The notes under the pieces: model-generated
Told to the model about the DNA's origin: nothing
Seen by the model: only the letters and a program-made list of their open reading frames with translations
The model's database searches: none
Part shown: piece after piece, positions 1-64,000 of the stretch
Layout of the letters: each line of letters begins with the position of its first letter
Numbering within the stretch: position 1 is the first letter of the stretch
Program-made: the position numbers and the translations under genes
NCBI GenBank assembly: GCA_031310005.1
Contig: CM062382.1
Location: 992,001-1,056,000, forward strand
DNA length: 64,000 nt
From: Dactylellina haptotyla
Lineage: Eukaryota > Ascomycota > Orbiliomycetes > Orbiliales > Orbiliaceae
Reading direction: 5' to 3'

Positions 1-234
1 GTGTAAGCGCGGAGTATGTCTTCACAATCAACTAACCGAACCATCAGCAACCTAAACACCGACATCTCACATCTCATATAACATTATATATTCCCGCGCA
101 TCCTTGTTGAAATCGACTACACCGCAGCGCTCAAACTTTTACTTGCAAACAACGTTAACAAGACATATGCATATGCCGCCCCGCCGGCCCCGCACATAAA
201 TCACCATCATCGTCATCACAAAATAATATATATA

Positions 235-819
235 ATGGGCGTCCCCCGCCACGCCGCGATAACACCGAACACCCCGGTCTCCATAATCCTCAAACAAGAC
301 CAACCCACGGGCCGCCAGGTAACCGGCTTCGTAGCGGAGCTGCTGACCCGCGGCGACCACCCTCGCGGGGTTAAAGTGCGGTTAAAAGACGGCAGGGTGG
401 GACGGGTACAGAAGATTATAGAGGCTTCTGCTGTTGCGCATGATTCTGGTGGTGGCGCGGGAGGGTTTGAGGTAGCAGGCGCGGAGGGGGGTACAGAGGA
501 GTTCTCTCCCCGAGGGGGTAGAGGCGGGAGGAGAGGACGGGGGAGGGGTGGGATGCCTAGGGAGAGGGGTTATGAAAGTGCGCCGCGGGATGGAGATGGA
601 GTCGAGAGGAATGAGGGGACGTATGATCTCACAGCGTTTATAAAGGATGGGAGGAAAGGGAAACGGCGGGGTGGTGCGAGTGGACTACAGCAGGAAGGGA
701 GCGGTTCATTAGGGGGACTAGATGGTACCAGCGAAGTAGTGGCTAGATGTCCCGTCTGTGGAGATTTTGAGGGTGATGAGAGGGCAGTTCAGCATCATGT
801 CGAGTGTCATTTTGCTTGA
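235..819 (+). CDS. YwbE-like (DUF2196) protein with C-terminal zinc finger
   Basis: Single-exon 194-aa protein. Residues about 8-65 match the small bacterial YwbE/DUF2196 domain: a LKQDQPTG core followed by a G-x-VKVRLKDGRVGRVQ stretch, which is known mainly as a stand-alone protein of about 60 aa. The middle (about 75-160) is Gly/Arg-rich and low complexity, with RGG-like runs (GGRGGRRGRGRGG) typical of RNA-binding or disordered regions. The C-terminus carries CPVC followed by HHVECH, a Cys2-His-Cys/His finger resembling UBZ4-type ubiquitin-binding fingers. The biochemical role of DUF2196 is not established, so RNA or ubiquitin binding is inference. The start ATG lies just after an AT-rich leader, and no other in-frame ATG precedes the domain. 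Its 3' end converges on RPL10. Confidence 0.8.
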   Translation: MGVPRHAAITPNTPVSIILKQDQPTGRQVTGFVAELLTRGDHPRGVKVRLKDGRVGRVQKIIEASAVAHDSGGGAGGFEVAGAEGGTEEFSPRGGRGGRRGRGRGGMPRERGYESAPRDGDGVERNEGTYDLTAFIKDGRKGKRRGGASGLQQEGSGSLGGLDGTSEVVARCPVCGDFEGDERAVQHHVECHFA

Positions 820-1311
820 TAATTCATATTTTACAAGACTACAGCAGTTTACGATATATAGGTAATTGTGGATATAATGGAAGCGAGCGATCGTGCGTGA
901 TTCTGAGATCATAATGTATCATAATAGAGCGTTACAATACATCTAATCGTCAAATGACTGTCGTTCCGCATTCGTGATTGTTCATTCATGTGGGTGGGTA
1001 TATATATATAAAATACGGGGAACCCACACGGGGGAGGTTTTCAACGAACAGCGGGAGAGAATCGAAAAAAAAAGTTGTCAAAGCTTTAAAGGTGGTATAC
1101 AAGGCTTGACTGTATATAATAGAGTAAAAACGTGAAATGAAAAGATGCCATGCACTAACATATAAAAACCCTGAAAAGGACACCCCTATAGAGAGAGAAC
1201 CGTAAAAGCTCGATTAAAACGTGAAACACCAGAATGCCTTAATTCTTCCATTATATTGAACACAAAAAAAAGAGAAGAAAAACCAACTATCAAAGATTTT
1301 CCTTTATTTTT
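820..1311. other. Convergent 3' intergenic region
   Basis: This is AT-rich sequence between the stop codons of the DUF2196 gene and RPL10. It contains TA-rich runs near 1003-1010 and an A-run near 1070, probably untranslated regions and polyadenylation sequence. No coding exon is seen. Confidence 0.6.
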
Positions 1312-2238
1312 TTAAGCTTCGGCTTCAACATCCTGGAAAGCATTTGGGAAACGACGAACGTTGTCCGACAGGCTTCCGCGGTTCGACAAGAACTGAACGT
1401 AGGCACCGTCGGTCTTGACCTTTCCGGCAGCTCTAGCGGCAGCATACTCCTCCCTTCTCAATGGGGTGAAACCCCAGTTCTTGGAAACAATGATCTTCTG
1501 TCGTCCGGGGAACTTGTACTGGGATCTTCGGAGGGCTTCAATGGCGGTGGCGCGGTGGGAGTCACGGGTGCGGACGGACAAGATGATCTGGCCAATGTTG
1601 ACACGGGCGACGGTACCGTTGGGCTTTCCCCAGGCACCACGCATACCGGTTTGCAGTCTATCGGCACCGGCGCAGGACAACATCTTGTTGATACGGATGA
1701 CGTGGAAGGGGTGGCATCGGACACGCATGTGGAAACCGTCCTTTCCGGCAATCTTGACGAGGTACTTGTTGGCGCAGATACGAGCGGCTTCGAGGGCCTC
1801 GGAGCTCAACTGTTCGTACTCGTTGGAGACCTATATGGTATTACTTTGTTTAGTCTTCGTTCTTTGATTTGGTATTCTTTTTTCTTTTCATGAGGTTTAT
1901 AGAGACGTACGAGATGGATACAGAGAGGGAACTCATCGACACCGGCACGCTTTCGTCCAAGATCGAAGATACGGATCTTTGGGTCTGGGACACCACGGTT
2001 GAATCGGGACTCTATTTGAAGCGGAAAAAAATCAGTCGTTAGATAAGATTCCAGAGAAATATTTTCGGCATATAATATTCGTTCGAATCGGTGGTTAATA
2101 CGCACTAGGATATGGCTTGTTCTCTGTGAAAGTAAAAAAAGGTCAGTATATCGATCTCCAGCTTGAGAAGTTGAAATTTGACGGGTGGAAAGAGGACGTA
2201 CTGCAGTAGCGGTAGCAACGAGCTGGACGGCGACCCAT
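1312..2238 (-). CDS. RPL10: 60S ribosomal protein L10 (uL16)
   Basis: Large-subunit ribosomal protein that completes the peptidyl-transferase/P-site region during late 60S maturation. Four coding exons read on the minus strand: 2238-2202, 2123-2106 (only 18 nt), 2011-1911 and 1830-1312. They join in phase to 224 aa beginning [20 protein letters not shown] and continuing through [20 protein letters not shown] and the [16 protein letters not shown] segment. The length fits the family (221 aa in yeast). Donors are GTACGT, GTGCGT and GTACGT; acceptors are CAG or TAG. The N-terminus is highly conserved in eukaryotes, which fixes both the start codon and the tiny second exon. Antisense open frames over exon 4 are shadows. 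The promoter to the right has a HomolD-like box and a 14-bp direct repeat. Confidence 0.96.
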
Positions 2239-2430
2239 TTTGACGGATTTGTTGAAGCAAACGGTATTACAACAATAGTTCGGGGTATGAGGATTGGTGA
2301 TGGAGGAGGGAAGGGGGTTGGACGGTGCTTCTTCGATGAGGTAGTTCGCCTTGATTGATAATCAAACTTGTGCACACTTTTCCTGCCAAACTTGCCTGTT
2401 CGCTGGGGGTCTTGGCACCACAAAAAACAG

Positions 2431-2438
2431 CAGTCACA
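2431..2438. promoter_or_regulatory. HomolD-like box upstream of RPL10
   Basis: The sequence CAGTCACA, 193 bp before the RPL10 start codon, equals the HomolD element known from fission-yeast ribosomal-protein promoters, where it substitutes for TATA. No clear TATA box sits closer to the gene. Function in this organism is inferred. Confidence 0.45.
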
Positions 2439-2469
2439 ACTTTTAAGCGGACAAACATTAATTGCGGTT

Positions 2470-2513
2470 CTAAGGGCCGTCTATTTATACGTTTAGGTGC
2501 TAAGAGCCGTCTA
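2470..2513. repeat. Direct repeat CTAAGRGCCGTCTA in RPL10 promoter
   Basis: Two copies of CTAAGRGCCGTCTA (2470-2483 and 2500-2513) differ at one base and start 30 bp apart, upstream of RPL10. The core CGTCTAAA of the second copy recurs at about 3686-3693 near RPL30, just before AACCCTAA, a telomere-like motif used by Tbf1-type factors in other fungi. This is a candidate ribosomal-protein regulatory element. Confidence 0.4.
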
Positions 2514-2897
2514 AAAGCTGCTTAGAAATCCACTATACGAGTTATTACGGAACTGCCGTCGCAGGACAGAGTTTTACGGATCTTATGATTCATAGCCAGC
2601 CTTTTCGCCATCGTTTCAGACTAAACAGTAGTAATCGATTTTTTAGACCTCCTAAACCCGGGGAAAGAAGACGAGGGAAGATATGTACAAGTCTCTGGGC
2701 ACAGCAAAATGAGTGGGCAGAGCGGGCATAGCGGGCATGGAATTTCAGAGGTCGGCCAAATGAAGCACCGATAGTCCGGTTGAAAAAAAATAAAAAATAA
2801 AAAAATATTATAGTGTACATGGCACACACCCATCATAATCGTTAAAATCGTGAGGGGGGACCGGCCACATTATCCTCCGCTTTTTTTAAGATTTAAT

Positions 2898-3518
2898 TTA
2901 AGCGTTGGTGGACAAGATGTCGGAGTCACCTTGGTCAAGGATGGCCATGGTGGAGCAACGGAAGAGTTTACCACAAGCAGTTCCGAGTTCGATCTGTGTG
3001 CGAACAAAAAAATCCATATTAGCTTTTTGATATAATCCCTCCAAAGCCTGTAGGCTTCTTCTCAGGGAATACCGTGCCCATTTATCTGGCTCCTGATGAC
3101 AGCACCTTTCACACACACAACTTATATATATATAATAATTGAGGGGAAGTTCTTTTCTTCTGGATATCCGATAATACGGCAGGTATAAACCTCGAAGGAG
3201 GAGAGGGGTTCAAACGTACGTTGTTTCCAGCGAAGTGGTGGACATTAGTCTTGGCCAACATGGCGTAGTATTCCAACTCGGACTTGCGGAGAGGAGGGGT
3301 GTTTCCGGCGATGATGACGAGCTTGGCCTTTCCGGAACGGAGGGTCTTGAGGGTCGACTTGTATCCGAGGACGACCTTACCAGACTTCATCACCAGGGCG
3401 AGCCTGGAGTTGATGCTGTTCTCGGATTTCTTGGATTTCTTAGTGGGAGCTGCAGTATTCCTCCATGTTAGTGATTATGTTATTCAATTGGTGGACGAGT
3501 TGATTGTGACATACCCAT
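2898..3518 (-). CDS. RPL30: 60S ribosomal protein L30 (eL30)
   Basis: Eukaryote/archaeal large-subunit protein of the L7Ae/L30e kink-turn RNA-binding fold. Three coding exons on the minus strand: a 4-nt first exon 3518-3515 (ATG plus G), 3449-3220 and 2993-2898. They join to a 109-aa protein starting [20 protein letters not shown], continuing through [14 protein letters not shown] and [15 protein letters not shown], and ending [22 protein letters not shown]. Length fits the family (105 aa in yeast). The second intron (2994-3219, 226 nt) is longer than most here and holds a short hairpin (AAGCC-TGTA-GGCTT at 3044-3057). In yeast, L30 represses splicing of its own transcript by binding a kink-turn. 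Whether that occurs here cannot be judged by eye. Confidence 0.95.
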
Positions 3519-4893
3519 CTCTGCGCTTGTGATGTATAAAAGCACTCCGGTCTTGATAGGAGATTATATGATAGGGAGGAGGTGGGGTGGTGGTAGTAGG
3601 AACGTTGAAGATGAAGTTGGGATGAACCTGCAAATCTCGAACCGGCGACGGTATTTTTGATATCCACCCAATTTTTTCTCAGGTGCGTCTAAACCCTAAC
3701 AAAGCACAGAGCCTCACTTGGACAAACAGTTCACAACCAACACAACACAGCAACGCAGCCAACGGACAACACACGCAACAAACACACAACACATCCAACG
3801 TCAAATCGTTCGAACAGATTGGTAGTCAGGTGCAGGTCGGCGGGAGCTCTGGCAAGTCGATCCGGCGGGCAGGCAGGTGGAGGAGGAGGCCAATCCCGAC
3901 GCAAAACTGGTTGGAATGGGGGGACAGACACAGCGATGCGCACGAGCTTGAGCGTCTGTTGGTTGGCATGGGGGTGGGCATGGGGCATGGACTGGGCTGG
4001 TTGTCAAGTTGGGCGGATTGCATGTGCATGCAGTGAAGTAGGGTACAAGAATGCGACTTTGATTCCAGCCTGGCGTTCCCCGCACCAGCGTTCCAGCTGA
4101 GGGTACCGGCAGAGTATTCAGAAGAAGGGCAGATGTACATTGTTACATATAACTGCCCGCAAGGTGGGCCCCCATCGTGCAGCCCACCAATGATCTGATC
4201 TGGTTCGGTTCCCGGGAAAGGGAACTGCAGCACAACGGTCAAGATTTTTTTCTTTCTACAGATGATTTGCGGTTCCAAGTAGGCGATTAATACGTACTTT
4301 AGGATTACAAGATTGCAGGATTTCCAGAAGTGTCTCCCAGAATCGTAGGATTTCCACAGATTGTCCCCACGAAGGAGGAAAGCAAACAGAATTGCGAGCC
4401 GGCGGTTGCGTCCGCCAAGTTGGACCCGGCTGCTTCATAACGTAAAGCGCAGGCTGCCAGATATGTCATCGTGGCCGAATCGGCGATACTTTCTGAGGAC
4501 GGCCATCCGTGATATCCATCCGAGTCCCGGATTGCCAGCCGGTGGCAATTGACCAAGGCTTGTCTCCTGCTGTCGGGAACGAGTAGCCCCAATGCGAGCT
4601 AGCTGCGGTGGCTGTCCATGCTGCGGTGCATGAAACCGTTTTAGTTGAAAATTCTTCTTCCCTTCCCTTCGTTCTGCTTCGTCCGGCTTGGTTAGCATCT
4701 CTGCAAGGTTGTTAGCTCGTTAGAGGGTCCATGTGACAGGTGGGTTCCTCATGTTTTTCTCTTATTAATACGGCGCCCATTCGCTGTTCGCTGTTCCCTT
4801 TTAACGAACCCAAAAAAGTGAGCCACCTCAATCCATCGCAACCTCCTCAACCAACTTCAACCCCCTTCAACCTTCTCGCCGTCATCGACATCA

Positions 4894-4980
4894 ACCACCA
4901 CCACCACCACCACCACCACCACCACCACCACCACCACCACCACCACCACCACCACCACCACCACCACCACCACCACCACC
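4894..4980 (+). repeat. (ACC)29 trinucleotide microsatellite
   Basis: There are 87 bp of uninterrupted ACC repeat. Read in one frame it is a poly-histidine run of a spurious short ORF (4740-4994). Its position just 5' of the TATA box and about 170 bp before the antizyme ATG makes it a promoter element rather than coding sequence. Confidence 0.9.
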
Positions 4981-4985
4981 GTCGC

Positions 4986-4993
4986 TATAAATA
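4986..4993 (+). promoter_or_regulatory. TATA box of the antizyme gene
   Basis: TATAAATA lies 157 bp before the start codon and five bases after the end of the (ACC)29 tract. The downstream leader is C/A-rich without strong structure, as expected for a transcribed 5' UTR. Confidence 0.55.
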
Positions 4994-5149
4994 AGGCCGG
5001 TCCATCGCTATCGCCAGAGAGCACAAACTATCCCAACAATTTTAATCTCAACCGCAAAACTGTCGTCTGTCAGCGACACCGTCCCAGTCCAACAAACCCC
5101 GAAACCCGTTCCCACGAGTAACCCCGACAAGCAGTCAAGCTGGAACGTC

Positions 5150-6213
5150 ATGGCGACCATGTCAAATTTATCTAGTAATACGAGTAGTAATAATCAACAT
5201 CTCATCCACGATCTCATCACCGTCGAGGAGGCCCGAAGCCCAGTCCTCGCCTCCTGCTTTTCTACTGATGTCTCCGCTACGGCTGTCCGCTCGTTCCATT
5301 ACTCTTCGACCCGGGCGGGCGGGGTAGAGGTAAATTACAACCCCCCTACAAACATCTAGGAAAGGAGTGTGAATGCTAACGTATCGAACAGTGGTATCCC
5401 TGAGGTCCCTAACTCACCTACCACCAACTCCCGGCGACAGACCTCTCCTAGTCGCCAGGGAAGGTGGGCGGCGCGTACCATTATCGCAGAATGTGAGAGA
5501 CTCTGCGATGGTGTCATGCGTCAGGTCTTCTTCGGTTATGGAAGGAAACCTGCGCAGTCACCTACTATGGACGTGTCGTTGAAAACTACTCCAGGAGGGA
5601 CCGGCAACAGCATCATTCTCAGCGTCGGCAACAATGTCGACGTACCTCAGAAGCCAAATACCCCGCCCGAGACCACCGCCATCTCGTCTCCTCCCAAGAC
5701 GTCTCCCACGAGGAACACCGTCAGGAGATTGACGAGACGTTCGTCTGAACTGCAGACGAGAATCGCAGCCTATCTCGAAGTCTTCGATTACGTCGGTGGA
5801 AGCGCATTCCGTGGATTCGTATCCGAGAAAGGTCCATTGAACAAGCCCGAGAGATCTCTCTTCTTGTTTTTCGACAAGGGTGTTAACGGCACCGAGCTCA
5901 AATCTGGACTGGTCGCTCTGATCGATCTTGCTACCGAATGCTTTGACTGTCAGGATCTTGTCATCTGTCTCGATCGGGAAACCGACGGACTTGGTATGTT
6001 CTTCCTTTTATATCTTTAATATTCGTATATACATATATGCTAACAAAACCTGCAGACTCGCTTGTACACAACCTCGGATGGGTCGGTCTGGAGCTCATCA
6101 CCCTGAAGAACTGGGCCTCCCCAGACCTTCAAGACAAAGCCACCTCAGCTCACAGACTTGACAAAGAATACTTCACCTCTAACAAATGGTTGTTCCTCGG
6201 AATGGAATTGTAA
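5150..6213 (+). CDS. OAZ1: Ornithine decarboxylase antizyme (programmed +1 frameshift)
   Basis: Antizyme binds ornithine decarboxylase, sends it to the proteasome without ubiquitin, and limits polyamine uptake. Exons: 5150-5329, 5392-5993 and 6056-6213. Frame 0 covers 60 codons of exon 1, then after splicing reads TGG TAT CCC and stops at TGA (5401-5403). A +1 shift at CCC-TGA continues GAG GTC CCT and stays open to TAA at 6211, giving about 312 aa. The C-terminal part has the conserved antizyme fold: YLEVFDYVGGSAFRGFVSE, LVALIDLATECFDCQDLVIC, then LGWVGLELITL..W and the ending KWLFLGMEL. Known antizyme genes use a TGG-TGY-TCC-TGA-like site, so the match is strong. The intron before exon 2 has branch TGCTAAC. 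Polyamines are expected to stimulate the shift. An alternative start at 5159 would lose three residues. Confidence 0.93.
5392..5410 (+). promoter_or_regulatory. +1 translational recoding site of antizyme
   Basis: The spliced reading TGG-TAT-CCC-TGA-GGT begins at the first base of exon 2, so the cassette is assembled next to the splice junction. Frame 0 terminates at 5401-5403, and skipping T5401 enters the long downstream frame. In unspliced RNA frame 0 would instead reach a TAG at 5357-5359. Confidence 0.88.
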
Positions 6214-6916
6214 ATAACACACCCCCAAAAAATGAACATAGAAACGACGGATGAACACCCCCAACCCCAAAAGCGACAAAGAAAAAAGTTTTAATGGCAG
6301 TCAACGAACAAAAGTAGCCAAAAAGATGGACACTTACTGAAAAGTCTTGGTTTATCTTTTTTTCTCTTCCTCCTCGGTCATTCTTTCTTCCTTTCCATGC
6401 GGATATCCTGCGATTCCTTTTATTCCTTTTTTGATGCGTCTTTTTTACTATTACTTCCTAGCGAAAATCCTTTGGTCCTGTTATACTGGCGGTTTTTGGT
6501 CCTTCTTATTGAATCGTGCCGTTGCCTGGCCCCCCCTTTTTTGCTTAACACTGCATTAATGCTCTGTTCGTTCATGTATTACAGTTTATATCTTTCGTTA
6601 GTATTGATCAGCCAGCCTCTCTTGAGGTCTGCGATATTACAAACCACTTCTCTCTTTTCCATTTTTCGTAACGTTTCTGATATAGTTTCGTTCCTTGTGT
6701 AAAATACAACGTGCCAACACCCTTCCATGTTGCGCTACTCCAATATTCGATTCTAGACGGTCTCCATTCTTGATACAACTGCAACGTAGAAACCTAAAAA
6801 CTCTAAAATACTCAAACCTTCTTCCTGATTCCTTCTCCTTTCCACCGCCTCTGTCAGTTCGGTATCGCCTTCAAACCTCCTCCATTGCTCTTGCACCCTA
6901 TAACAACACTGTAGCC
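6214..6916. other. Intergenic: antizyme 3' region and HNH gene 5' region
   Basis: The first part is A-rich, probably the antizyme 3' UTR. It is followed by T-rich, pyrimidine-rich sequence (6340-6700) leading to the HNH gene. Hydrophobic frames here are products of T-richness and show no domain. Confidence 0.5.
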
Positions 6917-8305
6917 ATGAATGAAATTGAGCTTACCACACCTTTCGTTCCCATTCGCAGGGAAAATCCCGAGGTTTTCTTCAACGCTGTTGAGCACCTT
7001 GAAGCATCTACGATGGTAGAACGTTACGAAAAGTGCGTATTGCAAGGAATAGCCATGTCAACAACGAATCTAGATCTCCTGAAGATCATCCCTAATCTTG
7101 AGCCACCGAAATTACGAGAGTTGGCTCAGCTCTCCATGATCGCGCTAAAGAATCTCAGAAATTGGTCCGGACGCCCAAGTTCAGCTATCAATAGTCCAAA
7201 CGCCAGCAGCACAGCCACGCCCACTAGGGACAGACCCACTGGAACTTCACCCTCTTTTATGTCTGCCGTCATTAGTAGGCTCCAGACCTTACGAGAGAGT
7301 CGAGAATCTTCCGAAGATGATTCTACCACGCCGAGTGGTCCATTTCCTCTACCTCTTGGTATATATTCCCAAGAACTCGTCTATATATTTCAGCTATCAG
7401 CATTTGCTAAGAACCCTCGCCATCGAAAAGCGTCCTGTATTATCCAAAAACTTGGAATCACCCGCGAAGATCCCGGGCTTCCTTCTAAAGTCCGTAGAGA
7501 CACCGACTATACCGACTATACTAAAATTTGCGAACTACGAGAGCAGGGAAGATGCCTCATAACTGGGGAAACAGCTGTGGGCGACAAAATCGCACATATA
7601 TTTCCGTTCCCTGTTCTTCAGGATGATAACCCGGGTTATCAACACACTTGGAGGTTCATCGTGATCCTTCTGGGCGAAAATATGAGGGACACGCTGGTTA
7701 AACACCTCGTTGACGAATTCTGGGGAGTACACACACCTGCGAACGGAATGCTCTTATCCACTAATATTCATGGGAACTACGCCTGTGGCCATTTAAGTAT
7801 CATTCCTGTCAAAAGGTCAAAATCTCCACCTTTCTACCTTGATGTTAGATGTAATCGACACCTGCCCGCGGATCAAACTCTGCCGTTTGTCAAATACCCC
7901 GCGGATCCCAATGAACAGTTTATATTTGATAGTGAAGGACATCAGAGGAATTTTACAGGTGAAAGCCGTTCCCTCAACGATGGTGATATTATCCGAATCG
8001 CCTCACCAGATGACGAAACCCCACTCCCATCGGAGACCTTGTTATTCTGGAATGTATACGTGTGGCGTATTCTGGGCACGGTTGCATTAACGGGACCGTA
8101 TGGTCCAGAGTTCGCCACGCCTGCAGAGGGTAAAAAGGCCCTAGCAAAGATGAGAGCATCTCTGAAACGCAAGCTTTCCAATGACTGGTACGAGAGGCGT
8201 CGTAGTCGTAAGTGTTTTGATGAGCTACCTCACGAGGGGTATGAGGGAGGAGATCGCACGTGGGAAGGAAGATTTGGTGGTGATTCTGATATTGGTGATG
8301 GTTAG
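6917..8305 (+). CDS. HNH_2-type endonuclease-domain protein
   Basis: 462-aa single-exon protein. Around residue 210 it has the hallmark of the fungal HNH_2 domain (Pfam PF13391): RCLITGE, then the AHIFPF motif whose His is the predicted catalytic/metal residue. Further on are a NGMLLSTNIH-like core and a LLFWNVYVWRIL segment common to the family. Members are abundant and often expanded in Pezizomycotina; no substrate or pathway is established. The N-terminal 200 aa are helical and then Ser/Thr-rich. I chose the ATG at 6917 (GCCATGA context); the frame is open upstream but has no ATG there. A GT..AG pair at 7359-7393 is too short (35 nt) to be a convincing intron. Confidence 0.75.
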   Translation: MNEIELTTPFVPIRRENPEVFFNAVEHLEASTMVERYEKCVLQGIAMSTTNLDLLKIIPNLEPPKLRELAQLSMIALKNLRNWSGRPSSAINSPNASSTATPTRDRPTGTSPSFMSAVISRLQTLRESRESSEDDSTTPSGPFPLPLGIYSQELVYIFQLSAFAKNPRHRKASCIIQKLGITREDPGLPSKVRRDTDYTDYTKICELREQGRCLITGETAVGDKIAHIFPFPVLQDDNPGYQHTWRFIVILLGENMRDTLVKHLVDEFWGVHTPANGMLLSTNIHGNYACGHLSIIPVKRSKSPPFYLDVRCNRHLPADQTLPFVKYPADPNEQFIFDSEGHQRNFTGESRSLNDGDIIRIASPDDETPLPSETLLFWNVYVWRILGTVALTGPYGPEFATPAEGKKALAKMRASLKRKLSNDWYERRRSRKCFDELPHEGYEGGDRTWEGRFGGDSDIGDG

Positions 8306-8844
8306 GGTGGATTATTTAGCATATTTATAATAATTTCGTGAGCTGGTCTCTGGAATATCAATTTCGGCATATGAATTTCCTCATGTTTAGTATAATGATG
8401 TGAATGAACTGATTGTGTAACATTTTATATTCTCTGAGTAGATAGAGTCGGCGATATGTCGGTTGGCCGGAAATTTGAACTCACCGAAATACCTAAATCG
8501 AAAACTTGCGCGATGGTATTATATCTAGCACTAGTTCCGTGTATTACGAGTGGGTGAGTAGTCGAAGATGAGATGATAAGGCAGTGCTAGTATCAATATT
8601 GGAAAGAAATCTGAAGCCTGACAGGCACGTCGTGATATGAGCTCAGATTCGGTGGTCGCGCTACGGTTCCTAATCAAAGCAAGAGGTGCATATTTTGATA
8701 AAGGTCTAAAAAGAAACTACAATTTTATTCCAATGGCAGGGTATCATACGAACATATGAAATGAAATACTCTAGTAATAATATACAATTTTAACTTCCAC
8801 AAAATGATATCATACACTCCCTCACTCTCCCCACGAGTAGATTC
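8306..8844. other. Convergent 3' intergenic region
   Basis: AT-rich sequence between the 3' ends of the HNH gene and the protease gene. No coding or RNA feature is recognised. Confidence 0.5.
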
Positions 8845-10356
8845 TCAGTTATCAATACCGTTATAAGCCAGGATCTTAGTATCGGTCTTATCCTTGATAT
8901 TGGTCAACGACCCCTTCGTCGCCATATTCATAATCAACTTCTTCATCCCCACTACATCCTTCTTCAACTCGGGCTTCACCCCCAATAGATACGCAACCAT
9001 CCCCGCCACGTGAGGCGTAGCCATGCTGGTACCCTGCATCACCGTCGTTGCCTCATCGTCTCCGATATATGTGCTGAGAATGCTAACGCCCGGCGCGTAG
9101 GTGGTAATGCATTTTCCGTAATTGCTGAAATCCGCGCGGTTGTCGTAGATGTTTGTCGCGCCGACGGTGATCACCGATGCGGCGTAGTTGTACTCGGGCT
9201 CTACTTGTCTGCTGAGGAGCGCGGGAGAGACCCTGCATGCATCGATACCTTGGTTTCCCGCCGCGATGACGGTGTGGATCCCTGCGGCGTTGGCGACCAT
9301 GATGGCCTTTTCGAGGGCCGGGGAGTTGCTGGCGAAGGATTGGTTGTCGAGTTGTTCGTCCGGCACGTCGAGACCGAAGGACATGGATGCAACTGAGCCT
9401 CTGAAGTTTGGGTCCTTCATGCGCTCGTTGTGCCGTTTGAGCATCGCTTCGATCCCTGCGGCGATGTCGGAGGAGAGCCCGCCGCCGGTTTTGCCCATGA
9501 TTTTGATGGCGTGGATGGTGGCCTTTTTTGCGACGCCGAAGTGGGACGAGGCGGTTGTTCCCGCGCAGTGCGTGCCGTGGCCGGCATGGTCGTCTGTGCC
9601 TTCTGCCGGGTTGGAGGAGAGGGTTTCCGCGACGAATTCGATGCGCGCGCGGCCGTTGAAGTCCTTGTGGGCGACGTTGATGCCCGTGTCGATTATGTAG
9701 ATGTCGACGTTTTCGCCAGCGGATTGGTCAAAGGTGTAGTTGAAGGTTTGGCTGGTGACTTTGCTGTCCGGGTCGGAGTATTTCATGGGGATTGGGGCTT
9801 GTTGGGAGAGACGTTGGAGACCCCAAGTAGCATCCTGCTGGAGGAGGACTACCCGCTGGGATGGAGATGGAGCTGGGGCCGGGGCGGTTTTCTTTGGTGC
9901 GGCCGGGTTGGTGTTTACCCCTGCACCCAAGGTGAAGCCGTCGAGGTTTGTAAATACTGGAGAGGGGGTGGCGAAGGGCGCTTGGGCTTTGTATGTGACC
10001 ACGGGCTCAATGATGACACCTGATTCCATCTCCTTTAGAATATTGACGCAGTGGTCGGACATGTGTGCTGCGAAACCGTTCATGGTTTCCGAGAAGGTGT
10101 GGTGGAGGTGGGAGATGTTGAACCCGTGGGGCGCAAGAGAAGTGAGGATTTCTGAGGTATTGACTTTGGCGCCATTGGAAGAAGCTTTTGGGAAACGGAA
10201 GATGTAGTTAGAGTATGTTGTCGGGTGGGCAGAGGGGGCAGCGGTATCTGTTGTAGTCGGCGAGGGCTCGTGGGAGCCGTCGTGGGGGATCGGAGTGGCG
10301 CTGGTAGCGGTAAGTAGGAGAATGGTCGAGACGAGGGATCTGGAAAAGATATGCAT
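8845..10356 (-). CDS. Secreted subtilisin-like serine protease (S8, proteinase K type)
   Basis: 503-aa intronless precursor. It has a hydrophobic signal peptide (residues 1-20, ending around ATSATP), a Thr/Pro-rich linker, an inhibitor I9 propeptide (about 47-125, YIFRFPK.. to GVIIEPVV), a second linker, and the S8 catalytic domain. The triad is visible: Asp in YIIDTGINVAHKDF, His in DDHAGHGTHCAG and Ser in GTSMATPHVAG. The oxyanion Asn is in AAGNQG. Family members are made as zymogens, autoprocessed and secreted (or vacuolar) to degrade protein. The signal peptide and lack of a retention signal favour secretion. Antisense frames of up to 197 aa over this gene are shadows caused by its codon composition. 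Confidence 0.92.
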   Translation of the reverse strand: MHIFSRSLVSTILLLTATSATPIPHDGSHEPSPTTTDTAAPSAHPTTYSNYIFRFPKASSNGAKVNTSEILTSLAPHGFNISHLHHTFSETMNGFAAHMSDHCVNILKEMESGVIIEPVVTYKAQAPFATPSPVFTNLDGFTLGAGVNTNPAAPKKTAPAPAPSPSQRVVLLQQDATWGLQRLSQQAPIPMKYSDPDSKVTSQTFNYTFDQSAGENVDIYIIDTGINVAHKDFNGRARIEFVAETLSSNPAEGTDDHAGHGTHCAGTTASSHFGVAKKATIHAIKIMGKTGGGLSSDIAAGIEAMLKRHNERMKDPNFRGSVASMSFGLDVPDEQLDNQSFASNSPALEKAIMVANAAGIHTVIAAGNQGIDACRVSPALLSRQVEPEYNYAASVITVGATNIYDNRADFSNYGKCITTYAPGVSILSTYIGDDEATTVMQGTSMATPHVAGMVAYLLGVKPELKKDVVGMKKLIMNMATKGSLTNIKDKTDTKILAYNGIDN

Positions 10357-11634
10357 CTCGAATGCTATATTTCCGAAGATACGCTATATAAGGTGTATTC
10401 GAATATATGTTATTGAATAGACGTTTCAAAACTCCAAGTTAATGGCTCTGAATATAATGCTAGACGTCTTCGAGATATATTCTAACTATAGTGTTGTTTT
10501 TGTTGTATATTTTGCTAGTCAAGTGAATGGTGGCAAAGCAGTTGAACGAAGAAAAGAAAAAAGATGATGAAATGAACGAAATGGACATCAAAATGCTATC
10601 GCAGAAGCTTGGTGATATTTCTTGACTTTATCTAAAGGTCAAGAGAATTCAAAGAAAGAATGAAAGCGTATATGAAAGTGGCCGAGCACTGTTAGCAAGA
10701 GTATTCAAAAGAATGAAGGTGAAGAATAATAGACACAGATATTTCAAAGGAAAGTAAAGAAATTAAGGAAATGGAAAAGATCGTCAAATACAAAAATTCC
10801 GCCAGGGAAAACCGAAGGAGATACCGTTGAGGTTGGTGGCAGAAAAGAAAGAGAGCGTGTACCTGCAGCCTGTGGATCTGGACCGGTTTATAAAGCAGAT
10901 GGGCTCTGCATCCGACACGCGGGGATTTTCCATCAGAGCTCTATTTTGGAAAATTTTAATCTGGACCGCCGCCCTGAGTAAAGTTCTTCTCGCCCTGTAA
11001 TCGTGCATGAACCGATAACCGGACGATTTCTATGTTCGGATCTGACGGGTCTCCTTCAACTTCTTTTCTGGTCCGCGCGCGCCACTAAGAACTGGCGTTG
11101 TTCGGTCTTCGCGCTGTAACGTACGCTGATTCGACGCTGGGCAGCTTGTGTTCGGCCGCATTAGGCCAAAGGGGCCGGGGTACTTGCGCCTAGCGAAACC
11201 GCATGTTCGGGGCTCACCAGGCCATTCAACAGACTGGACAGGACGGGCTCCTGATTACACAAATGAACGGGGTTTCCACTCTGACTGAGACGAACAAATA
11301 TATCCGCGTGTAATCTATGAATGGATACTCATATAGCATTTTTAAATGAACTGACGCCTTGGCCGTAAATGCGAACTCGAACTCGAACGGTGTTGTCTTG
11401 GCCCGTGTGACGTTTCCGCCCGCAGGGGCCGCACCCGATTTGGCCGGCCAGCGACATCGGACGACACGCCCAACACAAAACTATGCCGCCGCCTGAAAAA
11501 CTCTAAGACAGTCATTCGATTGCCCTTCGCTAACGCTGAAAGATATCATACCTTCCCGCTTCGTTTGTGTAGAGATATCCACGCCGCATCGAGGTGTATT
11601 CGTTTGGCCAGTTGATCCCAGCAAGCTTGCAAAG
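10357..11634. other. Divergent promoter region protease / HIS7
   Basis: 1.28 kb between divergent genes. The left half is A-rich with one tiny frame (ATG at about 10528, 33 codons, Lys/Asp/Met-rich) that has no independent support. The right half (11000-11600) is GC-richer and presumably contains the HIS7 promoter. No tRNA or repeat is recognised. Confidence 0.5.
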
Positions 11635-13446
11635 ATGTCAAACACAGTCCATCTACTCGACTACGTCGCCGGCAACGTCCGAAGCTTGGTCAATGCGATC
11701 GAGAAGGTCGGCTATCAGGTCGTATGGATTAAAGACCCAGCTGATCTAGCCAATGCAGATGTAAGTTACGACAATTTTTCTTCCTACTTGTAGAGTTTTA
11801 GGTCTCCTTCCAACTAATGCCTAATACGTAACAAACAGAGGGTCATTCTCCCGGGTGTTGGCCACTTTGGTCACTGCCTATCATCCCTCTCCAAGGCTGG
11901 TTTCACCGAACCTCTGAAAACCTACATCAATTCCGGGAAACCCTTCATGGGCATCTGTGTCGGTCTCCAAGGCCTTTTCGAAGCTTCCGAGGAAGATTTG
12001 GATACGCCGGGACTCGGCCTCATCCCGGGCACACTCAAATGCTTCAGCTCAACTACGAAGTCTGTCCCACACATCGGATGGAATAGCGCTGCCACAGTTG
12101 AATCGGAAGAACTGAAAGGAAAATCAATGTATGGGCTTCAACCGAGGAATAAATACTACTACGTTCACTCTTACGCTGTGCCGTACGTCGAAGGAGAGCT
12201 GGAATCACAAGGCTGGGATGTGGCAACAGCAAGATACGGCGACGAGAAGTTTGTAGGAGCAATCGCAAAGGGTAATATCTTCGCATCGCAGTTTCATCCT
12301 GAAAAGAGCGGAGAGGCCGGACTGGCGGTTATCAAGGCATTTTTAGACGGTAGAAGAATATCAGACGTTGCTTCAGATGGGGCTCAAGTTATCACCGAAG
12401 ACGAAGGAAGAGGCGGGTTAACGAGACGAGTTATCGCTTGTTTGGACGTTAGAACAAACGATGATGGTGATCTGGTGGTTACAAAGGGAGATCAATACGA
12501 TGTACGGGAGAAAGGAGGTACGGCGTCAACGGGCGGACAAGTAAGGAATCTAGGGAAGCCGGTGGATCTGGCGAAGAGATACTACGAGTCCGGGGCGGAT
12601 GAGGTCACGTTTCTCAATATTACTTCGTTTAGGAATTGTCCCGTGGCGGACACACCCATGCTGGAGATTTTACGACTAACATCGGAAGAGGTATTCGTAC
12701 CGCTAACGATCGGTGGAGGGATAAGGGATGTGGTGGATACGGATGGAACCAAAGTATCGGCGCTGGAAGTCGCGACAATGTACTTTAAATCCGGGGCCGA
12801 TAAAGTGTCAATTGGAAGTGACGCAGTTATCGCGGCGGAAGAATATTTTGCAGCCGGGAAAAAGCTGAGCGGTACGACAGCTATCGAGACGATATCGAAA
12901 GCGTATGGAAACCAGGCGGTTGTCGTCTCCGTCGATCCGAGGCGGATATACATCTCATCGCCGGAAGCTACGAAAAGACACGCGATAAAAACAGCATTCC
13001 CAGGTCCGAAAGGGGAAGAATATTGCTGGTATCAATGTACGATCAAGGGAGGACGTGAGGGGAGAGATCTAGACGTCCAAGAGCTAGTTGTCGCGGTCGA
13101 AGCTATGGGGTGTGGTGAAATCCTGTTGAACTGTATCGACAAAGATGGCACCAATTCGGGGTTCGATCTTGAATTGATAAACGAAGTCAAAAAGGCGGTG
13201 AAGATTCCAGTTATCGCATCAAGTGGTGCAGGAAATCCAGGGCATTTTTTGGAGGTGTTCGAGAAGACTACGACAGATGCTGCGCTGGGCGCTGGGATGG
13301 TAGGTTTATCTATTCGGACCACTTAGATTTACACAGCTGCTGACTAATATATTATGTGAAAACAGTTCCACAGAGGAGAATATACTGTCGCGCAGGTGAA
13401 GGATTATCTTGCGGAGAACAATTTGGTAGTTCGAACATCAAGGTAG
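11635..13446 (+). CDS. HIS7: Imidazole glycerol phosphate synthase (glutaminase:cyclase)
   Basis: Bifunctional enzyme of histidine synthesis that uses glutamine and PRFAR to make imidazole glycerol phosphate and the purine precursor AICAR. Exons 11635-11760, 11839-13299 and 13366-13446 give 555 aa (yeast His7, 552 aa). The N-terminal class I glutamine amidotransferase has the nucleophile Cys in GICVGLQGL (about residue 82), [10 protein letters not shown] before it, and QFHPEKSG with the His/Glu of the triad. The C-terminal TIM-barrel cyclase starts near residue 241 with RVIACLDVR and includes [16 protein letters not shown] and the [10 protein letters not shown] phosphate loop. The last small exon supplies [15 protein letters not shown], the normal C-terminus. 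Introns have standard GTAAGT/GTAGGT donors, with a CTGACTAAT branch in the second. Confidence 0.96.
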
Positions 13447-13921
13447 AAAATTGATTGGAGTTAAGGTCTATCTTCCAATAGAACAAGGTATTGAAATAAA
13501 TTTGAATACCATGGCCATGCATGGAAGGGTCCACTTGATAACAAAACCCTGTGAGATAACGCGGCGAATAACCCATGCAGTAGAAATTTAGCCGTTTCGA
13601 ATCCTTTAACAAATTTTTGAGTGCTCGTGAAATTCAAAACTGAACGGCGTTCCCGAGGTTTTGGCCGAAAGCCATCAGCCTTGCGTTCTTCATTGCGTTG
13701 ATTGCAATAACGAGGCTGCTCTCTGCATAGCTGCAGCAGTAGAAAGCAGCCCCGCTTTTACGAGCCGTTCCCAGTAACTGGCTCCACTCTGATGGCCTGT
13801 TTCAAAGTACTTAAACGGAGGCTCTTAATCATATTTTGGTGAATTTCCTCTTTCCGAATAAAAGAAGTGGGAAATTAAGCTTTTCAAGTTTAACGTTCTC
13901 TTAGCCCTAGAAAACGTCAAG
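13447..13921. other. Intergenic between HIS7 and the ankyrin gene
   Basis: HIS7 3' flank and the next gene's promoter. It contains a small inverted repeat (GGCTGCT at 13714-13720 with AGCAGCC at 13745-13751) that could form a hairpin; its significance is unknown. Confidence 0.4.
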
Positions 13922-15825
13922 ATGAAGGCGCACCAGGTGCCCGACGGAGTTTCAGCCGAGAAGGAAGTGGCGCCCAGGTTGTCCGAAACGCACCCGAAGG
14001 GTGACATTCCAACAACGACGGAAACTCAGTGGAATCTAGACCGAAGACCGACGTTTCATGAAAGCTTTCTGGCCGGGAACCAGATTGTGCCGAATTTTAA
14101 CGCGGGAATCGAGACCCATTTCACTCGTACGCAGAGTTTCAATATTCCACGCCGTGCGGTGTATAGTGAAAGCCAGGTAAAAGTAATAAGTATTCATCAT
14201 GCATCAGAGTGTGAACATATGGAATTGCTTTTTTAATTCATATAATATATAATTAACTATTTATTTAAAAAACTGTTAATTGTTTATGGGTGACTGATAA
14301 CTGAGCTTTATATATAGGCAGTATCACCTTTCCAAGCGCATGGGGCAGCGGAGCAGAGTACTATCCCAAGCCAGAATCAAATGATTCGTGACAGCTGGGA
14401 TGCACCAACAGCTTTTCCACCCGAAGCCGCGAGTTTACAAACAAGCTTCCCTACGGGCCCTGTAAATTCTAACAGTGCCCAAGAACATATGTCACCCGTC
14501 CATCGGGACCAGAATTCCGATGACGATTCGTTCGAAAAGGCCAGACTCGATTTCATGGTGAAACGGGCCGATGAGCTCTACGCCGGGAAATTCTGGCCAA
14601 AAGCGGAAGAATACATCGAAACTATTATAAAGACTTTCGACAAGGATAGTCGACTGCGTTTCGTCAAAATAGGAGGGAGGGGCAGGGGTGCCTTCTTGAT
14701 GAAGCTGATGGAAATACAGATCAAGCAAAGCAAGTGGAGCGAAGGGCTTGCAACCACTCTGCACTTTGACACGACTGATATTGAAGAAGTTCTGACAGCT
14801 TACAGCGTGGGCACAATTGAATTCTGGCAGAGTTACCTCCATTTCAAACTGGAAGATTATGACACAGCGAGAGCGCTTTGCCAGAAAGTTGTTAAACTCA
14901 GAGCCGGGGATCCCAATCTATGGGAGAGTCACGGAGACGCGATTGTTTTGATGAATCGTATTCTAAGGGCTCAGGGCACCGGTGCCACTGTCGAGTTGGA
15001 GTTCTTTCAGTCGATGTTGTCGCAGGAATCAACCGATGCGGCCGTTTACAATATCATCGGGAGCCAGGATATGGTTCGCGCGGAGATATACTTTGGAGGT
15101 TGGCGTTTCTCAACCCATCTGGTTTATACCTTCTCAGATTCGAATATCTGACGGTTAATAACATATATTAATTACTAGATTTTGATCTTGTTAGACGCCC
15201 CAGCAAGAATCCGATAAACGGTATTGACCGTATGGCCCCGTTTCATCATGCTGTCTTGCGCGATAATCCGGATATGGTAAAATTAATAGGCAAAGTTGCT
15301 GGTTCCATCCAGACACCCGGCGGACTGAATGCCTTCTTTATCGCCATTTCTCACTCGAGCTCTCGGATGGTGCAATGCCTCACTGAAATCGGATGGAACA
15401 AATCTTTTTTTGATGTAGTCCCTACCGGGTTCGGCTTACCTTTGCATGTGGCTTGCTTCCCGAATGTCAAGGATCGTCTCGCGAAGGTGAATATTTTGAT
15501 TGCAAATGGTATAGGGGTCAATTTAAGAGACAACCAGGGGAGGACGCCTCTGATGGCTTTGATAGCCGACGTGGTTGAAACCGAAGGCGATATGCGGGCG
15601 ACAATGGAGATATTACTTCAGCTAAACCCATCTAATTTGCACGTGAAAGACTATAACGGGGATACAGCGCTACATTATGCGGCACGTGTCCTTTCGATGT
15701 CAGGAATTCAACTTCTCTTACAATACGGAGCCCAGCCTACATCCAGGAATTTACAGGGGTTAAAACCTCGTACTGTTGCTCGGAAAAGTGGCAGAGATCG
15801 TACTATTATAAATTTACTGAGGTAA
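13922..15825 (+). CDS. Ankyrin-repeat protein with TPR-like helical region
   Basis: Three exons (13922-14176, 14318-15098, 15179-15825) join in phase to 560 aa. The N-terminal 150 aa are polar and look disordered. Residues about 155-340 (from FEKARLDFMVKRADELYAGK) form regular amphipathic helices, with paired segments such as AEEYIETIIKTF and YDTARALCQKVVKL that suggest TPR-like repeats. The C-terminal third has ankyrin-type repeats: MAPFHHAVLRDN, GLPLHVACFPN, NQGRTPLMALIAD, NGDTALHYAARVL..GIQLLLQYGA. The second intron uses a weak GTTGGC donor, but the phase and the resulting sequence (FGDFDLVRRPSKNP) fit. Fungal proteins of this design are scaffolds of mostly unknown function; no enzymatic domain is visible. 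Confidence 0.7.
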
Positions 15826-16306
15826 ATAACCACGAGATTTTTTCTTCAATATGCTCAAATTTGCTAATAGTGGTAGGCCGTAGCCCAGAGCCGACCGTTC
15901 TCGGTTGGACGGCAGATACACCTGACTATCGAATTGGGCAGAAAAGTTTATGGGGTGCAAGAGCTATAGGTATTTATTTTTTGGGGTAAGCCGATATTCC
16001 TCATAGTATAAAGGGTGTTATTAGGGGTTATGGCCATATGGAATAGGTTGGATTTGCAATATTTGCATTCATTGTTCCTGTAGATATTTTTCCGCACGAC
16101 TTTTTATTGGATCTTAAGGCTCCGTTCTACTGGACCGGAACCATTCTTGTCTTTCTATATAGAACCTAGCAATCAACCTCATGAAGACCATACGATTTTG
16201 AATGGCATAAGATTCATATGAATTTTGAGGTTTATTACAATTAGAGTAGGTTTGAAACATTTCTCAATCGGTTTAACAACATGCCAGGCCACACCAGCGC
16301 TACAAG
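15826..16306. other. Convergent 3' intergenic region
   Basis: 481 bp of AT-rich sequence between the ankyrin gene and the minus-strand secreted-protein gene. No feature is recognised. Confidence 0.5.
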
Positions 16307-18386
16307 TTAACGACGTTGGATATTTCCTCCACCTGCTCTAGGATTCGCAAACGAAAAGCCTAGATCGTTCGCCCCCAGATTCTGTAAATTCGAAGGCAAT
16401 TGCGATTGATCGATCACCTCGCTTTCTAAAAGATCTACTTCGTATTCATAGGGATCGCGGCTACCCTCGCTGTTATATTCCGCGTCGTCCTCCTCAATGA
16501 CCCCACTTACCTTCTGCTGGACCTGGCTGTTTCCGAGATTACCTCCACCGTACGGCTGGATCTGACTGACACCAAGATTTCCGCTCGCTCCAAGACTCAC
16601 AGAATCATTAACATTTCCTCCAAAATCGCCAGTCTGGTTGGAATCCGCGATGCTGTAGATGTCGTCTTGGAAGCTGGGATCCTGTTCATTGGTTTCTGAG
16701 AAACTCTGATATACAGTGCTAGCTCGCTCGGCAGGAGGATTGTTAGGGTATGGGATATCATTTTGACTGTTGATACGTCCAGCCGGAACACTCACCACCT
16801 GCGCCCTGTCTAGAGGGTTGAAGATGGTAGCGGTTTCCAAGGGATCTAGCGATTCCTGCATGAAATCGCTCTCCTCAAGCGTCCTGATCGGTCCTAGGGG
16901 TCCGTTTTCAGCCGCCGATAGGACTTGAGCAGTACCCATAAGACTGTTCGAGGGTGCAATTTGGGCGGTTCCCATAAGGTTGTTTGTAGGGAGGACCTGA
17001 GCGGCTCCCATAAGCCCACTAGAAGGTAGCATCTGGGCAACCGTTAATGGGTCGGTGGATGGAAGAATTTGAGCCACATTCAGGTCAACTTGATCACCCT
17101 CAGGGTATAACTCGTCATAGAGATCTTGCTGGCGCTGTCTCTCATCTTGATTAAAAGCATCCGCCTCTCGCTGAGCTTCCGCTCTGCGGGCTCTCTCGAG
17201 CTCGTAGAGGCGTTCAGCAGGGTTGACCAACCAGTTCGGGTTATCGATGATCTCTGGGTTCTGAGGAACAAATTGCGGAACATTATAATTCATGCCACCG
17301 GATTGTGGTTGGTTTCTGGGATCTCTACCACCGCTGAACAGCCGCTTCAGGAAGCCAGGCTTCTTTCCCTTACCCGACGGTGGACCGTCCTGGTGTCGTC
17401 TCGGCCCGCCGGGCAGCATTGTATTTTTCCGGGCCGCTTGGTTTTGACGATTTAGTAAAGCTTCCGAAATATTTACGTTGAACATATACATGCCCATCAG
17501 GCCGATTGCATTTGGAAACTTACTTGAAGAAATTGACATTAAATCATCGGGTGCTCCGCCTATAACAATACAAGGTCAGTCTTTATTCTTTCTCTAATAC
17601 CATTTCGCACCAATACAGCTTACTTTGCAAATTATCCACAGACGTACCTAAAACATCACTATCATCAGCCTGGGAACTCGAAGAATCCAAAGACCTAGAG
17701 CCCCACAGCGACGGGTCCTTAAAGAAATCCTTCGCCTTCTGACCTGGGTAAAAAGGGTTATCATTGCTCTTGATAGACTCACGGAGGCTAACAGACTCGA
17801 CATCACTCTCTCTATCTTCCTGTGCTGGTAATTCTGGTATCGCTTCCACATCTTGAACTAGCTGCTGGAACCTCGCGTTGTCTTGTATCCTGGGGGCCTG
17901 GATAGGGTTCCCTGAAGCCACGAAACTCTGACTTGGATCGGCCGGGGCGTTGTTTCCGGGCCCTCCCGTTATAATCTCGTATGAGGATGCCATGGAGTTT
18001 TGATCATCTCCCTCTGGGGCTATAGCGTTTTGCTGACTAACCCCACTGTTCGATTGGATCGATGCGTTCATCAGGTCTGCTTCCTCTCTCGCGGCCTTTG
18101 TACTACACATTTTCCCTAGAAGTCGCTGGGCTAAGCCGTATAACGTTCGCTTTTCGAGCCCTCGCTTTTGAATCCCATGATGTTCTTCGGATGATGATTT
18201 TTCATTGTTACTACCAAATGTTGCCACAACCTTGGGGATATCCAAAAAGGCGTCGGCATCTCGTTTGTAAAGATTTTGTGCCTCAGCGATGCATTCTTTA
18301 TCTGTCGGTGCCGGGAGAGCTAATGTGGAACCGAACAAATGGGCGACAACCACACAAGCGGGCAATATATTGGCGTTGTAACGCAT
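16307..18386 (-). CDS. Putative secreted protein with short tandem repeats
   Basis: Two long frames join through an intron (17560-17647, donor GTACGT) into one gene. A second, 87-nt intron (17437-17523, donor GTAAGT, branch TTTACTAAAT) is likely. Exons 18386-17648, 17559-17524 and 17436-16307 give about 634 aa. The protein begins with a signal peptide (ILPACVVVAHLFGSTLALP) followed by dibasic KR sites (YKRD, QKRG, EKRT) suited to Kex2 cleavage. The middle and C-terminal parts are Gln/Asn/Ser/Pro-rich and disordered. About residues 380-440 hold five imperfect 12-aa repeats of the form xAQxLPSxxLMG. Only a few Cys are present. I do not recognise a family. A secreted effector-like or cell-wall role is a guess based on architecture. 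Confidence 0.6.
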
Positions 18387-18621
18387 CCTTTTCTCGATAT
18401 TCGAAAGATATGCCGTATGATACAGATCTTAAGCTCCTCTACAGAATATTACCAATAAAAGAGGAAACGGGAATATAAGAAAAGAAAGTTTTCACAGGTC
18501 AAGCGTGGCAGCCACGCGCAGATAATACTCTGATAACTTTATATACGCGGTAATTCGTGCCTAGCACGAGGAATAGAACGTGAAAGCCGGTATAAAAATG
18601 CGCTAAAATACCCTCAAATAA

Positions 18622-19061
18622 TCACGTCCTATCTTCGCCGTCGCTGTCTTCCTGGTCAAAACTGCCTAGTGCAGACAGTTTTTCCATGAGTGCGGCGTGC
18701 CATAATCGTTTGAATTCATCACTGGCAGCCATCAAGAAGCCCTCTGGGAGTTCATAAGTCTCACCTTCGAGCATTTTTACTTGCCTAAGAGAAAAATATA
18801 ACACCTTAATTAACTCAAGAAAATTGGATATCATTCGGAAAGACAAACTTACAGAGGAGCGTTGTCAGGTTGTACCTTTTGAACTTTCCATCCTGCCGAG
18901 GAAACCTCAACGGTAAGTGTTGCATGCTCTTTGGTTTCGATGTGGATTATATTGGTATTGGCGTCATCGGGCGTGATTTGATGCACGAACGATTCGTATT
19001 CCTTTACGAGCTGGGTCGTATCTTGTGCGAACGAGGGTATAGGCGGTGGGACGAGTGGCAT
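18622..19061 (-). CDS. GSKIP-domain-like small protein
   Basis: Two exons (19061-18853 and 18784-18622) join in phase to 123 aa. After a short N-terminus, the core has a beta pattern (IIHIETKEHATLTVEVSSAGWKV) followed by a linker and a helical end, YELPEGFLMAASDEFKRLWHA-LMEKL. This resembles the GSK3-interacting protein (GSKIP/DUF727) fold, which is about 139 aa in animals and also ends in a helix of the S..yr..f..aLl.+L type. GSKIP binds glycogen synthase kinase 3 and, in animals, PKA. The tail SFDQEDSDGED is acidic. The family assignment is by pattern only and should be treated as probable. The neighbour downstream on the same strand is the secreted-protein gene. Confidence 0.6.
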
Positions 19062-19394
19062 ATTGAATCGGTGCGAGCTGGTTACGAGGCAGTATCCAAA
19101 CGGGGTGGGATTATGGGAGGTTGTTCGCGACTATTATTTAGTTCGGGTGCACCAACACAAAAAAAGCAACATAGCGCGATAGCAGCACGGCATCTCGACA
19201 TAATGGTGTCCTAATCGGATTTTAAAGAGTTTACGAAATTGACTAAGAGAGATCATATAGCTAATGCTTGAAATTTTTCATTTCATTTTCATTGATAAGG
19301 ATAGTAGAGCTAAGAATTACAATAATGCATCCCCTAAAAATCTAACGGTGCGCCGGGTGATTACGAACATTGCATCGCTCAAGTGTTAAAATGA
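19062..19394. other. Intergenic upstream of the GSKIP-like gene
   Basis: 333 bp containing the promoter of the GSKIP-like gene and the 3' flank of the aminotransferase. No other feature is seen. Confidence 0.5.
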
Positions 19395-21780
19395 TCATTC
19401 CTCGTCGGTTTCGACAGCGGCTTCTGCGTCTTTGAACCTAATGCCGATTAAAATAACATGTTAGCCCTTACACTATCATAATTCCTCGACCCAGCATACT
19501 CGAACCGAACTTACTTCTTGACAACACGTTCAATACCATCGAGACCCTTCTTGAGAACGTCCATCTTTGGACCGAAAGACAAACGAACGACTGGAATAAT
19601 AGTATTAGGATCAGACTCATTTATATATATTGGTAGGAGAACTTACAGTGATGGCATGGACTGTCGAACAAATCCCTTCTCTTGGCCGGGTTGAGATCGA
19701 AGAATATACCAGGGACAACAATGACCTTCTCTGCAAGACAAGCTTGGAAGAAGTTCAAGCCGTCGCTAATCTTAGTAGGCAGACAAGACACATCAAGCCA
19801 GATGTAGAAGGTAGCCTCCGGAGATTTCTGCGTAGGAGAATGTTTGTTAGAAACAAGTGCGCAATTAAATATTAGGAATGCTAATATCTTACCAAGTGAG
19901 TGAAGCCGATTTCGAGAAGACGCTTAACAACGAAATCTCGCTTGTTTTTAAAGTGAACCTGGAGTGCTTTCATCTCTTCCTTGACTTTTGCTGGTTCAAG
20001 CATTGGAACAGCGGCTTCCTGGAAAGCGACGTTGGTACCACCGTCGAGGTAGCTACCGCAGGAGCCGATCGCCTTGATGAATTCCTTTGGACCAACAATC
20101 CAGGCGACACGCAGACCTGGGAGTCTGAAGCGCTTCGTGAGACCGTCAATGATCAGAACGTCATCTTCGTCAACGTCTTCAATATTGTCAGCAGCAGAGA
20201 TAACGGTTCCGTCGCAGTCAGTCGTGTAGTTGTATCCGCCGCTGTAAACGTTGTCAATAAAGAGTCAACGCTGTCAGATAGATGAAGAGAGACATACTAG
20301 AACTCGTCCATGATGAGCGTCGCGCGATCTCTGCAGATACCTTGGATCTCTGCGAGCTCTGGATTTTTGACGACGCCACCGGTAGGGTTACGTGGGTTAG
20401 AGGTGCTATTTGGAACCGGTTAGCGATAGTTTCATCATAGTAAAAGCTTTGCGAACATACATTATGACACTAACACCACGGGCGAGTTCCTCGGCGATCT
20501 TGTCAGGGTGAATGTGGTATCCATCGCTTTCCGAGAGTGGAGAGGGAACAGCAGCAAACTATCATAGCAGTTAGGATAAGCATTGATTTCCAATAACCGG
20601 ACTTGGTCACAGCTCACGTTTCTGAACAACGAAAGCATCTCATTGTAGGCGGTGTAGTCGGGAATGAAAAAGCCGAGATATGCGTTATTAAGAACAGCAG
20701 CAATTCGAATAAGACCGGCGCGACCTCCCTACGACAGAAACAATTAGACACTATATTCGACACCTAAGAGGTTTTCATGGGTGAGTGACATACTGGCACA
20801 ACGCAGACGTTTTCCCAAGTGTACTTGCTGCGGCGATTACGACGATGGTGTGCATTGTACAAAGTGGAAATAGCTTCACGGAGTGGTTTGATACCAGCAG
20901 TGGGTCCTATTACACTTTCATAAGCTTGGCCGAGATTGAAGAAGATTCACCCAGTGCGACTAACCGTATTCACGAGCGTTCAAGCTGAGAGGGATAGTGG
21001 TAGGTCTTGGGAAGCATCCCTCGATTTCGTCCTCGCATTCGGGAGCGCCTTGTCCGAACTACGCATAAAGAAATCGTTAATAGTGCGCTATTGAATAGGC
21101 AACTTTTGGCGATTTTCCGTTAAACTGGTACCTACATTTGCCCTATTGTCGAACAAGGCCAAATTAGCATGCCAAAATACAACAAACCACATCCCTGCGC
21201 AACATACCATTTTTCTGGCTTCTCAAGGTATCCGTTCTAGTTGGTAACGAGTCAGTACAATGAACTAACTTGTTCAAGTTAGATATAAGCGATTACCTCA
21301 TACGCCCGCTCCGTACACCAGACAACACCACTGAATAGATAGAAACAAAGTCATTAGATTGGTTTTCCATGGGAATTTAGGATCGAGTATTGGCATACGT
21401 AGAGGCGCGAGTGGGGTCTGACACGCGAAAAAGAGTTAATTGATTTTATCACGTGAATTCGCTTGTTTCAAGGCTGAATGCGTACCTAATCCCGCGTGCG
21501 GTTGGTGGCCATCATGAGCGTTACGAAATTGTCTGTGAACGGCAGAGTTGAGTTCTAGAAGGAGTTATCAGCAACAGGCAAAACTGAAATCTTGCCGAGA
21601 GATGTTAAGCTCTTACCGCTCTCGGAGGGACCCTTAGCAGTCGAGAAGCGACGTTCGCGAGGAACACCAGTGCTTCTGTTGATCGAGAACTAGCCGTAAG
21701 TTAGTTGCAATCGTTCAGACCGAGTAGGCTGGACATGATACCGGTTTAACAAAGCTTACCTTTCGACCAGAGAAAGACAT
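19395..21780 (-). CDS. Class I/II PLP-dependent aminotransferase
   Basis: Sixteen coding exons on the minus strand, all with consistent phase, give 474 aa: 21780-21760, 21689-21617, 21554-21486, 21417-21399, 21330-21297, 21236-21208, 21142-21136 (7 nt), 21058-20965, 20906-20794, 20728-20618, 20558-20461, 20405-20298, 20241-19893, 19827-19647, 19590-19515, 19437-19395. The fold-type I signature is clear: GPTAGIKPLREAI, a TSNPRNPTGG loop, the LIMDEFYGGYNY strand, and the PLP Lys in DGLTKRFRLPGLRVAW. VRLSFGP near the end carries the substrate-carboxylate Arg. The starting segment (MSFSGRK..) lacks a clear targeting peptide, so it is probably cytosolic. The amino-acid substrate cannot be told from sequence. 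The number of introns and the microexon GGCAAAT, which completes WANFGQGAPE, are notable. Confidence 0.88.
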
Positions 21781-23582
21781 GGCGAAGGTTTATTAATCTG
21801 TGAAGCAGAGAAATAAGGGGTCAATGTCAATTCCCAATGGACGGTAGAGGTAAAGCGGGCGAGAGAAGCGGGCTGAAAGAGCGACAGAGCTTGGGGCATA
21901 TAGGGAGGGCGAGGAGGGGGGGTGCATACCTTGTGCCCCTCTTTTTATAGAGTTGCAGACGCTGGGGCTGGATTTGACCTTCTACCGTTATTTTCTGGTT
22001 GTTTGGCCTTTTTGGAAGAAAGTGTATTTGGGGTTTGAGGGGGAGGAAGAAATAGCAGAAATTGCGAGCTGAGGCGGGATTAATCGATTTACCAGAGTTT
22101 GAAAGGGAGAAAAAAGCTTAGCATCGAGGAGCGAGCGAGCGTCGGGGCGTCGGCACAGGAGCCAGAGAAAAATACAAGAAACCTAATACCAAGCTACGAA
22201 GGTGGGGTCGCCTATTTTCTACTCGTAGCGGATCGCCATACGTGATCGGGAACCGATGCTTGCGTACACAAACGTAACATGTCTCTCACCTCATGCGACA
22301 TTACGGTGGGTTTTGTTTTTTCAAGGCCTGCAATTGCAACGAGCTGTGCAAGCTTTTTTTTGTGCACAGTGAGCTGCGAGTGGCCTGCGAGGTTTGACAA
22401 AGGCTAGCGCCCTGCGGCTCGGATTGGTCGTCGAGGCATCATGTAGGCCTCAGCTAGGAAGCTGGGAGCACATCCGCATATCGAAATCTGCACGGTTTCT
22501 CGGTGCTGTCGCTGGGGTGGGATGTTGGGATGGTTGGCTGGGCTAGCTCTGAGGCGACGGACCCCACATATACAGGCACCATTTTCTCTGTTGCCCCCGC
22601 CGGCTCGGGTCGATGGTCTCTGATCCAGGCGAGCCGGGCCAAGCTTCTCGAGTTGCCTGCGAACGATCTTTCGCGAGGCTTGATTCGAAACGCCCGAGGC
22701 AGCAGAATACGCGAAGATTTATACCCTCTTCGTTGCTGCACAGCAGCCCGTCGCGAGGAACGGTACAGATTGGGCAGGAAGAGCGAGATGGGCCACAGTG
22801 TCTGGCAGAAGAAAGGCAAGGGATCGCATTATGTAAAGGATGCTTGGCGAGGGGATCGTGGCCCTTCGTCTCCAGGGTACGTCCATGCTACAATCCATAT
22901 ATTGCTCTGGTTATAGTATAACAGAGTCCAGCCCGGTTACGGTGGTGTGCGGTGGTGTTGAGCACCGTTCCACAAACAACGTCAGAACGGCGCACGCCCA
23001 CAGCTGCTCTCTCCGCGTTGTGGCTCCGAGGCTACTGACGTCTGTGCTTGTCTGCTCGGTAACAGACTGGCTTGTCTGTGCGAGTCTCCTCGACGTCGCC
23101 GCAACGCACACGAGATCTGTTAACATTTTCGGAGTCCATGTCGGTGCACGACTCGGTCCTGTCATATTGGGAATGTATTAATGGATTTAATACTACCGAA
23201 GTCTGCAAATGCCGACGGTGCCGATATCGATCTCCACTCTCCGCATGGCATTGCAGTGTCGCGCGGATACAAGCACCCCGAAACAGAGTACTAAACGAAG
23301 CTTTTCGCTCTGTCTTCCCCACCTGTCATCTGGCTGGTAGATACGCTGCCGCAAGTGAACATGTTAGCGGTGGTTGTGTGTTTGACCCGGTTCACTGCTT
23401 GTCAGCCTTAACGAGCCCTGTGACAAGTCCAAGTTCGCTTCATTCCTTGGCTTTGATCACCATTTTTATTCCCCGTCGTGGGGGGGACCCGCATCAGCCT
23501 TTCTGTTTTGCAAGGAAAACATGGACGGAGGACCACATTTATCCCACCTTCAACCTTCTACGTCAAATGTAGACTGCCGGAG
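21781..23582. other. Long divergent promoter region
   Basis: 1.8 kb between the aminotransferase (left) and the ArAE transporter (right). GC-richer 22400-22900 has overlapping open frames in several phases (22503-22921) with no domain or codon signal, so probably none is a gene. An upstream ORF lies at the right end. Confidence 0.5.
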
Positions 23583-23691
23583 ATGCCTTTCAAGCACCGG
23601 CAAATCGTAAGTCCGCCCTGGCGGTAATAATTTTAACTTTTTTGGCGTGCTAACGGCTATTTGCGGCACCTTTAGAGGCAGGGCACAGTAA
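23521..23691 (+). other. Upstream ORF overlapping the transporter start
   Basis: An ATG at 23521 opens a frame that passes the proposed transporter ATG (23583) in another phase and, after the first intron is removed, ends at TAA 23689-23691 (33 codons). Such an overlapping uORF would be expected to lower translation of the main frame, unless transcription starts downstream of it. Confidence 0.4.
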
Positions 23692-26600
23692 TCTTGCCCG
23701 CCAGCGGCGAGCGCGTCAGCCGCCATGTTACCTTCGCGCGACAAAGTGTTGATGGGCCGGGAATAAGTTGGGCACGTTCTGCAAGCCCCGACTCCCCGGA
23801 TGGCGACACCGACGACGACGACGACGACGACGACGACCTCGGTCGTGAAGAAGATAGTCTCATATCCAACGGGGCCAGGAACGGGAATGGCAACGGCGTC
23901 TCGCGGTACAAACTACCCCCGGTCAACTGGCTGAACCGATTATACGTCCCAGCCCCTGTGACGAAATTCATCGAAACATGGAAACTTCGATATGTTTTCA
24001 AATGTTCGCTGGCGTATTTGTGCGGCTCTATGGCAACTTATATCCCGCTATTTGCGGCCATATTTGGCAAAAATGACGGCAAGCACATGGTAGCAACAGT
24101 CGCTGTATACTTCCATCCTGCTCGAACAAGGGGAAGCATGACCGAAGCAACCCTGTTCGCTACGATTGCCGTGTTATACTCTTTTCTGGTGTCAGTTGGA
24201 ACCCTCGGGACAGCAATATTCTTCAACGACCGGGGCATGATAGAACTCGGACATGCTATCATTCTTGCAGTATTCTGTATCGGCGGATTGGGTTTGGTTG
24301 GCTGGACCAAGTTAAAGTTAGCCAGTCCGACTGTCAATGTGTCTTGCAGTCTTGCATCCATCATTATTATCACAACACTTACGAAAGATGGAGCAGCCCA
24401 GGAAGGAATCTTTAGCATAACTAAAATCTCGCAGACTGCAATGATGGTGGTGTGTGCTGTCATAATATCTACCACATTATCGAATTTGCTGTGGCCTAGT
24501 TTTGCCGTTATAGAACTAAGAAAATCTATGGTCACCTCAACTCGTGCTTTTGCGCAAATGCTGGAGGGGATTACAAAGGGCTTTATCGATGGATCCGAAG
24601 AACCCGTCCAACAGCAATCTTTCAAGAATGCTGCGGCGGATCATAGGAAGACTTTTACCGACCTTGCTAAACATCTACACGAGGCAAAATTCGAGCATTA
24701 CCTGAAAGGTACTGAAGTTACATATAAGCTGGAATTGAAACTAGTAGAATGCCTTCAGCGTCTGGCACAAGCGATTGGTGGCCTTCAGAATGCAGCCAAG
24801 ACCCAATTTTCACTGCTTGAGCAGAGCGATCAAACGGATCCGTTTCTGTCCGAGTATCCCGAACTACAGGCTTCATTCACCGGCTCCTACCCTCGCACTC
24901 CTGCGGACGAACTTCCTCCACCGGTGTTTGAATCTCCATCTAATTCAAGACCTGGAACGCAAGATGGAAGTACGGTTCTTACCGTCGTTACCGGCAGGAC
25001 CTTATTCGATCAATTTATACATCATCTTGGGCCGTCTATGGTATGTTTAGAGAACACCGCGTCACGAATTATGCATTTACTAACCTTATAAATAGAGGTC
25101 ACTCGCGGTAACTCTCAAGCTCATGCTTGACGAACTCCCTTTCGGCCCGGCCCCCGACTATGCTGTTAATGTGAATCCACATTTTCGTGCCAGTTTACGT
25201 GATGCCCTTGCGATGTATACCGAAAAGCGTAAGGTGGCACTAGATCAACTCTATAATACTCAGGATATTTCCGGACGAAAGTCAGCAGATTTGGCAGCGG
25301 ACCAAGAAGAGGTTGCAGCCAGCTGTGGCCACTTTGCTTATTCTCTCGAAGACTTTGGTAAGGAACTTTTTGGCCTTCTGGAGATCCTCGATCAGCTTGA
25401 GGGCTTACAGGAGCTTCCATTGCCAAGAACATGGAACTGGTTGAAGCCATGGAGGATATTTTTCAAAAAGTCGCCATCCGAGCAAGAGGAAGGGCGGCGT
25501 ACAGTAGACAGAGTGCTACCGCAACAACTTCCAGGAGGGTTAATGGATGTGAGGGCCCTACAAGAGGAGATCGCCCGCCGCGAGAATAAGACACACAATG
25601 CCTGGGGCTATCGGCTATGGAAGGCTCTTCGGCTTTTCCGCCGCGACGACGTCAAGTTTGCCTTCAAAGTTGGCGCCGGTGCCGCAGTTTATGCTCTTCC
25701 GTCCTATATTAGCTTCACTCGTCCGATCTACTCTCACTATCGTGGCGAATGGGGTCTCGTATCCTATATGATTGTGATATCAATGACTCTCGGTGCCACC
25801 AACACTTCTGGTCTCTACCGTTTCATTGGAACGATAATCGGTGCCTCGGCGGCAGTGTTCTCTTGGATCTGCTTTCCCGAAATGCCTGTGGTTCTGGCAC
25901 TCTACGGCTGGGCACTCGCATTTCTTTGCTTTGTTTTGAGTCTCAACTATCCTAACAAGGCCAGTTTCAGTCGCTTCATTCTGCTCACATACAACATCAC
26001 AGCGCTGTACGCCTACACCATCAGTATAAAAGACGAAGACGAAGATGACGACGACGAAGGTGGCAAGAATCCAATCATCTCCGAAATTGCCTTCCACCGT
26101 GTTTTATCCGTTTTGGCAGGTGTCACATGGGGTTTAATAATCAGTCGTTACGTTTGGCCGATCTCCGCGCGAAAGAAGCTCCGTGACGGACTATCAGTTC
26201 TCTGGCTCCGCATGGCGCTCATCTGGAAACGGGATCCGTTAAGTGCGTTGACCGAAGCGCCTGTACCTTCAGACGTGGCGGCATACATGAATATCACCGA
26301 AGAAATCCATCTCCAACGAGCGCTCTTACGGCTACAGTCACTGCTCAGCCAGATCCCCTTCGAGTTCCGGCTCAAGGGACCGTTCCCCGTCGAAGATTTC
26401 GCTGAGATCCTTACAAACACGCAATCTATGCTCGACGCATTCCACGGTATGTCCGTAATCATCGCGAAGGAGCCACAGTCTTCGTCGAGAGAGATGGAAA
26501 TATTAGCTTTTACAAAGTTGGAAAGGGCGGAGCTGTGTTCTCGCATCTATCAGCTGTTTTACGTGTTGAGCAGTAGTATGCGGAGCGGGTTTCCCTTGCC

Positions 26601-26898
26601 GGAGACGCTGCCAAGTATTGTGAGGAGTAGGGATAGATTGTTGATGAAGATTCACAAGTTCAGAGAGAGGGATAGAGGGGTTGTCGGGGAGAGTGAGGAG
26701 GACTTTGCTTTGATTTATGCTTATGGTGAGTTATTCTGGTGCGTTGCTTCGGAGGTATTCATTACAGAAATGCTAACTTTTATGCTTCTGAAACTAGTTT
26801 TGTTGACTGGTAGGATATCAGAAGGGCTTGAGAAGTGTGCTAGGAGTATTAAGATACTTCATGGTGTTATTGATGAGGAGATGTTAGAGATCTCGTAG
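23583..26898 (+). CDS. ArAE/fusaric-acid-resistance family membrane transporter (DUF2421/BRE4-like)
   Basis: Large polytopic protein of about 1,039 aa from exons 23583-23606 (24 nt), 23676-25040, 25096-26725 and 26798-26898. The N-terminal ArAE_2_N part includes the KCSLAYLCGSMATYIPLF helix and the conserved YFHPARTRGSM motif, followed by a helical block. After a cytosolic region comes a second membrane block (about 660-830; YRGEWGLVSYMIVISMTLG, SGLYRFIGTIIGASAAVF), which matches FUSC/aromatic-acid-exporter domains. Yeast BRE4 relatives sit in ER/endosomal membranes and affect brefeldin A sensitivity; fungal relatives are proposed exporters. The acidic N-terminus has nine consecutive Asp from a GAC repeat. 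The ATG is upstream of a short intron because the main exon has no early in-frame ATG (it opens at a TTG). The last intron is 3n and could be retained. Confidence 0.82.
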
Positions 26899-28342
26899 GC
26901 GGTTTCTTTGGGGAGGCATAGTCCGTTTAGATGGATGTTGTTTATTCGCATGCCTGACGGCGTTTATGTTTAGATTTTGCTAGGCTGTTAGTAGATGTAA
27001 TTAATTTTGTACCCGGGCACCGACAAGTTCACGGTGTTCTGCATTCGAATTTACTTTATCATCCACTGGTTTCGGACTAATTAGGCATATTTTGCATAAT
27101 ATACTAGATTGTTTGGAGGAACTTATTTAAAGGAACTTATTTTATCATGTGTTAATATTAGCAAGCTATTTCAGGCAATAAGAACGATTCTTGTGATATT
27201 TACAGAATATTTTTCCATGGCAGTATAGGCTGGCCTGTAGAGTGGCCGCCATAGCTCTCTTGAAGTTGATGGGTCGTATTTTCAACAGCGAGATGTAACG
27301 CTGTTTACCCTCCACTATTTTAGGTTTCCATGTTCTGACGCGCGAGTCTTGACATAGCCACCTAGCAAAATTTTTAACCATCCTTTTGAATTCGAGCTCA
27401 CAATGTTGTATTTAGTGAGGCCCAAAATGGTAGCAATTGCCGCGTTGATATCTCAACCCGGTAGCGCCAGTTAACTGAGGTTCCGGAAACCTCCAATATT
27501 CGGAATCATACTAGGACACTTGTTCATGGCATGTAGTGCCTCAGGAATTGTAACTGTCGTAAAGGTATAGTCGGTTTAATGCTCTCAAACGTGGTTATGC
27601 CTTGATTTAACACCCTTGGAAAGATGCACTTGGAAGCGATGATACCATGTAATCCGGTATATGCTGAAATATTAAGTTCGGGTAGAGGGTTAAAAAGTAT
27701 CTTGGAATGAACAAGAGATAACGGGAACTGTATTATTCTTTAAAGCGGATACTAATCGATGAGAGCATATTTCGGGGTTCCACTGACACGCCCGCGTCTA
27801 GTTCCTGGTATACGTATACATGTTCCTAGCAGTTTGAACATCTCACGCGGATATATATAGGTGTATTTAAACTATCCCCCATCTGCATAAAATAAACTGT
27901 CCTTGAAATAATACTTTATTTTCGAATCGGTATACGCGCTAAATAAACAGAGGATTTAAATTTTTGGTCAAGCTTGCGCCCGCGTTCGGTGTTTAAATAA
28001 CTCTCCCAACAAGAAATGTATAAAATGTGTTGAGACACAGCTGCGCAGCAGAAGCCAGAAATATTCGTAATATACAGCATTGACCGAGGCGATATAGATA
28101 TAGCAAAGTCTACGTCTAAGATATTAAAAATGGGTTCTAGCCGAGCCTCTCTAAGCTAAGCGGCCATCTCGAGCTGTATCATTAGTTAGTTGTACAGCCG
28201 AGGATAGACTGTTTGTTGTGTTTCCGCACCAGTAGCCCCAGCTTCTAAGAGCCACGGCCGCTCGAACCTTCAACGGTCCCTCATCGAAACATATATAACC
28301 CAGAATGAGCCCTCACGCTCAACCTGTCACGGCCTCGCCACT
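26899..28342. other. Gene-free AT-rich interval before the Zn2Cys6 gene
   Basis: 1.44 kb with no convincing coding exon. A minus-strand 71-codon frame at 27166-27381 has no recognisable family. The right part should contain the promoter of the regulator gene. Confidence 0.5.
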
Positions 28343-30108
28343 ATGAGAATTAGCACAGCTTGCCTACAATGCCGAACAGCTAAGCGCAAGTGTACCACTG
28401 ATAATGCCGGCACCCAGTGCCATCAGTGCGCTCAGAGGCGCCTAGTGTGCTCAAACGAAGTCCACCACCAGCTGCCGCGTCCACCGGCCTCAAACGAAAA
28501 CATAGCAGAGGCTGTCAAACCCCCTTATTCTGCGGAGGTTCTTCATCTCGTAGATCTTTACTTTGACTATATTCACGACAAACCTCATACACTTTTTCAT
28601 CAGCCCTCGCTCAAAGCCAGCGTGCGCGATGGCTCCGTCTCTCGGACTGTGCTCTTAAGTTTAATCGCCATATCTGCACGGTACTAAAGCCTTGAGCCCA
28701 CCTTCTGCTGATTTTATGAACTCAACAGTTACTGATGCTGGTGTGAATCAGTTTCGCTGATGACCCTGGTGTTCGAGCCCGTGGTTCGGCCTATGCACGA
28801 GGAGCGAAGGATTGCTTTAAAGCAGAGCTTGAAAAGGTTTGCATTGAAAATATCCAGGCAGCAATTGTTATCGCAAATATTTTCTTAGCTGAGGGAGACT
28901 CGAGAGCTGAGTCGTTGTATTATGGTATGAACCTACAGTCCCACCAAAATGCCTTTGGCTTTCCTTTGAACTAACTACGTAGAATAGCTCTCGCCATCCG
29001 CATGATGCAAATGCTAGATCTAGCCTCTGGAAATGATCATGATGATGGAATCACAAAAGAAATGAAGAGGCGCACATGGTGGACATGCTACATTGTCGAT
29101 ATATGGTCAAGCGGTGGAGGTAGCTTGTCTCGCCAACTAGACAGCGCGGATCATCAAGTTCGGCTACCGCTGGAAGAAGTAACATTTTTACAACTGCAAC
29201 CAGGGGAGCCAGATCTCCCGGACTCAATGTGGAAAGCCGGAATATGGACTCATATGATCGGTATGATCGAAGTTTACAAGGAGATTCTAGATCTCCGTCG
29301 ATATCTTGTGGCCGCGAGTCAATGGGATGAGGATTTCATCGAGACCCGAGTTCACGAGCTAGCGCTGCGGCTGATTGCATTCGAGGAAAAGTTTGCCCCG
29401 GATTTCGATTTCTCCGCAGAAAATGTTGTCAAGCATGCCCGCCGCGGCACCGGAAGGGTCTTTACGGGATTTCACCTCGGATACCAGTACTACTTTATGG
29501 TTCTTTTCTACCAGTACCTCGATAAAAGTAGACCGCCTACCAGGAATGGAGCGGCCTACGCAGATCGATGCAAACACCATGCCCGGAAGTTCTGCGACAT
29601 TCTAAGGACAGCTCGCGAGTGCCCCGAGGCCGAGGCGATGCATAATATCAACGGTCACATCACTATCGTATCATCTTCCGTGCTGCTTCATAATTACATG
29701 TTCGGGGATGCGAGTGAACTTGAGGATACGAAAGCTAGGCTCGAGTCTAACCTGGAATTTATGGTCAAACTACGGCGATACTGGCCAAGCGTTGAGTTAA
29801 TGGTAAGTTTGGGATTTCCATTTATCTATTTTGACACAACGATCCAAATACTTACATGAAGTTAGATCAATCGGCTTAATGTTTTCCTTCGAAGCTGTGT
29901 AAAATCGAACTCGAACAACACACACCGCTTCGATAAATGGATGGTCAAGTTCTTGCAGGAATATTCTATGACTTTGGATGAGAAAGACGAGGAGCCCGAA
30001 ACCCCGCTTTCGCATCAGGATATGTATGAATACGGATTCGGGCAGCGGAGTAAAACAATGCAAGGGGTCATCTCCACATTTGGGGTAAACGCAGGAATTA
30101 GTTACTAA
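28343..30108 (+). CDS. Zn(II)2Cys6 fungal transcription factor
   Basis: Four exons (28343-28680, 28752-28924, 28988-29802, 29866-30108) give 522 aa. The N-terminus is a Gal4-type binuclear cluster: CLQCRTAKRKC, then CHQCAQRRLVC (C-x2-C-x6-C and C-x2-C-x6-C). It is followed by a fungal-specific middle homology region (about 60-400), with the landmarks ALAIRMMQMLDL and EMKRRTWWTCYIVD that typify the Fungal_trans domain. Such proteins bind CGG-based sites as dimers and often regulate adjacent metabolic genes. The gene converges on the GH78 rhamnosidase 121 bp away, so control of rhamnoside use is a reasonable inference but not shown. The first donor is GTACTA, a weaker site. The linker after the cluster is short, with no clear coiled coil. 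Confidence 0.88.
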
Positions 30109-30228
30109 ATACTAAACAAGGTTTGTATTTTTCTGTGCAATTTGAGTTCTAAATTGCAACCTTTTCTACCAATACAACAGCAAAATATCAATTTATATTA
30201 TGACTCCTTTTCATTTTCGTAGAGAAAA

Positions 30229-33024
30229 TTAAGCGGTGGATTTCGGAATTATGATTGTGTAGGTTCCTTGTTTCAAAGCAACTTTATGACCCTGTGCCTT
30301 CTGCCTCCAGCTTCCTCTGCGCTCTATGTCAACAGAGCTATTCTCGGCTGGAAATTTTACCGTCGCTATGGTGCTCGTAGGGACAGTGACTTGTAGACGG
30401 ATACTTCCATCTTCTGAGCGTTTAAATATCACATTTATATCTCCATATGGGCAACTCACACTACCCTTCACTTCGTTAAATTCAGACACATACGGAGGAC
30501 TGATATCAAACGTTTTATACGCATTTCCAGTAGGTTTAACACCAAGAACGTAAGCATAAAACCATTCGTAGATGGTACCGAGCATATCGTGACTCTTAGA
30601 ACGGCATTCATCCTGCCAGAACTCGAGGAGCGTTGTCTCTCCTCTTCTGAGGAATCGCATATATGATGGGTGTTCTTCCTGACGACACATCTGGAGGACG
30701 ATATCGGGACGATTTGCGTCATCCAGAGTGTTCCAGAGATATCGGAGACCGATCTCGCCGGAGCGGATGCGCCCGTCAGATGTATCGTCTAAGAAGGCTT
30801 TCATGACATCTGAGCGATGTTTTTCAGGCACGAGGCCGAACTGGATGGCGAGGGCTTGCGCGATTGCGGTTCGGTCTCGTTTCGGGTATTCATCCAGGGA
30901 TGTATAATACGCATACGGTCTTTCAGGGTCATCGGTTACAAGGAGATGTTTATTATAAACATTATAGATGCGCTCCGCCCACTCTTTGAAGCGCTGAGCA
31001 TCCGATTCGAGAGACTGAATGCGAGCGAATGTCTCTAGATTCCGCAGGCATTGGTAGTAGACGGCCGTCTCGATGTTCGCTTGGTGATTACCAAAGGCGA
31101 TATCGCGACCCCAGTCCCCAAGACCGTGTTCGATGAGACCGCCTTTCCTTTCCTTTGTTTGCATGTATTCCATATACCGTATCGCCGGTTGGTATATCTT
31201 TGGAATAACCTGCGTTGAACCGTAGTATCGCAGGAGGATCTCTGGTAGGAAACACAGGGCGCAGCCCCAAGTTATGGTATCATGCAGCGGTCCGCACATA
31301 TATCGGACCTCAGGAGCCATCGTGGGCACCAAGCCGTTCGATTCTTGGGTATCGAGGATATCCTGAAGGATTTTGGTGTATAGGGCTTCCACGTCGCGGA
31401 TATACTGAGTTGCAGGAGCGAGGAGATGCGTAACCTCTAGCCAGCCAAACTTCTCGATTTGAGGGCAATCGGTGTGGTAGCTGAAGAGGTTGCTAGCGTA
31501 ACTCCAATAACAGGCTTTGATCAAGGCGTTGCAATCCTCCTTGTCAGTCTGCATGTTTCCAAGTTTGCGCGAGCCGGTTGAGACATGTCGTCCTACGGCC
31601 GTATGGATGACGGGTAGGCCTTGACCGGGCTCTAAAGCGACCCCGTCTACTTGAATATAGCGAGCGCAAGTGAACGAGAAATCAGGACCCCATGCCTGGG
31701 GACCCTTGACGTCTCCGAGAGTAAACTTAGAGTAGACGCCAGTCTCGAACTCTTTAAACAGAGGATCCGGCATTAATATCCTGCCGTCTTCATACGTCGT
31801 TTCTCCATATCGTACCACGACCTCAGAGCCCGCATTTCCCTCGACTTCGATTTTTACCATTGTAGAGGCATTCTGGCCGAGGTCGAAGCAGACTGTTCCC
31901 GGCCTTGGGGAGTGTGTCTTGACTGGTTTAAATGTCTCGTGTAAAGTAACGGGTGGTTGACTTTGGTATCTTAGTCGACCCCTTGGGCCAGTTAACGGCT
32001 TCACAGGACTCCAGTCACTGTCGTCAAACCCAGGAGCATCCCAGCCCCATGGATAAGCCCTCCTATCATGGTTTTCAGAGGCATAGATATTGGCAAGCGT
32101 TGTTGCACTCTTCTTAACACGCCAGCTCGGATCTGATATTACGACATCGTGGGTCCCATCTTCGTAGAATAAGTGAAGTTCGACGAAGAAACAGAGTTCG
32201 TTCCCGTATCTGACATACGTATTGTCCTCGTACATTGGCCAAAAGAAGCGGTCGCCCTGGTCTCCAGCGTAGAAGCCGTTACCAACATGGGCCCCCAAGA
32301 CGTTTTCTCCTGCGACCAGCTTATCCGTTAAGTCATAGCCCACAAACTGGACAGTTTTGTGATAATTTGTCCAGCCGGGGTCGAGGACATGATTTGAAGC
32401 CGTTCTGCTATTGACGTGGAGATTGAAATGCCCGAGACCGGAGGCAAAGGCAATTGCTTTCGAAGGCCGTTTTGATAGATTAAAAGGTTTCCGGAGATAT
32501 ATAGGTTTGTCTCCACCGTCGCCTAACCATACTGCTCTCCATTTATTCTCTTGATCTTCGAACCATGTTCTGAAGATAAGGCTGGTGTGGGGCATGTATG
32601 TCTGATTCATGCTATAGGGAGGCAACAAGTGCGATCGCGGGTATGCAGTGAAGAACTCATTTATGCCGCTTTGTGATTGCGTGCCTTGTGAGTCCCAAAC
32701 AGTAACTCGCCAGTAATAGGCGCAAGTTGATTTAAAGCCACCGTCTGGTTTGCAGAGAATGTCTCTCTGGCTACTACTGCTCACTTTGCCTGAATCCCAA
32801 GCGATTGCTTCATTCGGAGCTGCAAGAGAGTTTCCAGTATTCTCTAATGCAGAAGATTTGGTTGCGACAACGATGCGATATGCTGCCTGGACGGCGGACT
32901 CATCGTCACTATGCAATGCCCAGAAGAAACTGACTTCATCCTGATCGATACCCAAGGTTTCATGATATCCATGGATACCACAGCGAGTAACGGCTATAGG
33001 AGGATGCGCAATGATAGAACCCAT
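30229..33024 (-). CDS. GH78 alpha-L-rhamnosidase, intracellular
   Basis: Single-exon 931-aa glycoside hydrolase that releases terminal alpha-L-rhamnose from flavonoid glycosides, saponins or pectin fragments. Domain order fits GH78: an N-terminal Ig-like domain (SFFWALHSDD.., YYWRVTVWDSQG), a jelly-roll domain around residues 180-330 (GLGHFNLHVNSR, ENVLGAHVGNGFYAG), a beta-domain (CFDLGQNASTMVKIEV), the (alpha/alpha)6 barrel, and a C-terminal beta domain. At about 515-526 the catalytic-loop motif is TDCPQIEKFGWLE, the REKLGW-type variant of the family's DCPQRDER loop, keeping the acid Glu. GLGDWG and EFWQDECRSKSHDMLG contribute to the active site. No signal peptide is visible, so it should act on imported glycosides. 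It is divergent from a sugar transporter and next to a Zn2Cys6 gene. Confidence 0.9.
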   Translation of the reverse strand: MGSIIAHPPIAVTRCGIHGYHETLGIDQDEVSFFWALHSDDESAVQAAYRIVVATKSSALENTGNSLAAPNEAIAWDSGKVSSSSQRDILCKPDGGFKSTCAYYWRVTVWDSQGTQSQSGINEFFTAYPRSHLLPPYSMNQTYMPHTSLIFRTWFEDQENKWRAVWLGDGGDKPIYLRKPFNLSKRPSKAIAFASGLGHFNLHVNSRTASNHVLDPGWTNYHKTVQFVGYDLTDKLVAGENVLGAHVGNGFYAGDQGDRFFWPMYEDNTYVRYGNELCFFVELHLFYEDGTHDVVISDPSWRVKKSATTLANIYASENHDRRAYPWGWDAPGFDDSDWSPVKPLTGPRGRLRYQSQPPVTLHETFKPVKTHSPRPGTVCFDLGQNASTMVKIEVEGNAGSEVVVRYGETTYEDGRILMPDPLFKEFETGVYSKFTLGDVKGPQAWGPDFSFTCARYIQVDGVALEPGQGLPVIHTAVGRHVSTGSRKLGNMQTDKEDCNALIKACYWSYASNLFSYHTDCPQIEKFGWLEVTHLLAPATQYIRDVEALYTKILQDILDTQESNGLVPTMAPEVRYMCGPLHDTITWGCALCFLPEILLRYYGSTQVIPKIYQPAIRYMEYMQTKERKGGLIEHGLGDWGRDIAFGNHQANIETAVYYQCLRNLETFARIQSLESDAQRFKEWAERIYNVYNKHLLVTDDPERPYAYYTSLDEYPKRDRTAIAQALAIQFGLVPEKHRSDVMKAFLDDTSDGRIRSGEIGLRYLWNTLDDANRPDIVLQMCRQEEHPSYMRFLRRGETTLLEFWQDECRSKSHDMLGTIYEWFYAYVLGVKPTGNAYKTFDISPPYVSEFNEVKGSVSCPYGDINVIFKRSEDGSIRLQVTVPTSTIATVKFPAENSSVDIERRGSWRQKAQGHKVALKQGTYTIIIPKSTA

Positions 33025-33865
33025 GATTTGATTGGAGAACGAAGAGGGAATATATGTACGTAAATATAGAGTTCAGAATAAAATTGCTGGCGTGACTTGG
33101 GATAGATCAAAGATGCATTTCAATTGTGTTGGGAGGATGCAATGCAATACAATGAAGAGGCATTTTACATTGGCGCGAGTAGCTCGGAACCGACCAGATT
33201 ATAACAGGAGAAAGATATAAGCACGGAAAATATTGGTCTCAGCATCAAAGCCGTGGTTAAAAGCCGCCCTCATCCGATAATTATCGTCACGGAGATCCCC
33301 CCTCCTGTCCCAGCTGCCACGCCGTTTCCCCAGGATTTTTTGGGTAGCGAGCGGGACGGTGCTGCGCTCTGCCGGCATTCAGCCAATTAAACGATGGCAA
33401 ACCCGATCCCTGAATGCACGGTTGTCTGTGGGGCCGGCTTTGGCGATAGCTAATTCGCTGAATCCCAGGACTCGCTTCCTCTGAACCGTGGCTCACCTCG
33501 TCTCGAAGGGAATTTGCCACAGGGATGTCGATATACCGAAGCAGCGGTAAGCTAAAGTCAATCAGAAATCCGGGGATATGGAGAGAGCAGGTGATGGGGC
33601 CCCAGCTTTGGGGTCATCACATCATGTCGCGAGACTCAAGGGTCGGAATCCTGTTAACTGCAGATACAGCTATCACAAGCTCCATTCTCCGCGCGCATGG
33701 CATCTTCCGGACCTCAGACATCACTCCAATTAGTCTATAAAAGGAGAGGGATCCTCACTGGTCCTTGCTTCTGATTTCGATATCCCCACCATCGTCAAGT
33801 TCATTCCTGATTCTCTGGGTATCTTGAACTCATCCTTTTGTTTCGCTCATCTCGTACTTCGAAGA
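33025..33865. promoter_or_regulatory. Bidirectional promoter of rhamnosidase and transporter
   Basis: 841 bp between divergent start codons. It contains a perfect 12-bp palindrome CGATAATTATCG at 33275-33286 made of two inverted GATA cores. It also has four sites fitting the CreA consensus SYGGRG: CCCCAG at 33328-33333 and 33600-33605 (minus-strand CTGGGG), GTGGGG at 33428-33433 and CCGGGG at 33570-33575. These suggest carbon-catabolite and nitrogen control of both genes; binding is inferred. Confidence 0.5.
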
Positions 33866-35530
33866 ATGGGTAAAGGCTACACCCTCTTCGCCACGGCCTT
33901 CTTGGCCATAGGCGGTTTCCTCTTTGGTTATGACAGCGGTATCATAACTTCCACCATCTCCCAGCCTTACTTCAAGGACTACTTCAATACCCCTAGTAGC
34001 ACTGTCACTGGTGGTATCGTATCTGCCTTTCAAGGTGGGGCTATTCTCGGGACAATCTGGAATATGCTTTTCGCCGATAAAATCGGTCGAAAGTATACAG
34101 TTCTCTGGGGCTCTGTCGTATCATGTATCGGGTGCGCGCTCCAAGCTGGGGCAGTCAATATGGCAATGCTTATAATTGGTCGCTTCATTGCTGGCGCTGC
34201 TGTTGGAATGTTGACATCTACGATCCCTATGTACGCGGCGGAACTGTCCCCAGCAGAACACCGTGGCTCATTATCTGGATTACTTCAATGGTTTCTCAGT
34301 TGGTAGGTTGCACATAAATTCGTACATTTATAAAGATTTGGGATCAGTAAAACTAATTTACGCCTTAGGGGATTCTTGGTGGCCCAATGGCTCGGATATG
34401 GTGCCTCATTCGTTAATAATCATTTCCAATGTAAGTCATATTTTGGATCGGACCTGTAATCATACCGCTTCTCTGACCTCGTTTATCCTAATAGGGCGAT
34501 TTCCTTTGGCTTTTCAATGCGTACCTGGTATCATCTTAATCGCTGGTATCTGGTTTCTCACTGAAAGTCCGAGATGGCTCATGGAAAAAGACCGATATGA
34601 CGAGGCGCGCGGCGTTCTTCAAAAGCTTCGTTCTAACGGCGCCAATGACGAGCAAATCGATCTCGAGTTCCGTGAGATTCGCGACGTTATTGCCGCGGAG
34701 AGAGCTGCTGGCAATACATCTTGGAAGAAGATTCTGACCAAACCTTCTTGGCGTAAGAGACTTATTTTGGGATGCGGTGTTCAAGCATTCGGTCCGCTTT
34801 CCGGAATCAACGTAATCAACTACTGTGGGTTAAAACATTCCCTAAGCCCTTACTAACAACTAAAGCATGAGCTAATTCAACCCTAGATGGACCTCAAATC
34901 TACAAGATCCTCGATATCCAGAACCAGACCGCGCTGATGATTATCGGCATCAGTGGTGCATTGTCTATTGTTTACTGCACTATTGGTCTTTTGCTCCTCG
35001 ACCGATTCGGCCGCATCAAGCCGCTTATCATCTCCGCTGCTGGTCTCGCTGCCGCACTCGTCGTCAATGCCGCACAGGCTCAGCATCTCGATCCTACAAA
35101 TCGCGCCCAAGCTCGCTCCATGGTCGCTATGAACTTCGTCTTCTCGCTCTTCTACACACCCCTAGGTATTATTTCATGGGTATATCCAGCTGAGATCTTC
35201 CCCGTCGAAGTTCGCGCTTTGGGTAACGCCATTACCACATTCACCAACTGGGCTATTAATTTGATCTTTGCGCAGTTCTCGCCAACAGCTTTGGATAATA
35301 TTGGGTTCAGATACTTTTACGTTTTCTTCGTTTTCAACATTATCGCTGTTATCTCGTATGCCCTATTCTACCCTGAGACGAAAGGAAAGACACTGGAGCA
35401 GATGGATGAGCTCTTCGGCGACCAATTGGTTCCACATGCTATGCAAGACTCCGAGGGTGCGAGAATCGCCGTCGAGAAGGATCCTGCCATTGTGCAGCAT
35501 ATTGAGAATCGACGAGGTTCTACTGCGTAG
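33866..35530 (+). CDS. MFS sugar transporter (sugar porter family)
   Basis: Four exons (33866-34302, 34369-34430, 34495-34824, 34887-35530) give 490 aa with 12 predicted membrane helices. Sugar-porter signatures are present: GGFLFGYDSGIITSTI in TM1, ADKIGRKYT in the loop 2-3, IPMYAAELSPAEHRG after TM4, TESPRWLMEKDR after TM6, GINVINYYGP in TM7, LLDRFGRI in loop 8-9 and the C-terminal PETKGKTLEQMDELF. Members import hexoses, pentoses, disaccharides or rhamnose by proton symport at the plasma membrane. The divergent arrangement with an intracellular alpha-L-rhamnosidase suggests transport of rhamnose or a rhamnosylated glycoside. Substrate cannot be read from sequence. The third donor is a GTGGGT site and the joins all keep phase. 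Confidence 0.92.
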
Positions 35531-36221
35531 AACAGGGGATGAGATAAGGTGCATAGGAGGGACGTTGTAGGATCGGATTTAATGCTAAATCTCATTGATT
35601 TAAACAAATCTTGTTCTTATCTAGCTTGCTAATTCCGAGCTGAAAATTTTGTCATAATCTTAGTAATAAGTCTTAACAACCATGGTAACCAAGTCTAATT
35701 GTCTATTTAATGTCGAAAGGATCCTTAAGGAGCGATGCACGTGTAGTTCTAATATAAAATGGACATTGGCACCAACGGCTAAGGCTGTAGCGAAAAATAT
35801 AATCCCTTTTCGTTCATAATTTCTAGCCTCGGTATGCCGATTGCCCTGAATTTGAGATGATAGCAGGAACACGATGCGCATCCATACAGGAAGGCGAGGA
35901 GAGAAACGTAATTCCTCGTATCGTTTCCTATAATATGATCTTATCTACCTACATGGGTTCCAACACAGGTAATCTTGGCAATCCTCGGTGACACCATGCA
36001 CCTCACCTTCTAAAAGGAATCGCAGTGACCATAAGTCATCCCGGCCCCGGGACCCCGGAAGTACCTTCCATTCCAACACATTTAACACGCCATCAAAAGA
36101 TAAAAAACGCCGCCGCAATCGATGAATCCCAACACCACCTTTTACAAGCCATAGATATATAAAAACACGAGAATTCCAAAAAACCCTGGTTCCTGATAAG
36201 GCTCCCTTTAGTCAACTAATT
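35531..36221. other. Intergenic 3' of the transporter
   Basis: No coding exon is recognised. CCTGATAAGG occurs at about 36192-36201 and again at about 36245 inside the next gene. Confidence 0.45.
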
Positions 36222-36670
36222 TTAGATCTCATCTGAACCTTTCCCTGATAAGGTGAACGATACACTTAGTAATTCAACCAACTCTTTTTCCTCCCTTGGT
36301 GCTCCTGTGTTGGATTTTTGATACGCCATTAAGGGAGTCCAATGATCCTGATCGAGCCCTTGGTCAAGCCATTGGGTCAGAATATCAGAAGGACCATGTA
36401 AACCCTTTCGCTGCGAGTTTCGCCCTTTCGTTTCCGTAGTAGCTTTGTCTTCGAGAGTTATTGGCGATTTGTTTCGGACTTCGCTGGTGTTAGATACTGC
36501 GTCTCGAGCACTATTTGGCGCGGATGTTGGTTCTTGTCAATCGAAATAAAATATCAGTCGCTTATCTTAATATTGACAATAGACGTTTGAATAAATGGGT
36601 ACAAACCGGCAGAGCTTCCTGCTCTTGAAGCGTCTACTTCTAAGGTGGAGGCAGGAGATTCCATCCTCAT
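36222..36670 (-). CDS. Small spliced hypothetical protein
   Basis: Two exons (36670-36607 and 36532-36222) join in phase across a 74-nt intron (donor GTTTGT, acceptor CAAG) to 124 aa: MRMESPASTLEVDASRAGSS.. and ending LSVSFTLSGKGSDEI. It is polar, Ser/Thr/Glu-rich and apparently disordered, apart from a central DILTQWLDQGLDQDHW segment. I do not recognise a family. Support is the open 100-codon second exon plus a phase-compatible first exon with ATG. The donor is unusual and the gene could be longer at its 5' end. It may be lineage-specific. Confidence 0.4.
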
Positions 36671-38803
36671 ATAAAAGAAAAGTCTCCGGAATTCTGTTGC
36701 TGTAAGGTTTATCAGGTAATATGATCTGCGGATCTAAAAAGAGAGAATCTTAACCATGCAGGATAAACAAGGGATGGGAAGAGAAAAAGTGGAGAGAAAA
36801 TCGATGAGTATTTATGTTCGGTCTAGCTATTTGTTTCTTCTAAATTCCGCCAGTACCGTGTATTGCATTAAATATAAATAATCTTTCTCTCACCTACAAA
36901 GTCAAAAGGGATAGCCCAGAAAAGAAAGAAAAAGACCTGTTATCATTGAGTGGATAAATACAACCAAACTTCCATCAGAGGCAGGCCTTCCTTGTATGTT
37001 AGTGGTGGGTATAATGTGTTACCTGCCGCAGAGTAGGATAGGATATTATGGCAAAAGAATCGACGACGACTTTTACTTGGCGCGGAGGGTGTTTTTTAGA
37101 CACGGCCCTCTCAAACCCGCCGCCCCAGTGGGTACTAGAAGACCCAAGAGGGAGGGATGTACGAACGATGCGAGAGATGTCTCTGCACCCGGGGTGTGGT
37201 GGTGGTGGTCAGGAGGTATAATGCTGAAATCCACCCGCTAATACCCTCCGGGCCGCATATTTAATGCGTTCCGCCAGAGGATTTCGTGGCCCTGTGGATT
37301 GACATGATATCGAAGGCGGTGTCTAGAAATTCATTGATAGCTCATGAAGTGGGGCCATACCCCATGCATCCTTCGACCGACTGCACGGCGTACAGCCATG
37401 CCTAACTTTCTTGAATATTGGAGGCAGGCGGGAGCCCTTCCCCGCGGAGTCGCCGAAGTAGTCTACTTGTCGATCCGGGATGGTATTATAGCAACTTCTC
37501 AACATTTCATCAGAGTCAATTAGTCCGGCAAGGGGAACCTGACTCAAGGCTGAAAGTATGCACCCCGAGATTATTATCTTATGCGCTGGAAAAATTTCTA
37601 GCGACCATGATTGGCTCAACATTGCCCTTGGCCGGACCCTTGTTACTCTCTCAGCCTCGAACATGTCGGCACGGGATGGCCTTGGCATGCACGGTGCATG
37701 GGAAGCTACCACATCAGTCAACCAATCCTCCCCAATCCTACACTTAAATGGTCAAGTATCGGACACGGGATACTAACTTAGACTCAGGGGTGGAACCGTG
37801 CATGCACGAATACAAATTCCGTTGCCCAAGGCTTCAAATTTATCCTCAGGTAAAAGATATGTCTCAAATATCGCGGGAAAAAAGGCTCGATAATAACCTC
37901 CCAAAAAGCCGGGAGCAATCTGAGAATCATAGACCAATAGCATTATAGGACTACTTGCCCTCCGGACATTAGTGGATAACATTTGTCCACACGGGAACCA
38001 GCCCCAGCAATATGGAATCGTCATCGATGCATCCACATGTTAGCAGACGTCCGGTCTTGGTTCTCACAAACCAATTAGTTCGTTCTTGTGGAGCTACCGA
38101 GACCTCGCGGGACCGGCCCAAAGACTCCGGGGTTTCGCCATGCATACAAAATACATACGAATCCTTTACGGAAAGTCCCATATCTCTACCGCTTTGAGGG
38201 TCAGTTCAGATTGGAAGTAAAAGGGTGACATGCGCATGCATGCTAGCCATTGGCTGATGCAGCTGCAAGTTCACCAAGTAGCGAATGATAATCTTGAAGT
38301 TGGAAAAACGGGTGATCTAGCATTTCCAGGTTCAAGATTCGCAAACAAGGAAAAAGGGCCATCTAAACTGCAGATGGTTGTTTAAGGCGCTTCTGAGATA
38401 TATCCTACCTTTGTGTTGGTCTTGGAACGAGACCAGATATATCTTAAGAGCTCTAGGCTCAAGGGCGTGCTCGGGTCTTCCCCCGGCTCCTCGGCCAGTG
38501 TCATATCGTTCTAGGAAGGTCGGCTTAAGCCGCAAGTCCTAGACGGGTGACACAAGCCTCTAACATACCCACCAACCAATTTGGTATGAAAATATCGGTA
38601 TAAATATCTTGTACTTTATTTTGGTCTGAGAGTACAATGATCTAAATCGGGTGATTATTTTGTTCTCGAACAAGATAAGATAAAGGTAAGAAGAATTATA
38701 CGAGACCCCGAAACGCCACAATAATGCATTAATATAAACAAAAAGAATTAATCTAGAATGACATCATATCGCATAAGTAGTTTCCATCATTCCTCTTCGT
38801 AGA
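36671..38803. other. Gene-poor interval
   Basis: More than 2 kb without a convincing gene, the least explained part of the window. Short frames (36996-37241, 37323-38535) lie in several phases without domains. No inverted terminal repeats, transposase motifs or strong C-to-T (RIP-like) TA enrichment were evident by eye. Confidence 0.4.
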
Positions 38804-39181
38804 CTATTCAGACGACGAGTCCTCAGTCTTGAAAATCGGATTAACTGCTCTTTCTGTCGCCACTCGCTTGTTAATACGGGCAACAGCTGTTTCATCACTA
38901 GCCTTCCTGCGTTTCTTCGTGAGCGAATCATCCCCAGTATCTACTTTAATTTTTCTCTTCTTCCCGGCAACATCAGCACCAGCCTGTTGCTCTTTCAAAA
39001 TATCAGTGCCTTTAACAAGACGGCGCCGCTTAGCCGGCCATTCCCCTTCCGACTCTTCTTCGCGTTTGATAGTGATTGCATCAAGAGTACCCCGTCTCTT
39101 GACAGCCTGACTGTCTTTCTTCATCATTTTCTTATTCTCAGCCTTCTCCGCTGCCGCATTCTTAACCTCCTCCCTCCCTTT
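38804..39181 (-). other. In-frame open extension downstream of the RAD26 stop
   Basis: Directly after the RAD26 TAG (39182-39184) the same frame stays open for 125 codons. It encodes a Lys/Arg/Glu-rich segment with nuclear-localisation-like clusters (KRRRL, KKRKIK, TKKRRK). Amino-acid composition resembles a disordered nuclear tail rather than random 3' UTR. An internal ATG at 39127 could start a separate 107-aa product. See the findings. Confidence 0.45.
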
Positions 39182-42100
39182 CTAAGGAAGTCTCGTAGGT
39201 CGCAAACGCCAATATCCTTCACCAGACACAAACTCCGCCTGTTCCTTCAATGTAACCTTAAAGTACTCGCTCAACTTGGGCGTCAAGATTGGGTTGAAGG
39301 TATCCGTAATCATCTGCGTAGTAACTTTCTTCTTCTGCTCCCCAAACCACCTCCGAATAGCAGGTACAATCTCCTTTTTCGTCAACTGCCGCCCATTCGC
39401 AAGAGGAACCTTACCCTTCTTTTTCGCTGCGGTGGTTGTCGCTCGCCCCGTCCAAACGACTTGACCGGGGACGGAGTATTTTCTCACGGATTCGAAAGAT
39501 TGTTTGAGTGCTGCACGGGCAGCTGTAGCAACGCGGTTGGCCTCTCGCTCAATGATGTCAGAGCTGGATTTCGAGCCCGCGAGGATATCGTCGTGTTGAA
39601 CAATGGAGTGGACACCGGCTTTGGCGAGGATATCTTCGAGGACTCGATCTCCATGCGCTTCCTCCTTTTGAGGTTCTTTGCCTTTTTCTTTGTCCTTCAT
39701 CGGAGTTAGATTGCTGGGTTTCCCACCAGTTTCAGGAGTATCATCATCATCCAGACCGCCACCGGGTACATTATTACCTCCCCCAATACTATCCAGGTAT
39801 AATTAGCAATGCTCTAAAAGACGACGATATCTTGCGTAAAACTTACAAGTTCTCCAATCGATCAACGCCAGCGATCGATTCCACAACCTTCGACTGTTCG
39901 TCCTCTGTGATCTGCTTCTTCCGGTTCATTGCATTCAGAGTCTTCTCAACACCAGCAAATAAGCTCCCCGTCTCAGTTCCATGATCAAGAGACCCTAATG
40001 TGAACAAATCCTGCATGTCGTCCATTCTAAAGACGCGAGCTTGTTCGGGATTCTCAAGGACCTTCTTTGTCAAGAACTGCTTGTATAGCTGTCGCTGGTA
40101 AATCTTTTCTTCAATCGTACCACGGCATAGAAGCCTATAAATTCGGACTTCATGCTTTTGTCCTAACCGCCAGGATCGCTCTCGAGCCTGCATATCGTTA
40201 GAGGGGTTCCAATCCGGGTCGAAAATGATGATTCTTGTTGCCCCAGTCAGATTTAGCCCGTATCCGCCAACCTTGGTCGTGAGTAGGAAAACCTGGAGAT
40301 CCGGGTCGTTATTGAATTGGTCCACCATCGCCTGTCGTGATTTAATATCTGTAGCCCCGTCGAGCCGAAGATAGGAGTAACCCATTGCTTTCACGAATTT
40401 CTCAAGGATGTCCAGCATTTGGGTCCCCTGAGAGAATATCAGACTTTTGAGTTTGTCTTTTTCCCATGTTTTGAGCAAACCCTTGACAATTTGCATCTTG
40501 CCTGACTTGACCGCATTCCCATAATTATAGTTTGGGTCGTTTGTCAATTTATGCCTATTGAGAAGGTCAGGATGGTTACAAATTTTTCGCAAAACATCAA
40601 TGCCAGCGAGGACATCACGCCTTCCAGCAAATATCGCTGCCGCTTCCGATGAGTGGATGTACAGTTCATACGCGTCCTTCTGCTGCTTAACCAGATTGCA
40701 GAATAAGACTTGATCCTGCTTTGGCGGTAAGACCGCAACATCCTTTTTGAAACGTCGGAGAAGGTACGGACTGATCATTTCATGAAGAACAACCGCACAC
40801 TTCGAGGCTGCGTGTTTCTGTAAATTTGAGGTGCCCTGATAACTCCCAAGCTTGATCGGTGTCGCTATGTGCTCGTTGAAGACGGAGTATATTCCGAGCT
40901 TCCCCGGATAGACGAAATCGAAAAGACTCCACAGCTCCCTTAGGGTATTTTGAATTGGTGTACCAGAAAGAATGAACCTTGTTGAACTTCGAAGTTGCTT
41001 TGCTGCTATAGTAACTTTTGCATCCGGGTTCCTGATGCGATGTCCTTCATCGAGGACGACACATTCCCAGTCCATGTCTAAGAGCAAGTCCTGGTACGTA
41101 ACAAGACCAGTATATGTCGAAATAAGGACGTGGCCCTTTGCTTTGACCTTATCGACGATCTTCTTCGCAGCCTTTTGTGACTTGCTAGGCGCTCTCTTTT
41201 CTAGCGTCTCCAATATATCCTCCGAATCGTACATGTTTTCTTCTGCGTGCTTGTCTGCAGCGATAGAAAGCATACCGCTGCCAGAAGAGTGTAAGATCGA
41301 GACCCGCAGAGGAGGCCACCATTTGTGAAACTCGCTGCACCATTGTCGCAATACGGTGGCAGGAGCAACCACGAGCACAGGTTTTGTGAGGAGCTGGCTG
41401 TAGTGAAGACCTGCAATAAACGCAATGGTCTGAATGGTCTTCCCGAGACCCATTTCATCGCCAAGAATTCCTCCAGTATGCTGTTTGGCGTGGAGGTTCC
41501 ACAGCCAGTTGACCGCCGTTTTTTGATAGTCGAAAAGGGATTGCGCAATGTCGCCTGGCAACTTAAGCCCTTCGTCAACGAAATAGTCGGCCGCCGAAGG
41601 AGATGGCTTAAACCATTCCGGGATATCTTCGTCATCCTCCTCGGCCTTAATCCCACTGTTCTCGCCCTCAGCGGCCACGGTTTCTCTGGCGGCAGATCTC
41701 TTAGCACACCAGCCCTTCAAACGCTTTTGATACACACTCTCGTAACCATCGTCGAATTCTCGCAGGTCTTCTTCGGCTTCCTCCTCTTCTTCGGAACCAT
41801 CAGCACGCCTTCGCCGCTTAGCGGCCGGTTTGCTTTTACCCTTCTTCGTGGAGACGATTTTCTCCTCGACCTCCCCACTGTAATCCTCCTCGTCGTCTTC
41901 GATCTCCCCTTCCTCCTTGTAGTCGTCGTCTTCTTCGTCGTTGGAATCTTCATCTTGCGCAGCAGTTCTCTTAGCTACGCGCCGAGGTCGCACAGCCCTT
42001 GTATCTTCAGCCTCGTAGTCGTCCTCAAAGCCTGCAACCTTGGCATCGGTTGCAGGAGGGGCAGGCTTCCGAGATGGAGACGCAGTACTCCTCTGGCCTG

Positions 42101-42867
42101 GCAGAGGTGATTTTCTTGACGGCTCAGTGGCTGCGTCAAAGTCGGCAGCGCGGGGAATGGCGGAGGTCAAGGTGACCCTTGACTTCTTGGTCACCTTTGC
42201 AGGGTGCCCAGGAGCAAACCCTGGCGCCCGTAACTCCTGGAAGGAGAGGGACGCAGTCGCAGGAGCGCCGGCGAAACCTTTTGCAACAGCAGGGCTGAGC
42301 TCGGGTTCGGCTTGTCCTCCATCGAGACCATCCTTCGAGAAGGGGTTTAAAACACCCTTTCGAATGAGATAGTCCCGACGGGACTCACCTTCCCTTTGCT
42401 CGCCTGTGTTGCCAGCTTTGGTGGCCGCCTCGGCCTGCGCAGTGCGCAACTGCAGTCGTCGATCGATGTCGACGATGTTCGCCTTGTGAAGGGCGAGTTC
42501 GGCTTCCGCCTCCTCGAGCCTCTTCTCGTATTTGGCCTTGCTTGGGCCGAACGACTTTTTGACAAGGGTCTGGAGGGACCGCATGTCTTTCTCAAGCTTC
42601 CTGCGAGACTGTTGATATTGAGGTACAATGGCAATAGTGAGAAGATGAGCTTACTCGATAAGCTTGGCCTCCTTCTCCTTGGCCTTCTCGCCCTCCTTAG
42701 CCTCCTTCTCCAGCATGTCGGCCTCGGCCTAGATTGAAACGGTTAGATATGATATATATAGCTACAGAGTGAATGGAGCGTACCTTAGCCGCGATCTGCT
42801 CCTCCAGAGCCTCATGGGTGAAGGCCTGGATGCCTAGCTCCTCCTCGAGGAGCAGGTCTTCGTCCAT
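39182..42867 (-). CDS. RAD26: SWI2/SNF2 ATPase Rad26 (CSB/ERCC6 homologue)
   Basis: DNA-dependent ATPase that recognises RNA polymerase II stalled at lesions and starts transcription-coupled nucleotide-excision repair. Exons 42867-42784, 42728-42655, 42600-39847 and 39788-39182 give 1,172 aa. The N-terminus is a Glu/Lys-rich coiled coil (IDRRLQLRTAQAEAATK). An acidic/basic linker follows, then the SNF2 helicase core: GDEMGLGKTIQTI (motif I, about 430), VVAPATVLRQW, the DEGH box in VVLDEGHRIRNPD (about 569), LSGTPIQNTLRELWSL, and in the C-lobe SYLRLDGATD, LTTKVGGYGLNL and WRLGQKHEV. The last exon carries the CSB C-terminal region (AGVHSIVQHDDIL.. to GYWRLRP). A TAG follows immediately. The gene is divergent from HFI1. 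Confidence 0.93.
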
Positions 42868-43991
42868 TGTGATACGGCGATGGGATTGTGGTGGTGGTGA
42901 TGATGATGAGTGATGATGAATGATGATGGTGATGTCTGGGAAAAGAGAAAGAGGACAGCCAATTCAAATATACGGAGGAATTGCAACGGAACGAGGGAAC
43001 GTCCAGCGACAGAGCGTGCACTGGACCGCAGAACAGCAAGAAATAATGTCGTAAATCACGGAAGATGCGTTGCACAGAATACCACAATCGTAATGGCAGA
43101 ACAGCTCCAGGCAGATAAAATACTAATCAAATGCGAGACCGATAATAATATACTGTGCCCTGCTCTGTTGTCTCCGAGTCAAGCTGCTGGCGGTATATAT
43201 ATCCAGTGAGCGTCGAGGCGAACTCCTGGCGAGGCAAACTTTGCGCCGCAGCTCCGCGATCTTTGTATATAGCTATACCACAGCTTGATCGATCCCGGAT
43301 CGCAATGAAGAGAGGAATCGGAGGAAGGAGAGGACGCGACAAAGGAAAGGGAGGAAAAGGAAGGAATATAAGAAGGAACTCGCGACGGACGAGGCAGTGG
43401 CGACGGGCGCTCACGGGATTACGGACCTCTGTCGAGGATTAGTCATACGTCCAGCCAAGAAGGAGCCAAAGGTGAAGTGCAGATTGCCCGGGGATCCTGT
43501 GCGGACCCGGTGCCGTTCAGGCATCGACCCCGAGACGGTATCCCGGGGCAGCTACCGGGCAGCGGGTGTCCGCCGGGAAGGGCGCCAACCGAGGCGGACC
43601 GGGGTGTGTTCGGCGCCTGTTCGGGAGCTGTTCGGCTGTCACGAGAACGGAGCACCAACCTCAACCAACCTTCCCTCCTCCCATCAACCTCTCTTCTTAT
43701 ATTCCCAATCTCGACATCACCCGCGCCGTCTCCCGTCTTGTGCACGTCGCCATTGCCGTCGCTGGGGCCCGTCCTCGCCGTATCATGAAGCTCGCCTCTC
43801 CCCGCGCCTCGTAGCCAGCCGTAGATTGCCCTGCCCTCCTCTGCTGCTTGTCGTCGTCTGGTGTGATTACAAGCCACCGCACGCGGAAGCCCCATATTGG
43901 AAACCACCTCATCGGAGTATCAACCACCACCATTCCACCACAACCCCTCCTCCTCCTCCGCACCCTCCCCCCCTCTCCCCTCCCACCAGCA
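42868..43991. other. Divergent promoter region RAD26 / HFI1
   Basis: 1.1 kb. The RAD26 side has a GAT/TGATGA-rich stretch (42895-42935), and the HFI1 side has a C/T-rich leader with CCACC/CTCC runs (43920-43985). Many overlapping frames at 43155-43907 reflect GC-rich composition; none matches a family. Confidence 0.5.
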
Positions 43992-45481
43992 ATGTCGCCG
44001 GACTCGCCCATCGACCCGTCCGAACTGGACAACTCGTCCTCGAAGAAGACCGCCTCCAAGTCCCTCCCCAACGGCAATGCCTCGTCCGGCACCCCTACCA
44101 CAGCCACAGGCCCCGGCCTGACACCCCTCAAACCAGGCGTCAAGCTTCCTGCCCGCGTCGACGTCGAGAACATCTACATCTCCCTCCGCGAATCGCTAGG
44201 CGACGATTGGGGCGCCTACAGCGATGCCGTCCGATCCTTCTTTCGCGGTATGATCCTCCCCTCGCGTTTGCCACTCTTTTACCGGCTGGATCCTACCAAT
44301 TGTTGCTAGCAACTGACATTACCACCCCATCAACCGAATAGGTCTTACCAACCGCACCGAACTCACCCGTATCGTCGAACCCCTCCTGCAAAAACCCGAG
44401 ACCCAGCGCCTGCACAATCAATTCTTCCTCACCGTCCACGTCAACGCCACACGTGAGGCCCCAGAGGGCGATGTCGCAACATGGGTGTCGCACCAGGGTA
44501 AGACTTCGTCGGCGCCGAAGACGGCCAGCGGCGATGCCTACGAGCGCCGGCTGAAGAAGGAAATCATGGCAATCCCCGCCAGGGACAGGCGGCGCATGAA
44601 AGAGATCCCAGAGGTACCCCTCCTTGCTACCACCTTTCCCCACCACAATTCCGTCAGACGATTCCCACCCTCGTCCTGCTTTTCAAATTCTCGCCAATGC
44701 ACATGCACCCTCCCCTCCTCGCATATCGCAACCATGTACTAACCCATCGCCCCCTCCCCCGCATCTGCAGCCTCCCGACGACGTCCCCTCCACCCTAACC
44801 CGACACTACACCGCCAAGCAAATCCGCAACTTCGACACCTCCGCACCCCCCGTCTCCGCCGGCCCCAACAAAAACTGGCAGAACGAAGTCTCGAACGCGT
44901 ACCAGGCCTCCCTCGCCGTCGAAAGCGGCGAATACATCGACACGGAAACCATCCAGGCGCGGTGCATCCCCATCTGCTACGAGGAAGGTATCAGCAGCAA
45001 CGTCTCCGAGGAAACCGCACGCTTCATCGGCCTCGCGACAGATTTCTTCGTCAAAGACGTCCTCGCGACGCTGATTGACCGCGTGCGGCTCGACGATTCC
45101 AGGCGGGTGATCAAGAAGGACGAAGCGCAGGTGAAGAACCGCAAAAAGATGGTGGAGAAGCTCGGCGGCACGATTTCCATGGAGCACTTACGGCTGTCGG
45201 TCAGCCTTAGTGATAACTTGATCCGACAGATGCCGTTGGCCGTGCATTCGATCGTGGGCGGGTTGAACCAGTTCGATAGGTCGGAGGATGAGGAGAGCGA
45301 GGAAGAAGAAGAAGAAGAAGCATCGGTAGAGGACGTGTTGAAGGTCAGAGCGGGGAAGAGGCTGCGCTTGGATAATGGGACCGCGGGGGATCATATGGAC
45401 GTCGACGGGCAGGTGCCGGATACCGTCAAGTGGGACAACCCCGCGAGTTTATTTTTGATGGAGTGTCTGTCGGGGCATTGA
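43992..45481 (+). CDS. HFI1: SAGA complex subunit Hfi1/Ada1
   Basis: Structural adaptor of the SAGA transcriptional coactivator, where its histone-fold pairs with Taf12. Exons 43992-44247, 44342-44613 and 44771-45481 give 412 aa. Residues about 50-85 (ARVDVENIYISLRESLGDDW) begin the SAGA-Tad1 domain. The next part (LTRIVEPLLQKPETQRLHNQ) continues it, and AYERRLKKEIMAIPARDRRR is a typical conserved basic segment. The histone-fold lies in the third exon (EETARFIGLATDFFVKDVLA). An acidic run of Glu/Ser (about 350-360) precedes the C-terminus. Phases agree at both introns. A longer frame overlapping in another phase (43397-44341) is a GC-rich shadow. Confidence 0.87.
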
Positions 45482-46016
45482 TAGTCATATTCCCTTTACG
45501 CTTCTTGCTTTTTGTTCGTTTCATCAGCCGGTACCCATACGCAGGGCGTTCCTTGGAGTTCTTCATATTTTTTTTCCCACGGATTTTCCTCTCATTTCAC
45601 TTTTTTTAACCTGTCTTTTTTGACGTTTCTTCTGTCTTCTGGGAATCTAAGGGAGGGGCAATAGTGCATGTTTTTGGAACAATACAAACTTGATGTTTTT
45701 AGCGAGATGCTCTCTATTTCTTTTACCATATAAAATTCGTCGATACCACTTACCATCAATCAATCAATAAATACCATCTACTTGGAGCTCTTCTCGTGCC
45801 AACTCTGCAATAATTACCATTGGATTCGCGGATAAGAAAGCGCAGTCACGCGTAATAGCGCGAATTTATCACTCAATATATCAATAAGGCGGTATAAAAG
45901 TTATATAAAAGCATTACAACTTTTCGTATTAACCAATTGCTAGTGCTAGTTACCAATAACCGTAAATAAAAACGCTATATCATCTCATATTCAACCCTCC
46001 AAAGCCGAATTATATT
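45482..46016. other. Convergent 3' intergenic region
   Basis: T-rich HFI1 3' flank with AT-rich sequence between HFI1 and OST3. No exon is seen. Confidence 0.5.
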
Positions 46017-46166
46017 CTACCACCCTTTATTTTCCTTCTTCTGCTTCGCCTTCGCGATCCTCTTCCTGGTATCCTTATAAACCACGTCCCTCTTCTTCTT
46101 CTCCATCCCGCCTGCAACCTGCCGGCCGTACTCGTAACAGGCCAGCGCGCACGTGCCAATCGCCCA
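46017..46166 (-). other. In-frame open extension downstream of the OST3 stop
   Basis: Immediately after the OST3 TAG (46167-46169) the same frame is open for 49 codons to a second TAG. It reads WAIGTCALACYEYGRQ, a hydrophobic continuation, then a Lys/Arg-rich tail (GMEKKKRDVVYKDTRKR..). AAG-biased codon use is typical of coding sequence in this window. It could be a read-through tail, a decayed former C-terminus or an unrecognised exon. See the findings. Confidence 0.45.
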
Positions 46167-47401
46167 CTAAGCGATCAAAGGCGGCAAGAAGAACGGATAC
46201 GAACCGTTCTTCATCTTGAAAATGCTCATCAGAAAGCTAAACAGCACGAGTAGAACGAGATTCCACGCCATCACGGCTATTTTCTGCTTTCCGGAGTTTT
46301 CGATACGCGGCATTTTAAGGCACAGAGCGATAGAGGAGAACGCTAGGACTGCATCTGTATTTATTCCGGTGGTATTAGCATCATATCTTTCTTGGCTTTC
46401 AACAAGACTTTAAATATCCCCAGAAGGAGAGGAGGAGGAGGAAGTGAGGAGGAAACGTACAAACAACTGCAACAATCTGCGTCTCCAAACCGAATTGGTT
46501 CGAGAATCCGCCAGCGATATATGACACCCCGCCGTTGCGGCCCTGTACCACATACGGCACCTTGCGGATGTGGTTGAACATGTGACCGGACGTGAATAGT
46601 AGTACGGCGACGAGGGATAACGCGGCCCACAGGTTGCGGCTGTACAGTGCCGGCGCGAGGTAGGGGTACGCGAGCCTGGAGAGGGTCGCGATACCGATGA
46701 TTCCCGCGACGAAGCTGAAGAGCTTGACGTAGTTGAATGGGCGGTGGATTGCGACGGCGTGTTTGCTGTTCTGGCTGATCCAGCGGGCGAGGGCGTCGGC
46801 TGGTTGGGGGTCACTGAATGGAAAGGGTTGGGATTAGCATTGGTTTAGGTTGAAGGTATATAGGTGGGTAGGAGAGGTTCATACTTTGGATTGAAGTCGT
46901 ATTTGAGGGGCATTTGTTCGGATGCGGAGCCGGTGGTGGTGGGGGGGAAGAGCATCAGGATTGGGGCGGTGGACATGCCGAGCTGGAGAGCCAATTGGTT
47001 AACATTCGGGTATCAATTGATAAGTTTGATGATAGTATATGGAGAAATACTCTTTGGAAAGTAGCCTTGCCGACGGTGAAGTCGAGAACGCCAATGAGCA
47101 AGCCATCTGATTTAGGGTGATCTTGGTGCCAGCTCGCGGCGAGCAGGTCGAACTCGGGCTGGAACTCGCGGCAGAGAACGCATCCGAAACGCTGGTCCAG
47201 AGCAGTAAAGAGGACAACGGTGGTATAGTTTCGCGGCGGGACGGTCACCTCGGCGAAGAGCTGGTCGTTGAGAATAATGGAGCCCTTGGAGCCCTTCGAG
47301 GAGGCAGCGAGGTCGGCAAAGGTCTGGTACTTGTTGGCGGTCTTCTGGGCAGCAACGGACAGGAGAGAGGCGCAAGCCGCGAGAAGATTGAGGAGACGCA
47401 T
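46167..47401 (-). CDS. OST3: Oligosaccharyltransferase subunit Ost3/Ost6
   Basis: ER membrane subunit of the N-glycosylation enzyme, with an oxidoreductase domain that holds acceptor proteins through mixed disulfides. Exons 47401-47051, 46982-46885, 46813-46461 and 46354-46167 give 329 aa. A signal peptide (LLNLLAACASLLSVAAQ) precedes a lumenal thioredoxin-like domain with the CVLC redox motif in RFGCVLCREFQPEF. Four membrane helices follow: VKLFSFVAGIIGIATL, LWAALSLVAVLLFTSG, TQIVAVVYAVLAFSSIAL and VMAWNLVLLVLFSFL. The ending KNGSYPFFLPPL matches the family's short cytosolic C-terminus. A frame covering part of exon 3 at 46410-46814 is another phase. It shares a 569-bp divergent promoter with the coiled-coil gene. 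Confidence 0.92.
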
Positions 47402-47970
47402 CGTGTGGGAGACGGGGCAGCCAAGTCAATTGGCCGCTGGGAGGGAGGAGTGGTGACGGCGAGAAGAAGGACGTGTCGGGCTCCTTCTCTGATGGTGATA
47501 CGATAGTTGATATACGTAAGGGTGGTTTGGGCTTGCCGGGATGCGGGTTGGCGTAGATGCCACACAAGCAGAAACGGGCGGCCCGCTTAGTCATCCGCCG
47601 GTGGATGTGTTGATGTGTTGCGGTGACGTTGGCCCGAGACAGATGTGCGGGAAATGCGTTGCGGGTGTGGTATTTTAGTGCGTTGCGGTGTTTACAGTTG
47701 ATCGCTCGATCGGGCAGTTTCACAACAAATGGCGGGCGGGCGACGGGGCTCGAGGCCCTCCACACCATCGCGACTCTTCATCCCATTCCTTGCATCGTGA
47801 TATTGGTATTCCGCTCTCTCGGCCGGATTCTGAAAGGCACCGTCGACGGCAGCTGCGGCTAGCCCCTCATTTTTGCTCTTTATACCCCTCATCCTTTTAT
47901 TCCTCCCTTCGGCCCGGGCTTTGTTCGCCGGGTCTTGTAGTTTTTCACCTTCTATTTTGTTTCAATCGCG
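47402..47970. other. Divergent promoter OST3 / coiled-coil gene
   Basis: 569 bp between divergent start codons. Short frames here have no family signal, and no TATA box stands out. Confidence 0.5.
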
Positions 47971-50428
47971 ATGGCAAGCGGCGCTACCAAGGGCACAAAA
48001 CGAGGTGCTGCCCAAAACAACCAAAACATCAACAACATCCGCCTCCACCACAACACCTCATCATCATCTCCTCCTCCCGCCTCGCCCGAACTCCATTGCT
48101 TCCAGCTGCAGCAGGTAATTAGTCATCTACCTCCTTTTCATCACTGATCCTTTCTCTCTTCCCTCTTCACTCCCCTTTCACCTCATCATGGCCTTCTGAC
48201 ACCGTTGCAACCACATAACAGGAAGTCTCTGATCTCAGGGTATCCCACGCCGAACTCGAATACTCCCTCGCCTCCACCAAGTCCCTCCTCGTCCAGAACA
48301 AAGACGAGACACGCAGACTAGCAATCGAACACGTCATCCTCGAAACAGATTTTGACCGCCAGTCGAGACTGCTCTCTCTCCAAATGGCAAAGACAGAAGA
48401 ATCCACCAGGAGAGAAAGGGGGCTGCGGAAGCAGGTCGAGGAATTGGAGGCCCAAGATGACTCCAAGTCCTCCAGCCTCTCCGCTCTTGAGAAACAGCTC
48501 ACTGAGAAAGATACCATAATATCCTCTCTGGAAACAAAACTCGAGCAGTTACAGTCCAAGTTGGACGCTGCCACTGAGGAGTCCAAAGAGTCCAAAAACG
48601 AAATAAAAACAATGAAGAAAGATCTTGCCTCCGCACAAAAGGAGATTACAAGCGAGGGCAAGGCCACCGAGGGCTTAAAGAAAGAAATCGAGCAGCTTCA
48701 GCAGAAACTCGAAGAGCGTGTTACCGAGGTCAAGTCGTTAAAGAAGGACTTGACTGCCGCAAAGAAAGAGAATACCTCTGAATCAAAGGCCGGCGAGTCC
48801 TTGAAGAAGGAGCTCCAAGATCTGCAGAAGGCACTTGACGCCAAAGCCGCTGAAGTCGAAGAGATGAAGTCCCAAATGGAGGCTATCTCGAAGGAACTTC
48901 AGACAACAAAATCACAACTCAGCTCCAAGAAGAAGAAGGCTGATGATGAGAGCGCATCGAAGATTGCGGATCTCGAGCAGTCCATCAAGGATCTAAAGGC
49001 CGAGTTGAAAGAAGCCAACAAGGCAAATAAGAACCTTACCGTACGTTCACCTCTAACAATTACTTGGTAAATCACTACTAACTCCATTGACAGATCGAAC
49101 TTGAGTCATCGAATAAAGATACGGATGCCATCACCGCTCTCACAAAAGAAAAGGTCGCCCTTTCTCGCCAACTTACCACCGCCCAAGCTGAGAACGACGC
49201 CCTCAAGGCCGCTACGGAAAATCATCGCCAGATTCTCGCCGAGAAGCTACAACTTGGTCATGAAGTTGAGCAGCTACAAGTCGAGTTGGAGAACGAGAAG
49301 AAGGCAGTTAAGCGTGCCAGTAAATCCAAATCCGATGTTGAAGACATCAAAAAGACCCACGAGAAGCAGCTCGCTGAACTCAAAGAGCAATTGAGTAAAC
49401 AAACCAAGCTTGCAGATCGTGCGACCAAAGACCGAGAAAAGGATCGTGAATCCTGGGAAACACAGAAGAGCGTTCTCGAGAAGAAGCTTGAAACATGGAA
49501 GAAGAGAGCGAAAACTGAAACCGCTGCTGCTGCTGCTGCTCCTGGTGCTAAGGGCAAGAAACGAGGAGCTACTACTTTCGACGATGATGTTGAGTCCCCG
49601 CCTAAGAGAACAAAGAGATCCACTATCGCCAAGTCGACCTTCTCCACCACCCCTTTCCTCACTAGACATCTGAGCACTGCACCATCAGAAGCAACCGCAA
49701 CTCCTTCAAGATCGGACAATACCGGAATCGAAATTGCTGACTCGCCAGCCCCAGTTTTCATGCCACCTCCGCCCTCAGAAATCACCACAGTCACAGAAAC
49801 AACGGAAGCCACAGAAATTACCGTAGCTGAAACCGAAGTTGAAGTCACAACCACAAAGCCCGTAGAAGAACCCTCAGATTCTCAAAAGCTGATGCCTCCA
49901 CCTCCTAAGCCAATCCTCAAGGTCGAAAAGGCCGAAAAGGCGAAGCCAGCCCCGAAGCCAGCGCCCAAGCAGAAGATCTTCCTTTCCACTAGTGCCCTCA
50001 AGAGCTCCAAAGCCCGTCCCGCCTCCATTGCTCCTGAAACCTCTCTCCTCGGCGACGACGAAGTCGAGTATCTCCCCGCAACTGCCAAGCGAGGCAGAAA
50101 GAAGGGTGAAAACGGCAAGGAAAATATCCTCCCAGATACGATCACAGAGGAACCAGAAGACAGTTTTGAAGCTGAAACCACCACTGCCTCCGCCGTCACG
50201 GAAAAAGCTAAGCCGAAGAAAGTCAAGATGAGAAAATTGGCGGGCAACACCCTTGGAAACACCCTCTTCGATGACGATGGTGAAGACGGCGGCATCCTGA
50301 ACAAATTCAGAGCACCGAGTGTGACTGGATTTAATATGGACTTTAGCCCGCTAAAGCAGAGAGGGGTCGGTTATGAAGGTGTAAGAAAAAAGCTGTTGAT
50401 CAAGAAGGCAAAGAGTTCGTTAGCTTGA
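47971..50428 (+). CDS. Long coiled-coil protein with basic nuclear-type tail
   Basis: Exons 47971-48114, 48222-49040 and 49094-50428 give 765 aa. After a Ser/Pro/His-rich start, residues about 49-440 form a nearly uninterrupted Lys/Glu coiled coil, with heptad segments such as EIEQLQQKLEERVTEVKSL and repeated KKDL-xxAxKE units. Then comes a KRAKTE/Ala-rich hinge, possible nuclear localisation signals (KGKKRGATT, SPPKRTKRS), a long disordered Pro/Thr/Glu region, and a C-terminal motif KLAGNTLGNTLFDDD followed by FSPLKQRG. I do not recognise the family with certainty. The design (long rod plus SP/KR-rich tail ending in an SPLK motif) is seen in spindle-pole or kinetochore-associated fungal proteins, which is only a suggestion. 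Confidence 0.75.
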
Positions 50429-50916
50429 TTTTCCAACAAGCGCGAGTAGTAGGTGTAGTACTGTAAATATCATGACCGTGGACGAGGGATGAGATACTTC
50501 CGTTTCCTTTGGTATGTGGTGTTATGGATTTGTTGGACGGCTCCTTTTTTGCAGGTTACTGTTTAGCGCTTGCATTGTTGATTATATTGGTATGATGTCT
50601 TCTGAAGTGTATGTTATAAGTGTTTTTATGGTCTCTTTGTTTATGAGGGGCGTTTACGGAGTGGACTTGCATTTGCATTGTTTGTTGTATATTGACAAAT
50701 ACATTCATATTTCAACTCACCATCGATGAGAAAGACTAGTTTCTATTTATGTTCGTAAAATGATAACGTGGAGCTGAGAGTATGATTCATCCGTTAGCGA
50801 TTTCTATCGAGAGGTTGTTACCAATTTTGGCGATATGGTTCCAGAATTCCAACGCATCGAAAATTTCAACGAACATTAAACATTCAACACCCAGATATAC
50901 CAACGAACAGGACGCT
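50429..50916. other. Intergenic before MRM2
   Basis: 3' flank of the coiled-coil gene and the MRM2 promoter. The MRM2 frame is open upstream to an ATG at 50782, an alternative start that would add 45 residues. Confidence 0.5.
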
Positions 50917-52546
50917 ATGGTGATCCCACGCAGCTATTTCCGCCTGTTATCCAGGTTCGCACTTGGGTCTTGCTCTCTCGGGCGTAATAGCACACGGGAG
51001 AGGATATCCTTGTCTTCCTCCTGTTTATTTCGCCAGGATACTCCAAAGATAGCTTCGGTGCACAACTCTATCCTTCTGACGAGACAATTCTCTACAGCGA
51101 AACCTTTAGCTGGCGGCAAGTCGTCAAAAGCATGGCTCAGGCGACAGATGGGTGACCGCGAGTCGAGGGAGGCTAAGGTCATGCTGTACAAGAGTCGAGC
51201 GGCGTTCAAGTTGATACAGGTGCGTAGTGTCAAATTCGTCGTCCAACACACTTTCGTGTTGGAATTTTCCCAAGATTCCGATATGCAAGATCAGCCGTGG
51301 GAAGAACTCCGTGAAAGGAGACAGACCTTGTGAGATGTGATTATATATTTTTACAGCATAACATATGGTAGATGATACCTATCTAATAGAGAAATCTGTT
51401 CTTTTAAATTTCATAGATAGACCAAGAGCACAAGCTCCTCCGTCCCGGAATGACCGTTGTGGACCTGGTAAGCTTTGAATCCCTCTCGATATCTCACACC
51501 CCACATTTCATAATCGATACATGGTACCAATAAACATTAAAGGGTTATGCACCAGGATCCTGGTCACAAGTAGCCGTCGCCCAAACCTCCCCAGGCGGCC
51601 GTGTAGTCGGCATTGATCTCCTCCCCGCTCCACCACCCAAGGGCGTCTCAGCGATCCAAGGTAACTTCCTCAGCCCGGGCGTCCAGGCCTCCCTCCGCCG
51701 GTATCTCTCCGACCCAGATCGCGGTCGTCCGAAAGTTCCCCCGGCATTCACTCCAATCGAAGAACAAATCAAAGCAGCACTAGAACTAGAACCGGATATA
51801 GAAGGAGTTGTATCCACCGAACGAATCAACCCAAACCCGGTCCTCGAACTCGACGACACCAAATCGTCAGGATACATCGCGCAAGAGCGACGCGACAGCT
51901 TGCACGACGAAGAAGAGGAACAAAAGATAGAATCGGCGAGTATCACCAGAGAGAAGACGCAGGCGGAAAAGGAACAGAATACCGTGGACGTGGTCCTGTC
52001 AGATATGTGCGCACCCTGGCCGTTGATTTCAGGATTTCATATGAATACGGTGTTGATTCCTTGGCAAAGGTTGATGAATACAAGCGGGGTTCCGACGAGG
52101 GATCATGCGGAGAGTATGGTACGTTTATAAGAAGTACATTACAATTGTGAGATTTGCAGTCAAGATTACTGATTTAGGTGTTGTGGCAGAGGTTGTGTAC
52201 TTCGGCTTTGTTATTCTGCGTGGATGTTCTTAAGCCCGGTGGAAGCTTCGTGTGCAAGTACTACCAGGGGGCGGATGACGAAACGTTAAAGAAGAATATT
52301 AAAAAGGTATTTGCGACGGTAAAAGTCGTCAAGCCGGAATCATCTAGATCAGTAAGTACTCTATCTACACGAGCTACTTTGGTAAAATGGGTATCATTTT
52401 CTTATATTTCGATTTTGGGTGTCACCTAGGAGTCCAAGGAGTCTTATTTTGTGGCCAAGGGGAAATTTAAAGGTATCAAGAAGGAAAGTATCTCAACCGA
52501 AGCGCTGGATATGAAGCCCGAAGGGCCTCATGGTTGGAATATTTAG
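50917..52546 (+). CDS. MRM2: Mitochondrial rRNA 2'-O-methyltransferase (FtsJ/RrmJ family)
   Basis: SAM-dependent enzyme that methylates a uridine 2'-OH in the mitochondrial large rRNA peptidyl-transferase region. Exons 50917-51219, 51417-51467, 51543-52118, 52190-52351 and 52430-52546 give 402 aa. The first 60 residues are Arg/Ser-rich with few acidic residues, as in a mitochondrial presequence. The K-D-K-E catalytic set is visible: Lys in YKSRAAFKL (about 92), Asp in VVLSDMCAP (about 272), Lys in CKYYQG (about 330) and Glu in SKESY (about 368). The SAM loop is DLGYAPGSWSQVA. Between motif and catalytic Asp lies a roughly 110-aa insert, acidic near its end, absent from bacterial RrmJ (209 aa). 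A second TAG acceptor 12 nt upstream of exon 4 would add four residues in frame. Confidence 0.88.
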
Positions 52547-52870
52547 ATCTCAAGGCCCATTCCTGGGAGATATGATCGATTTGCTACATAGACTTAATTT
52601 CGAACAATAGTACTCAAATATAATATTTAAGATAATGGATATTAAATTAATCGATTAACTGCGGTAATAACAATGCCCTTGATCCATTCTGATAAAGCAG
52701 TGACCCTTAAATCCAATGAACCCAAAACTCACAGCAATACAATAAATAAAACTTATTACTTAGCACATTTCCTCGTAGAGTTGAGTCAATTTAAATGAGT
52801 GGGGTTTAAAGAAGTGGATATCAAAAACAGAGAGAATCCTTCAATCCTCACAGCGGTTAGCCCATACTTA
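52547..52870. other. Convergent 3' intergenic region
   Basis: 324 bp of AT-rich sequence between MRM2 and the next minus-strand gene. No feature is recognised. Confidence 0.5.
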
Positions 52871-54818
52871 TTACCAACTAAACCAACTCTCCTCTTCGTC
52901 TTTCTTGTGTTTGCGACGGGATCCCGAAGCTTTATTAAAATTAGAAGACCGGCCGATTAGCTTTCAGATTGAATTTTCAGCATCAAACTCAAGCACAAAT
53001 AAGAAACCCCATCAGCCAACTAATGATGAGAATGGACTACATACCTTTCATCATTTTCTCCAAAGTAAAGAGCTTGGTATTGACAGATCCCAGCCTTTCC
53101 TTTAGACTCTCTTCCAAATCTTTAGTCTTCTTCCCCATCGCAGCCCGTACAGTCGTACCGATCATCTCCTCGAGCTCTGCTATGTTGTCATAACCTAACC
53201 TTCGCATGATAATACCTTCTACTATCTCCTCGATCTCACTGGATTCCAATAACCTATCCAAAGCTTTCTCAACAGTCTTCTCTATGATCCGAGATGAAGC
53301 TTTTTCAAGCTGCTCTGAGAAATCTGCCGGAACCCCGGTTATACGCTCCATCTTCTCGCTCAGTTCAGCCATAATCTCCGATGTAGCCGTGTCAACGGCG
53401 GATTGGATAGCGTGTTTGTCGCCTTCGTCGAGTCTGACGACCACGGGGACTTTGGGTTCACCATCGCTGCGTTGAGCGTCGGTGGTGTAAACGCAGCCCT
53501 CTATATTCGTTTTTGCAAGGGCAGCAACTTCTTTGGCATGTTCTTGGTTGCTGAGAACCTCCTCTAGGTTGAGGTTTACGATTCTAATCGCGTCCCTCAG
53601 GTCTTCCATTCGAGGTTGAATACCATCGACGATGATGTCGTGGACACTGGAGAGCTGATCTTGGGACGCTGTTTCTTCGTAGAGGTTGTTTATTACGTCA
53701 CGTAGACTTTGGACATCACTTTCAACTTGCCGCAATCGCTCCGAGTCAGACATAGGTGCTTCAGTTGGGTTCTGTTCTACTTTCACTGAAGGTTCGGGTT
53801 CGGTCTCGGGCTCGTTCTCTGTGAATTTGGCTGATTGTTCTTGTGAGGAGCTCGATGTGGCACCTCGGAGCAGGTCCATCAATGTAATACGCTCTGTGAC
53901 TGGTTTAATTTCATCGGTCGCAGGAGACTTTGGTTCTGCATTGGCTGCGCGTGTGTCTGTGAAAGGTATATCTCCATCCCAGCTAGGATCCGGTACCTCT
54001 TCCTGTTTTTGAGGCTTTTTCGCCAGTTCATCCCGAAATTTAGTTTCGAGCCCATTGATGGCTTGTCGGAGTTCAGCAATTTGGGAAAGCATGTGGGCGT
54101 AGTCTGCGTCACTTCTGTGCTGCTCGGTTGGATTATTTTCTTTTGTTTTCTCACTTGACTTGCTCTCAGATTGAAGTTGAGACCTATCCTCATCTTCTAT
54201 CGCAAACTTGGAAGAGCCTAGTTTACTAGCTCCACGGCCGGCAGCGGCAGATGCCATATCGTCGGTAGTCTGAATATCTCCATCGCTCTCCCACTGTTTA
54301 GCTCTATCTCTGAGAGAAAGAATCGTGGCAACTATCTTTCGAAGCTCAGCGACAGAACCTGCCCGAAGAGTCCCAGGTGGTAAAGGAATGCCGTCATGGT
54401 CCGTCTCAGGACATACTATGCCAGGCGGGAGATTCGGAATGCAAAAGTAGAGGCCGTGTGTAGGCTCTGAAAATTCATCTGATAGCGGTCCAGAGAGAGA
54501 AGCGTTTTTATCCCGTACTAAGCGATCAATAGTTCGGGCAATAAATGGGTTCTTTATGCTATTGATGAGATTGCGGTAATCGGGATTATGCAAGCTCAGG
54601 TGATAGCTCTCGAATTCATCTTCAATTTCTGGGGCTGTGTGAAGACTGCGCAGTTGAAGAGCTATCCGTGGGGAAACTGTTCGTAGCCTTGCACAGTTCG
54701 AAGGTATGCTACATGTAGCAGCTCGGACGAAGCTGGTTACGCCTGACGAAGGGGTAATTCGGTGTGCGGCAGCCGCCGCTGCTGGCCTTGCGAGGCGTAT
54801 GAAGTATCTTGACGACAT
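52871..54818 (-). CDS. Probable mitochondrial coiled-coil protein, unknown family
   Basis: Two exons (54818-53045 and 52929-52871) give 610 aa. The first 60 residues (MSSRYFIRLARPAAAAAAHR..) are Arg/Ala/Ser-rich without acidic residues until EIEDEFESY, a good mitochondrial presequence. Residues 66-170 form a compact region with IPNLPPGIVCPE and GTLRAGSVAELRKIVATILSL. The rest is acidic/polar with several coiled coils (AHMLSQIAELRQAINGLETK, ERLRQVESDVQSLRDVINN, SLKERLGSVNTKL). The frame appears to stop at 53037, but AAAG-GTATGT is a donor. A phase-matched exon at 52929 adds a basic then aromatic tail ending DEEESWFSW. Function unknown; no known domain recognised. Confidence 0.7.
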
Positions 54819-55706
54819 TGCTTGGTTTGATTGGGGGTTTCGATGAACCCCCGAAGACTCCCAAACTGTTCGGTCTTTGATATCGCGAAGAAGGGTTGAG
54901 ACGAATGCGCGATGTTTGTCCGAGGCTGTCCTGATTGTCTCGACCTGTTAGTGAGGTGACTAAGTCTTGGCCGACCGCGTTGCGTCACTCAGATCCACCG
55001 ACGATATCTAGCTCGGCTGCTCAAATTCGCAAACGCGCGTCTCTATTCAAAAGCGGAGATCGATCGATCTATATGAGAAGCGCTTGAGCTACACAAGAGT
55101 TTCTTACAGGCAGGCGGGTCCAAATCTAAAATTATCTAGTAACACCGAGATCTTAACGAAATACTCATGGCTGAATTCGGTTGTGGTGGAAGTCTAGATC
55201 TTGAGTATCGAAACATTTGGAATTCAAGTGGAATGCTCTAGATATACGTCTAGAGAAGTTTTATAAAGTTGACCAAATCGAAAGCTTTAAAAATTCAATA
55301 CGCCGATTATATTTATATGCGATTTAATATAACTCACTAAAGGGATATTTGCATTTGGCACCTACTGGGGGTTCGTTCAACGACACCTGACTGAAATAAA
55401 AGTTGATTCACTACCCGTAACTATTAAATACAGATCCAAGACACTAAAACGCTTTCAAAGCGATAAAATTTCTAATTATCCCAGCAGAACGGAATACCCG
55501 TGTAACTATAGAACCACAATCGTCCGAATGTCGATTTAAGATTTGTTCGCGGCAACACTAATCTACGGGCCAACCTGTTGTCCCTCTAAATTTGGGTGCG
55601 CTGCATAGCTATATAGTTTAACCTAGGTCCACGACGGCTTCTGGTTTATGAGACAAGTTGCGATTGCAAAAAAAACAAAATGAAAAAGTTGCAAGATATT
55701 CTTGCC
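54819..55706. other. AT-rich intergenic region
   Basis: 888 bp upstream of the mitochondrial coiled-coil gene, containing its promoter. GATCGATCGATC-type short palindromes lie near 55060-55070. No coding exon is seen. Confidence 0.45.
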
Positions 55707-56693
55707 TTAATGATCACGATCTTGCGGGTCCACCCCGAACATCCAGATCTGTTCTGCGACCCCACCAGCATTTTTGGGGATATATGCGACCCTCATCTGC
55801 CCACCTCTTGTGTCGCTGTTCCTTCCCTGGCAGTTATGCCAGATAAGCTCCGACAGGGCTGCATTACAAGCATCCTGCAATAGGGGCGGTGGAAGTTGGA
55901 AAATAGGACCGGCAATTTCTGCGTTCACGGATATAATGGTACCAGCCTCTGATCTCAGTGGTAGTAACGGCGGTGTATCCCCATAGTTGTTTCGCCCCGG
56001 TAGGGGACTGACGATGAAATAGTAGACCATCTGAGTGACAAATCCGGCGTTGTCGATATTGTTCGCCTGGGTGCAGACGGACTCCCGGATGCCAGCAAGT
56101 TCCGAATCTAAAGCCCAGGTGCCAGATCCGTAACAGTATGGCCCGGTGCCATCTATATTCCAAGTATAGCTGTTCCCGAGAGGCGGGGTCCAATCCGTTC
56201 CATTGGGCTCAGTCTCGTCCGGTATTTGATCTGATGTTTCGGGCGACCTTTTATTTCGAGAGTCTCTGCGGGTCCGCGCTGGAGCAACTACAGAGCTATT
56301 GGAGATATAAACCGGTCCGATCTCGTTGATGTCTCGCCGTGTGAGTTTGTAGTGGAGGTCCCGGATGGCTTTGTTATATTCGCGGATAGGCGTACGGTAG
56401 ACGCAATGTGACACTCTACCCGCTATGTGGTTTGTTTCGCCTCCAGGGCATGATGCATCTACGTATTCACTACCGTCGGCGCGCTTTATGATATCACGCT
56501 TCCCAACCTTGGTCCCGTATAAACGGTGCAATATATCAAGGATTGACAGGTTATAGTGGACCCGATCAAGGGCCTCTTTTCCATCCTGTCCCGTGCCCGC
56601 GATAACCGGCCCCGCGAAAACTCGACAGGAGAACCAATATATCGCAAGAAAGAAAACAGCTATCATTCGCCGCATTTTTCTTAGACTATCCAA
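55707..56693 (-). CDS. Putative secreted Cys-containing protein, unknown family
   Basis: 328-aa single-exon protein. A hydrophobic signal or anchor segment (MIAVFFLAIYWFSCRVFAGP) follows a basic start; cleavage after about residue 28 is plausible. The first half has Kex2-like dibasic sites (VGKRDIIKRAD, KLTRRD, RNKRSPE). The second half (about 165-328) looks like a compact Cys-bearing domain: YTWNIDGTGPYCYGSGTW, then ELAGIRESVCTQANNID, LQDACNAALSELIWHNCQG and a RGGQMRVAYIP strand, with paired Cys likely forming disulfides. It loosely resembles fungal secreted families with a central W and terminal disulfides, but I cannot assign one. It may be a preproprotein whose mature C-terminal domain is released by Kex2. 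Divergent from AIP1. Confidence 0.65.
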   Translation of the reverse strand: MDSLRKMRRMIAVFFLAIYWFSCRVFAGPVIAGTGQDGKEALDRVHYNLSILDILHRLYGTKVGKRDIIKRADGSEYVDASCPGGETNHIAGRVSHCVYRTPIREYNKAIRDLHYKLTRRDINEIGPVYISNSSVVAPARTRRDSRNKRSPETSDQIPDETEPNGTDWTPPLGNSYTWNIDGTGPYCYGSGTWALDSELAGIRESVCTQANNIDNAGFVTQMVYYFIVSPLPGRNNYGDTPPLLPLRSEAGTIISVNAEIAGPIFQLPPPLLQDACNAALSELIWHNCQGRNSDTRGGQMRVAYIPKNAGGVAEQIWMFGVDPQDRDH

Positions 56694-57326
56694 TCCTAGC
56701 TAATGAGGCGAACGAAATTTCGTAAAAATAAATTTATATGAGTATTGAACGAGAGATATGGTGGACCCACAACTGGGTCGATCGTATCCGGAGATTGAAA
56801 CAATATTATGCATTCAAAAGCGATAAGAAAGATTCTCCAGACTTCTTCAACCCCTCTATGTATATTATATATAGCAATTTGATGTTCATATTGAACAAGT
56901 CTGCAGTCCGAAATGAAGCATCTGTCGTGATGAGCCAACCAGCAACCGACAACCCTTAACGTAGCGCAACCTGGAACGATCCAATTCGTGACAAGAAGCT
57001 GAAACCATAGGTTACCCACCAACAGTTTCTACCATATTGGAAACTTGTTAACCCAGAAAACCCGAAAGATCCGTCTCCTGTACGATACCGACCGAGTGAC
57101 GAGGAGGGACTCGGTAGTAACAGTGTGTTGCGGTACCAAATTACAACACTTGCGGCGCGCGCTTGAGTGGCTTCGCCGTCCAACCGTCGTCAGCACTCCA
57201 ACACCTAACATTCACCACCCCGCGGCACAACCCCACAGCACCCCACCAACGTACCAATTCGAATAATCCCCAAAAGTTAGAAGATACTGAAGGCCAGGAG
57301 ATCTTATTTGTGCGAGCAGACAAGTT
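56694..57326. other. Divergent promoter secreted protein / AIP1
   Basis: 633 bp. It contains the AIP1 leader and a C/A-rich segment at 57190-57260. Short frames have no support. Confidence 0.5.
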
Positions 57327-59439
57327 ATGTCTATTAAAAGGCGTATGTGGTTGTAAAAGCGGCACTGGTTGCCCACCTACGTTTCACATTCCTGTGATGT
57401 TGAGCTAACGGCTTCCGGTTTCATGAATAGAATCGATATGGGCTTCAAACCCCGCCACCGTTCGAGGTCAAACAACCCACTTGAGTGCAGACTCGACAGG
57501 CAAGCGGATTGCTTACGCTGTACGCATCTTATCTTAGATACTTTGGTCGATAAACCCGCTAAATTCTCAGTTTATAGTCGAATAAATCTGTCTTCCTTCG
57601 TAATATCGACTCTCCTGCGGAATCTATCCAGTACACCGGTCACACAGCAAATACCACTGTTGCTCGGTTTGCTCCCTCTGGATATTATGTTGCATCCGGT
57701 GATGTATCGGGTATGGTCCGCGTGTGGGACTGTGCCGGAGAGGATCTAAACACGAAGGGTGAATTCGGTATCATCAACGGAAGGATTACAGACCTTGCCT
57801 GGGACGGAGAATCGAAACGTATCATAGCTGTTGGAGATGGCAAAGAGAGATTCGGCCATTGTATCACATGGGAGTACGTGAGACCTTTCAACTCTGGTAA
57901 TCTGGGTGCGAATGAGTGGGTGCTAAAGGTTATATTAGTACCGGAAACTCCGTCGGTGAAATCTCCGGTCACTCCAAAGTCATCAATACGGTGTCGATAA
58001 AACCAACCCGTCCATACAGAGCTGCTACGGCCGGCGACGACAACAGCTTGGTGTTCTACCACGGCCCGCCTTTCAAGTTCAATACCGCAGACCGAGCTCA
58101 ACACACCAATTTTATCCAAGGAATCGCCTTCTCACCTGACGGAAACCATCTCGTCAGCGTTGGCTCTGATAAGAAGATTTTCCTGTGGGACGGCAAAACC
58201 GGCGAGCTGGTTACCAAAATTGAAGATGGGGATAAAAGCCATACCGGTGGCATTTACTCCGTGTCATGGCATTCTGATTCAAAGCGATTCGTCACTGCAA
58301 GCGCGGACCGCACCGTGAAGATCTGGGATGTTGAGGCTAAGAAGAACACACAGACTTGGTCGTTTGGCGACACCGGCTCCGTATCTAGCCAACAGGTGGG
58401 AGTCGTCTGGCCGAAAAGATCAGACGACCTCGTGATATCAATCTCGAACTCCGGTGATCTCAACTATCTCTCTGAAAAATCCGAGAAACCGGTGAAGATT
58501 GTATCGGGCCACCAGAAGAGCATTACCAGTTTGGGCATCGATACGGACGCAAAGACCCTATGGACAGGAAGTTACGAAGGAAGAGTGTGCTCTTGGGACA
58601 TAGCTACCGGAATTGCCGACGTTCCAGAAAGTCAGACACACTCAAATCAGGTTACCAGTTTCGCAGCTTCTCCGGGCCGGATGTACTCTATTGCTATGGA
58701 TGACACACTACGCATGATTGACAACGGTGTAAAGGACTTCACGTAAGCAAGTCTATTTGATGCCGGGTACTCTGGGCATAACATGCTAATATAATCTAAC
58801 AGTGGCTCTATCGTGAGCACGGAAGGACAACCTCGCGGAATCGCCTACGACCCAGACCGATCAGCAACCTTCGTAGTTACCCTGAACGAGATCTCCATTT
58901 ACAAGGAAGACAAAAAGGTTTCATCCACACCTATTAAGAACTATACCCCAACGGCGGCAGCGTATTCTCCATCCACAAACACTCTCGCTGTCGGCGCCCA
59001 GGATAATAATATCCACCTGTACCAACTCAACAAATCCGACGACAAGATTCCAGCCTCTGCCGCCTCGATCTTGAAATCCAATCGCTCCGCAATCTCCGCC
59101 TTGGCATTTGCTCCAAACTCGCCGCTCCTCGCTGCGGGCGATAGTACCGGTAAAATAATGCTCTACGATTCATCTACTGGCGAGGCGAAAACCAGCAGAT
59201 GGGCGTTCCATACCGCGCGTGTTTCTGCCATCTCGTGGAATAAAGCTGGAACACACGTAGTTAGCGGTAGCTTGGATACGAATATTATCGTTTATAGCGC
59301 ATCCAACTATGCTAAGAACACAAAGTTCATGGGTGCGCACAAAGAAGGCTGTAATGGCGTCGTATGGATTGATGAAAGTACTGTGGCTAGCGCGGGTTCG
59401 GATGGGTGCGTGAAGACTTGGGCGGTTACTTTACCGTAG
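57327..59439 (+). CDS. AIP1: Actin-interacting protein 1 (WDR1 homologue)
   Basis: WD40 protein that works with cofilin to sever and disassemble actin filaments at cortical patches and hyphal tips. Exons 57327-57342 (16 nt), 57431-57519, 57578-57873, 57939-58742 and 58803-59439 give 613 aa, the normal size for this family. The N-terminus reads MSIKRQSIWASNPATVRGQ, then HLSADSTGKRIAYA and SNKSVFLRNID, confirming three small 5' exons. Two seven-bladed propellers follow, with blade landmarks TTVARFAPSGYYVASGDVSG, GDGKERFGHCITWD, NFIQGIAFSPDGNHLVSVG, SVSWHSDSKRFVTASADR and SAISWNKAGTHVVSGS, ending DGCVKTWAVTLP. All phases agree. Confidence 0.95.
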
Positions 59440-61824
59440 TTTGTAGTCTACATGAATGTTATTGTTATTTTCTGGTTTTTCGGAGATCTCATTTGCGAGC
59501 TTTGATTAGGATGTTAGTGATAGCATAGGTTGTTTCGACTGGTGCTCGAGCCAGAATAGCATTAGGTGCCGTGTTGTTAGATGTCTATTTCTAGGTCCCA
59601 AAATTAGAGCATTTGAGATATTTGAAACTGCTTAGGCCGACCTGTCTACATCATTCACATATCTGTTTTTTTGATTTAAATTGGAAGTCAAACAGTAACG
59701 GCATCGTTTGGGTAGCAATCCCATCCGTTCTCACGTCCAAGAACAGTTCTGCAGACATGCTCGTTGTGTGTTGCGGGTACGTTGTGTGAGTGTTACAACT
59801 TAGCCAACCAATAACAGACAGTGCAGCCATCCAGTTTAAGATGAACGGATGGGTGGGCTGACCTTTTGCTATTCGATACCTCAGAATTAATTAGGTAATT
59901 CGGTGTGCTCATATGAGCAGACAGCTTCACCATGAAAAGACCCTGAAAGGTCACCCACTATACAACTAGTTACATTACAGTTTAGTTTGCCTTAAGGAAT
60001 TCCAGCACGCAATTGGGAAGCGCTGGGATGAATTGGGAACAACACGAGAGCAAACAAACGGTTCAAACTAACCGAGTTTGGAGTGAAGGCGGCGAGACTC
60101 GAAGGAACGATAGTCTCGAATTGGTGATTCTTTCCACCGTGGGCCCCAAACTATCACGGCCCTTTTTCTTTTCACTTTTTCAGCCGTTAAGGCCAAAGGA
60201 GTACCGATTCTACATTTTTGTATCTTCAAATTCTATTATTCCAAGGTCAAGCTTTTTGCCCTTCGGTGGTGGGTGCAGGTGTATCACCGGATTATCATCA
60301 AGCCTGGCTGCGTGACACACACCAGGTCAGAGGGACCAATGAGAGCGGACAGAAGATGCGCCTGTGGGAGGGTATTGGCTGGAATTCCTTCCCCTATGCA
60401 TAAACCGCGCTGTGTTATTAACGAGCTCGAGTGTTCGTGCTGCACGGTCAACGTTGAAAAAGAGAAGAAAATTTTCAGTAGATGCATTAGCCTGGTGAAT
60501 TTGTGGGAGTGCTAAAGTTTCGGCTATAATGTGAGGGAGCTGGTGATTTCCATGCAGGGAAGATTGTTCGATAGCTTGGGGCCGGGGTAGGTTAAGTAGT
60601 TACTATTCGTGAACAAAGGGAATAGTGTCGGGGTCCGAAGCCTGACAAGGGCAGCTCTTTCGCCAATGATCCGAACACGAGGCCCGTAAGGGTCCTGAGG
60701 GTGTGTCTTCGAATATCCATTTGACTATCTTCATCGAGTAGTAATTTATTTTAAATATATAGATATATAAATATATACATAACCCGCAAGCAACCTCCCC
60801 CGGCTGCCTGCCTTCAGATAGATCGGATCCCTCTGCAACTGGCGTTTCAGGCCCCTCCGCGTTTGGAGATCGAGAAAAGAAAAGAGAAAAGGCCGTTTAT
60901 TCGCGGGCGGTTTCGCTGAATTCGTCAGCCGGCCCAGCCTTAAATCGCGGACGGTCCCCCCAAACGAAACCCTGTCCACCGCTGCCATCGACAGAAGGTG
61001 ACACCGCGGACACGAGGTTGACGACGACGAGGACGACTCTCCTTCAAAGACGCATTTCGTAGACCGACAGACATATACTAAACCTCGTATCGACCGAGGA
61101 CGCTGCCAATTAATTCGACGCTGCGGTGATAAAAATATATATTAAAGGATACCGTCATCGCTTAAGAAATCAGGGAACTGGACCGAAATCCTGCGACCGC
61201 CCGTCCACCCCAGCCAGCCTTCGCCTCGCTTCTCACAGCCAGGCACAGGGCCTTCGCCGTTGGAATATAATAATATCAATACACATTCTCCGTGTCTCTC
61301 GCACGACACAATCGGGCCATCTGGTGATACACCACTCTCGCTCCCACGCCCACGCCCTCTGGAGCCTCGGATTCCGGAACCTCCTCCTCCTCCTCCTCCT
61401 CCTCCTCCTCCTCCTCCTCCTCCTCCTCCTCCTCCTCCTCCTCCTCCTCCTCTTCTCTAATTCATCTCGCCCGTCTGCGTGGAGCCCGTCTGCGTGGATC
61501 GGCGCCCGACCAGAGGTCTGGTTTGGGGCCTAGTCCCGTTTCTCGCTGCAGCGGCACTTCCGGATCAACCGCGCAAACCAGCACACAAAGCATAACGTTG
61601 GGGCGAATCAGGCCGAATGTCGCTGCTGCCGCTTACTATTATAAGATAGTCACCGATCCTCCGCCTTGTGCATTTCTGGACACACCCTCTCGCTCTTTTC
61701 CTCTTTTTCTCTATTTTTCCAATTTCTTCCTATCGTTTGTTTCTGTGAAAACCTACAATCTATCTGGATTCCTGAGCATTGTCCTGGGCTTGGGTGTTTG
61801 TCCGGCCAAGCGACCTCGCCGAAG
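59440..61824. other. Long intergenic region upstream of VPS62
   Basis: 2.4 kb holding the AIP1 3' flank and the VPS62 promoter/5' leader. An AT-rich TATATAAATATATA run lies near 60762-60777 and a CTC microsatellite at 61381-61452. The T/C-rich stretch at 61690-61740 probably belongs to the transcribed leader. Short frames at 60013-60515 have no domain. Confidence 0.5.
61381..61452 (+). repeat. (CTC)24 trinucleotide microsatellite
   Basis: 72 bp of uninterrupted CTC (GAG on the other strand), about 370 bp before the first VPS62 exon boundary. Such polypurine/polypyrimidine tracts can adopt non-B structures and vary in length. Confidence 0.9.
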
Positions 61825-63626
61825 AGTAAGTCTGACATTCCTCACCACCTCGTCTACGCGCAAACTGCGAACGGAGTATACTGACGAGCACTCGCCCGCC
61901 AGTGGCCCCATCCACCATCGAAACCGGCGTGGCTTCCATAAACTCGACCGAAGTATCAAATTACACCCTCGCCGCCGCCGTAGCCGGCACAATCCTCAAC
62001 AACAACCCTCCCTCCATCTACGTCACCCTCTTTACCTACGTCGTCGGCGGAATCTTCGCCAGCTTCGGCAGCACATGGCGAGACCTGCTCTGGATCACCC
62101 GGTCGCCTTCCAAACGACGGACGGAGTCCCGGCGCTGGCACAATGCCATCAGTCCCGAAGGCCACCGCTTTGTCGAGTACCGTGAGAAATCGCTGAAAGC
62201 GAATTGGCAGCGCAAAAAGGAAGAAATCGAGGCCGGAATAACCGGACCCGGAATCGTTCGGCAGAGCAACACCGGCGACAACGGGGGTCTCCGACTGCAC
62301 GACGGGAAACCAGACCAAGCATTCCGACCTCAGGATGACGAAAAATGGGGCGACTGGGGGGATTTCGCGGAGGAGAAGCGGAAAATGGATGCGCGGACGA
62401 AACTGCGAGAGGAAGCCGGCGGACACAGCGGCGACGTTCCCCCGTACATTCTAGAATACGCACCTCTCATCCACCTCTACTCGAAAGAAGAGTGGTGGCC
62501 TGGTGATATCGATTTACAGTGAGTTGGCTTATTTCTTTTTCTCTTTTTTCTCGAAAAACGCGGCGATAGATATGCTAACGGGGATTTACTAGTCTGCGCC
62601 GCACAATGCCGCAATTGAACTTCACAAACGTCCCCGAAACCCCTACCCTCGACAATCTCTCCCTCTTTAACCAGTACGCACCATACATCTACCTCACCAG
62701 TAAAGACGACCCTGAATCGCACCCGGGTTGGCTATCCGCGCGCTTCAACATTCCAGACCAAAAGACGTATAAATGCGACGCACCTGGAACGTTAATATGG
62801 ATTGACAAGGGTAACGGCACGGTCGACGCATTCTGGTTCTACTTTTACAGCTACAACCTCGGCAACGTGGTGTTCAACGTGCGGTTCGGAAATCACGTGG
62901 GCGACTGGGAGCACAGCATGGTCCGTTTCGTCGACGGACAGCCCAAATGGATGTTTCTGAGCCAGCATACCGGCGGAGATGCCTACGTCTGGGATGCGTT
63001 AGAAAAGAAGGGCAAGCGGGTAAGCTTCTAGTTCCTCCTACTGAAACGAGAATATATGCTAAAAAGTAATTGGTGATGATTTGTAGCCGGTCATTTACAG
63101 CGCTACGGGCACGCACGCCAACTATGCCACCGCTGGGAAACAGGAATACATCGTACCCCTCGGCCTGCTCGCTGATAACACGGACACCGGCCCGCTCTGG
63201 GACCTCACTCTCAACAGCAGGATGTACAACTACAATCTCTCGAACCACCTGCTCCTCCCGTCGGCGAATAACCCGGAAGCACCGATCGAGTGGTTCTACT
63301 TTGACGGCCACTGGGGGGATAAATTCTACCCGTTCTCGGACGAGCGACAGTACGGCTTACTCGGGGAGGCGCACTACGTGTCCGGTCCTTTGGGGCCCAG
63401 ATGGAAGAATCTAGGAAGGAAAGGAGTCTGTCAGCGCGACGATGACGAGTGCGTGCTCATGACGCAGTTGAGGTACGGTAGGAAGCGGTGGGAGTGGGAG
63501 GCCGATCCGCTGGACGGCGGGTTGGATGTGCCGTGGTGGGCTTTGGGCGGACTGGATTGGTACCTTGTGTGCTGGTTTATGGTCGAGTGGGTGGTTGCAG
63601 TGTTTGTGATTCATGCTTTCAAATGA
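61825..63626 (+). CDS. VPS62: Vacuolar protein sorting protein 62 (Vps62 family)
   Basis: Member of the fungal Vps62 family, needed in yeast for cytoplasm-to-vacuole or vacuolar sorting; the biochemical activity is unknown. The start codon is split: A at 61825, then TG at 61903-61904 after a 77-nt intron (donor GTAAGT). Exons 61825, 61903-62518, 62593-63019 and 63087-63626 give 527 aa. After an N-terminal hydrophobic segment (IYVTLFTYVVGGIFASFGS) the conserved core has YAPLIHLYSKEEWWPGD, FNQYAPYIYLTSKDD, DAFWFYFYSYNLGN, NHVGDWEHSMVRF and SATGTHANYA, family hallmarks rich in His/Asp/Glu/Trp. A C-terminal hydrophobic segment (WYLVCWFMVEWVVAVFVIH) suggests a second membrane anchor. The first in-frame ATG inside exon 2 is much later, supporting the split start. 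Confidence 0.87.
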
Positions 63627-64000
63627 GTATGATGGCTTATTAGACGGGAGGGTGATTAGACGGTAGATGGTGGGTGAAGATTGTTTTCGGGGTGCATAAG
63701 GCTGAGTATGGCGTTTTTTACTTGTTACATCCGAGCTGTCGTTCCTTCTGTTTGGTTCGCTGGGAGCATTTGAGTTCAGGTATTTGATTTCTGCTTTTAC
63801 GATCGACGTACTAAATAAAAAAACAACGCGAGGAGCAAAAGACGGCGTCTATTGAGTACCCTTTTTTTTTCGTTCTTTCCTTATGGAGTCGAATTTTTCA
63901 TTCTCTGGGGTATGCGATACATGCGGTGGTATGGGAGCTCGAATACATAACCGAGAATAGGGGATCCAATCACGGACCGGGACAACATATGTTTATAATA
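63627..64000. other. 3' flank of VPS62
   Basis: AT-rich 3' sequence to the end of the window, with a T-run near 63863. No further gene is seen. Confidence 0.5.

What the first reader, a model, noticed from the sequence alone, without database searches (positions are those of the whole stretch)
5150..6213. Antizyme decoded through a spliced +1 frameshift cassette
Frame 0 of the spliced message ends TGG TAT CCC TGA, 12 nt into exon 2, while the conserved antizyme body lies in the +1 frame. The intron boundary sits directly at the TGG, so splicing and recoding are physically coupled: unspliced RNA terminates at a different stop (5357-5359). The shift codon is CCC rather than the common TCC, and the second codon is TAT rather than TGT/TGC.
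Basis: partly seen in the sequence, partly recalled or inferred. Interest (0 to 1): 0.75.

Follow-up and report, generated by a model that had tools for sequence, protein, structure and literature searches.

The report
Fungal antizyme gene with programmed frameshift
This is a fungus's gene for antizyme, the protein that caps polyamine production, and ribosomes very probably have to skip one base right after a splice junction to read it, as in most other antizyme genes.

Summary
Exon 1 (5150-5329, 60 codons) joins exon 2 at 5392. Frame 0 then reads ...GGVE^TGG TAT CCC TGA, stopping 12 nt into exon 2. Skipping T5401 opens 249 codons with the Pfam antizyme domain (E 1.7e-34), giving a 312-residue antizyme over three exons. 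Its closest named relatives are Orbiliomycetes. A public Arthrobotrys megalospora protein ends exactly ...GGVEWYP, and a database antizyme of Paracoccidioides reads ...WYPEVPSG. Best reading: ordinary +1 frameshifting at CCC_UGA, a rare but known site. It is a GAG site, second after the branch point. No RNA evidence was available. What raises interest: the intron splits the seven-nucleotide "module A" beside the shift codon; FHYSSTRAGGV occupies the window of the mushroom nascent-peptide stimulator, and its HY..T motif recurs across Pezizomycotina; a hairpin or pseudoknot candidate lies downstream. "Physical coupling" of splicing and recoding is geometry, not shown mechanism. New member of a known kind.

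The parts
5150..5329 (+). Exon 1: start of ORF1, 60 codons, ends ...FHYSSTRAGGVE; second in-frame ATG at 5159
   Evidence: ORF1 of P0001, P0007 and P0064 is alike
5294..5326 (+). Codons -15 to -5 (counted from the stop, CCC = -1): FHYSSTRAGGV, candidate nascent-peptide stimulator
   Evidence: 28 of 29 ORF1-bearing database proteins have HY[SC][STA]T; in those 28 plus the window the G at -6 is kept in 28 of 29 rows. Window position as in PMC4505036. Function inferred
5330..5391 (+). Intron 1, 62 nt, phase 0; donor GTAAAT, branch TGCTAAC (A 5379), acceptor CAG
   Evidence: parallel to intron 2; no RNA data
5392..5403 (+). Shift site TGG TAT CCC TGA; module A = G5329 + TGGTAT 5392-5397, assembled by splicing; ORF1 stop 5401-5403
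   Evidence: P0064 ends WYP, P0059 WYPEV
5403..5404 (+). Alternative acceptor AG (CCTGAG^GTCCCT) that would give a continuous 308-aa frame with no shift
   Evidence: the gene model P0001 reads this junction
5402..5993 (+). Exon 2 part of ORF2 (+1 frame), EVPNSPTTNS... to ...RETDGL
5421..5467 (+). Candidate 3' hairpin (CCACC/GGTGG, CCC/GGG, GGCGAC 5433-5438/GTCGCC 5451-5456); GACCTC 5440-5445 complementary to GAGGTC 5402-5407 (possible pseudoknot)
   Evidence: predicted only, score chosen after seeing the stems
5994..6055 (+). Intron 2, 62 nt, GTATGT...TGCTAAC...CAG
6056..6213 (+). Exon 3, end of antizyme (...KWLFLGMEL*)

Best explanation
The gene encodes the ornithine decarboxylase antizyme (the only one found in this genome) of an Orbiliomycete-like fungus. 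Shown from sequence: three exons by splice signals; after removal of intron 1 the message reads ORF1 (63 codons) to UGG-UAU-CCC-UGA, and the antizyme body lies in the +1 frame. Inferred: a ribosome with tRNA-Pro on CCC and slow-to-decode UGA in the A site slips forward one base, so the tRNA re-pairs with CCU and decoding continues GAG-GUC. The 2 AGG tRNA-Pro genes found (inosine-34 would read both CCC and CCU; recalled) make that slip fully cognate. Stimulation would come from module A (G+UGGUAU), possibly the FHYSSTRAGGV nascent peptide and a 3' RNA structure. High polyamines raise the shift, more antizyme is made, and it binds ODC and sends it to the proteasome (known for the family, untested here). 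Unspliced or unshifted messages give only short ORF1 peptides.
For: PF02100 E 1.7e-34 on the +1 product, nothing up to E 1 on ORF1. Predicted fold of the relative P0003: the only PDB matches at E <= 0.001 are antizyme chains 4zgy_B (1.2e-4) and 5bwa_B (5e-4) (mean pLDDT 71.7). One antizyme gene found in the 39.8-Mb genome; decarboxylase genes of the ODC family found. P0064 of A. megalospora ends exactly GGVEWYP. P0059 of P. brasiliensis fuses WYP to EVPSG. 19 of 64 database proteins read [x]G[IVFA]PE[VA] back across the site in the +1 frame, 16 of them with S first, which is what AG-TGG-...-CC-TGA-G gives. Residues 36-60 are 23/24 and 24/25 identical in P0001 and P0007 (P0002 has no ORF1 to compare; 2/5 aligned), and residues 64-101 are 38/38, 37/38, 37/38 in P0001, P0002, P0007. 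Both introns share length, branch TGCTAAC and branch-acceptor distance. tRNA-Pro: 3 UGG and 2 AGG, no GGG or CGG among the 5 pattern matches. UGG is strongly conserved as second codon 5' of the shift site (PMC5009743, passage).
Against: No RNA, ribosome or peptide data. The acceptor at 5404 gives an equally complete protein and a public model matches it (P0001). In mammalian cells CCC_UGA in place of UCC_UGA lowered frameshifting (PMC5009743, passage). No DNA of relatives could be fetched, so third-position constraint on the cassette was not tested. For P0059 and P0064 only proteins were seen, not DNA. The Foldseek antizyme matches have low TM-scores (0.32 and 0.34 by query, 0.51 and 0.56 by target) and rmsd 9.6.
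Confidence: 0.9

Rival explanations
1. No frameshift: the spliceosome uses the acceptor AG 5403-5404, removing TGGTATCCCTGAG with the intron, and ORF1 runs straight into GTC CCT AAC (GGVE-VPNS...), a 308-aa antizyme.
For: Continuous frame verified. The gene model of Drechslerella stenobrocha, P0001, reads GGVEVPNSP, this junction. P0039 also resumes at VPISG.
Against: It leaves unexplained that the skipped bases match an antizyme shift cassette, and the WYP of P0064 and P0059. It needs the second AG after the branch (25 nt from A5379 against 12), with GAG context: in 20 unverified pattern-based candidate introns of the window (those of this gene may be among them) the first AG was TAG 9, CAG 8, AAG 2, GAG 1. 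Homologous gene models join alike upstream parts to many different downstream points, as expected of predictors dodging a frameshift.
Confidence: 0.06
2. Both acceptors are used, so one gene gives a frameshift-dependent (regulated) and a frameshift-independent (constitutive) antizyme. This overlaps with the best explanation, so the odds do not add to one.
For: The +1-frame Glu-Val after the shift (GAG GTC) supplies AG^GT in the right phase; the same arrangement is implied by P0001.
Against: The AG comes for free with UGA-G and Glu, so its presence needs no selection; weak acceptor; no RNA data.
Confidence: 0.1
3. Sequencing error or pseudogene: a one-base artefact splits a normal frame.
For: A single base separates the frames.
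Against: Protein records of two other species imply the same break at the same place (P0064, P0059), both sides of it are conserved, and antizymes in virtually all organisms are built this way (PMC2375905, start of abstract).
Confidence: 0.01

Closest known systems
Paracoccidioides brasiliensis ornithine decarboxylase antizyme (P0059, UniRef entry)
   Same: ORF1 ...FHYCTTVGTGAQWYP fused to EVPSG..., same WYP/EVP residues at the shift
   Different: Another class (Eurotiomycetes); 31% identical over 91%; only the protein was seen, so its codons and introns are unknown here
Arthrobotrys megalospora TWF281_009330 (P0064), with P0005 from a contig of the same length
   Same: ORF1 ends ...FHYSSTRAGGVEWYP (79% identical over 76% of the 63-aa query); P0005 carries the antizyme domain
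   Different: Present in the database as two separate proteins; I saw no record joining them
Agaricomycete (Coprinopsis) antizyme mRNA (PMC4505036)
   Same: Stop-codon +1 shift, module A beginning with G of codon -4 (GAG works there too), 11-residue peptide at codons -15 to -5, 3' structure starting 19 nt downstream (here 20)
   Different: Shift codon UUU, codon -2 CGU; peptide and 3' structure not shown to be related to those here
Mammalian antizyme 1 / S. pombe antizyme
   Same: UGA in the A site, +1 shift, UGG two codons 5' of the shift codon (the last from PMC5009743, as a general statement)
   Different: UCC shift codon (recalled for both species; one search gives UCC_UGA as the majority site); different 3' elements (partly recalled)

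Membership tests
Ornithine decarboxylase antizyme (PF02100) | ODC_AZ domain above the curated cut-off | tested here: met
   118.6 bits against 24.2, residues 122-249 of the +1 product
Ornithine decarboxylase antizyme (PF02100) | Antizyme fold | tested here: met
   Tested on the relative P0003 (91% identical over 68% of the query), not on the window's own protein: antizyme entries rank 1-3 in PDB, two at E <= 0.001, at low TM-score
Ornithine decarboxylase antizyme (PF02100) | Binds ODC and promotes its degradation | not testable with these tools
   An ODC-like gene is present in the same genome
Programmed +1 frameshift antizyme genes | Two overlapping ORFs, body in +1 frame relative to a short ORF1 ending in a stop | tested here: met
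   on the message spliced 5329/5392
Programmed +1 frameshift antizyme genes | Known shift codon before UGA with UGG two codons upstream | tested here: met
   TGG TAT CCC TGA; CCC_UGA is a known minority site (PMC5009743, passage)
Programmed +1 frameshift antizyme genes | Break conserved in relatives | tested here: met
   P0064 and P0059; 19 of 64 +1 read-backs; protein level only
Programmed +1 frameshift antizyme genes | Mature mRNA retains the shift site | tested here: inconclusive
   Splice signals favour 5391 over 5404; no RNA data
Programmed +1 frameshift antizyme genes | Shift occurs and rises with polyamines | not testable with these tools
   needs reporter or profiling
Nascent-peptide-stimulated antizyme frameshifting (Agaricomycete type) | Conserved peptide at codons -15 to -5 acting as peptide, not RNA | tested here: inconclusive
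   Position and conservation fit; synonymous variation not testable without relatives' DNA

The most novel reading that the evidence does not exclude
Tandem 3' splice sites 13 nt apart (5391 and 5404) act as a switch: the proximal one puts the frameshift cassette into the mRNA (polyamine-regulated antizyme), the distal one cuts it out and fuses the frames (constitutive antizyme), so splicing and recoding are alternative ways to nearly the same protein, with the intron placed inside module A for that purpose.
Probability: 0.1. Interest if true: 0.65.

Novelty: new member of a known kind. Interest (0 to 1): 0.35.

Why it matters
It adds an Orbiliomycete to the antizymes with a CCC_UGA shift site and suggests why public gene models of these genes disagree: predictors seem to choose junctions that avoid the frameshift. 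If the distal acceptor is really used, it would be a case of splicing bypassing programmed recoding. The HY..T..G peptide at codons -15 to -5, found in Orbiliomycete and other Pezizomycotina proteins, gives a direct test of the proposal in PMC5009743 (passage) that nascent-peptide stimulation of antizyme frameshifting is not confined to Agaricomycetes.

Tried and rejected
Rejected: sequencing error or pseudogene (relatives imply the same break). Rejected as sole reading: intron retention. The retained intron is 62 nt (2 mod 3) and would meet the +1 frame, but it stops at 5357-5359 here; P0007 reads as a stop-free retained intron in another organism, which can happen by chance. Of 22 donor/acceptor pairs that restore a continuous frame (donors GT or GC at 5250-5399), only 5330/5404 keeps GGVE together with VPNSPTTNS.

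Led nowhere: viral-contig scan (44 pattern hits, no relative); Rfam over 5100-6300 (no match up to E 5); PDB by sequence (no match up to E 1); first tRNA-Pro pattern (6 hits against 3 in the control, none pursued); general tRNA search (62 matches listed from 63 scored candidates; 60 of the 62 re-scanned, no Pro among them); ARAGORN without introns on L071-L075. The minimum free energy of the 80 nt after the shift (-33.1; 3 of 200 dinucleotide shuffles, and 5 of 1000 synonymous recodings, as low) is not unique in the mRNA: of 86 windows, those at offsets 240 and 270 are lower (-33.3, -35.0). The pseudoknot score was reached by 1 of 2000 dinucleotide shuffles and 1 of 2000 synonymous recodings, and by 1 of 177 exon-2 windows, that one being the observed window itself; but the score was defined after I had seen the stems, and stem 1 overlaps the stop codon, which a ribosome at the shift site would cover.

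Full report
What is there. The window is part of a 39.8-Mb, 11-contig genome. Exon 1 (5150-5329), exon 2 (5392-5993) and exon 3 (6056-6213) make a 940-nt coding message. Frame 0 gives 63 residues ending ...STRAGGVEWYP and stops at TGA 5401-5403; leaving out T5401 gives EVPNSPTTNS... for 249 residues to TAA 6211-6213, 312 in all. The +1 part matches Pfam ODC_AZ at 118.6 bits (cut-off 24.2), E 1.7e-34; ORF1 matches nothing up to E 1. AlphaFold on the relative P0003 (26-row alignment, mean pLDDT 71.7) finds antizyme entries 4zgy_B, 5bwa_B and 1zo0 as the first three PDB matches, the first two at E <= 0.001, at modest TM-scores. A six-frame genome search, which scores only its best candidates, gave two matches, exons 2 and 3 of this gene. 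Two PF02784 decarboxylase genes were found (the tool notes one TGA inside the better match, L003, which I did not look into); L003 reads like ODC (judged by eye from memory of the family).

Whose it is. Of 14 proteins found with the full query, the 7 with Orbiliomycete names (Drechslerella, Orbilia, Arthrobotrys, Dactylella) are 72-91% identical over the aligned part; 6 are unnamed and one is from Chrysothrix, 32%. Arthrobotrys is in Orbiliomycetes; the other three genera I place there from memory. A profile search gave 63 proteins, with only the 7993 best candidates scored; with P0064 from the ORF1 search the set is 64 and not exhaustive.

Is the frameshift real? Three signs. (1) P0064, a 60-residue database protein of A. 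megalospora, is 79% identical over 76% of ORF1 and ends exactly ...GGVEWYP, so a gene model there appears to make the same splice and meet the same stop; P0005, with the antizyme domain, comes from a contig of the same length. (2) P0059, a UniRef antizyme of Paracoccidioides brasiliensis (Eurotiomycetes), runs ...GTGAQWYPEVPSG..., the same residues on both sides of the shift. (3) 19 of 64 database proteins continue the +1 frame backwards across the site as xG[IVFA]PE[VA], 16 of them with S as the first residue, which is what AG TGG NNN NCC TGA G spells in that frame; 9 of 64 read [AVG][EK]CPPL, as if the predictor took TG^GT of TGG TAT as a donor; 2 show W-x-P; 34 fall in none of these groups, 25 of them lacking the ORF1 motif altogether. 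Of the 30 of 64 that contain the ORF1 motif HY[SC][STA]T, 22 by my count continue x-A-x-G after the T and then go on in many different ways. My reading is that predictors splice around a frameshift; it also suggests an intron a few codons upstream of TGG in other classes. Both are inferences from proteins alone.

TGAG at 5401-5404 holds an AG. Exon 1 joined to 5405 gives GGVE-VPNSP..., one open frame of 308 residues, and that is what the gene model P0001 of Drechslerella stenobrocha reads. Against it as the main path: the branch point TGCTAAC lies 12 nt before the end of CAG 5391 in intron 1, exactly as in intron 2, while the rival AG is 25 nt away, second in line, and of the GAG type. In 20 unverified, pattern-based candidate introns of the window, which may include the two of this gene, the first AG after the branch was GAG once, with distances 8-22. 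It also leaves the cassette and the WYP relatives unexplained. I hold minor use of it possible (0.1).

How it probably works. CCC in the P site and UGA in the A site. An inosine-34 tRNA would pair with CCC and, after moving one base, with CCU. That tRNA-Pro(AGG) carries inosine is recalled, not tested. Module A is described as the 6-7 nt abutting the shift site, starting with the third base of codon -4 counted from the stop; GAG there gave about wild-type frameshifting, GAA less (PMC4505036, sections 23 and 29). Here that is G5329 + TGGTAT 5392-5397, so the splice junction lies between the first and second base of module A.

Candidate stimulators. (a) FHYSSTRAGGV sits at codons -15 to -5 from the stop, the window of the Agaricomycete nascent-peptide stimulator (PMC4505036, sections 22 and 27). 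Of 29 proteins picked by an ORF1 mark further upstream (about AS[CA][YF]), 28 have HY[SC][STA]T; the other, P0054, has a model that lacks this stretch. In an alignment of those 28 with the window the G at -6 is in 28 of 29 rows; H, Y and T are in every row because rows were picked by that motif. Two more proteins with the motif (P0028, P0048) lacked the mark and were left out. [quoted passage not shown] Whether the constraint is on peptide or RNA could not be tested, and the ASxY block upstream is about as conserved, so protein function is an alternative cause. (b) Downstream, residues 64-101 are 38/38, 37/38 and 37/38 identical in P0001, P0002 and P0007, against 42/70, 47/69 and 37/73 in the following linker. 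Here lies a hairpin from 5421, 20 nt past the shift codon, from which GACCTC can pair with GAGGTC at the stop codon. The statistics are in Tried and rejected, with the caveat that the score was set after the fact.

What is not supported. Nothing shows that splicing influences recoding.

Literature seen: PMC5009743 (passages); PMC4505036 (outline with abstract, passages, and sections 4, 19, 20, 22, 23, 27, 29); PMC2375905, PMC3777964, PMC3432380 (passages); the remaining papers as search listings only; one search found none. Two papers I tried to open, a 2007 NAR antizyme survey (title recalled) and the 2000 EMBO J paper, are not held, so I cannot say whether the ascomycete intron, peptide or 3' element is already in print. 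My searches did not show it in the listings and passages I saw.

Noticed in passing
window 4894-4980: Long (CAC)n/(ACC)n microsatellite upstream of the antizyme start codon, probably 5' leader or promoter.
   Followed up: no
window 6917-8305 (+): 462-codon ORF downstream with a weak HNH_2 match (E 5e-4, 20.3 bits, just under the cut-off of 21).
   Followed up: partly
G000 contig C11: 12 of the 62 tRNA matches lie on contig C11, all 12 on the minus strand, from 176 to 229970: possibly a large mitochondrial genome.
   Followed up: no
L004 (G000:C5:2485016-2485705): A second PF02784 decarboxylase-like gene beside the ODC candidate L003; its role (paralogue, or antizyme-inhibitor-like) was not examined.
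   Followed up: no
L071-L075: The five tRNA-Pro genes found carry 16-21-nt introns and were missed or misread by ARAGORN run without introns.
   Followed up: partly
P0003, P0005, P0006: Three Orbiliomycete antizyme fragments are labelled 'Oligosaccharide translocation protein rft1' in public records, probably a mislabel.
   Followed up: no
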